Assembly: GCF_026210795.1 (NCBI RefSeq)
Contig: NC_089444.1
Span: forward strand, 4,144,501-4,208,500
DNA: 64,000 bases
Direction: 5' to 3'
Origin: Rhizophagus irregularis
Lineage: Eukaryota; Glomeromycota; Glomeromycetes; Glomerales; Glomeraceae
Part shown: positions 1 through 64,000 of the stretch, piece by piece
Layout of the letters: the number at the start of each line of letters is the position of its first letter
How positions within the stretch are numbered: position 1 is the first letter of the stretch
Notes under the pieces: generated by a model
What the model was told of the DNA's origin: nothing
Database searches by the model: none
The model's input: only the letters and a program-made list of their open reading frames with translations
Made by a program: the position numbers and the translations under genes

Positions 1-1122
1 AACTGTTAAGAATTGTTTTTTTAGATACTTTTTTCCAGGCATCAGCAATTAAATTGATTGAATCAAAAATATCAATTGGGGGTGGAATGGGGTCTCCCTC
101 TTCATAAAAATCATAAGCTTGAATACGATTTTGACATAGCAATTTGCGATATTGTGCTTTTAAACTATAAATAATGCCTTGATCTAATGGTTGAAAAAAT
201 GATGTTGTATTTGGTGGTAAAAAATGAACCTTAACATTTGAAAGACTATTGATGTTCTCAGATTCATGACATCTAGCATTATCTATTAGTAAAATAATAT
301 GCTGATTTTCTCTAAGCATTTTGGAATTTAATCTTTCAAGATAATGTTTGAAAATACTTCTTTGCATCCAAGCTTTAGAGTTCCAATAATACCAAACAGG
401 GAGAGATCTTTTTTCAATTCCCTTTAATGCACGTGGTGTTTCATATTTATGAATAAAAACTAAAGGCAATCTTTCATCACCAGAAGCATTACAAGTTGCC
501 AAAATACTAACACGTTCTTTAGGACATTTTTTACCAAGTACAGGATCATGTGCTATTGTTTTGGATGGTTCTAAACGCCAAAAAAGAGCAGTTTCATCAC
601 AGTTCCAGATATCTTTTAGTTTATATGCTTGAAGAATTTCTCGTAATTCAGCTCTCATTTGTGGAAGTTCATCAATAGGAGCACTGCCAGCTTCTCCTTT
701 TTTTTTATATGTATGCAAATTATTTCTCTGTTTAAAGTTGCTTAACCATCCTGCAGATGCTGAAAAGTTGGTGATATCAAGTAAGTTAGCACACTCTACT
801 GCTTTTTGTTGGATAATAGGCCCATTTATAGTTAAATTTCTTGAAATTTGTTGATCAACCCAAATGCTCATTACTTCTTCTAGTTGTGGATAAACACTAG
901 ATTTTTCACGAAAATTATTTGCATTTGGTAAAGTGGTATCAATGGAAAGCCAATGTTCTGATCTTTTTAAAATATCGGAAACTGTGCTAGTGGAAATTCC
1001 ATATTGTGCTGCTAATTGAACACCACTAAGTTTTTGATCTCTTTGTTTTTCGCAGAGTTCTTTCTTTTGAGCTAATGTTAAAGATTCTTCTTTTTATTAT
1101 TCGTATCTTTGTTTTCTCTCAT
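1..1122 (-). CDS. Tigger-like DDE transposase (partial, N-terminal frameshift)
   Basis: This is a cut-and-paste transposase of the Tigger/pogo/CENP-B group, which binds the element ends and transfers them to a TA target. Reading leftward from ATG at 1122, an N-terminal helix-turn-helix (LSGVQLAAQYGISTSTVSDI) is followed by a CENP-B-like second DNA-binding region (GWLSNFKQRNNLHTYKKKGE) and a DDE_1 catalytic core. Visible catalytic residues are D in DIWNCDETALFWR, D in ILLIDNARCHE and D in FQPLDQGIIYSLK. The last two are separated by 32 residues, the DD32D spacing of Tigger. The first 13 codons are out of frame with the rest because one base is missing in an A-run near 1093. The C-terminus lies beyond position 1. 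The family is secure; activity is unlikely. Confidence 0.88.
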
Positions 1123-1360
1123 GCTAAAGTATATTTTGAAAAAAAACAGTGAGAAAAATTGTTTGCCTAATTAATAAATGATTGACATAATTATTTCGGA
1201 CTCCGAAAAAATTAATACGTCATATCAAGATTTTTTAACTATAGTTGATCTAGAATAAAATCCAATTTATGAAATATCGAGATTTTACTAATAAAGTCTG
1301 ATATATCAAGACTGTTTTAATATAGATGATTTGGTTCCAGAAGAAAAATCTGAAATAGTG

Positions 1361-1405
1361 CCAAATCCGGTTTATCGAGGATCCAATTTATCGAGATTGC
1401 CTGTG
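1361..1405. repeat. Terminal repeat of the Tigger element
   Basis: Read on the minus strand, this end contains CACAGGCAATCTCGATAAA and a further TCGATAAAC copy, the usual look of Tigger/pogo ends. It abuts a TA dinucleotide and lies within the former LINE coding frame. Confidence 0.65.
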
Positions 1406-4041
1406 TATTTCTTTCCATAATAATAAACGAGATTTATCACCCAAAATAATTTGATCTAAAAATAAAATATTCTTTTCACGAAGTCTCTCCCTATGTTTAG
1501 AATAATATGCATTAACTACAACGTCTTCTAAAGGAATTTTACCTCCTTTAATTGATGGAAAAATATTATTATCTAAATTTTCTAATGAAATATTATTATC
1601 GTAACATAATAAAAGCATATTAAGGATATAATTATTTTTTCGTGTATGCAGAATACGATTATAAGGAAGTTTTTCTATCAATGGACGTGATGTCCATAAT
1701 TGATCCTGTAAGGATTTTAAACGAATTTCAGTAATTTTTCCCAATAGACCATTGTCGTTAAGTTGAATACAAAAATCAGTAATTTTGGCTTGAAGTTGAT
1801 TGTCGTAAAAATCTCGATATCCATATATATAAGGATTATCAAGTATAGCGTTAGGTGCTGAACGAGCAAATTTTAATGTGTTTTTAAACATCCTTCTAAA
1901 AGGAATAATTAAAGCTTCTGTTTGAATTTTTGATAAAGCCATAACTTGCGACCAGTATTCAACTCTAGGGATGATAATTCTATTAAATATATATAAAATA
2001 TATTTATCAGTAATCTTTTTTTTATACATAAGATTAACTAAATGGTCTATTTCATTCTTAATCTTGAACATCAAATAGTTTCCATCGAGTTCAATATTGA
2101 AATACACTCCCAGGATACGCATAGGTTCGTGTGGATGTTTGGCTTTAATATTAATTTCTTCACGACCAAACTTGATTGAGATTTTATCATTATAATTATG
2201 AGAATATTTACGCTTCTCAGTTGTAGTCATCATCATAAGCTCAGACTTTTCTTTGTTGATTTGAATATCATTAAGACGATAAAATGTATCAGCGATGTAT
2301 AACATTTTTTCCAATTTTGATTTTTCGTCAGTAATCCATTGAGTATCATCCATATACGCCATAATGGAAACATTTTGTTGATTAAGAACACCTTCTTCTT
2401 GAACAACTGATTTTGATATACAAGAAATATTATATCCCAATTGTTGTTTATCAATTTCTGCTAAAAGAGGATCATAATAAATACACCAAAGCAACGGTGA
2501 AATCACTTCTCCTTGATCTATTCTGGTAAGAACATTATAAGGTGCAGTTTTACCATACGCAGTGATTACTTGATTTTTTCTATCTTTAAAAAGTTCTAAA
2601 ATAAAGGACGAAAAATCATTAGGAATTTTAATTCTATCCATCGCTTTTTTGAGTTGAAAGATATTCACACGATCATAAGCCTTTCCCATATCCTGAGAGA
2701 GTATCCATAATTCATTATTATTATCGATTGAATCTTGAATAACTTCGTTCATAATTCTTATCAGTTCAAATGTTGATTGTTTAGGCAGACCAGCGAATTG
2801 GTTTGCCATTAATACATTATTATCTTTTAAAATAATTGCTAAATGACGATTTAGCAAAGAAATGAGTGCTTTCCGAGTGGTTTCTAAAAGAGTAATAGGG
2901 CGAGAGTTTGATAATTCACAATTAAAGGCTTTAGGTTTAGCAATAGGAAAGACCATTGCTTCTTTCCATTGTTTCAGTAAATAGCCCAATTCTATAATTT
3001 TACAAATTAAATAATATAAAATATGATTACAATCATCACTTAGATGTTTCAACATTTCATTTGACATGCCAGAAGGTCCTGTTGCTTTTCCATTAGATAA
3101 TTGTCAAATAATATCTAACCATTCATCATAAGATGAAGCATCCATAATGCTAGAATATATATTTTCGTTGATATGAGGCTGTGGTTTATACTGTTCCTTC
3201 CATCTTCCTTGTATTGGTTTCTTTCTATTAACAGATCCCGCCACTGTCTGAAAATGACGATTTGTTTCTTCTATCACCTGATTCTCATCTGTAATTAAAA
3301 CTTCGTTACCATTATGATCTTTCTTATAAATTTTTTCAATTGAAATAGAAACCATTTCTTTTTCTGTAATAGATTGAATCATTCTTCCTTGATCATCTTT
3401 ATAATTATCACAACGCTTCTTGATGTTAGAGATAATTTGTTCTTGTTCCATAATATTAAGTTCAAGTTTAAAAACAATTCTCAATTGTTTTCTAATTTCA
3501 TTAAGTTCATCAAGATAACTATGGAACTGTTCATTATTTAAAAAGGTAAAAATAGTATCAGAAGTAACTAACTCATACTTGTCTTTTAATTTAATTATCG
3601 TGTTTTGATAATTAATCCATTTGTCGATCATTTCCTGATTTGGATAGTTTCTTAATCCTGTGATACATGAACGGATTTCTTGAATACGATTAATGATATA
3701 TCTTAAATCAAAATAAACTGACAACTTTTTCTCAGGAGCACATTTGATTTTCTGTTTTATAACCTTTTTGTTTTTTATATTTTCATTAGCAGATTTCATG
3801 ATAAGTTGTCTAAGAGAATCCCACATATGATCAACATGTTTTCTTTTCGTAATCGATTTATCCTTTAATTTTAGTCTTTCGATTTCATGATCCAAACCAG
3901 CACGGAAATTGTCCCATGTGAATTCATCATCATCCTGATCCATTTCCTCATATAAAAAGACAGTACGAGTTATTTTCTTTTTACTTTTGTTAATCTTAGG
4001 TAATGTTTTTCCTATAAACAATTGTGTATCAAGCGATAAAG
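1406..4041 (-). pseudogene. LINE 1 ORF2, reverse transcriptase portion
   Basis: This segment would copy the element's RNA into DNA at a nicked chromosomal target. From high to low coordinates it holds the linker after the endonuclease and then a reverse transcriptase with RPITLLE, LSQDMGKAYDRV, RIDQGEVISPLLWC and the catalytic box AYMDDTQW (about 2340-2365). A thumb region follows. An in-frame TGA at 3104-3106 splits it: the frame continues unchanged through LSNGKATGPSG to the RT core, so this is a nonsense change, most simply CGA to TGA. The C-terminus is cut by the Tigger end. Sequence close to LINE 2 motifs supports the LINE assignment. The first part has no ATG because it continues from the endonuclease across the MITE at 4042-4795. 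Confidence 0.9.
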
Positions 4042-4795
4042 TAAGGTTGCTGGGCGAAACTAAGTAGTTTAGACAATTGTTGAAATTGAAACTAGTTGAA
4101 ACATTTTATTAAAAAATTAAAAATTTGCGAAACTGTGAAACTGACGAAACTGGTAAAACTGTGAAAGGTTTAGACATATTTTTATATAGTAATTAATAAA
4201 GTTTACCATTTATTATAATAAATTATATGATTTAATATAAATTTAATCAGTTTTGCAATTATAAAATTTAATATACATTATATTAATTATTTAAATCATT
4301 ATATATAAATATTAAAATATATAGTAAGTTTAATTAATAATTAGTTTTATAATTTTACTTTTTATATATTATTATTAGTACAGTCAGATCTTTATATAGT
4401 TATCTAATCGATTCTGACTATATAGAGGCTTTTACTATGATGTAATTATATAAAGATTTTTCTATATAATAAGTATATAAATTAGTTTTTCCCAAAGATA
4501 TGATTATATAAAGAAATTTTATATGATGTAACTATATGGAATGTTACTATATGGAAGTCTAACTATATTTATTAATAATTATTAATTAATATATAATATT
4601 TATTTATAAAAAATTTATTTAAATATATATAATAATGTATTAATAATTATTTATTTTAAATTTTATTAATTAGAAAGTTTAGACATAGTTTAGACATTTA
4701 GCTATTGTCGAAACCTTTTGTCATAGTTTAAACTATTACTAATTAAAGTTTAGACTTTTATCAAAAGTTAAAGTGAGTTTAGCCAAGCAACCTTA
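4042..4795. mobile_element. hAT-like MITE in LINE 1
   Basis: The ends are TAAGGTTGCT and, inverted, AGCAACCTTA, with further match into GGxxAAAC. Flanking 8-mers are CGATAAAG (4034-4041) and TGATAAAG (4796-4803), matching at seven of eight positions, so an 8-bp target duplication as made by hAT elements. Removing it puts the LINE frame back in phase (TVTLS then LDTQLFIGK). No coding capacity; the interior is AT-rich. A second member with perfect ends lies at 36272-36515. Confidence 0.8.
4381..4565. mobile_element. Possible small TA-flanked MITE nested in the hAT-like MITE
   Basis: The left end CAGTCAGATCTTTATATAGT and the inverted right end TAGTTAGACTTCCATATAGT are similar, and both sides carry TA. 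This suggests a mariner/pogo-type miniature element. The match is imperfect and the region is AT-rich, so it is only a candidate. Confidence 0.4.
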
Positions 4796-5318
4796 TGATA
4801 AAGTGACAGTATTATGATCCGTTGTAAAATGATCATTTTCTATTACAGTACTATTCAAACTTTGGCCAAGTATTGGTAATGAAGCCCAAATATAATCTAT
4901 TCTTGATTTTTCATTAGAATTATTAGGTGGAATATAAGTATATATATTTTCATCGTCTTCATTAAATATTGGAATTGTATCCAAGAGGTGTCTGTTTTCT
5001 AGCATTTTAAACAATTTGAAGTACCATCTATTAGAAATAAACGCCATCAAGTATTTTCTATAATTAATATTGAAATCACCCATAATGATTATTTCCATAT
5101 TCTTGTTTTTCACTTCATCGATAATATTTTCTATGTATTGATATAGCTCTTCGATTTGTGTTCTTTCTTTTTTATTAGCGTTAATGTACACCTGAATCAA
5201 CCTAACATTTTTCTTTTGACTAAAATTTAAGTCTAAATATAAAACACGGCCTTTGTGACCAACCGCTTTATGAACAAATATATCGTATTTATCGCTAACG
5301 ATAATTCCTACGCCTTGA
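4796..5318 (-). pseudogene. LINE 1 ORF2, C-terminal half of the endonuclease
   Basis: This is the second half of an apurinic/apyrimidinic-type endonuclease (exonuclease-endonuclease-phosphatase fold), the enzyme that nicks target DNA for LINE integration. Visible motifs are QGVGIIVSDKYDIFVHKA, the catalytic MGDFN, SRIDYIWA and TTDHNTV, in family order. The frame starts at the edge of the CACTA-type element (5319) and stops in the MITE at 4795. Across the CACTA insertion the two LINE halves are out of phase by one base, so the gene already had, or later gained, a one-base deletion there. Confidence 0.85.
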
Positions 5319-8128
5319 CACTAGTCAAAAAAGGAATATTCGGCCTTAATACAATTTGGCCTATATTCGACTAGAATTAATAAAATTTAACTTCAATTAG
5401 TAAAGATCTACGATTAGACATATATTCAACCTAGTTGAATTATGTTAATCAAACGTTACGCATTACGCGATACGCGTATTAAAATAAAAGTTTAAAAAAG
5501 GATGATCCTTTTTTAAACTTTTTTAATTTCTTCTTTCCCTCCTCGCCCTTTCCCTTCTTTCGTTCCCCTTTTTTTTCGTCCCAGTTTTTCTTCTTTTCCT
5601 TTCCCTCCCTTCGTTCTCCTTTCCCTTCCTTCGCTTTTCCCTTCCTTACCCTTTTCCCTTTCCTTTCGTCACTTATCTCTTTTGAAGGTATACATATACC
5701 TTCGAATTTTTACTTTTTTTAATGAAACGTTTCACTAACGTTTTCGTTTTTTTCTTTTTTAGATTCAAGACGCCCATTTAAAAGGCTCGGGTGGGCTTCC
5801 GAAGTATGGAAAAACCAAGTTTCGTAAGTACGAAACTTGGTTTATTTATTTATTTTTTTAATTTAGTATGAACGGTTACTAACCGTTCTTTTATTACTTT
5901 TTTTTTAGATTTGGCCGTTTGGGTGGGCTTCCGAAGTATGGAAAAACCAAGTTTCGTAAATACGAAACTTGGTTTATTTATTTATTTTTTTTAATTTAGT
6001 ATATGAACAGTTACTAACCGTTTTTTTATTACTTTTTTTTTAGATTTGGCCGTTCGGGTGGGCTTCCGAAGTATGGAAAAACCAAGTTTCGCAAGTACGA
6101 AACTTGGTTTATTTATTATTTTTTTTAATTTAGTATGAACGATTACTAACCATTCTTTTATTACTTTTTTTTTAGATTCGGCCGTTCGGGTGGGCTTCCG
6201 AAGTATGTAAAAACCAAGTTTCGTAAGTACGAAACTTGGTTTATTATTTTTTTTTTAAATTTAATATGAATGATTACTAACCGTTCTTTTTTTACTTTTT
6301 AGGTTCGGCCGTTCGGGTGGGCTTCCGTGTTCTGAAGAATGGGAAAATTCCAAAGATTCGTAAGAATCTTGGATTTTTTTTTTATTTTTTTAAAAAAATA
6401 TTATGAACGGTTACTAATAACCGTTCTTTTCTATTTTTTAGGATCGGGTGGGCTTCCAAAGAACGGAAAACCAAGAAACCAAGATTCGTAAGTAAGTACG
6501 AATCTTGGTTTAATTTTTTTATTTTTTTTTAATATATGAACGGTTACTAATAACCGTTCTTTTTTTTTATAGGTTTGGGTGGGCTTCTGAAGAACGAAAA
6601 CCCAAAGATTCATTCGTAAGTACGAATCTTCAATCTTTTTTTATTTTTGATTATTACGAATGGTTTACTAACCATTCTTTCTTTTTTTTATAGGTTTGTG
6701 AGCTTCCGAGGATCAGGAAAAGGAGAACTAAGGTTCATTACGAACCTTGGATTTTTTTTTAATATTATAAACGGTTTCTAACCATTCTTTTTCTTTTATT
6801 TTTATAGGTTCGGTTGGCTTCTGAAACCAAGATTCGTAAGTACGAGTACGAATCTTGATTTTTGTTTTTTTTTATCATTTTGGAATGGTTTACTAACCGT
6901 TCCTTTCTTTTTTTTTATAGGTTCGTCCATTTGGGTGAGTTTCCGAAGAACGAAGAACGGAAAAAACTAAGATTCGTAAGTATTCCGTATTATGAATCTT
7001 AGTTTTTTTTTCTTTTTTTTTATTCTTATTATTATAAACGGTTACTAACTGTTCTTATTCTTTTTTTATAGGTTTCGGTGGGCTTCTGAAGAACGAAAAA
7101 GAACTAAGATTTGTAAGTATTACGAATCTTAGTAGTTCTTTTTTTGAAAAAAAGAAACGTTATACTGTATTAACGTTTCTATTTCTTTATTTTGTAGGAA
7201 CTCTGGGGCTTTCTTTCTCTCTTCCCTCTCACCTTCCCTCTCCTCTTTCGTTATTTTCCGCCATTCCTCTATCTCTTACTTTTGTAGGACGCTTTCTTGG
7301 AATTTTCTTCAGCTTCAGTAGATTTCTTTAGTAGAACGTATAAATCAACGTCTTGGAATTGGTAAGTTTTTTTTTTTATTATTAATTTTGATTTTTTTTA
7401 TTGATTTTTTTTATCTTATAATTTGTAGAAATCAACAGTTTCGCACTTCCTGAATCGAATTGGTAAGTTTTCACTTAAAAACTTTTTTTAAAAATTTTTT
7501 TTTATTATTAATTAATTTTTTTATTATCTTATTTTGTAGTTTCGGCTTCCTTATCCCGGATGATAGGATCGATTAGTAAGTTCCAAAACGGTTCGTTTTG
7601 AAACTTTTTTTTTAAAGTTTTGTTTTTCTGAATTTTTATTTCAGATCAGACTTGGACTTTATTTTTTTTCTTTAGTTATAGTGAGATGACTTTTAATATT
7701 CGTTCTTTTCAAGATGTGATCATGTGATTGTGAAATTATGTATAATTATTTTATTTATACATTAGATAGATACTAATATATATGTACTGTATATTTAAGT
7801 TGTTTTAATAAATTAATAAATTTGAAATTGAACTAAATTAATAAATAAATATTGAGACAAAATTTTGTGACAAATAATCATCCGAACTGCGCCTCAATTT
7901 GACGCCACTATTAGACCTAAATTCAACCTAAATTCAACCTAAATTCAATCTAGTCAAATTTAGGTCGAATGGTAGTGTAGTGATGGCCAAATTTTCTTTC
8001 CGAATTTGAGACGATTGGCACCCTAAATGCGCCAAAAATTTGACCTCAATTTGACACAGGTTAGATCATCATTCGACTTATATTCGACCTGGTCAAATTT
8101 AGGCCGAATTGTCTTTTTTTGACTAGTG
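5319..8128. mobile_element. Non-autonomous CACTA-type element A
   Basis: The ends are CACTAGTCAAAAAA and, inverted, CACTAGTCAAAAAAA, followed inside by matching GGCC-containing subterminal DNA. Flanks are TGA at 5316-5318 and TGA at 8129-8131, the 3-bp target duplication typical of CACTA/EnSpm. There is no transposase. The interior holds a pyrimidine-rich stretch (about 5510-5680), the intron-like module array (about 5761-7690) and AT-rich DNA. It sits in the endonuclease of LINE 1. Confidence 0.85.
5761..7690 (+). repeat. Array A of intron-like hairpin modules
   Basis: Roughly 15 tandem units read on the plus strand. In the first clear unit a 47-base exon-like block (5909-5955) is bounded by an 85-base intron-like block (5824-5908). 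Its donor is GTAAGT in the loop region of a hairpin with arms CCAAGTTTCG (5815-5824) and CGAAACTTGG (5831-5840). A second hairpin GAACGG/CCGTTC (5870-5888) exposes TTACTAA, a branch-point-like motif; then a T-run and TTTTAG follow. Later units change the stem bases but keep the pairing (for example AAGATTCG with CGAATCTT). Exon lengths are not multiples of three, so no protein is implied. Confidence 0.85.
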
Positions 8129-8360
8129 TGACCTTTACCCCTTGTTGTGAATAATCAAAATAACCATGGAAACTGAATTGTCGTTGCCAAATTTTCGATT
8201 GTCTATAAGAAAGATTAGTCTCGACTAATCCATATATGTTGATATCATTATTTTTCATAGCATCTAACGTGAAAATTAATTTGTCTTCACTAAGAGTACG
8301 AATATTCGTAGTAGCTATTTTCGTTATTGAAGAATTTTTCAAAGAATTTTTTGTGATTAA
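8129..8360 (-). pseudogene. LINE 1 ORF2, N-terminal part of the endonuclease
   Basis: The frame begins ITKIATTNIRTLSEDKL and includes NIYGLVETNLS, with the conserved N and E residues of AP endonuclease-type LINE nucleases, ending FHGYFDYSQQGVKV at the CACTA-type insertion. It continues, after that insertion, at 5318. The start is cut by another transposon end at 8361, so the ATG that reads into that end (MLITKNSL) is not necessarily native. Confidence 0.8.
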
Positions 8361-8760
8361 CACAGGTCGAAAGATGCCAAATCAGTCACCAACCAGTCAA
8401 CAATCGGATACCCGATTGATGCCTGGTTGGTGACTGATTTTTTCAATTTGATACCAATCGGGCTGTCCGATTGATAGTTGATTTCCGCCAAAATCTGACA
8501 ACAACCGGCTATCATCCAGGCTGCCCGATTGGTGTCACATTGAGAGTCAATTGATGGCTGAACGATGGTCAATTGATGGTCAATTGATGGTCAATTGATA
8601 ACCTTATTTGATTTGCTTAATCCGACAGCAATCAGACAGTATCTGATTAATGACCGATTGGTAGCGTATTGATGACTGATTGATAATGTATTGATGACTG
8701 ATTAATAGCTGATTTGTAATAGCCGATTGGTAAATGGACTAATAATTGGTTTTATAAAAT
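8361..8760. mobile_element. Left end of a CACTA-type element (right end not found)
   Basis: CACAGGTCGAAA at 8361 matches the ends of the complete fold-back element at 28152. Subterminal repeats follow: CCAATCGG / CCGATTGG variants, and GGTCAATTGAT three times near 8565-8600. The flank is TAA, so a partner end followed by TAA is expected to the right, but I do not see one; the element may be truncated or its other end decayed. Confidence 0.55.
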
Positions 8761-9149
8761 ATTTATAATGCACCTATTTTATTTATTATATATTTATTTA
8801 CGCATTATTAATTACAAATTATTAAGAACAATGGTTTTAATTCCAGCCTACATGCGCTTTATTAATTACAATTTACAATATATTCAAAAATTTGATTGTA
8901 CAATCATAGTTGTAAATATAATTTATTATTTCAAATGGGACTTATATCAATGTTTACAATCATAATAAAAAGTAATATGATTAAGCAAAAATCGGTATGT
9001 TTTTGTTTCTGATTGTTCTGATTGCTAAGAACAGGAACGAATTTAAAAATAAAGAATTGATAAATGTTATACATTAAACGAACAAACAAGTTATTAGTAA
9101 TAAATGGTGATGAAATCTTGCTTACCAAACTTCTAACAAATGTCCGTTA
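8761..9149. other. AT-rich stretch with no recognised feature
   Basis: Low-complexity AT-rich DNA; short open frames only, none with a recognisable domain. Confidence 0.5.
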
Positions 9150-10555
9150 GAAATCGAGTTTTCCGATTACTGAAAGTAGGAACAGCTTAAAGACCATCAT
9201 GTTAATCATCGAATGAAGATCAGTTTCACTCACCTCTAATGAAATTCGTCAAAATCGATAGATATACAATTCGTTTCTAAAAATGAAATAAAATACGGTT
9301 CATTTCTGATTTTTTGAGAAATCTTGCGAATTAGAATATGAATAAGGGCGTACATTAATTGATCAATCAACATGAGCAACTATTTAATAAAGAACTGCTG
9401 ACAAATGCAATAATTAATTTTTGCTCCTCGGCACAGTACTTCAACGTGTAATTTAGCTACTGATATCACCTTGATTACATTTCGTCAGAAATTGAGTTAT
9501 CCAATTGCTGAAAGTAGGAGCAATTTAAATCTGACTGAAACGTTAATTATTGACATGTTAATTATCTCAACGAATTGTGCTAAGAATGAACTCACCTTTA
9601 ATAAAGTTTGTCAAAATCGGTAGATACACAATTCGCTATTGATCGCAGAAAATATGTCGGTAGGGTGAGAATCGGCAGTGTTTTTGATTTTTCAAGAAAT
9701 CTCACGTATTAGCTAATCCTACAAAATATGAGTAGTAAAGTGCACGTTAATCAATCAATCAACGCAACCATCAAATGGCATGACTACTACATCTCCACCG
9801 CTAACAAACAGTAGACTTTTCGCTCTTTTTGATATACATGAAAAAATACACATAACTATGTTATATATCAAAAAAAAGCACTCCATTAGCCACTATAAAA
9901 CTGGTCATAGTTACTGATATCAGAAATCGAGTTTGCCGATTGCTGAAAGTAGGAGCAATTTAAAGATACCGTCACGTTAATTATCTAAACGAATTGTGCT
10001 AGGAATGAACTCACCTTTAAAGTTCGTCAAACCCGGTAGTTACACTTTGCTTCTGATTGAAGAAAATGAATTTAAAATATATGTCGGTAGGGTGAAAATC
10101 GGCAGTGTTTATTTCCGATTTTTGAGAAATCTCATGTATTAGCTAATCCTACAAAATATGAGTAAGGCATACGTTAATCAATCAATCAACGCAACAATTA
10201 AATGGCACGATCATTACATATACCACCATAAAAATGGTCATAGCTACTGATATCAGAGATCGAGTTTGCCGATTGCTGAAAGTAGGAACAATTTAAAGAT
10301 ACTGTCACGTTAATTATCTAAACGAATTGTGCTAGAAATGAACTCACCTTTAAAGTTCGTCAAAACCGGTAGATACACTTCGTTTCTGATTGCAGAAAAT
10401 GAATTTAAAAATATATGTCGGTAGGGTGAAAATCGGCAGTGTTTCATTTCTGATTTTCAAGAAATCTCATGTATTAGCTAATCCTACAAAATATGACCCA
10501 CGATCGGTTAATATTTCTTTTGGGCAGTAAGGCATACGTATCAATCAATCAACAC
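9150..10555. repeat. Four diverged direct repeat copies of about 335 bp
   Basis: Copies start near 9150, 9488, 9923 and 10256, each with GAAATCGAGTTTGCCGATTG, then GAACTCACCTTTAA, then TCAAAATCGGTAGATACAC, then a run ending CTAATCCTACAAAATATGA and ATCAATCAATCAACGCAACC. Copies 3 and 4 are most alike. Copy 2 is followed by about 100 extra bases. No reading frame is shared, so this looks like non-coding satellite-like or transposon DNA. Confidence 0.75.
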
Positions 10556-11466
10556 AACCATTAAAAAACTGAAGGCTTTTCGCTCCTTCGTTACGAGATA
10601 GTATTCCCAACATGTGATTTTACAAAAAATGTCTGCTCTTAATGTGGAAGGTACTTAGGAACCACCTTGTCTCCCGATTAATGAGACCCTAGATCAGAGG
10701 AGGCTAGCCTATCAGGTACAAGTACCTTACAACTTCATCCCTAGGTAGTCAAAAATCTCGGGTGGTTCCAGACCACAGCGTACTATATGTAAAAATATGC
10801 ATGAAAAAAAATACATAACTAGAATGTTATATCAAAAAAAAAGTATACCTATTATTACTTACCATAATACCATTAGACCCATCAGTCAGGCTTGCCTCTA
10901 AATGAAGTTTATCAAAATCGGTATATACACATTTCATTTCTGATCGCTGAAAACAAATAAAGTTTATTTCGTTAGAAGTGAAAATCAGTACAAATATTCG
11001 CTTACCATTTTTAAAGTTATACTCAGTAAAATGAAAATTGAAAGAAATATGCATCGTCATTCTATATTTCACTTCGATTGAGTGTGAGGAGCAAAGAAGC
11101 ATTAAATTCATCAAAAAATCGGCACGTTCTCGCACCTATAAAAACAGGAGGATATTTGAAACACAACTCAATGAAACCTGTTTTACAAAAAGAAAATAGT
11201 GAAGGTTAGCGATAAATAACAGATTCCGTATCTGTCTCCAGAATAAAATTAGAATATTCCCGTTCTCGATTGTTGAATGTGAAAGTGCTTATTATTATTA
11301 ATTTGTTATAAACTCGTACAGCTGAGTAACTGACATACCAGTATGTCAACCATTGTCAGTGAACGAGTCCAATAATTTCACACCATATATATGGGCGTAG
11401 AAAGTAAACGGTGATATAATAAGCAAAAATAGACAAAAAATAGGCAACGCTTTCGTAAGATGGTAT
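10556..11466. other. Region with a more diverged repeat copy, no gene seen
   Basis: 10860-11140 again contains TATCAAAATCGGTATATACAC and CATTTCTGATCGCTGAAAAC, so it is probably a fifth, old copy of the preceding repeat. 10560-10790 is a less AT-rich piece with GGAACCACC and its inverted GGTGGTTCC, which I cannot assign. Confidence 0.4.
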
Positions 11467-11575
11467 AAGAAAAATTCGCAAATAGGCAAAACGGCAAAAA
11501 GAAGAAAAATTCGCAAATAGGCAAACGGCAAAAATAAGAAATTCGCAAATAGGCAAAATGGTAAAAAAAAATATT
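11467..11575. repeat. Short tandem repeat AAATTCGCAAATAGGC
   Basis: Three near-identical copies of AAATTCGCAAATAGGCAAA, spaced by about 35-40 bases with purine-rich spacers. The open frames on the minus strand here (repeated CxFANF-like peptides) are by-products of the repeat. Confidence 0.7.
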
Positions 11576-11768
11576 TGTAAACAAAATGTGCTTATTTTCA
11601 TATTTATCGTAATCAAACAGAGATCTGACCAATCAGATTAAATTTCAATGATCCAGATCACTAATAAAATTGGACTATTTGCGTATTATAACAATATATT
11701 TGCAAATAGCGGCATATTTGAAAGAGTATCTTGTAAATTTATGCTGATGAGGCAAAAGTTTATTTATA

Positions 11769-11809
11769 AATAATAGTCTAATGCGGCACTACGTGCCGCA
11801 TTAGACTAT
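11769..11809. repeat. Perfect 41-base palindrome
   Basis: Arms of 19 bases (starting TAATAGTCTAATGCGGCAC and its exact complement) flank a three-base TAC centre. It resembles the larger palindrome at 35689-35759 in design: AT-rich base of stem, GC-rich top and tiny loop. Confidence 0.75.
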
Positions 11810-12032
11810 TATATAGTTTAAATCATCCAACAATAATTTATGCAATTTTTAATGAGGATAACTGAATATTTATTATTTATTAAGCAAACAAAAAAATTTA
11901 AAAGAAAGAAATATGTATATATATACAGTATATATATACTGTATAACTGAAAAACAAATCCCTACATGAATTTACAAATTAAAAATATTAAAAAAACTAA
12001 AAGGAAACCCCACTAAACATCAAAACAGAAAA

Positions 12033-12347
12033 TTATTCAATGATGAATTTAATCTTGTGTCTTCCTGACTTTTCGCAAACTGCAAGTTTCGCATTAAGGT
12101 TATCCACCAACCGAAAGTTATTTGCAGTCCAGCTTAGGTCTAGCTTCGTGACATATACAGCGATTAATTTATTTGCTTTATAATTTTTACCTATATCTGT
12201 GTTCAGCCAGTTGTTATATAATTCAATAAACGTATTGGACACGAATACTTCCCCAATTGACGTAATTCCTAGCCTAGAGTCATTGTTCATACTTCTTTTG
12301 AAGATACCCCATTCTGCATAAATAGAATCGGATTTATTTAATGGCAT
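12033..12347 (-). CDS. Hypothetical protein, 104 residues
   Basis: A 104-codon frame with an ATG start and no recognisable domain; composition is normal and not low-complexity (for example NTFIELYNNWLNTDIGKNYK). A short upstream frame on the same strand (about 12370-12490) is rich in Q, N, L and E and could be a coiled-coil exon, but I see no convincing splice connection. It could be a fragment of a transposon protein. Not recognised. Confidence 0.3.
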   Translation of the reverse strand: MPLNKSDSIYAEWGIFKRSMNNDSRLGITSIGEVFVSNTFIELYNNWLNTDIGKNYKANKLIAVYVTKLDLSWTANNFRLVDNLNAKLAVCEKSGRHKIKFIIE

Positions 12348-13007
12348 ATTTTTGTTGAATCTACAACAATTGCAATGATAAAATTATTGTTTTTCTTTTT
12401 CGATATGTAGGGTGTTTTCATACAAATTTAAATTATTTTGATATTCGTTGAGATTCTGTTCTTTCAATAACAGCGACTGTTGCCAGTCATTTAAATTTTT
12501 CTCTCTATGATCTATGATTAAGTTTACGCCATTTTTTCGAAATATTAAAAGCTTTTAAAGAAACTAATTATTGCAATCGGATGCTGATTTATTAGTTAGC
12601 TCAACTCGTGAAATTTACAAAATTTAGCAATAACCTACGCTTTGCGTATTTATTTCAGAAACAAGTTTATATGTCAATTTCTAAATTAATGTCAAAAATA
12701 ATCTGGCTGGTAATCCGCAGCTAGATTAGCTTGATATATCGGTATGATTGTCAGTTGATGAAATAAAATAAAAAAATTAGGTATTGTGAAAATTGAACCA
12801 AAAAGGTTGTGGGTTGGGGGTTGTGGGTTATAGGTAGAAGGTCGTGCAGCACTACCACTATACTAGGCATTACCACACATTTAATATATCTTAGATATAT
12901 TTTTTTGTGCATTTATAAATCTGTTAATGTTCCTTCAATCTGTTTGACTCAAAATCATTAAATTTACTGATATATTTATTTATATTTATTAAATTTACTG
13001 ACATATT
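12348..13007. other. Intergenic, nothing recognised
   Basis: AT-rich DNA with a short G/T-rich patch (about 12803-12850, repeated GGTTGTGGGTT). No gene or complete transposon is visible. Confidence 0.4.
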
Positions 13008-14250
13008 TTATTTATTTTGTAATTTACTAATCGCCTTGATAACTGGATTTTTTAATGGCCCATCATAGCCTGATTTCGTCCAACTAGGCGTGCTATTTGG
13101 CACCGTTTCTTCAACGTACTCACTAGGCTTGTACATCCGTTCACGCTTTTTGTCGCCTTTTGTTGTATTACTGTCAACATAGTACAAAAATCTGCGCAGC
13201 TTTGTTTTTAAAATGAATTAGCATATGCCAGTTATATGTAACCCATTTCAATAAATTCACTTACAGTACTGGAGCACCATTGCAGGTTACACACGACGAT
13301 TATGTTTTGCCCATCCTCGCTTTCTGAAATTTCCAGGCTATGATATCCATTTTCTGTGATTATTGGCCGCAATTCTTCGTTACTGAACTTTTGAATCAAC
13401 GGATCATTAAGGTTTCTTAAATTGTTGATGGTCTTTGATCTTTTTTTTCTTTTCTATTTTATAAAAAACTCGTAAATAAATAATGATGATTAGGATGATT
13501 AGTAAAATATAACATTTATATTTACCTCTGATCGTCGTAAATTTTGGTGTTTCCGTCCTGTTTCTTTTTTTATATCATTTTCTGATTTATTTTTGACCCG
13601 AAGATTGTCCCTTTTGTGGCGGTGCCGCTGATAAATCATCTCGTATATAACACCTTCCCCTATGGGGTAGGTGTCAAGATCCAATGTTTTCATTAAATTT
13701 GGCACAATCGTTTTAACTACAAGATCCTTTTGAGACTCAAACGTTTTTTCGATATCTAATTGAGTTTCCTGAGGCATTCTTGCCAGATTCCAGAATAGAT
13801 CTCTCTAAAAATATATTATTATCAGTAAATTTATAAAAAATAAAAAATACAGCGAAAGTTTTATTTACCCTTAATGCTTCTCTCAAATCTTTGGTCATTT
13901 CAGATACATATTGGTATCGTCGTTCATTTGACCTTTTTCTTTTCTTGTCATCTCTTGGCCTAGAATCAGAATCAAGAATTTGAGTGCCTTCCGGGTTTAA
14001 TTCTATCAATTGTATATTGACCATTAAGCAGTGAATCAGAATGTTTAGAACACAATAAGCAGAATTATACGACATACTAAATGTACCTATTTTCGATTCC
14101 GATTTTGATTCTGATTCCGAACTAGATTCGTATAAGATTTCTGATTCCGGGCTGCTTTTTGTATAAATTTATAAATATATATCAATTTTTGATAAGTTAA
14201 CTGACATGAAGGGTTACTTACTTTTCCTTATGAAGCTTTTTATTTCCCAT
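13008..14250 (-). CDS. Six-exon gene of unknown function, paralogue of 47514-49331
   Basis: Six exons join into one open frame of 296 residues: 14222-14250, 14087-14154, 13869-14002, 13526-13804, 13265-13453, 13008-13199. Lengths sum to 891 bases. All junctions are GT-AG with 64-84-base introns. The start ATG at 14250 gives MGNKKLHKEN. A Ser/Glu-rich acidic stretch (SSSESESKSESK) and a basic KKRKRSNERR segment follow, then a helical middle (DLREALR across the third junction, MPQETQLDIEKTFESQKDLV), a block KKRSKTINNL, and a C-terminal SWTKSGYDGPLKNPVIKA. The paralogue shares the last three introns at the same positions and the same exon length of 279 bases, which supports real splicing. I do not recognise the family. 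Since the paralogue lies beside a CACTA transposase gene, a transposon accessory (DNA-binding) protein is possible; a host gene family is the alternative. Confidence 0.7.
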
Positions 14251-15099
14251 TTTGTAACTCTATTGAAAGTTATATTGAAAAAAAAAGAGAAAGTTATGTA
14301 TCGGTTAGCCTCCGAAGTTCATAAAAAAGGTCTGGTTCTTTATCTATTAGGAAGCCTTGTTGGTAGAGGGCTCGGAAGCCTTCGGGCTTTTGACTTTGGT
14401 CGTTGCAGCCATCCAACGATAAGATTTTATAACTTTACTTACTATAAAGGACTGAAAGAACTGAAAATTTTGACCAAAAAAAAAGACTTTTATAATATGG
14501 TAAAAAAGAAACACTGGTCAAATGATGAAATATCGGGTAATAACGTATTGGTCAAATATCAGGAAATAATCAGAAACCCGATATGGCATGATAGGCAATA
14601 TTAAACATTTACAAGTATCGGTAATCCAAAATGTTTAATAATATTTTATGAAAAAAATCTGATTTTTTAAAGACATATCATTAAAATATCAGAAAATTTT
14701 ATTATACCTATCAGTAGTCTGATAGGTCATTGGAATAATTTACGGCATGTAATTATTTCTATTCCCACAAAAATCTTCGATCTTTTTTTTAATTGATAAA
14801 CTTTTTTTTTTTTACACTTTAAAGTTAATTTTTTTTAACTTTTTTCTTACAATACTTTAAATAAATAAATTTTTATCACACCTTTTGAAGAACCAAATAT
14901 TTAACTCGAAATTAAATTTCTAACTTCTGGCAAGCTCGTCCAACGTTCAGAATATAATCTGCAACATGCAGAAACGGATTAAAAAGTTTCACTTTAGTAG
15001 TCTCCGGACTTCTTTTCTTTTGAAGGAAACGCCAGACTCTTGGAGACTTTAAGGAAGCCGAAGACATATACCAGTATCTAAATTAGTTCCAGTCTTCCG

Positions 15100-16990
15100 G
15101 AGTAAGCAAAAAATTTTTTTTATTTATTTTAATGAACGTTAGCACTAATATTCTTTTTTATTTTTTAGGTCCAGAACGCCGAAGGTATAGGTTCAGAATT
15201 TGACATTTCGAAGGTATACTTCTTTGAAATAATTTTTTTTTTTATTTTTTCAACTAGCGAAACGTTTATTAACGCTTCGTTTTTTTTGCTTTTTTAGGTT
15301 CGACTTCTTTAGGCGGCTCCTTAGACGGATGTAACTCGACATTTTAAAGGTATACTTGAAGTATACTTTGAAATATATTTTTTTTTATTTTTTTTCAACG
15401 AAACGTTTATTAATGTTTCATTTTTTTTTTCTTTTAGGTTCGGTTTCTTTTGGGTGGCTTTTTAGACGGATAAAATTAAACTCAACATTTCGAAGATATA
15501 CTTCAAGTATACTTCGAAATATCTTTTTTCATTTTTCAACGAAATGAACAGTAAGTTTCGCAACACGTTGCGAAACTTACAATTTTTTTTTTCTTTGAGA
15601 GTTTGAGAAACGTTATTCTGACATTTCTCTTTTTTTTTTGTAGGTTCAAGTGGGGAGCTTCAAAATGGCAAACCTTGAATGGTAAGTTTTACAACGCGAA
15701 ACTTATTTTTTATTTATTTTTTTTGTAAGAAACATTATATTAACGTTTCTCTCTTTTTTTTTGTAGGTTCAAGTGTTCGGCTCAGTGTTTCAAAACGGTA
15801 AGTTTAAACGTTGCGAAACAATCTTTTTTTTTATTCTTTTTTTTGTAAGAAACGTTATATTAACGTTTCTTCTTTTTTTGTAGATACTCTCTGGATATTG
15901 GATTTCGGTTAGGTTTTGAAGTTTCGTTTTGAAACTTCGATTCTTTTTTTTTTATTTTTTTTTAAAGAAACGTTACTAATGTTTCTTTATATATTTTTGT
16001 AAGCTCCCTTCGACTTTTATACCGGACTGGGATGCTAAGGCCTAAGAAAGGGTAAGTTTCAAAACTTTCAATATTTTTTTTATTTTTTTTTTGTAGAATC
16101 TGTAGGCTCCGCTGCTCCGGTACTCTAAGGTTGAAATGGTAAGTTTCGTAATGATTTTTGTTATGAAACTTTATTTTTTTTATTAAGAAACATTTTAACG
16201 TTTCTTTTTCTTTTTTTTGTAGGATTTGTTGAGCTCGGTATTTAAATTCGGTAAGTTTTTTTGTCGAAACTAAATATTTTTTTTTTCAATAAATCAGATT
16301 TAGATATATGGGGGCTGTTAAAGAAATGTATCAACGTTCTTTTTTTCAATTTTTTTGGGTTACCGGACTCCTAGGAACTTGGAAGTCTCGGTATAATATA
16401 TGGGTGGCGTATGACGTTTGATTGTGTTAAAGAAATGTACTAACGTTTCTTTTTTCATTTTCTTAGGTTACCGGACTTGGAAGAATCCGGTAAAATATAT
16501 GGGAGGAGTTTATGGTGTTAATTGTATTAAAGAAACGTATTAACGTTTCTTTTTTTTCATTTTTTTAGGTTACCGGACTCCTAGGAATTTGGAAGAACCC
16601 GGTAAAGTATATGGGGAAGTGTATAGCGTTGGTGTTTAATTATGTTAAAGAAACGTATTAACGTTTCTTTTTTTGTTTTTTTAGATTACCGGACTCCTAG
16701 AAATTTGGGAGAACCTGGACTTAGGTATATGGGATAATGCGGTGTATGGTGTTTAATTGTTTTAAAAAAACGTACTAACATTTCTTTCTTTTTTAGTAGG
16801 AACGCCAGACAAGATTATGAACTGGACTTTGGACGAAAGGTAAATAGAAGGGTTTTTCTATTTTTTTTTTGTAACATTTTTAACGTTACTTTTTTCATTT
16901 TCTTGTAGATAATTCGCTCAAGATGAAATTGACACAAGGTACCAGAACTTATTTTTTTTAATATTTTTCGTTAAGAACGTTTACTAAACG
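15100..16990 (+). repeat. Array C of intron-like hairpin modules
   Basis: Roughly 14 units on the plus strand. Exon-like blocks are short; introns open with GTAAGT, often in a hairpin such as AAGTTTCG with CGAAACTT, pass through AAGAAACGTTA paired with TAACGTTTCTT, and end TTTTTGTAG or TTTTTTAG. Around 16360-16740 the exon-like block is close to TTACCGGACTCCTAGGAA and recurs four to five times. Confidence 0.8.
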
Positions 16991-17152
16991 TTCTTTTTTT
17001 TTTATAGAGAACGAAATAATATTTCACTCACAATTTTACCAAGTCAAAATCAACCTAATCTACCACAATCTAATATTCATCTTCTGCTTAATTCGTTTGG
17101 TATTAGTAGGCAATAGTTCGGAAGAGTTAGCATAAAAACTTTGGGAAAAATA

Positions 17153-17204
17153 GTTGTTTGTTGGAATCGAACCAACTGGAATAATATTCCAAACCATTAA
17201 CAAC
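17153..17204 (-). other. tRNA T-arm-like fragment
   Basis: Read on the minus strand, GTTGGTTCGATTCCAAC is a perfect T-arm (five-base stem, TTCGATT loop, B-box match). It is followed by AAACAAC, which can pair with an upstream GTTGTT, and then by a T-run. A short TGGAA/TTCCA hairpin lies between. There is no D-arm and the whole is far too short for a normal tRNA, so this is a degenerate tRNA or SINE remnant. Confidence 0.3.
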
Positions 17205-17942
17205 ATAATGTAGATAGATAGAATAGGATAAATTAACGAATATAATTTTTAAAAATATAATAATAAAATAAATATATATATATATATGTTATTATGTTAA
17301 ATAAATAAATAAATGAATAATATATAGTATATATAAATGAATAAATAATAAGTTTCAGGTTTCGATGTAGCAAATATACATCTAATATTATAAATAGTTC
17401 GGAGAAATATCAGATTGCTGAAATTCTCCCGATATTCATATAGCACTTTACCGTTATGTTCTAACCTGAAAGTCACATGACTTATACCTGATCTGCGCCG
17501 AGAACCGGTCACAAATCGGGTGGATCAATCAGCTGCCATTCAGGTTAAAATCGAAAACATATAATAGGGCTATCGGATAAATGAAATTTACCCGGTAGCC
17601 CTTCATTCGACCAGTGAAAGACGTTTCGCTCTGCAATATAATTAATTCGCAAATGTATCGTTCTTAACCCAACACGCGGTGCTGACCCGCATAATATATT
17701 TTAATAAGGGGTCAGATGATGTCACCAGAAGGGTCAAGTCCGATATTTTTGCAACTAAATCATTTAGTGAATTACTAAAACGGACGGACCACGTGATAAT
17801 TTTCTGGTTTCGCTATAGTAAAACCCGATTAATATTAATTTTTCATTAATACCCTGTACAATTTCCTATCTTCACATTGTAAACGGTCGAATATCAAGCA
17901 TGAAAAGATGATAAAATTCAACTACCAAACGTAATTGCCAAA

Positions 17943-18932
17943 TGTTAAGAACGAACAAATTAATTATGAATTGGCGTAGATGGATAAATAATTAGCCGAA
18001 AAGGATAAACATTTAGGAAGAGTAATGATCTACATGATGTAATATTTATCAAATGATTGACAAAGAACCAATAGGATAAATAGAGTCGATCAATTGCGGC
18101 TTAGCAATCTTTAACAATAAGAACGATTAGAAAGAATAATTATAAGCCACAAAAGATGGATTATAAGCAAAACACATGAAGCGGATTGAAAGAACATATA
18201 AAATAATGTCGGAAAGATTAAAGAACATAAAATAATATAAAAGATAACATAAAAAGATAATACAAAGATATTATAAAAGATAATATATATATAAAAGATA
18301 GCATATTAAAAGATAGCGTATTTAAAATATAGAAAGATAGTTCAAAGATAATATAAAAGATAGTATATAGATAGAATAGAAAGTAGTGTAAATTTGTATA
18401 AATAGAGAACGGAATTCAAAGTAATTCCACAGTTCTCATCCACAGAACTCAATAAAAATATAAGTTTTATTTTTTAATTATTTGTTAGTAAAGTTTAATG
18501 TTAATTAAAGGTAATAGGTTCGCCCTAAACTTTAATTAATGTTTGCTTAATTAATTTTAATTGAATAAATGGAAATTTTAAGATGAATTAAATGTACACT
18601 TTTGGAAAGTAATAATTCGTAGCGAGAGCTATCGAAGTTTGAAATTAAAGGTAAAAGTGGATATAATTTGGGGAAAATTTAGAGAAGTTAAATTTTATAT
18701 CGTTCGACGTTTTATATTACTAACGCTATTTATGTTGTGAACCAAGAATGTTGTCGTATATTGTTGTTATATGTTGTTCGTTGATTATGTTATTGTTAAT
18801 TATGTTGTTGATAATTTGTTCGTTTGTTTAATTGTTCGTTCGTTCGTTCATTCGTTCGTTCGACCATGAGAATGCCTGTTCGATGTGGCAACTCTGTAAA
18901 TTGATGACAGAGGGAATTGGGGGATCTCAACA
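17943..18932 (+). mobile_element. Probable solo LTR of a related gypsy-like element
   Basis: It begins TGTTAAG and ends CTCAACA (inverted TGTT/AACA), with TGCCA at 17936-17940 and again at 18933-18937, although two extra A's separate the left copy from the end. It contains TATAAATAG (18397) and AATAAA (18451), the promoter and polyadenylation layout of an LTR. It also contains GATAAATAATTAGCCGAA, which the LTR at 19326 also carries. A purine-rich AAAGATA repeat fills 18220-18380. There is no second copy and no internal region. Confidence 0.55.
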
Positions 18933-19325
18933 TGCCATTTAGCAATAATAGTCTATTCAGACTGGATTAATATATGAAATTGTACATATTAAAAGCTCTT
19001 TATTCGTCGATTTTGACATTCATAAATAGACTATAAGATATATACGTAGAAATTCTCAAATTTTTCATTGAACGCTTCGATCTTACTAAAACATAATCAT
19101 GTCTACAAAACTTAGAAATAAAGTATCATGTGATTGCAAGGAATGCAATGGCAAATATGTTGATGAAAGAACCAGAAAAAGACATCTAGATTTAGAGCGT
19201 CATTTAGCGTCTAGCGTTTCTGGATTTGTCCCTTTTTTACCCGGAAATAATCGGATTAAGACAGCACATACCGTCTATCATAGTCCGATCGTAGAAGGAT
19301 CATCAAGATCAAAAGAAATGACCAA

Positions 19326-19938
19326 TGTAACTGAAGATATGGGATAGATTACACAGAAATTAATGTTAGATAGTGATAATTAGTTAACTGAAAATATAAT
19401 ACGGATAAATAATTAGCCGAAGGATAAATAATTAACCGATAAAATATTATTTATAGTTTAGTTTAGTTTAGTCACAAGATAGTCATATGATAATACATCT
19501 TTATTTTCTTATTATTCTTAAATTTTTATTAGTAGAAAAGTTAGAAATAGTAGAAATAATTTTCTTAAAAATGTATAAATATAGGTGGGATTCGATAGGA
19601 ATTCCGCAGTCAATTTTTGGCTCAAATAAAATAATATTGAAATATTAATTATTAAAAGTTATTCAAATATGAATATGCTCATTATACGCTTGAGAATTAA
19701 TTAATATTATATTATAAGTCCAGAGAAGTAAAGTAAGGGAAATTATCCCAGTTTGATTATTATATGAATTGTAATAATAAGTTAAGAGAACTCTCGCAGT
19801 TTGTAAGAGAAATTATGAGAATATAAGAGATATAAAGGAAAGAGAGCGAGAAGTTAAGAGATTATAAAATCTAAACCAAGCATAATATTGAACTGAGTAT
19901 GAGTTTAGTCTACTGATATGTGGCAGGTATCGGTGACA
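19326..19938 (+). repeat. 5' LTR
   Basis: 613 bp from TGTAACTG to GGTGACA. It holds TATAAATAGG (TATA-like) followed by AATAAAATA, a plausible promoter and polyadenylation signal. Compared with the 3' LTR I find three substitutions by eye: AAATTAATG/AAATCAATG, CATTATACG/CATTGTACG and GTAAGGG/GTAAAGG. Confidence 0.9.
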
Positions 19939-19941
19939 ATT

Positions 19942-19959
19942 TGGTGCAATGCTTCTGAG
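19942..19959 (+). other. Candidate tRNA primer-binding site
   Basis: Three bases after the 5' LTR comes TGGTGCAATGCTTCTGAG. It begins TGG, the complement of the CCA end of a tRNA, as expected for minus-strand priming. I cannot name the tRNA from this sequence alone. Confidence 0.6.
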
Positions 19960-20519
19960 AAAGAAAATGATTGACTGTGTGTCATCATACTGGCTATCTT
20001 CATATAGTCAGGTACCTGTGTGGTATTCCTGAGAATCTGGACTCAAGTATATAAAAGAAAAGTTATTAAAAGTACAATGAGAAAATGAATGAAATATGGA
20101 TCGAGTAGGGTTTATAGGAGAGATGTCTGTGTACTATAAACCAAGAAAACAAGTTATTAATTGAAATATGGTATAGGAAAGATCCATAAGAAATAAAAGA
20201 GAACAGGGTTGAATAAGGTTTATCAAAAGATGTGATAGTGGTTCAATCGCCAGCGAATATGTCAATAAAACATTGTCTTTAGACAAGAACCTTATACATG
20301 AAACTAATGTATAAGAAGTAGTTGATTATTTTAAAGATGCATGGTTATTTGAGTTACTAAAAGAAATGAAAATGATAAACAGATTTAGTATTGTATGAAA
20401 GACCCTGAGAAAAATAAGAAATATGAAACTTATTATAAGAGAGAATTCCTGTGTACTATAATAAGTTATAGAAGACTGTAAGGATTCCGCAGTTGGAATA
20501 AAGGAATCAGAAATAAAAT

Positions 20520-20636
20520 AAAGAGAAGCTGTTATTCTTCAACCTGAATAAAAAGAACAAATAAAATAAAAGAGAGTAGCTGTTATTCTTCAACTTGAAT
20601 AAAAAGAACAAATATAAGAAGATTAGCTGTTATTTC
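20520..20636 (+). repeat. Leader tandem repeat of the retrotransposon
   Basis: Two complete copies and one interrupted copy of GCTGTTATTCTTCAACCTGA followed by ATAAAAAGAACAAATA, about 50 bp apart. The third copy is broken by the CACTA-type element at 20640 and continues at 25714 (TTCAGCGTGAATAAAA). Confidence 0.7.
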
Positions 20637-21959
20637 TTCCACTGGTCAAAATTGATGTTATCGGGCACATATCATCTACCCGATATGTGCCTGATATGTA
20701 TAAGATATATGTGCGATATTTAACAATACTACACATATCAGGTACCCAATATGTGTAGTACAAATGTAGAAATTCGGACACATATATTATACATATCAGA
20801 TACATATCGGGTACATATCAGGTAGTAAAATATCAGTTACATATAGTATACATATCAGATACCCGATAGATTCTAATAAATATCGGACAGATATTACATA
20901 CTTATCGGGCACATGATATGTGTAGTACAATTGCAGAAATTCGGTGACATATAGCATAAATATCAGATAGATTTCGGATAGATATTATACATTTATCTGA
21001 CTAGCATTCTATATATACCAATAACGTATAATATACACATTTCAGATAGTAGTATTTATGCTAATTTAATAGATTTATAATTTAAATTCAATTGTTAAAA
21101 GTTTTATTTATATTTTTTAAAAATATTACAAAAAAAAATTATTATTTTATATAAATTCAATTAAAATTATGTAGATACTAATTTATAATTAATGTGTTCA
21201 CTTGTTTGTTGCTTAGTATTTGTATTTTCATTTTATCATCTGTTTATTAATAATTTGATATTTAAATAATAATAAAAAATGTTAAAGAGAGTAAGAGATT
21301 AGTGTTAGAAAATATTAGTATAAATATTAGTAAATAGAAGTGTAGTAGAAAATGTTAGTAAATACATTAGAAGTATTAATAAAAAATATTTAGTAGTAAA
21401 ATATAAAAAGAAATGTTAGTAGAAGTGTTAAAAAAAGTTTAGTACGTAGCATAGTAATAGAAACATTAGTAGGAGAAAAACATATTAGTAAGAACATTAA
21501 GAAAAGAGATATAACAGAAAATGTTAGAAAAAAAAATGGCAATAAAAAATATACCTTTGTATTTATTTTGGACAAAACAATAAAATAAAAATTTTTAAAA
21601 GAGAAAAGATTTTAAGAAAAAAAAAAAAAAAAAAAACGCGAAAGACAAATAAATAAAAAAATCGTATTACCACGTGATTAACAATAATTATTAATTTTTA
21701 TTGGCTATTTAGGTAATTATTGATTTTAAATTGGTTTGTGTAATGCATTTATACTAAAAGTACATTCAATTACACTCAATTGCACTGCAGTTAAACTCTT
21801 TATCACTTTAAATACAAAATCATACATTCCTACGCTGTATATACCAATTAGTCATCTATCGGTCACCTATCGGTCACCTATCATGCATATACCGGATACC
21901 CGATTCATCCAAAATTCAAAAATAAAAGAAACATAATTTATGTTTCTTTAATATATTAA

Positions 21960-23890
21960 AAAATTCCTAAGCTTACAATTTCAAGTCTAGGTTCATCCAA
22001 AAGTCCAGCAACCTAAAAAAAGAAGAAAGAATCGTTTAGTAACGTTTCTTAAAGAATAAAATAAAAAAACCACCCACCCTTTTTTTACCTAAATTCCAAA
22101 GTTCAGGTCGTATTATTCGTCCGGCAACCTAAAAAAAAGAAAAAGAGAAAAGAGAAGCATTAAAAACGTTTCTCTTAAAAAAAACAAAAAATATTACTCC
22201 GCTTATCTGGGTTCATCTAAAAGTTTTTCGAAGGTAAATACCTTCGAATTTTCATTTCACCATCCCGGAGACCTAAAAATTAAACCAAAACGTTAATTAC
22301 GTTTTGTTGAAAAACAAAAAAAAATAAATTTTTTCAAAGGTAAATAAATACCTTTGAATTTTCATTTTACCATCCAGGAATCTGAATACCTATAAAAAAA
22401 TAAAATCAAATATTAGTTACGTTTCATTGAAAAAAAAATAACAAAATTAGAAGAATTTCGAAGTATACTTTGAAATTCTATCCAAGGATCTAAGGATTCT
22501 GCTAACCTATGCCGATGCCTATAAAATAAACGAAAATAAGGTTGGTTAGTTAAATAAAAAAAAATTTTGAAATAAAAAGTTTAGAAGCATTTATTCGCTT
22601 TAAAACTTACCAATCCAAAGCCTAAAGAGTAACTGAACCGATACCTAAAAAATAAAATAAGAAAATAAATTAAATTAACTTAAAAAAAAAAATAATAAAT
22701 TTCGAAGCTTTTGCTTCGAAACTCACATATATAATGCCCATCACAAGGATATCTGATATCTACATACAAATAAAAAAAATTAATTAAATTAAAAAAAAAT
22801 TATTTCAAATAAATTTCAAAGCAAAATGCTTTGAACTTTGAAGCTTACCTATCCAATGCCTATCCAAGGGTATCCGATGGAATTAATATAATAACCTATA
22901 AAATAAAATAAAATAAAAATTATTAATTAATTAAAAAAAAATTATTTCGAAGTTTTCAAATTTACCTATATATCCAAAGCCCAAGAGCTAAAAGCCGAAA
23001 CCTAACAAATAAAGAAAAAAAAAATCAAAAAAAAAATCATTTTTTTGTTTTAATAAAAAGTTTCGAAGCTCTTCGAAACTCACATATCCAAAGCTGCCCA
23101 TGTCAAGAGCTAAAAGCCGATCGCGAAACCTACAAAGAAAAAAATTAAAAAATAATTATTTTTTTTTTTAACAAAAGAATTTTCGAAGCTCTTCGAAACT
23201 TACCTATATCCAAAGTTCATGAACCAGAAGCCAATATCTAATTAAATATAATATAAATTAAAAAAATATTTTATAAAAAAGTTTTGAAGTGAATTTCACT
23301 TTGAAACTTACCATTCTAAAACTTAAAGACATCGTAGCTAGTGCTCTGAACGAGTCGAGTTGAATCCGAGTCTAAATTGATACTCAACTTGACTCGAGTC
23401 AACCCAGTTCAGCCTGCTTAAAAATAATGCTTTAATAACTACGTTTTTAATTGCAATGAATACACCTGCACACACCCATTTATCTCTATTCCTGATCACC
23501 GTTCTGAAAGAAGAGACCGTTCCTAAAAAAAATAAGAATAAGGTGAGTAAAAAAAAGAACAATAAAATCAAAGAAAAAAATGAAAAAAAAATGAAAATAT
23601 ACTAACCTCCTGCCTTCTTAGAAGTTTACCGAAATCACCGTTCTGAAAGAAGATACCATTCCTGCTGAAGAAATAAGAATAAGGTGAGTAAAGAAAGAAT
23701 AATAAAATCAAAGAAAAAAATGAAAAAAAATGCAAATATACTAACCTTTCGCACCTCTTGCATTTTTAGAAGTTGCCATTCCGAAAGAAGAGACCATTCC
23801 TAAAGAAATAAGAATAAAGTAAGCAAAAAAAGAAACCCGAAAAAAAAAATAAAAATGTACTAACCTTCCACACCTTTTGCATTCTAGAAG
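21960..23890 (-). repeat. Array D of intron-like hairpin modules, minus strand
   Basis: Here the donor, branch-like motif and acceptor read on the minus strand: plus-strand CTTACC or ACTCAC marks donors, GTTAGTAAC and related motifs mark branch hairpins, and CCTAAAAAA marks acceptors. About 14 units are visible. Between about 23331 and 23450 a GAGTCGAG-rich patch with self-complementary arms interrupts it. The units around 23490-23890 share the exon-like block CGTTCTGAAAGAAGAGACC, which reappears at 25345-25375 on the far side of nested element E. Confidence 0.75.
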
Positions 23891-23900
23891 TCCATCGAAA

Positions 23901-25336
23901 TTAAAGTTGCAGCTCGAAAAAGCTCAAGCCGGCTCGCCTACAAAAAAAAATCAGTTTCAGACTTTTGGTCATATGACTTACCAAACTGATTTATCAGTTG
24001 ATAATCTTTTTTTATTACAGTAAAAAAAAAAAGATTATTAAAAAAACGGGTTTATTTTTTTTATAACGAACTCGGCCTTACACCCTTAAACTGAATGCGA
24101 AAGGTAAGCGGATTTATATTTTTTTTTTTAATTGATTTAAGAACGTTACTAATGTTCTTTTTCACCTTTTTCTTCTAGAAACACCTTCCGGGACTGGAAT
24201 TTGGCGAAATGGTAGGTTGAGAAGACTGCTGAAAAGGGGGGGAGTGTTTTTTTTATTGTAGGAAAGCTACTAATGTTCTCTTTCGCCTTTTTCTTTTAGG
24301 AATACCTTCCGGAGTAGGATTTTGGCGAAATGGTAGGTTGAGAAGACTTCTGAAAAGGGGGAGTATTTTTATTTATTGTAGGAACGCTACTAACGTTCCT
24401 TTTTCTCTTTTTTCTTTAAGAATACTTCCCGGAACTAGAATTTGGCGAAATGGTAGGTTGGAAAGACTGCTGAAAAGAGGGGAAGTGTTTTTTATTGTAG
24501 AAAAGCTACTAACGTTCTCTTTCGCCTTTTTCTTTTAGGAATACCTATCATTTCAGCGAAATGGTAGGTTGAGAAGACTTCGGGAGTGTTTTTTATTGTA
24601 GGAACGCTATTAATAGCGTTTCTTTTCCTTTTTTTTCTTTAAGAATACTTCCCAGAACTAGAATTTGACGGAATGGTAGATTGGAGGGAAGGAGGAGTGT
24701 TTTTTTTTTGATCGTAAGAACGTAACTAACGTTCTTTTTTCTTTTCTTTTTTTTTATAGGAACGGATCTATCGGCACTATTTCTAAAGGTAATTTAGAGG
24801 GAAAGGGTCTTTTTTTTATTTTGATAAGAACGTTACTAATGTTCTTTTTTCTTCTTTTTTTATAGGTGCCGTTAGAATTCGACCGGATAAGAGTTTCTAT
24901 GATGAGATTGGTAGGAATTTTGGAAAAAAAATATAATTTACTATCGTATTATAAGATTGACCAAATTGTCCGGGAATATATATCTCTAAAATCTAATGTA
25001 TAATTATAAAGATATTGTATTGTTGTTTCAGAAATTTGATGTATAAATTGTAATTATAATTTATTAAATTAAATCAAATAAATAAATAAATAAATAAATA
25101 CGTTAAATAATTAATCAAAACAAATTAATAGCTCGAGCCCAGCTTGGCTCGAGCCGAAATCTATCAAAGCTTGACTCAGCTCATTTGTTTCGAGCTAAGA
25201 ATTATTATAGCTCGACTCGAATCAAGCCGAGTCATAGAAATTTTTGTGACTTGGTTCGGCTTAGCTCAATATAATCTTCAAGCCGAGCTCGAGCCAAACC
25301 CTGGCTCGGCTCAAGTCGGCTCATGCGGAACTTTAA
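23901..25336. mobile_element. Nested element E inside element D
   Basis: The ends TTAAAGTT and AACTTTAA, with CGAAA just outside on both sides (one extra C on the right), bound a piece with GCTCGAGCC-rich subterminal DNA (23905-23940 and 25130-25330). It separates two parts of element D's minus-strand array and carries its own plus-strand array. The superfamily is not clear. Confidence 0.5.
24120..24900 (+). repeat. Array E of intron-like hairpin modules, plus strand
   Basis: About seven units. The exon-like block is near GGAATTTGGCGAAATG, the donor GTAGGTTG follows directly, branch-like hairpins are AGAACGTTACTAACGTTCT types, and acceptors are TTTCTTTTAG or TTTTTATAG. The orientation is opposite to the surrounding array of element D. 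Confidence 0.75.
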
Positions 25337-25713
25337 CCGAAATCGCTGTTCTGAAAGAACCGTTCAGTCCGTTCCTGAAGAAATAAAAAAAAAACAAAAA
25401 AAAGATCAGATAATCAAATGATTCTATTTGAGTCGATCTTTTCCCGATTTGAGTCAATTCTGAATCAAAAATTTAATAAATAAAAAAAAATTTAAAATAC
25501 TGGTACCACATATCATACAAATATCGGGTGCCTGGTATACATATCGGTGACTAATAGTTTAGCTATCGGGGTCTAGGCAATTTACAATTTTAGGAATTTT
25601 CTAAGATGTAACAAATCGGGTACCCGATATGTAAAAAAGCCCAATATGTACCCGATTAGTTACCGATATATAGGTACCCGATATGTACCCGATAGTATTG
25701 ATTTTGACCAGTG

Positions 25714-26564
25714 TTCAGCGTGAATAAAAAAAATAGATAAAACAAAGGAGTTGTTAGTGACAAACCCGTAAACTACCGTACTTCGATAATGAAGGTAAAG
25801 GCAAGCCCAGTATAGGTTACTGAAAGAAAAGAAAATTTAATAATGTTAATAATCATAAGAAATATAAAATTATTTAAAGAAAATGATGTTAATAAGAGAA
25901 TTGTAATTGATGATACCAGAGAAAGTATAAGTCATGTGATAAGGCGCAGTAAAATATATATATAGACCTCCCCGGTCTGAGGAGATTGTGGACTTAGATT
26001 ATTTTCAGAAAAATAAAGTTATATGAGAATATAGACCTCCCCAGAGCTGAGGAGATTACATAAGAATATTATGTAAGAAGTCACGTGAGTGGTACAAATC
26101 ACATGAGTAGTACAAATCATATGAATTATAAAAAGTAGGTTACACAAAGCGCAGTAAAGTGATGAAAACAATAAGATAATACATATCTTGATGCAGTGGA
26201 ATAAAAATAAAATGCGAAAAATTGAAATTTAAAAGGAAAAGGGGGTGTATTTATAATTTTTGGAGTGACACAGATCACGTGTTGAGAAAATAAAAGAAAG
26301 AAAATAAAAGAAAATAAGAGAAAGTATAAGTCACGTGATAGGGCGCAGTAAATGAAAGAAAATAAGAGAAAGTATAAGTCACGTGATAGGGCGCAGTAAA
26401 TGAAAGAAAATAGAAGAAAGTATAAGTCACATGATTGATTATGTAAGCATAGAAATAATATAAATAGGACGTCTTCAGGGTTGAGGAGATTGAAATTAAA
26501 AAATAATAAAATAAATTCTGATATATAATTAACGAAAATAAAATACAAGTAAAAGCCATAAAAT
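25714..26564 (+). repeat. Rest of the retrotransposon leader with tandem repeats
   Basis: Non-coding leader before the first frame. GAGAAAGTATAAGTCACGTG then ATAGGGCGCAGTAAATGAAA recurs about every 50 bp at 26290-26430, with an older copy near 25920. A pair of blocks with GACCTCCCCGGTCTGAGGAG and a close variant occurs near 25970 and 26035. No gene is seen. Confidence 0.65.
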
Positions 26565-27473
26565 ATGCCATTGAAATTTGAAATACCGAAAGAAAAATTA
26601 GAGAGAATTAAAAATAAGTTGAGTACAGAAGATAATATTGAAATAGATATTTATAATGAAGAGGATGTAATAATTGAAAAATGGCATGTTACATATAAAA
26701 TAGTAATAAAAGAAGTTAATAAGAAAGAATGCAAAATAAGAAAAGTTGAAGAAATAAAAGAAATAAATGATGAAGTTGAAGAAAGTAATGATAATATTTA
26801 TAGTAACAAAGGAGAAATGGATACTGACGAAAATATTGGAGAAAATGATGACAGTAATCACAAAGAAGATGTAACAAATAATGAAGATGATACCAGTAGT
26901 GAAGAATATAGATCAGGAACGGATAAGGAAGAAATTGAAAAAGAAGTAGTAATAGAAAGATCAAAAGCATTCTATGAGTTATTAAAAGACCTTAATGTAT
27001 CAACGGTAGAAGAATCACTAGAAAGTGAAGAAAATGATCAAGAGGTGACATTAGAAAGATTGTTTACTAAGGCAATAAAAGCGGGACAGGAAGCAGTAAA
27101 ATGTTGGTATGATGTAGGAAAAGCTGTTAGAAACAAAGTTGAAGAAGAAAGAAATAAATTAGGAATAAAAGAAAAGTCAATAAGAACTAAGATGTATAAT
27201 GAGTTAACAAAAAGATTAAAAGGATTTAGCAGAAAAGCAATACAAAGTAAGATTGAAAGAGCTGAAAGAGTTTACAAATTATTTAAGGGAATAGGAGGAA
27301 GAAGTAAAATAAATAGAATGAAAAATACTAGTATGAACACAATAATAAACCTTAAAGAAAAGAAAGGTGAAGTCAATGAATTAATAAGAAAAGTAAATGA
27401 AATAGAAGAAGAAAGAAATAGTATAACAGAAGAACAAAAGTTAAAATATATAAAAATGAAGTTTAAGAGTTAA
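26565..27473 (+). CDS. Retrotransposon accessory protein with a Glomeromycotina-type helical domain
   Basis: 302 residues, intact from ATG. Residues 1-60 form an alpha/beta-looking segment (KWHVTYKIVIKEVNKKECKI) that is repeated in the frame at 27990. Residues 65-130 are acidic and low-complexity. Residues 155-260 (RLFTKAIKAGQEAVKCWYDV, then KAIQSKIERAERVYKLFKGI) match a helical domain I remember from many hypothetical proteins of Rhizophagus; its function is unknown to me. A Glu/Lys-rich tail follows. It is the first frame after the leader. The element may have captured a host domain. Role unknown. Confidence 0.7.
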   Translation: MPLKFEIPKEKLERIKNKLSTEDNIEIDIYNEEDVIIEKWHVTYKIVIKEVNKKECKIRKVEEIKEINDEVEESNDNIYSNKGEMDTDENIGENDDSNHKEDVTNNEDDTSSEEYRSGTDKEEIEKEVVIERSKAFYELLKDLNVSTVEESLESEENDQEVTLERLFTKAIKAGQEAVKCWYDVGKAVRNKVEEERNKLGIKEKSIRTKMYNELTKRLKGFSRKAIQSKIERAERVYKLFKGIGGRSKINRMKNTSMNTIINLKEKKGEVNELIRKVNEIEEERNSITEEQKLKYIKMKFKS

Positions 27474-27612
27474 ATAAAATGAGATTATAAGAAGTATGAG
27501 AAATATATGAAAGAATTGATATATAAAGGAATAAAATATTTAAAGTAAATTATGAAAAGTGCAAATTTATATCATAAAAAAATAAATAATAAAAGTGTAA
27601 TAGAACGTTAAA

Positions 27613-27873
27613 ATGGAAATACCAATATTCTATGGTGTAAAAGGAGAAAACCCAAAGGAATGGACAGATCAAGTCGAGAAATATTTATTGAAAATAGGAG
27701 TTAAAGATGATAAGAGAATATTTGAAATTGCAAGAACACATTTGTTAGACAATGCGAAAGAATGGTTGGAAAATGAAGGAGTATACATTGTAAATTGGAA
27801 TAAAAATGAGATTAAATGGTTGAATTTGAAATTCAGAATAATTGATAAATATGCAAGTAATAATAGAAGTTGA
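27613..27873 (+). CDS. Short gag-capsid-like protein, 86 residues
   Basis: The frame starts MEIPIFYGVKGENPKEWTDQ and includes NAKEWLENEG. This resembles the start of a Ty3/gypsy capsid domain and parallels the element's own gag (MPTFSGKEDEDVNDWIRQFE, then IALQWYNEEK) near 31340-31540. It appears to be a duplicated, shortened capsid N-terminal half. The stop at 27871 follows SNNRS; a TAATAATAATAA run lies just downstream. It could be a remnant or a separate small Gag. Confidence 0.6.
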   Translation: MEIPIFYGVKGENPKEWTDQVEKYLLKIGVKDDKRIFEIARTHLLDNAKEWLENEGVYIVNWNKNEIKWLNLKFRIIDKYASNNRS

Positions 27874-27989
27874 GTGACTGATTATTATAAAAGTAAAAGG
27901 AAATGGATAATTGTTAAAATAATAATAATAATAATAATAATAATTCTTTTTATAATAAAAATAAAAATACAAGTAAAGAATCATAAAGT

Positions 27990-28961
27990 ATGCAATTAAA
28001 TTTTAAATTATCGAAGAAAGAATGGAAGGAAGTTAAAAATAAGTTGAATGAGAAGGATAATATTGGAATAGAGAATGCAATAATTGAACAATGGCATGAT
28101 ACACATGAAATAGTAATAAAAGAAGTTAATAGGAAAGGATGCAAAAGAAGACACAGGTCGAAAAGTGAAAAATCAGGCACCAATCGGTCACCAATCAGGT
28201 AGCTGATTGGTGACTGATTGGTGACTGATTGGTGCCTGATTGGCATTTTCGCCAAATACCGTCACCAATCAGGCAGTTTACTAACTTTTGATCCAGTGAT
28301 CAGAAAAAGATGAAATATAGCTCATTGGAATCGTCTCAACAAGACGAATCTAATGGTAGTAAAATTGCATTTCTAGGATTGATAGTTAATAAAAAATTAA
28401 ATAAAATATAAATGATATATTTTCATTTTTATACTTTACTTAATTTCTCATCAAGTATTAATCCTAGAAATGCAATTTTACTACCATTAGATTCGTCTTG
28501 TTGAGACGATTCCAATGAGCTATATTTCATCTTTTTCTGATCACTGGATCAAAAGTTAGCAAACTGCCTGATTGGTGACGGTATTTGGCGAAAATGCCAA
28601 TCAGGCACCAATTGGTCACCAATCAGATACCTGATTGGTGACCGATTGGTGACTGATTGATGCCTGATTTTTCACTTTTCGACCTGTGAGAACAGTTGAA
28701 GAAAGAGTGAGAAATAAATTAGAAATGTTATGTAATGAGTACTTTCAGAGAGGAATGAAATATATTAATGAACATGAAGAAAGATGTGAACACAAAGACA
28801 CGAATATTTCACAAATGGGAGAATGTAAAATAACTACACATAGGAATAATCGAAAATGTATAAACAAACGGGATGTAGAAATTGAAAAAGTAAGAAGAAT
28901 GCTAAGGGATACACTAAGTGAAGTGTTAAAAGATAAGGATCAAAATGAAAAGATATTATAA
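27990..28961 (+). pseudogene. Second accessory frame, interrupted by a fold-back element
   Basis: The first half (27990-28151) repeats the N-terminus of the 26565 frame (LNEKDNIGIENAIIEQWHDT, IVIKEVNRKGCKRR), and its upstream leader ATACAAGTAAA...TAAA also resembles that frame's. The second half (28689-28961) continues TVEERVRNKLEMLCNEYFQR and has several Cys and His residues (RCEHKDTN, GECKITTH). Removing the 537-bp element and one AGA leaves the frame in phase, giving about 143 residues. Function unknown. Confidence 0.6.
28152..28688. mobile_element. CACTA-type fold-back MITE
   Basis: The ends are CACAGGTCGAAAAGTGAAAA and its exact inverse; flanks are AGA at 28149-28151 and 28689-28691. 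The two halves are inverted copies over about 240 bases each, including CCAATCAG repeats and a long stem with GAATCGTCTCAACAAGACGA, around a short AT-rich centre. No coding capacity. The ends match the partial element at 8361. Confidence 0.9.
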
Positions 28962-29304
28962 GAAAGGTAGTCAGTGTAATGGAACTAAGAGTTAAGATTG
29001 AAATATAGGTTAATTGAAAAATATTCAGATAATAAATAAAGGAACTAGAGGATAAGTAGTTATCCAGAAAGATGTTAAACTAATTGAGAATTAGCGAAGT
29101 TAAAAAATATTAAGTTATAAGTAATAGAATATTATATGATAAAAGATGTAATAAGAAAAATGTAATAAGAAGTCATGTACATGAGAATGTAAAGAAATAA
29201 AGATTGAAGTAATAAATGAATAGTTATATGAATAAAATATAAATAAACTGAAAATACGAAATGAAATCATTTTACAAGTGAATAAATAAATAAAATAACG
29301 TAAA
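28962..29304 (+). other. Spacer between accessory frames
   Basis: AT-rich, purine-biased spacer. Apart from short ATG frames nothing is recognised. It ends with AATAACGTAAA before the next ATG, like the leaders of the other frames. Confidence 0.4.
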
Positions 29305-30315
29305 ATGGAATGGTATCATCAGTGGGAAAGTGAATACAAGACACATAAAGAGGAACATGAGTTAAGAACAGAGGAATTAGATGAATGTTTAAGTTGTGAA
29401 TTATGTTATCTGATAGTAAATGAACCAATTGTATTCAAGAAATTTTGGGATGCACTATTCAAATTTGAAGATGCGATAATAATATATAATGATGTAACAA
29501 TCAAGGGAGTATTAAGTTTATTAAGTATGGATAATTCAGAAAGGGAAGACACAATACATAAAGGAAGATGTAGAGACATAATGGATAGAATAACAGAATC
29601 AATAAGGTATAGAATACAACCTAAAATAAAAGAAAAAGGATTAAGAGCAATTATATTAGTAATTGTGAGGGATTGTATTGAAAGAAATCTAGAGAATGAA
29701 GTATTTGACAGATTAATTGGGAATCCTGAATTACTAGAACATAAATACATTTTAGAAGATTGGGATGTCAAAAGAAGATTTGAAAAATTTTGGCAATGGT
29801 ATAGGGTTGCATTAGAAGAAATTAGGGCTGTAAAAGTAAAAGTAGAAGCAATAGGAAAGTTCAAGGAATTATTGTATGAAGAAGAAAAGATAGCAGAAAG
29901 TGAAGAAAAAGTGAAAGAATTAATGCAAGAAATAACACATGAGAATGTAGAAATAGATAATGTTCATGAACATCATAAGAATATGGTACAGAAGATAATA
30001 AGGGTATTTATAGACACTAGGGGTTTTACAAAAGAACCAGAAGATTCAGAAAGTGAAGAAAGTCCAGCAAGTTATGAATTGGAAAACAGTTCTGAAGAAG
30101 AACTAGAAATAATAATAGGAGACAAATCATGGAAATTTAGCGAATTAAAGAGAAGGACAAGTTCTATCAATGAAGATCAATTGAAATACATCTGGAAAAT
30201 AGGAATAAAGTTGATGATAGAAATGGATGTATTGGTAACAAAAACATTTATAGATAAAGTTCAAGAAATAAAGGAAATGGATGAAGAGGTTGGAAAGAGA
30301 AACAGTAATATGTAG
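29305..30315 (+). CDS. Retrotransposon accessory protein, 336 residues, unknown
   Basis: Intact from ATG after the leader ACGTAAA. A CLSCELC cysteine pair lies at residues 28-34; the middle is helical and charged (FWQWYRVALEEIRAVKVKVE), and an acidic patch (about 245-275) precedes a helical C-terminus. There is no known domain. Its last 12 codons overlap the start of the gag frame in another phase (ATG at 30281). Together with the frames at 26565, 27613 and 27990 it forms an accessory block before gag. Confidence 0.6.
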   Translation: MEWYHQWESEYKTHKEEHELRTEELDECLSCELCYLIVNEPIVFKKFWDALFKFEDAIIIYNDVTIKGVLSLLSMDNSEREDTIHKGRCRDIMDRITESIRYRIQPKIKEKGLRAIILVIVRDCIERNLENEVFDRLIGNPELLEHKYILEDWDVKRRFEKFWQWYRVALEEIRAVKVKVEAIGKFKELLYEEEKIAESEEKVKELMQEITHENVEIDNVHEHHKNMVQKIIRVFIDTRGFTKEPEDSESEESPASYELENSSEEELEIIIGDKSWKFSELKRRTSSINEDQLKYIWKIGIKLMIEMDVLVTKTFIDKVQEIKEMDEEVGKRNSNM

Positions 30316-32705
30316 AAGGTGCGGTAATAGGAGATTTGAAATGAACAAAATGGATAGCGAATGTGAAGAATGTATTCAAGAAATGCAGAAAGATGAATAG
30401 GATGAGTTAGCAGAATTAAAAGATGAATTAGAAAAATTGGGATATGAGATAGATGTATCAGAAATTCAAAGAATAAAAGGTTTTGGAGTAAATAATCGAA
30501 TAATGATAACAAAAGAGTTTATAAAAGAATATATGAAGATAATAGATTTGGAAGATAAAGAAGTAAGAAAAGAAATTCATAAGTGGTTAAACGAGAATAC
30601 AACTTGGTGTGAAGGATGCGAAATAAAATGGATGAATAATATGTTTAGATTAGGAGAAATTATATGTAAAGATTGTAAGGAAGAAGATATCAATGAAATG
30701 GACGATCGAGTAAAGAGATTGAAGAAAATATTTGAAGGTATGGGAATAATAATGATTGAAGGAGAATTATTAAGATTAATTAGTATGGGGTATACAGATG
30801 GAGAAATTTTAGATAAAGAATTTATTGAAATCTTTCAAGAAAATAAGAATGAGTCAGAAAAAGAGCTAAGGAAAAAGTTAGATAAGTTGTTAAAGGAACA
30901 GGCAGGAATAATGGATAGTGAAGAAAGTGGTGAAAAGAGTGATAATGAAGAATCAGAAGAAGATAATACAGATGAATCAGAAAAGATTGAAGAAATATTA
31001 AGCCCAGAAGAAGATGAGGAATGGAATGAAAATATTGAGAATATAAATGAAGAAGGAATCGAAAATATTATAAATACAGGAGGTTTTGGTTCAAGTCAAA
31101 ATTCAGATTCGAATAGTTCATTGAATATTAAAGATTCTGATAACGAAAGTGAATTATCTGATTACAATTTACAAGATTTATTTCAAGAGAATATATTATT
31201 AAATATGGCAACCGAAATACAAATAAGAAGAATGCTTGAAAATGCTTTAGGATTAACAGCTAATGCATTAGATAATGCATTAGGAGCAGGACAAACTATA
31301 GTAGATAGAATTGCAACTGCAGGAAATGGAAGAATAGTAGGTATGCCAACTTTTAGTGGAAAAGAAGATGAAGATGTTAACGATTGGATTAGACAGTTTG
31401 AAGTAGCATTTACAGTAAGTGGAAGACCAGAAGGAAATATTGGAGGAGGTGCATGCAGACAAAATAAAGCGAATATAGCAATAACCTGTTTAAGAAAAAT
31501 CGCATTACAATGGTATAATGAAGAAAAAGAAAGAGTAGTAGCTAATTTAGTAAACTGGTGTGATCACGATGATGATAGAAATTTAAAAAATAAATTAATT
31601 AATAGATTCACTAGAGAAGATGTTAAAAGAAGAAAAATGATAGAACTGACAAGGATTAAACAAGGAAAAATGAAAGTGTTGAAGAATATACCAGAAGGTT
31701 TAGGTCAATATTAAGAATTGCGATCAGAGGTCAAGTATTACATGATCTATACCAAGTAAATTATTTTATTCAAGGATTAGAACCTATGTTAGGATATCAA
31801 GTTAGGAGAAGTAGTCCAACGAATCTAAATGATGCAGTTAATATGGCAAGAAGAGAAGAAGAAGCTAGGAGTGAACTATTAATGAAAACAATGGGTTTAA
31901 ATATAGAACAATTGGGACAAGAAAAGAATATGGAAGAAATCTTGAGAGAAGAAACAAATAAATATAAGAAAATGAATCCAATTGCTGAAGAATTACAGAA
32001 TAAAGAAGTTAAAAATGATGAAATGGATGAAATGATTAAGAAATTGGAAAGAATGGAAGCACATATGATGGGAAGGAATGGAAGTACTAGAAGACCAATG
32101 AGAAGAGATAATAGAAATAATGTTGATTGGAGTAAAATGAGTTGTTATACATGTGGAAAACAAGGACATACTTTAAAGATTTGTAGAGAAAATCAAAGAG
32201 GAATGAATAGAAGAAATAATCAAGTTAATTACCTTAATGAGGATTATGATGAAGAATATGATGCTTATAATATAGAATATGATGGCTATGATGAATATAA
32301 TGAATATGAAAATAGTGAGTATGATGTTTATGAAATGGAAAATGAAAGTGATGTTGAAGAAAATGATATGTATCCAGCACCGATCAGAAGAAGCGAAAGG
32401 AATAAAGATAAAGTTATGAATGATGAAAGAAATAGAAGAAGAAATGTACAATGGCAAGAACAATAACAAAAAGCACAAGGAAAAAGGAAAGGTTTTACAC
32501 AATAACAGTTACAAAAAGCAAAAGAAACTAGAAGAAGAAACAATTTATGTCAAAACTGTGGCCAATATGGACATTTTGCTACTGAATGTAAAAATGAGAA
32601 AGTAAGATTAAAAAGTAGAGTACCAAATATTAAAGGATTTGATCCAGTTAAAAGATTTATGAATTCAAATGTACCAATTAGTTGGGAACAATATCTAAAC
32701 GAAAA
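30281..32705 (+). pseudogene. Gag polyprotein with N-terminal zinc-ribbon extension
   Basis: Gag builds the particle and binds the RNA. The frame appears to start at ATG 30281, with ICRRCGN and CEEC cysteine pairs, a TAG at 30398 (fits CAG to TAG), a second pair set WCEGCEIKW and ICKDCKEE, and an acidic stretch. The capsid core starts near 31205 (MATEIQIRRMLENALGL) with FSGKEDEDVNDWIRQF and GYQVRRSSPTNLNDAVNMA. Two CCHC zinc knuckles follow: CYTCGKQGHTLKIC (about 32144) and CQNCGQYGHFATEC (about 32546). Defects are a one-base deletion near 31673, TAA at 32464 and 32503 (both fit CAA to TAA), and a one-base deletion near 32700 before protease. Confidence 0.8.
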
Positions 32706-35688
32706 ACCTGGTGTAGGAAAGAAATTGTGAAATGGTTTGAAATATTGACTACGCCCGGGGAAATAAAGAATATTAATCAAAATAGAAAACCACAAGCAAC
32801 AAGATGTAATGTAATTGTTAAAGGAAAAATGATGAGAGCTTTAGTTGATACAGGAGCAGGAATTTCAGCAATATCTAACGCATTAAGAAAAGAGTTAAAT
32901 ATACCAATAATTAAGAAAAGTAATGTAGTATTAACGATAGCTGATGGTAAAAATATAGCATCATTAGGAATTGCAGAAATAGAAATAGAGATTAAAGAAG
33001 ATTTGGAAATAACATTAGAAGTTGAAGTAATTGATTCAAAACGAAAAGAGTTGATATTAGGAACTAATTTATTGAAATATGGAATATTAGATATGAGAGA
33101 AGGAATGTTAACAATAGAATTAGATAATGAAATTTATGAGATACCAATCACCACTATATATATTTGCCTTTTCTCCATCACTAATAAATTGAAGGCATGT
33201 GATGCGGCACGTGACATATAATGTGATCCCCGCAGAAGGGGTGACATTTTGTGTGTGATGCGCTAACTGCCACATCCCTTAAACGTCGCATCCCAATGAT
33301 CAGCTGATTCTGCCAATCAAGCCAGCCAACCGATGGAGCCAAATATATCACGTGATGTTACACAGATTTCCAAAAAAGGAAATTTTGTTCCTCACGAAAA
33401 TGAAATTTTAAGTTACACAAAGTTCCCAAAAAAGGAAATTTGTATGCAGATCATTAATTCCGGCCGGAATTAAAGATTTATTAAAGTCTATCATGTGACG
33501 TTTACAAATTTTAAATTCTTATACAAATCACTTAATTTTTTATGCAAATACAATATTTAATATTACATATAACAATCTATAACAATACTTAACAATACTA
33601 TATAAATAAAAATTCAATAATAAATACATTTGATTTTTTAACAGTGCTATATAAATAAAATACAATATTTAAATTTTAACAATACTTTATAAATAAAATG
33701 ATTTTTTAATAATACTATTATTTAAACTTACATTTTCAACATTTTCAATTTATCAACAATTTATTTATTACTATTATTTATTACTATTATCAATTAAAAA
33801 TCATATATTAGAAATTCAAGATTATAAGACTTTAAATAAAATGCAAGAATTAAATTTAACAATACTTTATAAATAAAATTTCATATTTTATTTTTTAACA
33901 ATGCTGTTATCCAAACTTACATTTTCAATTCACTTATCAACAATTATTACTAATTAAAAATCATATATTAAAAGAATATGATTAGCATTACAGCAAACTT
34001 TTAATCAATAACAATTTAACTAACATTCTAACCAGTAAAAAACTTTCAAAATTATAAAACTCTAACTAAAAGTCCAATATTTAAATTTTAACAATACTTT
34101 ATAAATAATATTCATATTTAATTTTTTAACAATGCTATTATCCAAACTTATATTTTAATTCACTTATCAACAACTACAATATATAGTGAACTATAGTACT
34201 TCTTGCAAAAATTGGGTTTGACCCTGCACTTTCAGGTACTAAACAAAACTTAAAAAAATTCTATTTTTTTGCAAATATCTCATAATCTACCAGTTCAATT
34301 TAAGTGATCTTTTTTTTATTTTAAATAGTTCAATGAGAGTTATCAAATAAAGAAAAGATGGCTCAAATCTGATTACTAAATCACGAAATAAATGTAAAAT
34401 ACCCTTCCAGGTAAAGATTTGCAAATGAGTCCCAAAATTCTGAAAACCCTAATTTGGTTCAGATCCGAATCTGGGTTTGAGCTGGCAAATTTTCTTTAAA
34501 ATTCACCTGAATATGAATTTTCATCAAATCTAAATTTTTGTAATTCTAGCCAAAATCATTTTAATTCTGACCGAGATTAAACTGGCCAAAATTAAGTTAG
34601 CCAATTTTTTTGTTTTTACAACAAAATGATATAATAAAAATCTGAATCCAATCTGAACCAGATTTTTGATATATTAAGTCCAGGCTGGGCTGGAACAGGC
34701 ACTTTATATTAATTTCCAAGTGTAGGCCAGGCTGGTTTGTAAAATAGTGGTCAATGCAGACTTTTACTCCCAGATACTATACAATTTTATGAAATTTTTC
34801 AAGAAGGGTACTATACATAGTGAGGTACTATAACCCGTAGTATATAGTATTACCAATTAAAAATTATATATTAGAAGAACACATAGATTAATATGCATTA
34901 CACCAAACTTTTAATCAATAACAATCCAACTAATACTTTAACCAGTAAAAAACTTACAAGATTATAAGATTCTAAATAAAAATCCATATTTAAATTTTAA
35001 CAATACTTTATAAATAAAAATTTCATATTTAATTTTTAACAATGCTATTATCTAAACTTGCATTTTCAATTTGCTAATCAATAACTATTACCAATTAAAA
35101 ATCATATATTAAAAAAATACATAGATTGATATGCATTACACTAAACTTTAGATTAATAACAATCCAACTAACACTTTAACCAGTAAAAACTTTTAAGATT
35201 ATAAGGCTTTTAAGTCAAAAAATATTTATCTGAATACAGATATATATATTACAATGTAACTATTCACTACTATACCCATTATATAACTTCTTATATATCA
35301 AATGCAAAAAATACCAAGACAACAATAATCATATTAATAGAAATATATCAATATAATATATTTAACTATTTATTATAAATTAGAAAAAAACCACAAATTC
35401 TAATACTATTAGTATATAATAATATATTCTTGATAAGTAAAATTTATTTAATTATATAATTTTACCCAAATTTTCAAAAAAAATGTAAATTATGATCACA
35501 ATCAAAAACAAAAGACATTATCAAAAATGTAAGAAAACTTGGTCATTATACTCTATAATATTTAAATTATATAAAGTAAAATGAATAATAATAAAAATAA
35601 TTTTTTTTTTAAAAAAAAAATGATTAATATAAATTATAAATTTTAAGGTGATTTAATCCAGGTTATTTAACCTAAGAGGCAAGTTAAT

Positions 35689-35759
35689 TATAATTTATTA
35701 TGCAAAATATTATCTGAACTGCGAAGCAGTTCAGATGATATTTTGCATAATAAATTATA
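35689..35759. repeat. 71-base near-perfect palindrome in the Helitron
   Basis: Arms of 34 bases (one mismatch) meet at a GAA centre: ...CTGAACTGC / GCAGTTCAG... flanked by ATGCAAAATA and its inverse. It could form a strong hairpin or cruciform. No target duplication was recognised. Confidence 0.75.
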
Positions 35760-35850
35760 CTAATAAAAATTAATTTCACTAATTATATTAGTAGGAGATA
35801 TAGTTAGAATTAGAATTAAGGTTAAATTTAAAGTTAAGTTTAGAGTTAAA

Positions 35851-35930
35851 GTTAGGGTTAGGGTTAGGGTTAGGGTTAGAATTAGAGTTAGGGTTAGGAT
35901 TAGGGTTAGAGTTAGGATTAGGGTTATTAT
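35851..35930 (+). repeat. Interstitial telomere-like TTAGGG repeats
   Basis: GTTAGGGTTAGGGTTAGGGT is perfect at the start, then degenerate units (TTAGAA, TTAGAG, TTAGGA) alternate with TTAGGG to about 35930. The location inside a Helitron inside a retrotransposon shows this is not a chromosome end. Confidence 0.8.
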
Positions 35931-36271
35931 TAGATTAATATTAGTATTAGATTTATATTAGGGTAGGATTAGTATTAGTTAGGTCTAGGGAGAGTAAGTA
36001 AAATAAGTTGATTATTAGGGTTAGTATTTTAGTATAATGATTAGAATTAAATTTTTTAAAATTTATCATAATATTAAATTTATATAATAGAAAAAAGAAT
36101 AGAGTTTAAAGTTTAAATTATAATAGTAAATTAATAATATTATTTATATAAATTTGAAGTTAAAAAAATATTCTTATAATTTATTTATAATAAAAATTAT
36201 TTTTTATAAACCAAACCTTAAAATTTCATCAACGTTGACGAACCTGGGGCAACGCCCAGGCCTACGGGCTA

Positions 36272-36515
36272 TAAGGTTGCTTGTCTAAACCTCTTCAAAA
36301 TCCTACGATTAGTTTCATCAAAATTTTACTATAGATATATTATAGTTTCGGCAGAGTTTTGGCAGTTTCAGCATTTATAATAAGTTTCAGTAGTTTCGCC
36401 TTTCTCCAAAGTTTCGCCAGTTTTTTAATATAACTTTAATATAGTTTCGGCAGAATTTCGCTTTTCGGCAAAACGCCATCTTGCCTAAACCCCTAGGTTT
36501 CGGCAAGCAACCTTA
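36272..36515. mobile_element. hAT-like MITE in the Helitron 3' end
   Basis: Perfect ends TAAGGTTGCTTG and CAAGCAACCTTA, with a perfect 8-bp duplication ACGGGCTA (36264-36271 and 36516-36523). 244 bp, non-coding. It landed between the Helitron hairpin and its CTAG terminus. Same family as 4042-4795. Confidence 0.92.
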
Positions 36516-36759
36516 ACGGGCTAGTTGATTATAATGGCAGAAAAGATGTTAGTTTTGAAGAATCAGAAAGTGAAACTGAATCTAATACAGAAGAAAAAGA
36601 TAATGAAATTAATGATTCTAGTGAAGAATCAGAAGATGAGTATGAAGAAATGGAACAAGAAGAGTTGTTTTCCTTTGTGGAAAATAATGAAATGAAAAAG
36701 AAAAAGAAAAATAAAGTAAAATAAGTAGTCTTGGCCTAAAAGAAGGAGAGACGATAAAG

Positions 36760-39072
36760 ATGCCAAATGAAAGTAAGAAAGAGAAATTTGAAAGGAAAAT
36801 ATATTTAGGAGAAATGGATAATCTAAAGAAAGAAATGTTTAAAGAGTTAATAAGAGAATACAAAGATATATTTGAATATGATGAAGAAAAATTAGGAAGA
36901 GTTAATAAAGTTAAGCATGAAATTGAAGTTAAAGAAGATCAAGAACCAATAGCACAAAAGAGATATAGAGAAACTGAAGAAAAAGAAAAGTTTATAAAGA
37001 AAGAAATAGAACAATTATTGAAAATGGGTAAAATAAAGAAGTCATGAAGCCCATGGTCATCTCCAGTAACATTAGCAGGAAAGAAAAGTGGAAATTACAG
37101 ATTTTGTATAGATTATAGAAAATTAAATAGTGTAACTAAGTCAGATGCATATCCATTACCAAGAATTGATGAATTGTTAGAGAAATTTAGAAGAGGAAAT
37201 TGGTTCACAAGTTTAGATTTAGCAGCAGGATATCATCAAGTTGAAATGGCAGAAAATGATAAAGAGAAAACAGCATTTATATGTTCGCAAGGATTGTTTG
37301 AGTATAATGTTATGCCATTTGGATTAAAGAATGCACCTGGAACATTTCAGAGATTAATGGATGAAATATTAAAAGAGTATATCAGAGAATTTGTTACAGT
37401 ATATTTAGATGATATAATGATTTATTCTAGAGATTTTGAGGAACATTTAAAACATGTTAATAGAGTATTGAACAAATTAAGAGAAAATAATATGATTGCG
37501 AAGTTAAAGAAATGTCAATTTGGATTAAGAAATATAAACTTTTTAGGACATATAGTAGGAAAAGATGGTTTACGACCAGATGAAAAGAAAGTTGAGAAGA
37601 TAAAGAGTATAAAAAGACCAGAAACTGTTACAGAAGTAAGATCATTTTTGGGATTATGTTCATATTATAGAAGATTTATAAAGGATTTTGCAAAAATAGC
37701 AAAACCTTTACATAATTTAACGAAAAAGGATACAGAGTTCGAATGGAAAGAAGAACAACAAGTAGCTTTTGATATATTGAGAACAAAGTTAATAGAGAAA
37801 CCAATTTTAATATATCCAGATTTTGATAAGGAATTTATATTAATAACTGATGGATCTAAAATAGGGTTAGGAGCAGTATTAGCTCAAATGAATGAAGATA
37901 ATAAAGAAGCTGTCATAGCTTATGTGAGTAGGAGTACAGTTGGAGCAGAAAAGAATTATCCACCAACAGAATTAGAATGTTTAGCCGTATTTTGGGGAAT
38001 AAAACATTTTCAGAAATATTTAGTAAGAAGAAAGTTTATAGTAATAACAGATCATGCAGCTTTAAAAGGATTAACAGATGGTAAAGAACAGACAGGAAGA
38101 AGAGCAAGATGGGTAATGAAGTTACAACAGTTTGATTTTAAAATAGTTCACAGAAGTGGAAAGAAAATTAAGAATGCAGACGCATTATCAAGACTACAAT
38201 TTGAAGAAAAAGATATAAAAAGGGATGTTGAAAGCTTTGATCAGGAATTAAATAAAATGGATTATAATAAAGAGAAAAAGTTAAGATATGCTAAATCAGG
38301 AAATAAATGGTTTAATGCTAAAAGATTTAGAGGAAAATGGGATGATATGAAATATTTTAATGATAAAGAAGCGATATTATTAAATCTAGAAGATAAGACA
38401 GAGAAGGAATTGTTAAAAAGATTAGGAAAAGAAAGTAAACCACAAATTGTTATTGTTGAAGGAGTAGATGGCACAGGAAAGACTACAATAGTAGAAAATG
38501 TAATTAAACAATTAAAGGATAAAGATAAATTGAAAGTGAGATTCAATACATTCAAAAGAAGAAGAAATGATGATGAAAGATTTAAAGAACCTTCAAAAGA
38601 ATATGAATGGTTATTCAGAAAACAAGTTGTTGAAGAAATTAATAGAAGAATGACTGAATTTGATGATGAAGATATTATAATATTGGATAAGTCACCTTAT
38701 AGTGAATATTTTTACCAGAAAACTAAAAGTTTTGATAGGGGATTAATTAGTCCATATGGAAATCATAAAATGGAAAAAGAAATATTTAAATATAAAGATA
38801 TCATAGATAATGCAGTAGTAATATTTTTAGAAAATGATGAATGTTGGAAAAATTACATTGGAAGAGAAACTAAGAAGAGTGAAAAAGGACATAAATCGTC
38901 TTATGATACATTAAATGAAGAAGAATATATGGATATGGTTAAAATGTTTAAAGAATACCAGAATGTGTACGAAAATGAAGAAAAATATAGGAATATAAAA
39001 ATTAAGAATGACAATGAAAGTTGGAAAAAGGTATATAAACAGGTCGAAATATTATTAAGAAAAGTAAAATGA
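36760..39072 (+). pseudogene. Pol: reverse transcriptase, RNase H and thymidylate-kinase-like domain
   Basis: It copies retrotransposon RNA into DNA and degrades the RNA. The frame runs from ATG at 36760. The RT has FTSLDLAAGYHQVEM, VMPFGLKNAPGTFQRL and the catalytic VYLDDIMIYS (about 37395). Gypsy-type RNase H has LITDGSKIGLGAVLAQ, ELECLAVFWGIKHF and KNADALSRL. A linker of about 80 residues (38200-38430) leads to a P-loop kinase (38431-39069). One defect is TGA at 37045-37047 between KKS and SPWSSPVTL, where related polymerases have Arg (CGA to TGA). No protease or integrase is in this frame. The kinase at the C-terminus is not part of any gypsy Pol I know. Confidence 0.9.
38431..39069 (+). 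other. Thymidylate-kinase-like P-loop domain fused to Pol
   Basis: About 210 residues in frame with RT-RNase H. PQIVIVEGVDGTGKTTIVEN is a beta strand plus Walker A (GVDGTGKTT, 38461-38487) as in dTMP kinases. DEDIIILDKSPYSEYFYQ matches the family's DR(F/Y/H/S)xxSxxAYQ signature except that Lys replaces the usual Arg. AVVIFLENDE followed by GRETKK fits the later strand and Arg-containing lid. Thymidylate kinases phosphorylate dTMP to dTDP; deoxynucleoside kinases of the same fold are the alternative. A role in supplying nucleotides for reverse transcription is inference. The domain has no frameshift or stop. Confidence 0.85.
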
Positions 39073-39212
39073 CCAAAGAAAATATTGGATTAGAAATTTA
39101 TGTATTTATTATACATAAAAATATAAACTATCATTGTATATTATTTGAAGATAAGGAATTGAAGTTTATATTACCATTTGAAGCGGAAATAGAAGAGTTA
39201 TTAAGTAAATAA
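39069..39212 (+). CDS. Small frame overlapping the end of Pol by ATGA
   Basis: A 47-residue frame starting MTKENIGLEIYVFIIHKNIN. Its ATG overlaps the Pol stop (ATGA), and its TAA is 13 bases before the integrase ATG. No domain is recognised. The tight spacing suggests the three frames are translated from one message, or that the region is a remnant of a joined polyprotein. Confidence 0.45.
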   Translation: MTKENIGLEIYVFIIHKNINYHCILFEDKELKFILPFEAEIEELLSK

Positions 39213-39225
39213 AGAATAAAGTAAA

Positions 39226-40420
39226 ATGGAAGAAGAAGAATATAATAGGATATATAAGAATATAGAGAAAGAGGTTAAATATATTATTAAGGATAACTTA
39301 TTATATAGAAAGGAAGGAAATAGATTACTAAAAGTTATAAGAAAATATGAATTCGAAGGATTAATGTACATTGCACATGACCATGAATTGTCAGGACATT
39401 TTGGAATAGAAGCAACATATGAAAGAATTAAAGATAAATATTATTGGAAAGGAATGAAACAAGATATAGAAATATATGTTAAATCATGCGATAATTGTCA
39501 GAGAAGAGGAAAACCGATTGGGAAACATGATTTAAATATAATTAGAGTTAAAGAACCATTTTACCAGATTGGAATAGATGTTGTGGGACCATTACCAATA
39601 ACAGAAATAAATAATAGATTTATTGTTACAGCGATGGATTACTTTACGAAATGGCCAGAAGCTAGAGCTTTAGAAACAGCAGATGCTAAAGAGATTGCAA
39701 GGTTCATTTATGAAGATATAATAAGTAGACATAGATGTCAAAAGAAAATACTAAGTGATAGGGGAAGTCATTTTAATAACAAATTAGTAGAACTATTAAT
39801 GGAGGAATTTCAGATAAAACATAATTTTTCAACACCTTATTACCCAAAAACGAATGGATTAATCGAAAGATTCAATAAGACATTATGTGAATCGTTGGCA
39901 AAATTAAGTAATGTAGAAGATTGGGATTTAAAAGTACCAGGAGTTTTATTTGCATATAGAACAAAGAGAAATAATTCAACAAAGTTAAAACCAGGATATT
40001 TAATATATGGAAAAGAAATGAAGACATTATTGAATTTAGAAGATGAAAATGTTACGATGATACAAAGAATTAATAGTCTAATCGAAGAATTACCAAGCAT
40101 TAGAAATCAAGCTAAAAGAAATGTTGAAAAATCTCAAGAAAAACAAAAGTTATATCACGATTCACGATAAGAAGAATAAAATAAAGAAGAAATTTCAGAT
40201 AGGGGATAAAGTATTATATTACAATGCAGCGAAAGAAAAACAATGGTCTGGAAAACTTGAAGAAAAATGGAAAGGACCTTATTATATACACGAAACGATT
40301 TCTAAAGGATCATATAAAATAAAGACTATGGAAGGAAAGATATTGAAGACACCAGTAAATGGAGAACTATTAAAAGAATATATTGATAGATCAAATTTTG
40401 AAGTTTTAATTAGAATTTGA
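39226..40420 (+). pseudogene. Integrase, separate frame, broken near its C-terminus
   Basis: It inserts the retrotransposon DNA into chromosomes. ATG 39226 follows the leader AAGTAAA. An HHCC zinc-binding domain (HDHELSGHFG, CDNCQRRG) is followed by the catalytic core with D in QIGIDVVGPL, D in KILSDRGSHF and E in NGLIERFNKT. Then comes the C-terminal domain FQIGDKVLYY with GPYYIHETISKGSYKIK. A one-base indel near 40166 (after KLYHDSR) separates core and C-terminal domain. The frame ends at 40420, 31 bases before the 3' LTR. Confidence 0.88.
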
Positions 40421-40435
40421 GAGGACTCAAATTTT

Positions 40436-40451
40436 AAAGCGGGAGGAAAGC
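40436..40451 (+). other. Polypurine tract
   Basis: AAAGCGGGAGGAAAGC directly abuts the 3' LTR, the expected primer site for plus-strand DNA synthesis. Confidence 0.75.
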
Positions 40452-40960
40452 TGTAACTGAAGATATGGGATAGATTACACAGAAATCAATGTTAGATAGT
40501 GATAATTAGTTAACTGAAAATATAATACGGATAAATAATTAGCCGAAGGATAAATAATTAACCGATAAAATATTATTTATAGTTTAGTTTAGTTTAGTCA
40601 CAAGATAGTCATATGATAATACATCTTTATTTTCTTATTATTCTTAAATTTTTATTAGTAGAAAAGTTAGAAATAGTAGAAATAATTTTCTTAAAAATGT
40701 ATAAATATAGGTGGGATTCGATAGGAATTCCGCAGTCAATTTTTGGCTCAAATAAAATAATATTGAAATATTAATTATTAAAAGTTATTCAAATATGAAT
40801 ATGCTCATTGTACGCTTGAGAATTAATTAATATTATATTATAAGTCCAGAGAAGTAAAGTAAAGGAAATTATCCCAGTTTGATTATTATATGAATTGTAA
40901 TAATAAGTTAAGAGAACTCTCGCAGTTTGTAAGAGAAATTATGAGAATATAAGAGATATA

Positions 40961-42547
40961 CAGTCCCCTCTCGATATAACGAACCCTAGGTTCCAGCTGA
41001 TCAGGGCTTCATTATAAGCAACTTCGTTAACACTATAACGAATTATTCAGTATTGTATAATGAATTCTTCGGTATAGGAATATCGGTTATACAGATCATG
41101 TGACTTGTTGATCTGATTACCGATAATTTAACATTTTTTTTAATCTTTTTTTTATAGGGGTGCTTTCTAAACTTCAAAATAGATGCCTAGAATGAGAAGT
41201 AAGTGGGAACTGGGGGTTTTTTATATTAATTTCGTTTAAAAACATTTACTAATGTTCTTTTTTTATTTTTTTTATTGTAGGAAACTTCCTGGACTTCGAA
41301 ATGGACGCCTGAGACGAGAAGTAAGTGGGGAACTCAATTTTTTTTATTTAAGAACATTTACTAATGTTCTTTTTTTATTTTTTTATTATAGGGAACTTCC
41401 TGGACTTCGAAATGGACGCTTGAAACAAGAAGTAAGTGGGGAACTCGATTTTTTTTATTAATTTCGTTTAAGAACATTTACTAATGTTCTTTTTTATTTT
41501 TTTATTGTAGGGACTTCGAAATGGACGCTTGAGACAAGAAGTAAGTGGGGAACTCAATTTTTTTTATTAATTTCGTTTAAGAACATTTACTAATGTTCTT
41601 TTTTATTTTTTATTGTAGGGACTTCGAAATGGACGCTTGGGACAAGAAGTAAGTGGGACAACTCAATTTTTTCTTTTAATTTCGTTTAAGAACATTTACT
41701 AATGTTCTTTTTTATTTTTTTTATTGTAGGGACTTCGAAATGGACGCTTGAGACAAGAAGTAAGTGGGACAACTCAATTTTTTCTTTTAATTTCGTTTAA
41801 GAACATTTACTAATATTCTTTTTTATTTTTTTTTATTGTAGGGACTTCGAAATGAACGCTTGAGACAAGAAGTAAGTGGGACAACTCAATTTTTTCTTTT
41901 AATTTCGTTTAAGAACATTTACTAATGTTCTTTTTTTATTTTTTTATTATAGGGAATGCTTCCTGAAGTGTTCTATATAAAAATGTTTATTATAATTCCT
42001 TTTTTTTGTAGGAATGCTGTTTAACAATAACTGACTATATAATAAATAAATTATTAATGATATATTAATTTAACTAGGAGTGTCCTTACCCCTATGATAA
42101 ATATAAATTAATAACAATTCACATCGAATCCTAATACAACCGAATTAATGTAAATTAATGTAATTCTGCCTAAATATTAAATAAAATAGCCAGAATTATT
42201 AATCCTGATACGATCCTGATACAATCCTGATCCATAATTTAAATATAAAACACAGGGGTGATATTTAATGTCATAATGCATCAATATTTATTAATAATTA
42301 CATTTAATTATAAAGAAATTCTTCGTTATAACTGAAAAAAATTCGTTATAAAAAAAATCCGTTATATCGAGAGGCATTTTTATATAAGAAATTCACACAC
42401 TTTACTTCGTACTACGTTATATGGTAAATAAATAGTAAACTTCGTTATATCAAGGTTTTTTTCATATTTAAAATCGGTACCACACTGTATGATCCGTTAT
42501 ATCATGTTATTCGCTATATCGAGGTTCGCTGTAGAGAGGGGTGACTG
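40961..42547. mobile_element. Non-autonomous pogo/Tigger-like element in the 3' LTR
   Basis: The ends are CAGTCCCCTCTCGATATAAC and, inverted, CAGTCACCCCTCTCTACAGC, flanked by TA at 40959-40960 and 42548-42549. The 5' LTR provides the empty site. Subterminal DNA has many CGATATA / CGTTATA motifs, as in pogo-like ends. No transposase. The centre is an intron-like array. Confidence 0.92.
41160..42015 (+). repeat. Array of intron-like hairpin modules in the pogo-like element
   Basis: About eight units. The exon-like block is near GGGACTTCGAAATGGACGCT then TGAGACAAGAA, followed by the donor GTAAGTGGG. The branch-like hairpin is AAGAACATT-TAC-TAATGTTCTT and the acceptor ATTGTAG or ATTATAG. Consecutive units are nearly identical, so they spread by tandem duplication. 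Unlike the CACTA-type carriers this element duplicates TA. Confidence 0.85.
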
Positions 42548-45474
42548 TAAAGGAAAGAGAGCGAGAAGTTAAGAGATTATAAAATCTAAACCAAGCATAA
42601 TATTGAACTGAGTATGAGTTTAGTCTACTGATATGTGGCAGGTATCGGTGACACCGGACAAGAAGAGTCAACATCATTTAATAATAATTATGAATCAGAT
42701 TTTGCCGGTTTTATCCCTCAAAAAAGGCGTAGACAAGACCAGTTTCGGGAACTGGAAGCCAATAAGGAAAGCAATGAACCGATTAATGAGTATGAATATG
42801 AAGGTGACATTTCTCCAGAAGACAATATGGATTTGGACGACGATCCTGTTAAACAATTTGCTGCGCCCGAAAATGATTCAGAATTCACATATCCCGACAC
42901 AAATGTTAATATTGCAGATTCTTGGATATTGACATGGATATTCAAATATCAAGCAAGATTTTGCTTGCCGGATGTTGCACTAGATTCTTTGATAAAGTTT
43001 TTTCATCAAGTATTAATGGATGCTAATCAGACGAGATTCAAAGATTTCCTGTCTTCTTTATACACTGCGACTAAGTTATTACGAATCGACAACCAATCTA
43101 TGACTTACGCAGTATGTCTGAGCTGTAATACATTATATAATATAGCTGATGTTGTTGCGGATGAAGGATTTAAATGTACGCATATAGAATTTCCAATGAA
43201 ACCAAAGGAAAAATATTGCAGAATGGAATTAACTGTGTAAGTACCGCATGGTAATGGAAATAAAAGATGCCCCAAATTGTTATTTCCATTACCGAATTTG
43301 AATATACAGATAAACAGTTTGTACCAGAGACCAGAATTCAAGCAACAACTACGAAAATGGACCAATCGGGATGTAAATAATGGTATGTTAGCAGATATTT
43401 ATGACAGTAAAATCTGGAAAACTTTTCCAGACACTTCAGACGTCCCATTTTTTACACTGGAGACTGCAGATTCCCACTTGGGAATTATGATTAATCTCGA
43501 TTGGTTTCAGCCTTTCGAGTCATCTGTATACAGATGTGGGGCTATTTATGGGGTTATTTGTAACCTACTGCGTGAAATTAGATTTAAAAAAGAAAATATG
43601 TTGACGCTTGGTCTACTACCAGGACCAAGCGAGGTTAAGTTACACAAAATTAACCATTATCTCGCTCTGATTGTTGATGAGTTATTAGAGTTCTGGAATG
43701 GGATTGAGATTCCCGCTGCTGAAAAAATATCCAATTGGCATTAATATGCTGTTCGAATGACATTCCTGCGACAAGGAAGCTCTGCGGTCACATATCAGCA
43801 TCAGTGAGCTGCCATAGGTGTTATAAAACTGCAAATTCAAATGGAAATAGAAATAAGTCAAATTTTGGCGGCTTTGATGATATGGTTGACTGGTTTGTAG
43901 AAAGAGATTTGGATGAACATCGACGGAATGCTGAGCTTTGGAGACTATGTAAATCTGAGGAGGAAAGAAAATGTCATGTGAGTTCGACCCATGTTAGATG
44001 GTCCGAATTGCTTCGATTGCCGTATTTTAATCCAATAAGGTACCTTGTCATAGATCCAATGCACTGTTTGTTCCTCAGAATAGCCCATTGGATAATTAAA
44101 AAATTATGGATCAATGGCAACAAGATCACGAAACAAGATCTAGAAAAAATGGAAAAGCGAGCAAAAATCATACAAATACCCACGGATTTGGGGCGTATTC
44201 CAAATAAAATTGCAACTGGAGAAAGATTTTCTGCATTTACGGCCGACCAATGGAAAACGTTTGTTCTAATTTATGCTATTCCATTGATGTGGAATTTGCT
44301 CGCCAAATCAGATCGACAAATTTTGGGAAATTTCGTTAGAGCTTGTTTTCTGCTAGTTTATCGAATTATTGACTGTGACATATTGAACGAAGCTCACAAA
44401 TGTTTGCTCAAAGTTGCAATGTTAATTGAAGAAAATTATGGTCCAGAAAGAATAACCCCAAACCTCCATTTGTATTTTCATATTGCCGATTGTTGCCTGA
44501 ATTATGGTCCATTATATTCTTTCTGGTGTTTTTCCTTTGAATGAATGAACGGTATCCTCGGTAGGTATTTTGCGAACTGTTTAATCGTTTAGCTTGCTAA
44601 TAATTTATTAAATAATATCAATAGGCTCTTTTCCCAATAGTAATCGTCAAATTGAACCCGAACTCTTACGAATTATAATGCAGCATTGGAGACTTGATAA
44701 CCTTGTATCCGTTCAATCAAATAATGTTAAGCTTGTTGAAGCTTTAAAATTAATTCAACCACGATCAACTTCCGGAAGTTTAGCAGCTTACGATAATTTT
44801 AATTACACTGAGCTGCATCAATTTAGAAAGGTATTTTTCCAAGAAGTTGATGAAACAATTGTCGGTAGCGAACCACTTCCTGGAGAAATGCTTACGCTAT
44901 ATAAAAATCAGGTTGCCTTGCCTGATGATATTTATCAAATCCTAATCGAATATTATAATATTGCTTACGACTTGCAATTTGTAACAATTGCTGAGTCAAC
45001 ATCAACTAGTTCACAATAGTTGTGCCAAATATGATTGATCAATTTGGGCGGGTTAGGAACTCAGCAGAAGTGTTTGGATCGGCAATGGCACCCCAATACC
45101 TGAAAAACGTGAATGTTTTGGCGAAGTTTATCCAAAACAATGAAACGACTGATATATTTCCCGGTCAGGTACAGTATTATTTTGAACATACTTTGAGAAT
45201 TTTGGGTGAACTTAAAACACATCGATTAGCATTTGTTAAATGGTATAAACTGGCGCCAAACCAGAAAACCTGATTTTATACAAGTATTGATGGTGATAAA
45301 AAAAGCTCAAATATTGAACTTTGGAGAAATGAATTTTATGAAATAGAGCGAGATTGTTTAATTCCAATTCATTACCTATATAGTCGCTTTGTATCTGGTG
45401 AATTTGTAATTGGCAAAAAGAATCCTATCACATATAATGCTGTAATCCCAATAAATAGGCAGTTTCACTTGTGA

Positions 45475-46402
45475 GAATTTTTACTGGTATAATAGAATTC
45501 TATTGTTTGGTGAAAATATAAATTTTAAATATGCAGATTTACTTTAACATTTAATGGAAGTGTACGATGTATTATATTTTTATTTTGTTAATTATGAGTA
45601 ATTAATTAGTTACACAACTATTTCAATTCAAGTAACTAAATGATAGTTAAATAACCCTTCGACTGTTGTTAATATAAACAAAAAAGATCAAAATATCAAG
45701 ACTCAGGCCGGTCCAAAGAACTCACGGCATCCAAGTCAACCGGTCCAGAGAACTCACGATTATGATCAAATATTCTGGAAAGTAATGCATACAGCAGGTA
45801 CTGAACTCAGAAATATAATCCAGGTATTACATTCCCTAACCAATACGCCACTGCAGCATTAAAGTTACAATAAAAAAGTTCCAATATAATTTATTTGATT
45901 GATTTCTTATAAGATAATCATGCATGAGTAATTAGTCTATAAGCAGCAATAAAAATCGTGCCGATTATAAAAAAAATCATGATAAATAAGTTCATCAGCT
46001 TTCTGCCAGTCATCTCTTACGATTGGAAATTTTTTTTGAAGGTGGATTGTAATTGCAAAAATTTATTACAGGTATACCGATAATGATCAAATGGAACAAA
46101 TTTACTTGAAAATTTAATGCATATCCTTCAATTTTAATAGGTCTAAGTCGGTAAAAACAAAGATTACATTCAGTCAGTTCGGTTATCAATTTTCTTTTAT
46201 ATAAACTGATTCCGCTTTAATATAATAATAACATTCTCTAACAATTATCTTATATTCGTACCAGTTTTTTCTTATAGTTATTGGTCATTCGTACGAATAT
46301 CACAATATTCGGTTTTTATTTCTGCATTTTTTTTTTGGTCTACATTTTTTTGTAAATAGTCAAAGGTTATAAATTGATTTTTATTTTAATCCTAGGGTTA
46401 TA
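45475..46402. other. Intergenic stretch after the transposase
   Basis: AT-rich; a doubled motif CCGGTCCAGAGAACTCACG (about 45710-45760) is the only structure noted. It may include the transposase 3' UTR and the promoter of the gene at 46403. Confidence 0.4.
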
Positions 46403-47546
46403 ATGGGCCGAAAGCATAAACATAGTAGCCTTAAATATATTAGGCAGAATCTGATACGAAAGAATGACAATTTAACGTGAGTAAATGATTCTTTACAAAT
46501 AATGTCGAATCACGCAATGATCAGGGATATAGAATCTCAGAAAAAGGTTGTAGAATTAGAAAACTGTAATCGTGCGTTAACGGAAATCATGAGTATGCAG
46601 AAAGAAGCCAATGATTTTCTACAACAAAAGATCGATATATTAGAAACTCAACTATCCCTACTTAATAATTCAGAAATGGGAACTTTATTAAATAATCAAG
46701 AAGTGAATTCGTTCAGCAGTACTCTGATATTAGCATCCTCTGTCAAAATAAATAATATCAGTAGTGAGGAGGGTGAGGAGGATGAAGACGGTAAAATTAA
46801 AATACGTGAAATATGCGAGTAAGTCTTATTTCGATATAATACTTAATAATAGAAAAGTTGTAAGTCAATGATATATCTTATTAATGATATATCTTATTAA
46901 ATAACAAATCATTTATGGAAAATTATAGTTAATATGCCGATAAGGATCAAAAAAAATATCCTATCGAGTGTGGCACATTTCGTTATATTACAATTATAAA
47001 TCATTCGGAAAAATAATCAATAAAATTGTACAGAACAATTAATCTATCCGGACTAATACTAAGACTAATGACTAAATCAGCTCACAAATTGTTGAAATAT
47101 TTTATTTCAAGATACGTAAACAATTAAGAAAAATGAGATTTTAGCCGCCTCCAAATGCATCATGCCGGCTACAATAGTTATGCATAGAAAACTGGCCGGT
47201 TACCAGATTATAAAGCACGTGTTTGCAATCTATGTTATGTGGTATTAATTAATTTTACTCAAGCTGTATACTGACGGAAAATATAATAACCATAAATTAC
47301 ACGTCAATTATTGTTTATCATGCATAAATATCAAATCAATTTGACTATTTTTATTTTTACAGAAAATCAGGTTTTAACATACTGTTTACTAAAACAAACT
47401 TATTGAATCTAGATACAGCTGAAGATTCTGTAACAACTTCTACACTTTCATCTTCAAAAAAATTAATATTTCAAAAATCAATCATCCATTTCCAAATGGT
47501 CATCATCAGAATGTTAATCAATAGGTCGGTTGTCGCTACTAGTTAA
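46403..47546 (+). CDS. Small coiled-coil protein, three exons, unknown
   Basis: Exons 46403-46476, 46525-46818 and 47363-47546 give 552 bases, 183 residues, with GT-AG introns of 48 and 544 bases. The N-terminus is basic (MGRKHKHSSLKYIRQNLIRK). The centre is a likely coiled coil (SQKKVVELENCNRALTEIMS to QKIDILETQLSLL), and an acidic patch SSEEGEEDEDG follows. The second intron is long; if it is not used, the protein ends at 46822. Its 3' end overlaps that of the convergent gene at 47514. It may be an accessory gene of the same CACTA element. Not recognised. Confidence 0.5.
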
Positions 47547-49331
47547 CATAACTACCTCTTCTACCACCACTTCCTCCGCCTCTTCCTCCTTCTCTTTTTC
47601 CTCTTTCTCCACCTCTTTCTCCACCTCTTTCTCCACCTCTTCCTTCTCCACCTCTTTCTCCACCTCTTTCTCCACCTCTTCCTTCTCCACCTCTTCCTTC
47701 TCCTCCTCATTATTCTCTTCTTCGTTGTAAATTCTTGATAAATTAGATAAAACATCAGCCAAATCATTGTTTGAATCCGGCTGTTCTGGCAGCTGGTGTT
47801 GGTTTTCTTGATTATCTGATAACCTACAGGCCTCAATAACCGCTTTTTTTAAATGACCTTTGTATCCAAAACGAGCCCAAGACGGCGCCAATAAAGGCGC
47901 CGAAACTTCATTTTCACTAAAATTATTGGGATCAATAATTCTTTCACGTATTTTCTTTTGATTTGTCCATTCTGCTCTCAGCCGGTCGATATAATCACGT
48001 AGCAATGAACGTAACTTAATTAAAAATAGTTAGTACCAAATTAAAACAATAAAAGCAGGAAAGAAATACTCACAGTTGATAATCTCCATCTTAAATCTTT
48101 TATGACAATTTTATTTTTTTCATTTTCGGAATCAGTTTCGGATTCCTCAGGAGAATGATACAAATTGGATTCAATAATTGGCTGTAAATCAAACTTTTTG
48201 ATTAAAGGATCTTTTACAAATTGTAAATGTTTGATTGTCTTTGCACGCTTTTTTCTTTTCTGTTTTAGATAAGAAGTTAGTATTAAAGCAAATATTTATA
48301 ATGTACCAAACTTTTTACTCACATCATAACGTCAAGAATTTGATTGTTTTCTTTTTCTTTTAAGTTTTTTTTCGAAAAATGGAAGGTCCTCTTTAAGATA
48401 CTCTGCGCGGTGATAACGATAGAGAGAATGGAGTATACTATAAATTATTTCGTCAGTAACAGGAAAAACATTATTGTTAATACTATTCATTATACTAGGT
48501 ATAATAGAACTATTAATGAGCTCTCGCTGCTGAATGAAAGTATGTCTTAAATTCATTCGTTGGCTTTCCGGCAGGACATTGTAATGCCGAATAACTTCCT
48601 TCTATATGAAATTAATAATGCCGGTTAATAAATATATAAATATTAGCAATTAATAGTCATTTCAGTCAAAATGAATCAGATCGGATGGAATCCTTATTTA
48701 CCCTCAAAGCATCATCAAGTTCTTTTGGCATGTCATTTCTTGTTAAATAAAAAACTGAATGTGAACTACTTTCACTCTCTGAACCGCTTGAATCTGATGA
48801 ATTACTTGATGAACTACTTGATGAACTACTTGATGATTGAACCAGAGCTTTTTCTTTTTTTCTATTAGAAACTTTTTTTTTGGTACTTGACGAACTACTT
48901 GAAGAACTACTTGACGAACTACTTGATGAATGAACCAGAGCTTTTTCTTTTCTTTTATTAGAAACTTTTTTTTTGGTATCTTTTTTGTCGGCAGATTTTT
49001 TAGTATCATTTTTTTCCACTTTTATTTTTACATCGTCGTCTGAACTTATAATAACTGGATCTTCTTGAGAGCCAGCTATTCGGGAAGGCCCTGGTATTCT
49101 GTAGGGCAAACCTGCTGACTCTCGCGACTCTTGGGAATTAGTCAACTTTTCTATACATTGTGCCAGGTATTTAACCTATTCCGTTAGAGCTAAAAAAAAT
49201 TTAGTTATTTTTTGAAAAAAAGGAAAAAAGCATGATCTGCAATTGCCGGTCTTACCAACTATTTCATCAACGTTTTCGATATCCTTATTAGATTTATTAG
49301 ATTGATTGGGTTTATTAGATTTATCGGACAT
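47514..49331 (-). pseudogene. Paralogue of the 13008-14250 gene, probably decayed
   Basis: Exons matching the paralogue are 48702 to about 49165, 48323-48601 (279 bases, the same length), 48074-48259 and 47514-48014. Introns occur at identical positions. Shared blocks are PKELDDALR, PESQRMNLRHTF, KRKKRAKTIKHLQ, KDPLIKKF and APSWARFGYKGHLKKAVIEA. The Ser-rich region near the start is greatly expanded (SSSSSSS runs twice, separated by KKVSNRKKEKALVQ), and the last exon carries an added EVEKE repeat. A TGA near 48332 interrupts exon 48323-48601 (fits CGA to TGA), and the first exon (ATG 49331, MSDKSNKPNQSNKSNK) does not splice in phase by my reading. Function unknown. Confidence 0.65.
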
Positions 49332-49729
49332 ATTAACGATATTTATTTTTTTAATCTTTACCACAGGTAAAACGCTGACCAATCGGGTATCTACCCGATT
49401 GGTAACTTTTTTTTTGATCAGTCACCTGATTTATTCAATAGTTAGAAATTGGTGTACACTTCAATCGGGTATCAATCAGGTTAATACCCGATTGATAACT
49501 ATCGTTCAGTTTAAATTTACCGATTAATTTCTATTGTTTCAATTAGACTATTGATAAACTATTTTTCTTTAACTAAAATTAAACTATTTTATACTATTGA
49601 AATTTACACTAACATTTTTTCGAACATTTACTTTTGAAACTTAAAAAAAAGTTTAAACTATTTCATACTATCTTTAACATTTTTTTTCAAACATTTACTT
49701 TTGAAACTTTTAAAAAAATTTTTTTTTTT

Positions 49730-52700
49730 AGGAAATTGGTTCCGATTTGGATACCGGAATCCCACAAAAGTTTCAAACATTTTACTTTCGAAACTTTATT
49801 AAACTGAAAAAACCATTTATTTGAAGATATTAATAAACGATTTTTAACATTTTTTTTTAACATTTTATTGTAGGGAATCGGTTATAACGAATCCCATAGG
49901 TGAGTTTCGAAAAATAATTTTTTGAAACTCACTTTTTTTTTTAATATTTAATTATAGGGAATTGGTTATAACGAATCCCATAGGTGAGTTTCGAAAAATA
50001 ATTTTTCGAAACTCACTTTTTTTTTAATATACAATTATAGGGAATCGGTTATAACGAATCCCATAGGTGAGTTTTGAAAAATAATTTTTCGAAACTCATT
50101 TTTTTTTATTATTCAATTGTAGGGAATCGGTTATAACGAATCCCATAGGTGAGTTTCAAAAAATTCTTTTTCAAAACTCACTTTTTTTCTAATACACTAT
50201 TATAGGGAATCGGTTATGACGAATCCCATAGGTGAGTTTCAAAAAAATTTTTCGAAACTCTTTTTTTTTAATATACAATTATAGGGAATCAGTTATAACG
50301 AATCCCATAGATTAGTTTCGAAAAATAATTTTTCGAAACTATTAAAAAAACGTTTTTAACGTTTTTTTTCTAATACACTATTATAGGGGATCGGTTACAA
50401 CGAATCCCATAGGTGAGTTTCGAAAAAAATTTTCGAAACTCTTTTTTTTAATATACAATTATAGGGAATTGGTTATAATGAATCCCATAGATTAGTTTCG
50501 AAAAATAATTTTTCGAAACTATTAAAAAAACATTTTTAACGTTTTTTTTTTATTATTCAAATATAGGGAATCGGTTACAATGAAATCCCATAGGTTAGTT
50601 TCGAAAAATAATTTTTCGAAACTACAGTGCGGTACCTCTATAACCAACCCAATTTTATAGTCATAATGTAACATTTTCAAAAAGATGTCACATTAGCAAA
50701 AAATAATATTTTAAAATTCTAACTGATAATTTTAATAAAGCATATCAAGAGCTTTTAAACTTATCGGGTTAGATTAAAAAATAATAAATTTTGCTAGTGC
50801 TACATAAGTTTGAAGTTCAGGTAATTTATTATGATGGGAAAAATTTGAGAATAAGTGATTTTTGTGTAACATAAAAAAAAAATAATCATTTGATAGTGCT
50901 TATTCAAATAAATCATTTTAGCTTATAAACTTACCCATGCTTTGTTAAAAAAATTTTGAAAAAAAATTCAAAAAAAATTTTGGTAGTTTTTATTTATTAC
51001 AAATTAGATTATATCTATTTCTCAAAAAGGAATCATGGGAAAACTTGTTAAAAAAAATATAAATCCCATAGAAAAGTTCCTGATAATATACTTAATCAAA
51101 TTACTTTAAATAATTATAATGAATAATAAATTATATATAAAAAATTATGCATAATTCTAATTAACATTAGGTATTGCATCAGCCAATCAAATTTATTTTA
51201 AGTCATGTGATTTTGTATTATGTCAGCAAAAAATTGAGAAAATTTTTTTATTTGCTTAATGTATTTATCTTTTTAAAAGCTATCTAATTTTAAAATTTTA
51301 TAAAATTCTGACCATTAGATTACAAGATATAAGGGGTACCTATTATAGAGGTACCGCACTGTATTAAAAAACATTTTAACGTCTTTTTAAAATGTTTTTT
51401 TTTAATATTCAATTATAGGGACGAATCCCATAGGTAAGTTTCGAAAAATAATTTTTCGAAACTATTAAAAAACGTTTTTAACGTTTTTTTTCTAATACAC
51501 TATTATAAGGAATCGGTTACAACGAATCCCATAGGTGAGTTTTGAAAAATTTTTCGAAACTCTTTTTTTAATATACAATTATAGGGAATCGGTTATAACG
51601 AATCCCATAGATTAGTTTCGAAAATATTTTTCGAAACTTTTAAAAAAACGTTAACTAACGTTTTTTTTTAATTCTATTATAGGGAATCGGTATAACGAAT
51701 CCCATAGATAAGTTTTGAAAAAATATTTTTCGAAACTATTAAAAAAACGTTAACTAACGTTTTTTTATTATTCTATTATAGGGAATCAGTTATAACGAAT
51801 CCCATAGATAAGTTTTGAAAATATTTTTCGAAACTTTTAAAAAAACGTTAACTAACGTTTTTTTTTAATTCTATTATAGGGAATCGGTATAACGAATCCC
51901 ATAGGTAAGTTTCGAAAAATTATTTTTCGAAACTATTAAAAAAACGTTAACTAACGTTTTTTTATTATTCTATTATAGGGAATCGGTTAGAATCCCATAG
52001 ATAAGTTTTGAAAATATTTTTCGAAACTTTTAAAAAAAACGTTAACTAACGTTTTTTTTTTAATTCTATTATAGGGAATCGGTATAACGAATCCCATAGA
52101 TAAGTTTCGAAAAAATATTTTTCGAAACTATTAAAAAAACGTTAACTAACGTTTTTTTATTATTCTATTATAGGGAATCGGTTATAACGAATCCCATAGA
52201 TAAGTTTCGAAAATATTTTTTGAAACTTTTAAAAAAACGTTAACTAACATTTTTTTTTTAATTCTATTATAGGGAATCGGTATAACGAATCCCATAGGTA
52301 AGTTTCGAAAAATTATTTTTCGAAACTATTAAAAAAATGTTAACTAACGTTTTTTTATTATTCTATTATAGAGAATCGGTATAATGAATCCCATAGATAA
52401 GTTTCGAAAATATTTTTCGAAACTTTTAAAAAAACGTTAACTAATGTTTTTTTTAATTCTATTATAGGGAATCGGTATAACGAATCCCATAGGTAAGTTT
52501 TGAAAAATATTTTTTCGAAACTATTAAAAAAATGTTAATTTTTTTTTTTAATTCTTTTATAGGGAATCAGTATAACGAATCCCATAGGTAAGTTTCGAAA
52601 AATATTTTTTTGAAACTATTAAAAAAACGTTAACGTTTTTTTTTTAATTCTTTTATAGGGAATCGGTATAACGAATCCCATAGGTAAATTTCGAAGAATA

Positions 52701-53020
52701 TTTTTTCGAAACTATTAAAAAAACGTTTTTAACATTTTTTTTTAAATGTTCTATTATAGGGAATCGGTATAACGAATCCCATAGAATCCCATAAGTAATA
52801 AGTTTTGGAAATTTTTTTTTGAAACTATTAAAAAAAACGGTAATAAACATTTTTTTATTATTCTATTATAGGGAATCGGCTCTGATAGATGTATATACCG
52901 GAATTTCATAAGTAAGTTTTAACTTTTGAAACTTTTTTTAAAAAACTTTCTTTAATGTTTTTTTATTTCTTTTGTAGGGAATTTGCTCCAACCTGGATAC
53001 CGGATTCCAGATAAAATTTC
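49730..53020 (+). repeat. Array G of intron-like hairpin modules, about 24 units
   Basis: The exon-like block is 26 bases (GGAATCGGTTATAACG then AATCCCATAG; 49874-49899) and itself nearly self-complementary. The first intron-like block is 49900-49957, 58 bases, opening with the hairpin GTGAGTTTCGAAAA / TTTTTGAAACTCAC. Later units add a second hairpin AAACGTTAACTAACGTTT holding a CTAAC branch-like motif, then a T-run and TATTATAG. Several units after 51600 read ATAAGT instead of GTAAGT at the donor. A pogo-like MITE (50625-51361) splits the array. Confidence 0.85.
50625..51361. mobile_element. TA-flanked MITE (mariner/pogo type)
   Basis: The ends CAGTGCGGTACCTCTATAA and the inverse (TTATAGAGGTACCGCACTG) are perfect over 19 bases and flanked by TA on both sides. 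737 bp, AT-rich, no coding capacity. It lies inside array G. Confidence 0.9.
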
Positions 53021-53078
53021 AGTATTAGTAGTATTTCTGATTTTGTATTTTTAATAATTAATAAATTTAAATTATTAA

Positions 53079-53538
53079 GGCATAATCCGCCTAAGAACGG
53101 CAGCAAACTACTATATAAATTCGGGGAAAAAATTAAAACTAAAAAAAGGCATTATCTCATGATCCAGTGATTGGATTTTGATGATCCCTTTTTGAGTTTA
53201 TAGCTTTCGATGCACTCTTCAAAACAAAAAAAAAATTCGAAATTGGACTGGTATATCACAATATAATCACAAAAAATATTTTTTCCAGGTAAATCTTCCG
53301 ATGCCCCCGATAAATCTTTCATTGCTCAGAAAAAATTATATTTGCAATTATCTTGTGATATATTGGTCCAATTTTAAATATCTTTTTTTTATTTTAAAGA
53401 GTACATCAAAAGCTATAAACTCAAAAAGGGATCATCAAAATCCAATCACTGAATCACGAGATAATGCCTTTTTTTGGTTTTAATTTTTTCCCCCGAATTT
53501 ATATAGTAGTTTGCTGCCGTTCTTAGGCAGATCATGCC
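53079..53538. mobile_element. Fold-back MITE with TTAA duplication (piggyBac-like)
   Basis: Flanked by TTAA at 53075-53078 and 53539-53542; ends GGCATAATC / GATCATGCC. The two halves are long inverted copies (for example CTAAGAACGGCAGCAAACTA near both ends). The inverted partial copy of this region (53983-54479) has a single TTAA at the same place, which is the empty site. Confidence 0.88.
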
Positions 53539-53982
53539 TTAAATGTAATTATTGTAAAATATCAAATAAATTTAAATAAAAATGTATGCAATCGGCAGAT
53601 TTCTTATTGTTATAAATTTATCAAAAAGTTATCAATCGGTATACTGATATGTCAAATAGTAAATATCCAGTAAATATCCTATTGGTAACTATTAATACCC
53701 AATTATACTCTATTGAATATCCCGATTGGTACCCGAGTATCCTCCTTTTGCGCCATCTTTTGGCAGCAATCAGGTTTACCGATTGATGAAAATTTTTAAA
53801 AAAATAGGGACCAATCAGGTGGAATTCGGTCACCTGATTGGTCCCCGATTTGACATCGTTCGACTAGTGATGATTAATCAAAAAATATAATTTTTTTTGA
53901 TTTTTATTAATCATTATAATTGTTAAATAAATAATCGATATTAAAAATATATAATGACAGATTTCTTTCTTTCGTTAATGTA

Positions 53983-54479
53983 CACTAGTTGAACGATGTC
54001 AAATCGGGGACCAATCAGGTGACCGAATTCCACCTGATTGGTCCCTATTTTTTTAAAAATTTTCATCAATCGGTAAACCTGATTGCTGCCAAAAGATGGC
54101 GCAAAAGGAGGATACTCGGGTACCAATCGGGATATTCAATAGAGTATAATTGGGTATTAATAGTTACCAATAGGATATTTACTGGATATTTACTATTTGA
54201 CATATCAGTATACCGATTGATAACTTTTTGATAAATTTATAACAATAAGAAATCTGCCGATTGCATACATTTTTATTTAAATTTATTTGATATTTTACAA
54301 TAATTACATTTAATAATTTAAATTTATTAATTATTAAAAATACAAAATCAGAAATACTACTAATACTGAAATTTTATCTGGAATCCGGTATCCAGGTTGG
54401 AGCAAATTCCCTACAAAAGAAATAAAAAAACATTAAAGAAAGTTTTTTAAAAAAAGTTTCAAAAGTTAAAACTTACTTA
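53983..54479 (-). repeat. Inverted copy of the right end of element G
   Basis: It starts CACTAGTTGAACGATGTCAA and is the reverse complement of 52909-53869 without the TTAA-flanked MITE. It ends abruptly inside an intron-like unit (ACTTACTTA). A 113-base spacer (53870-53982) separates the two element ends, which face each other. Confidence 0.88.
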
Positions 54480-54544
54480 GTAGTATTTGATCTTAGACGG
54501 TCCAAGAGTGATCCACTGTCCATTCGAGTAAGATGGGATACTAG

Positions 54545-54680
54545 TCTCAGTTCAATCACAGAGCAATCTCAGTTCGATCCTAGTTCAATCTCAGTTTAAT
54601 CTCAGTTCAATCCAAGTTTGAATCCAGTTCGATCTCAGTCTGAACCCAGTTCAATCACAGTTCGATCCAAGTTTAGTTCC
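54545..54680 (+). repeat. Short tandem repeat TCTCAGTTCAATC
   Basis: About ten imperfect 10-13-base units (CTCAGTTCAATC, CCCAGTTCAATC, CACAGTTCGATC). They run into the start of the next frame, so its N-terminal residues are repeat-derived. Confidence 0.7.
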
Positions 54681-55091
54681 TATGGTCAGAAAGCTATATC
54701 TGAAGCAAAAAAAGGTGGACACTTGATTGAATTTGCTCGGGTATTTCCATCCCCTAAAGAGCGTCAACATTTACTTGTACCTGGTGTTTTAGCCAAGAAT
54801 ACAGATACCTGGATTAAATATGTCTTTTGGGAAGCTTATGGACTCTCTGGTAAAACCTTGGGAAGAGACTTTCAGGATTTCTTAGCAAAAGTACAGGGTA
54901 GGACTGTAAAGACTGAAACTCTGAAAGCTGAGAATGTGAAGGAGCTATTCTCCCAATATGAAGCCCTGAAGTCTAGTTGCCCTCTGGATAATAAAAAAAT
55001 AATAGAAGGTATTGAAGTTCTTCTACATATCTTTTCTAAGGGCCACATGGACCGTCGAGCATTACAAGTAGAAATTAATAGTATCTTGTGA
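54618..55091 (+). CDS. Hypothetical protein, unknown
   Basis: An open frame without a clear ATG; the non-repeat part begins near FSSYGQKAISEAKKGGHLIE and runs through VFPSPKERQHLLVPGVLAKN, TWIKYVFWEAYGLSGKTLGR to the stop at 55089. Composition is normal and GC higher than in the transposons to the left. The 3' end overlaps the convergent frame on the other strand by 17 bases. It may be a fragment of a mobile element gene. Not recognised. Confidence 0.4.
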   Translation: MNPVRSQSEPSSITVRSKFSSYGQKAISEAKKGGHLIEFARVFPSPKERQHLLVPGVLAKNTDTWIKYVFWEAYGLSGKTLGRDFQDFLAKVQGRTVKTETLKAENVKELFSQYEALKSSCPLDNKKIIEGIEVLLHIFSKGHMDRRALQVEINSIL

Positions 55092-56266
55092 GAATATCAA
55101 GTAATTCGTCTGCAGAAGCCCTAAGAATCATAGCACTTTTTTTACGGCCCTCAAAGTCAATCCTTAACATCTTAGCCTTCAACCCTATTGCTCCTAAGGT
55201 ATGAGAAGCAAAGTTCTTAGTCATTGAATTACTTATATGATTTACATAGTTCTCATAGAATGTATTGAAAGGCTCGTCGATACCATCTGGATATGTATCC
55301 CTTAGAAATTGATATAAGACAATTTCTCCACTATCACAACCTATGGCTATAAGCTGTTCGAGAAGCCACTTCCTAATTAATATCTTCATATGGCTCTCCA
55401 TCCATAATTTTCATATCCAGTCTTTGTGTAAACAATTGTGTAAAGTCCACATTACTTGCCCGACAAATGATCTGAACTAACTTATCCCTAGCAAGTCACA
55501 AAGCTTGTAGAGGGTCATTCTCATCACTAATCTTCTTTATAATCTGTCTGTATAATACACTGGATAATCCTCTATGTGCTGTTTTTGGAGTGATTACTCC
55601 ACAGTTTTGGCACTGGTTTATTACGATTGATGTTGACATGGCTATCTTTCTTTATGTAAAAAAGAATTATTCAAAATTAAGTAACTATTCGGAGCAGTCC
55701 TTGCACAACTTGTCCGTTAAGTCACTTGGGCTTACAGGCATGAGACATTCCCTATACAACTCAATATTAAGCTCTGTAAGTCTCGGGGCATGGTCCTCCA
55801 AAGTTCATGGACGACCAGAAGGACCGGAGGAAGGTGTCCCGTTAGTCGTATCCTGCTGTAAGATAAAATCATCATATTCATCTTGGTCAGCCTGAATAGC
55901 AGCCCTGATTTCTTGTATATCATTAAAAGTTAATCGCTGGCCATCAAGATTTTCCTCATTATAGCGTGTTTCATTGATGATTTCCTCTATAAGCTCCTCT
56001 TCTTCATAATGGACAAGGTAGTAGTTCTCAACTACCTCATAGTCACTCTCAATCAGTCTATGATATGTTCTAGTACCACGTCAAACATAACGTCCTGTAT
56101 CTGTATTTAAATATACAGGTTGCTCCTCAGGTGGAGGTGCAGTTTGTCTACGGACAAGCCTTCCATCAATATAATCATGGGATTCAATAACTATTCGATT
56201 AAAGGTATCTCCACCGATAATAATTAGATGTCCAGTTATAGGGTTAGCTATATAAGGGTAAGACAT
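55075..56266 (-). pseudogene. Decayed gene of unknown function with a zinc-ribbon-like start
   Basis: From 56266 the frame reads MSYPYIANPITGHLIIIGGD, RRQTAPPPEEQPVYLNTDTG, a TGA near 56081, then YHRLIESDYEVVENYYLVHY and a second TGA near 55814, and on through LTDKLCKDCSE. After a possible intron it continues NQCQNCGVITPKTAHRGLSS, a further stop, and (in another phase) RKWLLEQLIAIGCDSGEIVL to the stop at 55075. The stops fit CGA to TGA. CKDC and CQNC may form a zinc-binding site. The family is not recognised; an unfamiliar mobile element or captured gene is possible. Confidence 0.4.
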
Positions 56267-57590
56267 GTCTTTTTTCTGTATGTGTCTACATACCTAATAG
56301 TTTTCTTCAATTTACAATAACCAAGTGACATGGTCATCAGTCCTTATCAAAGTAAATATAGCTTGAGCTTGAATTTTATTAATTAATGCCGAAGTGACTT
56401 TAGAGAAACACAGAGTGATCTAAAAAGCACCCCAACAAGTGCAGAACTAATAAAAAAACAAAGAACAAATAATTTTCCAAAATTACATATAAGAAAATCT
56501 AAGATTAAAAACCCCACCCTTTCTATATAAATAACTACGGCTACTCCCCCCAAATATATTTCAAAATGAGTAAAGTCCACTATGCTATACGTAACCCATC
56601 CAGCGTAGTACCCACTCCTAGAATCAGTAAAGAACCTCCGATCTACCATTAGCACTATCAGAAATGCATAAAATTCAATTTCCCCTATTTGACTACATAC
56701 TATGGATAACAAACCTATTTCACAAAGACCTCTGGGAACTTTTTAGTGTCGTGCAGTCCAGCCGATGGGGAACTTTTTAGTGTCATGCAATCCGCAAAGG
56801 GATACCCACCTCATTTTGAACAATCCCAAACGGAGGACACCCACCTCATTGCGAATGATCCATCGACCTAAGATCTACTTAGATAAGTCAATCCAATGAT
56901 AGTCTGTCATGTGACCACCTTGATCGGCATACTACAAAAACTGCGGTACCCAACCTGCACCCTCTTATCACCCGGATGATCATCAATTTTGAAAATTAGT
57001 AACACCAAGCTACCAATTTTCCATATCCCCCCACCCCCAAAGAAAATAAGGTTACACCAAAAAAAGTGACCAAGAAAAACAAAAAGCAAAAAATAAAGAC
57101 ATAAACCTCAGGAAAAATCGAAGTGCAATGAGAAAAACCTGAGTAAAAAACACCAAACATACACCTCAACTCCGTCTCCTTATATTAGAAGACTAACTCC
57201 CCAGTTAACAACATCAACTAGCAAGAAATACATTGGTCAGGAGCTCCTTCCAAGAAATACCAGTCCGGCCTGCGAACTACTTGGCCAGTTAGACTTTAAA
57301 GGCGTAGAAACCAAGATGCACTACTTTTCAACCTTTCAGAAAGTCCAGGTGAACGTTCGTATGGAACTGCCATCTTACAGTATTATTGGTAACTCCAAGA
57401 CTTATGATAACGGTCCTAACTCAATATAAGCCGTAAGGAGTTCAGGCGAAACTAAAGACCTCGGTAATAACTTCATATAACGTCGAAAAGTCCTTTTACT
57501 ATCACTCAAGGCAAAAAATCCTCATATTTTTCATCCATAACTTCATAGGAAAAAATGGGCACAGCCCAACGGGGGAGAAAGTACGATAAT
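56267..57590. other. Non-coding, less AT-rich stretch
   Basis: No convincing gene. GATGGGGAACTTTTTAGTGT and a close copy lie near 56735-56785. The block CATCAGTCCTTATCAA near 56335 recurs near 57595, where it abuts the 3' end of LINE 2, so 56330-57590 may be a second LINE tail or a target rearrangement. Confidence 0.35.
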
Positions 57591-57878
57591 CATCATCAGT
57601 CCTTATCAAGGCAAACATGGCATAGTAGCCTTTATCTTTATTAAAATTATTTATTGAACTTACAAAAATAAAATAAAATTTTCAAAGTACAAAAAAGAAA
57701 AAATAAAATTAACTAAAAACAAAACTATATAGTCTCCAAAACAGTAATAAAGCTATAAAATTAATTCGAAAAGGAAAAAATCGCATAACACTAAAACTAT
57801 CCTGATCCCCCGCCTAGATATATTCCAACCTAAGAAGAAGCAACCATGCAAACAAACCAACGAACAATGCGCCCATTA
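57591..57878 (-). other. 3' UTR of LINE 2
   Basis: Untranslated tail with AATAAATAA and AATAAAG on the minus strand near 57640-57655, after the last stop at 57879. No gene is seen. Confidence 0.5.
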
Positions 57879-58745
57879 TTAAAATCGACACACCACCCTG
57901 CTAAAGCTGTTATTAAGTTGCACCGTTAGACGACTCATAAAACCCGAATAGTGATTAAACCAAAACAAACCATATTTCATCGAGTTCTTCAAATAATCAA
58001 CGTCGGAGTCACGTGCGGCGTCGGAAAGGGTCGGAGGAGGTAAAGTTGAGAAAGGTAAGTACGTGGACTTTGGCAAATTAGAAGGCCGAGAAAGTTTAAG
58101 TTTTTGAGTGATATTCATCGCGTCTTCCCATCTAGATTTATCATAGGAGCGCGGTAGCCAAATTCTTTTTCTGATTTTTTGGATAAAGTGATTGTGGATA
58201 GCAGAGATGATCTTCATCGCTGAGTTTCGTGGAATCGAAAGTTCGTCAAAAAATTCGACGAAGGATTTTGGAAGGCAGCCACGGACAAGACTATACGAGG
58301 CCCAATTTGAAGAAGAAAAGGACCAACAAAGAAGAGATTTTAAATTTGTTAATAAACAGAGAGGGATCTTTTTTAACGAGATCACCAGCTTCTTGGAGTT
58401 TCACGATAAATTTGTTCTGGTAGGAAAGGAGAATTTGTTCTATAGCAGTACGTCTACAATTGCACATAAACAAGTGCATGAAATCTTCCTTAGAGTCGAG
58501 GCATGAACGACATGATAAAATGTCAATATATAAGTCCGGGCGAATTCTTTTAAGATGTTCCAAGGTAGGCAAATCTTCCAAAAAGAGTTTAAATTTGAAG
58601 GTGCGATGAGAAGAAGCGTGAGCACGAGTAAAGGAGGCATCATGCTGAGGTTTAGAGTTCAACTAGAACCAAGTGAGATCCCAATTGATTATAAAATCTG
58701 AAATGGAAGATAAAGTAATGGCAAAATTAAAACGCGATAAACGCG
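57879..58745 (-). pseudogene. LINE 2 ORF2, C-terminal region with zinc knuckle
   Basis: It continues ORF2 after a frameshift near 58765. A TAG near 58664 interrupts the frame (before NSKPQHDASFTRAHASSHRT). The CRSCLDSKEDFMHLFMC motif is the CCHC-like knuckle found at the C-terminus of many LINE ORF2 proteins. A second frameshift near 58300 leads into YSLVRGCLPKSFVEFFDELS, IRKRIWLPRSYDKSRWEDAM and the stop at 57879. Confidence 0.75.
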
Positions 58746-61735
58746 TTAATCTATGCATCCACAGCATCTGCGAATATTGTTTGAATAAACGTTGAGGATT
58801 AGATTCGCATAAATATCATCATATTTTAATATGAAATCATGAGGAGAAACTTGATCCAGATCAGAAAGAAGAATTGCAGAAGAAGAAGTATGCGCAGAGT
58901 TGGCTAAAGAGTCCGCGTAGTCATTGTAGAAATTACCAGAGTGACCTTTCACTTTAACTGTCTTGACGGATAAAGATTTGGATGAAATAAGATGTTCAAT
59001 AATAGCCCAGAGTTCGAAATTGGTGGTCTTGTAATAGAGCCTACTATTGGAATAAGAAAAAGTAGCACATAGACGGAGACCATCTATGGCAGATTGGGAG
59101 TCAGTATGAATTGTGACTGTTGAAGAAGGAGGGGTGACTGTCAAGGCAGCATGTATAGCGGCTATTTCAGCTCGTGTAGAAGAAGGCCAATTATGAATAG
59201 TGCCATGAGCATAAGCAGCAACGGATTGGAAAAAACCAGCGTCGTCTAGGACTTGAACCCAAGACCAACCCATAGAAACATCAGGAGTGCCAGGGTTAAT
59301 TAAAGAGCCATCGGTATAGAAACAATAATGATTGTCAGAAGGAGTCGCTAACGGTGAAGCAGCAAAGGCAAGAAAGGCAGCCGAGCCCAGAGAGGGAGGA
59401 AGAGAGGGAGAAGGCAGAATATCCACATCTACTAGTGAAAAATCAGGTGCAGTGTCCAAACGACCGTAGTATGACCTTACAGTTAGGTCAAGGTCAGCCC
59501 AAGAAAAAGGAGAAGTAATATTGATGGTATCATGTCTAATACGTTTCTGCGTCATTAGAAGGAGCAAAGATCTAAGAGGAGAAAGCTTTGGGATGATACA
59601 TAAAGGAGTAACATCTGTTGGATTGCTTTTAGTATGGGTAACCGGTACATGTTTAGAACAACCGGGACAAGGAGAAAGCGTGATAACATCATTGGGTCGA
59701 GTCACACAATCAGAGATCCAATAGACAATCTTGCAAGAATATTGTTGTTTGCTGAGCTGTTTTCCAAAAAGAGGAGAGCCATCATCATCCAAGGTTACGA
59801 TCCATTTCATGGATTTTCTAGAGGAGCCAAAAGCTGGAATCAAGTCGATGTTACAGGAAGTAGCATCAGATGAAAATTGGTCCAAAAGGAGAGAATTAGA
59901 GTTCGGGACGGTAACGTTTTGGTGAATGTCGGTGAACCACTTATGCGGAAGGGCTCGATGACCTTTCTTGCTCGATAAATTGGATAAGTAAACATTCCAA
60001 ATAATCATATAGGTTCCTTGAGGTGTAATGAATTGAGATAAGTAATATAGTTGCAAACTTCTCAGACGTCGGAAGTAGGATATAAAAGTCTTTGGAGTCA
60101 TAACATCAAATAAAGGCGTATGACCATCAGATATAGTAAAGTCAGGCAAGGTTGAAAGTTGTGAACGCGATAACCTGAAAGTAGTAGTGGTCAGGAGAGC
60201 GATAGTGCAAGCGATATAATCCTGTTTAAAAGCAAAGAGTTTAGACCATAAAGTCCAATCTCTGACTAGTAACGGGGAAATGGGAATCAAAAAGGAAAAT
60301 TGAATTAAACGTAATCTATATACAAATAAATTTTTCATAAAAGGGGAAGAAGAATTAGCTAACAAAAATAAATTAGTCAAGTGTATTTGTGATTGATGAA
60401 AAAATAAATTAATCAGTCCCAAGCCTTGAGATAAAAACAAGATAGAATCCGGGAGTACACGAGAAAAATTGGCCTTATGTTTAACCAAAGAACGGATACT
60501 ACTGGTTGCCGAGGCACATTCAGATTCAGAGAGGTGAGTGGCTTGCATACGATATTCCAATTTCAGAATAAGGACGGTATTGTGCAGGTAAACAACTTGT
60601 TTAGCAGACAATTTGGCAGGGCGAACAATAGCCGCGAAGGAACTGCATTCACGAGCAACTTGCTTCTTGACAAAATCGCGAGAACCAGCGACATTGAACC
60701 AGACGCCCAGGAAGCGAAAAGAGCTATTCATGGAGATAGGCACGATAGAAATGGAAGGAACTTTGTTCAGTCCAGATAATTGCAAGTCAAACACGACTAG
60801 AGAAGGCGAAGAAACTGAAGTGGGAGGCAACGAGTTAGTAATAAAAACATATTTGTTGTGATTAGCGGAAGTATTATTAATTTGATAAAATTCTTCCGTA
60901 ATAGAGAGCATCGATTCCATTCCAGATTTGGATGACGAAATTAAAGTAGAATCATCCATAAAGACCAAGTTGTTGATTTGTAATCCATCTGAATTTGCCT
61001 CAGCCAAGGGATTAGATAAAGAAGGAGCATGAAGTATATATGGATCCATCATTTCATTTTTAAGAACAGTCAATAAAGGGTCTATATATATAACCCAAAG
61101 TAAAGGAGAGATAACTTCGCCTTGATCTATACCAATACGAACGCGGTAAGAAGGAGTAGTTCCATGAGCAGTAAAAACGTGATTAGAGCGTTTCATAAAG
61201 AGGGATAAGATAAACTTGGTAGCCGAAGCAGGAAGTTTAATGCGTTCTAAAGCAAAACGCAACATCTTGAGATCAACCGAGTCGAAAGCCTTCGAAATAT
61301 CTTGTGAAAGAATCCAAAGCGGTGATTTGTTGACATGAGCATCATGGATAATAGATTCAAGTACGACAATAGGATCGCGACAAAAACCACCAGGAAGACC
61401 GGCGAAGTTACCACCTTTAAGAACTTTATTCGAAGCCAAAATAGAAGCGAGACGATTATAGAAGAGTTTGACCAAAGATTTTCTAATTACTTCAAGCAAA
61501 GTAATAGGTCTTGTATTTTTGAGTTGACATTTCCATTCGTGAGGTTTAGGGATAGGAAAAACCATAGCTTGACGCCATAAATCGGGAATATCTGCAGTGC
61601 GAAGGCAAAATTGGACCAGAAGTAAAACCAAAGCTGAAGTGTTGGAACCCAAATGCTTAAGCATTTCATAAGTGATCATAGAAGGACCAGGAGCTTTATC
61701 ATTCGGCATCGAAGAGACCGTAGACAACCATTCTT
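58746..61735 (-). pseudogene. LINE 2 ORF2, reverse transcriptase and RNase H
   Basis: A continuous frame of about 990 residues. RT motifs are DKAPGPSMITYEMLKHL, RPITLLEVIRKSLVK, LSQDISKAFDSVDLK, GIDQGEVISPLLWVIY and the catalytic LVFMDDSTLI (about 60950-60965). RNase H motifs are CFYTDGSLINPG (about 59305), SSTRAEIAAIHAAL, IHTDSQSAIDGL and GHSGNFYNDYADSLA, a complete D-E-D-D set. The frame joins the endonuclease by a one-base shift near 61735 (PPTL then EEWLSTVSS). RT and RNase H have no internal stop, so the break is recent. Confidence 0.9.
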
Positions 61736-63498
61736 CAAGGTAGGAGGATCTAACAAAGAATTATAGATAGAAGAATCCACATCATCCATAGGACTATAAG
61801 CAGAAAACCATCTTTCAGGGAGAGCAGAAATATTATCTGGAGGAGATGATTTAATGGGTACGGAAGTCTGGAAGTGTTTGATAACAGCGCCATCAATATC
61901 GCGTAGGTCCGTCAATAGTTTTGGGTGTGTAGGATGGTCAATAAAGACACGGTCCAAGGTGATACGACGTCTTGTACATGAAAGGGCAGAATCAATGAAT
62001 GTAGAAATGTCAGTTTCAAAGTTATTATCCCTATCATCCAATTTAGCACGAATGGAAGAATCTTGAAATTCTTTTTCTTTGAGAAGAAGGAGGCCGTGAA
62101 GGGCACTGGAGATAATCTTTAAAGATTTTAAGAGAAATTTAAAATCGTCTTGCCTACATGTGGACAAAAAAACAGGTAAAATAGGGGGAGAAGGAATAAC
62201 CTTCTTATAAAAATGAAGAATTTTTTGAAGTCGAATGAAATGAGTGGACCAAGTACGTTCATATCTATTATAATATGTGGAAGGATATTTTTGCAATAAG
62301 CGTATCGAATGCAAAAGGCGACTGAGGAAACGATAATGTTGAGTCAAAGCTTCCAAGTCCTTGGGCACTGTAGGTATATGATGATTTCCAACTGTAACAG
62401 ATGGAAGACAGGCATGAGCAGCTTTCACTATACGAGAATGTAAATATTCACATTGTTGATTGATGTGCCATGATGAGAAAGTCGATGGAGAAACGTCGCA
62501 TAAAGAGTCAGTATGAGTAGAAAAGGAATCCCATTGTTGAGCAGTGACTGAATCAAATTTAAAAATGCGGCGAGTTCGACGTTGGAGTTGTTTAGCACGA
62601 GCGACCTTGATAGACACAAAAAAGAGTGAATCATCAAAATACGTGATGACAGGATTATGATCAGATGAGCAAGTATCTTGTGCATCAAATATATAGGAAG
62701 TGAGAGCAAAGCTCTTGAGCATAGGACAAGACCAAACATAGTCTATACGAGTGATTTGATCATCACGGTGAAAGGTGCCTAAGGAATCAGAAGCGTTAAC
62801 AGGAATAGTTTCTTCATAACCATGTGATAGAAGATGATGTAGCAAACGATAAGCTCATTGAGAGGCAATAGAAGGGCGATTAAAGTAAATAGGATAATAA
62901 GTATCAAGGTGCATATTAAAATCGCCACAAATGGCGTGATAAAAATTATTTTGTTTGGTTTGCACCAATAATTGCAATAAAAAATCAATGGTTTCTGATC
63001 GTAATTTAGAATCAGAAACAGGGGGAATATAAATAACAAAATGCGCAATTTAATGTTGCCTTTAAAATAAAGGTCAACAGATAAAATACGCGAGAAATGT
63101 GAAATGAAATCTTGCACATGGGAAGTAAAGGATTTTTCAATAAAAAGGGAAACGCCACCAGTGGATTTAACTTGTTTGGTATTATCTAAATCAGATGAAA
63201 AGACAGTATAATTAGGAAGGCGTTTAGATAGAAAGTGAATTTGTTTAGGGGATAAATGGGTATCTACAATACCACCAAATGAAATATGTTTAAGATTGAA
63301 AAAATTTGAAATTTGTTCAATCTTAACTTGACTATTATGACGAAGACCATTAACATTAAAGGATGAAATATTAAAAGAATTGAGGATAGGGGAAGAATTT
63401 AAAGAAGTAAATAAAGATTCATGTTCTGAAAAATTATAAATGTCTGCGGGGTTGGGTGGGTTATGAACAAATGTATCATAATTAAAATTGTCAGTCAT
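61676..63498 (-). pseudogene. LINE 2 ORF2, N-terminal endonuclease and linker
   Basis: ATG at 63498 gives MTDNFNYDTFVHNPPNPADI. AP-endonuclease motifs follow: ISSFNVNGLRHNSQVK, FGGIVDTHLS, then, after a one-base frameshift near 63055, YHAICGDFNMHLDTYY, a TGA near 62852, and TRIDYVWSCPML with SSDHNPVITYF. A long helical linker (LQRRTRRIFKF to DGAVIKHFQTSVP) leads to the RT. Catalytic residues of the endonuclease are present in family order. Confidence 0.85.
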
Positions 63499-63545
63499 TA
63501 GAACACATTGATAATAATAAACGGGGAAAGGAGTTGAGAATTCAG

Positions 63546-64000
63546 TTATTGCGAAGGAGCTGAAGCTCGATCGGAGGGAGAACCACCAAGAGAAGCAATA
63601 AAACTTTGAATGGAACTAGTGAGCGATTGTAAAGTATCTTTAATCGCTTTTTGATCTTGAATAACAGAGTTCAATTCGTCTTGTGGGGAAGGGTTAGAAG
63701 TGGATGCAGGAGCAGAGTGCGAAGCTTTGTTAGATGCAGATTTATTGGAAGAGGATTTCATTGGACCAGAAGATAAGGGAGCATTGGGATGCTGGATTAA
63801 GGTACCAGTGGATTCGGGAGGGTCTTCTTCCATTCGATCAGGTTCAGGAATGACAACAGGTGTAGACGGAAGATTAATGCCTAAATGGGCTTCTATAGCA
63901 GAAAGCCGTTGGTTGTTGAGTTCAAGGGTTGAAATGCGGAATTCCACACGAGCAACATCTTGTTGAAGATTCTTCAAAACATTAAGGATGTTGAAAGCAG
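63546..64000 (-). CDS. LINE 2 ORF1 protein, C-terminal part
   Basis: The frame is open to the right edge and ends at 63546. It starts in view with a helical segment (NVLKNLQQDVARVEFRISTL), then a Pro/Ser-rich linker (SSNKSASNKASHSAPAS) and a short helical tail. ORF1 proteins coat LINE RNA; no zinc knuckle is seen in this part. It lies 48 bases upstream of ORF2. Confidence 0.65.
   Translation of the reverse strand, partial: AFNILNVLKNLQQDVARVEFRISTLELNNQRLSAIEAHLGINLPSTPVVIPEPDRMEEDPPESTGTLIQHPNAPLSSGPMKSSSNKSASNKASHSAPASTSNPSPQDELNSVIQDQKAIKDTLQSLTSSIQSFIASLGGSPSDRASAPSQ

Follow-up and report, generated by a model that had tools for sequence, protein, structure and literature searches.

Can an LTR retrotransposon of an arbuscular mycorrhizal fungus carry its own deoxynucleotide kinase? 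The question was raised by a window of 64,000 nucleotides from the Rhizophagus irregularis genome (C16:4144501-4208500; genome 146.7 Mb in 32 contigs; all features below are on the + strand and are numbered within the window). A sequence-only reading had claimed that a Gypsy Pol is fused here to a thymidylate-kinase-like domain. This was confirmed. An open frame of 632 codons (37174-39072) encodes the later part of the reverse transcriptase (RT), RNase H (RH), a 78-residue linker (38197-38430) and a 213-residue P-loop domain (38431-39072), with family matches to RVT_1 (E 8e-33) and to RNase H PF17917 (E 4e-36). The unbroken frame that had been described from RT to kinase holds for this stretch, but not for a start at 36760: RT and RNase H extend over 36760-38196, ending in KNADALSRL, and the first part of the RT lies upstream of a TGA (37045-37047) across which alone that start can be reached. 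The kinase itself was free of stops, as had been read. Linker and kinase matched protein P0001 from Rhizophagus irregularis DAOM 181602=DAOM 197198 to 100%.

The surrounding element has the Ty3/Gypsy order of gag, protease, RT, RNase H and integrase. Its 5' LTR (19326-19938; TGT...ACA) is followed by a TGG-type primer binding site, read at the LTR end, which starts at about 19942. The 3' LTR, aligned to the 5' LTR, is split by an insert (40452-42653, with parts at 40452-40960 and 42548-42653) and the pair is 99.4% identical over 509 bp and 100% over 106 bp. Within the insert seven copies of a unit of about 110 bp form a tandem array (41138-41955). The element has insertions between its LTRs, and the 4 bp which flank it differ (CCAA vs CCGG). 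Its 5' LTR shared 90% identity with that of a family A copy (see below) in an alignment of 406 bp; an LTR of family B, in pieces of 95% and 85%, is located directly before it at 17878-18929. The gag region (29299-32463) is in broken frames (29299-30312, 30401-31711 and 31660-32463, the last with a CCHC knuckle) and matched the gag of a further copy, L032, at the DNA level. The aspartic protease has an ORF at 32682-33221 (PF13975, E 6.5e-11). A small ORF of 47 codons (39069-39212) and an integrase with H2C2 and rve parts (39226-40170; PF17921, E 1.7e-21; PF00665, E 5e-10) come after the kinase. The integrase had been assigned a frame of its own; it is indeed a separate ORF, but its phase is identical to that of the RT-kinase frame. 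By ORF reading, the C-terminal part of the integrase is in a shifted frame (40121-40420). Because the integrase end continues in another phase, Pol carries a frameshift besides the stop, and the claim of a single stop outside the kinase was correct for the TGA only.

What is the P-loop domain? Its identity and fold are near certain. The P-loop GVDGTGKTT (about 38461-38487) and the DK motif LDKSPYSEYFYQ (about 38683-38718) lie within it, and the predicted model has the fold of thymidylate kinases (TMPK) and deoxynucleoside kinases (dNK), which tie in the structural comparison. Family profiles and the predicted-fold comparison thus agreed with the expected match to nucleotide kinases. Against PF02223 the domain alone scored 23.5 bits (curated cut-off 27), together with its in-frame neighbours 28.4 bits; the relatives P0060 (32.5 bits) and P0010 (30.2 bits) exceeded the cut-off. 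The window domain stayed far below the cut-off of the dTMP kinase equivalog TIGR00041 (25.0 vs 83.25 bits), and identity to the solved TMPKs listed was 12-18%. In some source databases such proteins already carry the name 'thymidylate kinase' or 'thymidylate kinase-like domain'. The substitution of the usual arginine by lysine, spotted in the window, was general: among 140 proteins, 20 of which were unreadable at the motif, the DR of thymidylate kinases was absent and DK was present in 120/120. A sequence-profile search of the PDB returned mostly FtsY and other P-loop proteins; this reflects P-loop similarity and was set aside.

The genome was searched for further copies. Of 151 kinase matches 150 were taken further; 131 of these were 195 codons or longer, of which 115 were free of internal stops. 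In 98/114 RT matches a kinase followed on the same strand within 6 kb, and in 93 of those the distance was at most 300 bp. As the arrangement recurs in dispersed copies it is not due to chance. By identity we distinguished the window type (W) and families A, B, Bp and C. In the copies read from W, A, B and Bp the kinase forms the end of the RT-RH frame, whereas in the two copies read from family C an RT-RH frame of 493 codons is followed by a separate frame of 600 codons for kinase plus integrase. A Rhizophagus clarus gene model (P0012) joins RNase H, kinase and integrase in a single protein, with an altered P-loop. Named relatives came from R. irregularis, R. clarus, R. diaphanus and Glomus cerebriforme. 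In one copy each, the LTR pairs were identical to 99.8% over 1213 bp in B and to 100% over 627 bp in C; in A, identity was 99.05% for a stretch of 633 bp and 96.6% for another of 89 bp. These LTRs start with TGT and end with CA, a TGG-type primer site is close behind the 5' LTR, and the copies are flanked by 4-bp target duplications (CCAT, ACGT and CTGT). The kinase-bearing elements are recently inserted and recently active.

Two side observations concern reading frames. In 6/6 copies of 10 kb (L031-L036; families A, B, Bp and C), the Gag and protease frames are divided by one in-frame TGA, with CTA directly behind it. TGA CTA is a leaky stop context, so Gag-protease may arise by readthrough. 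In another Gypsy element, L058 (C23:945000-948000), a long Cys-rich stretch lies behind RNase H in an open frame of 1665 codons.

Is the kinase maintained? The median dN/dS within families was 0.09 (A), 0.05 (B), 0.17 (Bp), 0.10 (W) and 0.23 (C, one pair) for the kinase. In the same order it was 0.07, 0.03, 0.06, 0.12 and 0.02 for RT-RH; for the integrase it was 0.13 (A), 0.12 (B), 0.15 (W) and 0.05 (C), with no value for Bp. The kinase is under purifying selection in all five families. In A, B and W the constraint about equals that on RT-RH, in Bp and C it is weaker. Neutral decay, which the sequence-only reading had listed among its refuting results, was thus not seen in the 40 copies compared. 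These 40 of about 150 copies (W 4, A 12, B 13, Bp 9, C 2) were mostly the best-scoring ones and the sample is therefore biased to intact copies. L003, L008, L019 and L043 (duplicates of longer loci) as well as L001 and L037 (both the window) were left out, L017 was placed in no group and the partial copy L005 was retained. The Nei-Gojobori method used ignores base composition, the pairs are non-independent, and those with fewer than 100 shared codons were skipped.

The kinase has also changed partners. The Bp copy L032 resembled the window in RT-RH (85%) and integrase (79%), and the linker of Bp copies was 75-76% identical to that of the window. Yet the L032 kinase was 88% like that of the B copy L031, from which L032 differed widely in RT-RH (only 68%) and integrase (only 57%, compared over 181 residues of L031). 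Along the L032 protein the switch in similarity falls at the P-loop. Therefore, the kinase segment moved between families by recombination.

These data bear on what the domain does. We consider it rather probable that a Glomeraceae Ty3/Gypsy lineage captured a kinase of TMPK/dNK fold, maintained since then in the interval from RNase H to integrase. We infer that it is a putative active deoxynucleotide (dTMP-like) kinase which travels with the RT and would raise the local supply of a precursor during reverse transcription. Counting against this are the lysine in place of the catalytic TMPK arginine, the scores of the window domain alone short of the PF02223 and equivalog cut-offs, the weaker constraint on the kinase in Bp and C, and a related family without a kinase (D, below). 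Kinases of TMPK/dNK fold phosphorylate a deoxynucleoside or a dNMP. Accordingly, the domain might be a salvage kinase which produces dNMP from nucleosides instead of a nucleoside monophosphate kinase. The tie between both folds leaves room for this, yet we think it unlikely, at perhaps one chance in a few. The GVDGxGK P-loop and the spacing of the second motif are TMPK-like. The thymidylate kinase family phrog_761 was matched by 45/45 rows, and PF02223 was the most frequent Pfam match (34/45) as against 4/45 rows for the deoxynucleoside kinase family PF01712 at E<=0.001; PF01712 was absent among the 25 of 31 families listed for the window domain and below cut-off in NUDIX fusions where listed.

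A different substrate is less probable still. The domain could act on nucleic acid 5' ends or on a protein, or, because it is fused to RT-RH or to the integrase, bind a nucleotide as a structural part of these enzymes. The lysine in the catalytic motif would suit such a role, and 3/45 rows weakly matched a PHROG polynucleotide kinase. However, Walker A was retained in 38/39 genome copies covering the whole motif and DK in 41/41, the predicted fold is that of small-substrate kinases, and the fusion partner varies among families. Retroelements can carry captured host fragments, and a passenger domain or an assembly artefact might be suspected on this ground. Dispersed copies in several families and species, low dN/dS and the exchange of kinases between families make this very improbable, and we already disfavour it.

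Is the kinase indispensable? A related family, D, has none. In the one copy read (L053), RNase H is followed by a small ORF of 47 codons and then by the integrase. Family D had 20 full or near-full RT matches plus a partial one, at 96-100% identity; none of the 14 checked by position had a downstream kinase, and these account for 14 of the 16 RT matches without one. Such many near-identical copies indicate that elements of this kind can do without the kinase. Full-length copies lacking it had been named beforehand as counter-evidence. Family D answers this in part; by its RT (61-69% identity to the kinase families) it is a separate family. The small ORF (47-50 codons) was similar in the window, in two family A copies and in L053 (about 2634-2777). 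It sits behind the kinase in the window and A and behind RNase H in D, in each case with the integrase next; in the window and in L033 (about 7136-7288, +) the kinase stop and the start of this ORF overlap in ATGA. The Bp copy L032 has instead an open frame of 118 codons between kinase and integrase (about 7134-7487). A loss of the kinase in D would be in keeping with the small ORF that D shares with A and the window. The best RT tree placed 18 kinase-bearing rows together, apart from D and two other Gypsy elements, with support of 58/65; a position of D inside the window/A group was not rejected (p-AU 0.417). Between a single gain of the kinase after D had split off and its loss in D, the RT tree favours neither decisively.

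Where did the kinase come from? The nearest kinases outside the elements were metagenomic NUDIX-kinase fusions (P0042, P0043, P0127-P0140). P0139 was 42% identical to an element kinase over 233 residues, including 24 before the kinase, and DK was present in 14/14 readable fusions. The last part of the window linker resembles the stretch between NUDIX and kinase in these proteins. Profile alignment of the pre-kinase stretches of both groups gave E 9e-4 at a probability of only 23% (reversed control 0.31), and in both predicted models a strand is followed by a short and then by a longer helix. In the P0139 model 75/393 residues were below pLDDT 50 and much of the NUDIX part was of low confidence; the pre-kinase blocks reached 84-87. 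Because alignment and model elements agree, the linker may once have been the last part of a NUDIX domain that has since been lost. Possibly, then, the elements captured a gene for a NUDIX-kinase fusion, of whose NUDIX domain only the linker is left; of this we are less confident than of the kinase assignment. The NUDIX family PF00293 was absent among the families listed for the window domain and ORF, and the 106 matches of P0043 in the R. irregularis genome covered the kinase and the pre-kinase part only. Branches in the kinase tree are long and the junction of element and NUDIX kinases does not resolve. In viral contigs and prokaryote genomes tblastn found no relative of the kinase or of NUDIX-kinase; each scan was seeded with two to six short patterns, so that relatives can be missed. 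Phage records gave weak partial matches or none. The host's own TMPK was rejected as a recent donor on account of its VDRYAYSGVSY motif.

How does this compare with known systems? Cellular thymidylate kinases (PF02223, TIGR00041; the host's own is on C13) share fold, P-loop type and second-motif spacing with the element kinases, but have DR in place of DK and no RT fusion; the element kinase is of low identity to them and scores far below the equivalog cut-off. NUDIX-kinase fusions share the DK motif and the pre-kinase strand and helices; they differ by an N-terminal NUDIX domain, where long enough to show it, and have no RT. Ty3/Gypsy elements with a dUTPase are described in the reports on PosPlaTy3 of basidiomycetes (PMC2864245) and on Juno, Vesta and TelKA of bdelloids (PMC5408684). 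As in R. irregularis, a pyrimidine deoxynucleotide enzyme was acquired within Pol; in contrast, these enzymes hydrolyse dUTP and are located between protease and RT or at either Pol end and not, like the kinase, between RNase H and the integrase. The main text of neither report contains the word 'kinase'. Retroviral dUTPase can sit between RT and integrase (PMC5408684), like the kinase here, and that of non-primate lentiviruses is described as critical in non-dividing cells alone (PMC4531489). These, too, are element-encoded nucleotide enzymes tied to reverse transcription; enzyme and chemistry are different and the carriers are retroviruses, not fungal Gypsy elements. The role of the kinase would parallel that of dUTPase in lowering dUTP for some retroviruses (PMC2864245, PMC5408684, PMC4531489). 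In an open-access literature library no paper was found that deals with both thymidylate kinase and LTR retrotransposons and, among the titles listed in wider searches, none describes such an element; the main text of two R. irregularis transposon papers does not contain 'thymidylate'. Nucleotide-metabolism domains of Gypsy elements are already known as dUTPase; as far as searched, a kinase in this place is undescribed.

To our knowledge, retroelements are usually thought to take the cell's dNTPs as offered, dUTPase being the main exception. A kinase that is part of the RT or integrase protein would be on hand at the site of reverse transcription and might there raise the local supply of one DNA precursor. 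Making a dNDP alone does not yield a dNTP. The first interpretation of the locus as a whole was partly supported; on that reading the enzyme could matter in non-dividing hyphae. A wider reading appears to us evenly balanced: these would be the first LTR retrotransposons with their own Pol-encoded deoxynucleotide kinase, derived from a NUDIX-kinase gene, feeding reverse transcription wherever precursors run short (multinucleate hyphae or spores), selected and traded between element families as a cassette. One soluble domain makes for a simple assay, and a natural comparison is at hand, since one genome contains related families of which some carry the kinase and others lack it. The data suggest that the element contributes, by its predicted kinase, to the stock of building blocks needed to copy it. 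If the kinase has that role, precursor supply can limit retrotransposition so strongly that an element carries its own enzyme.
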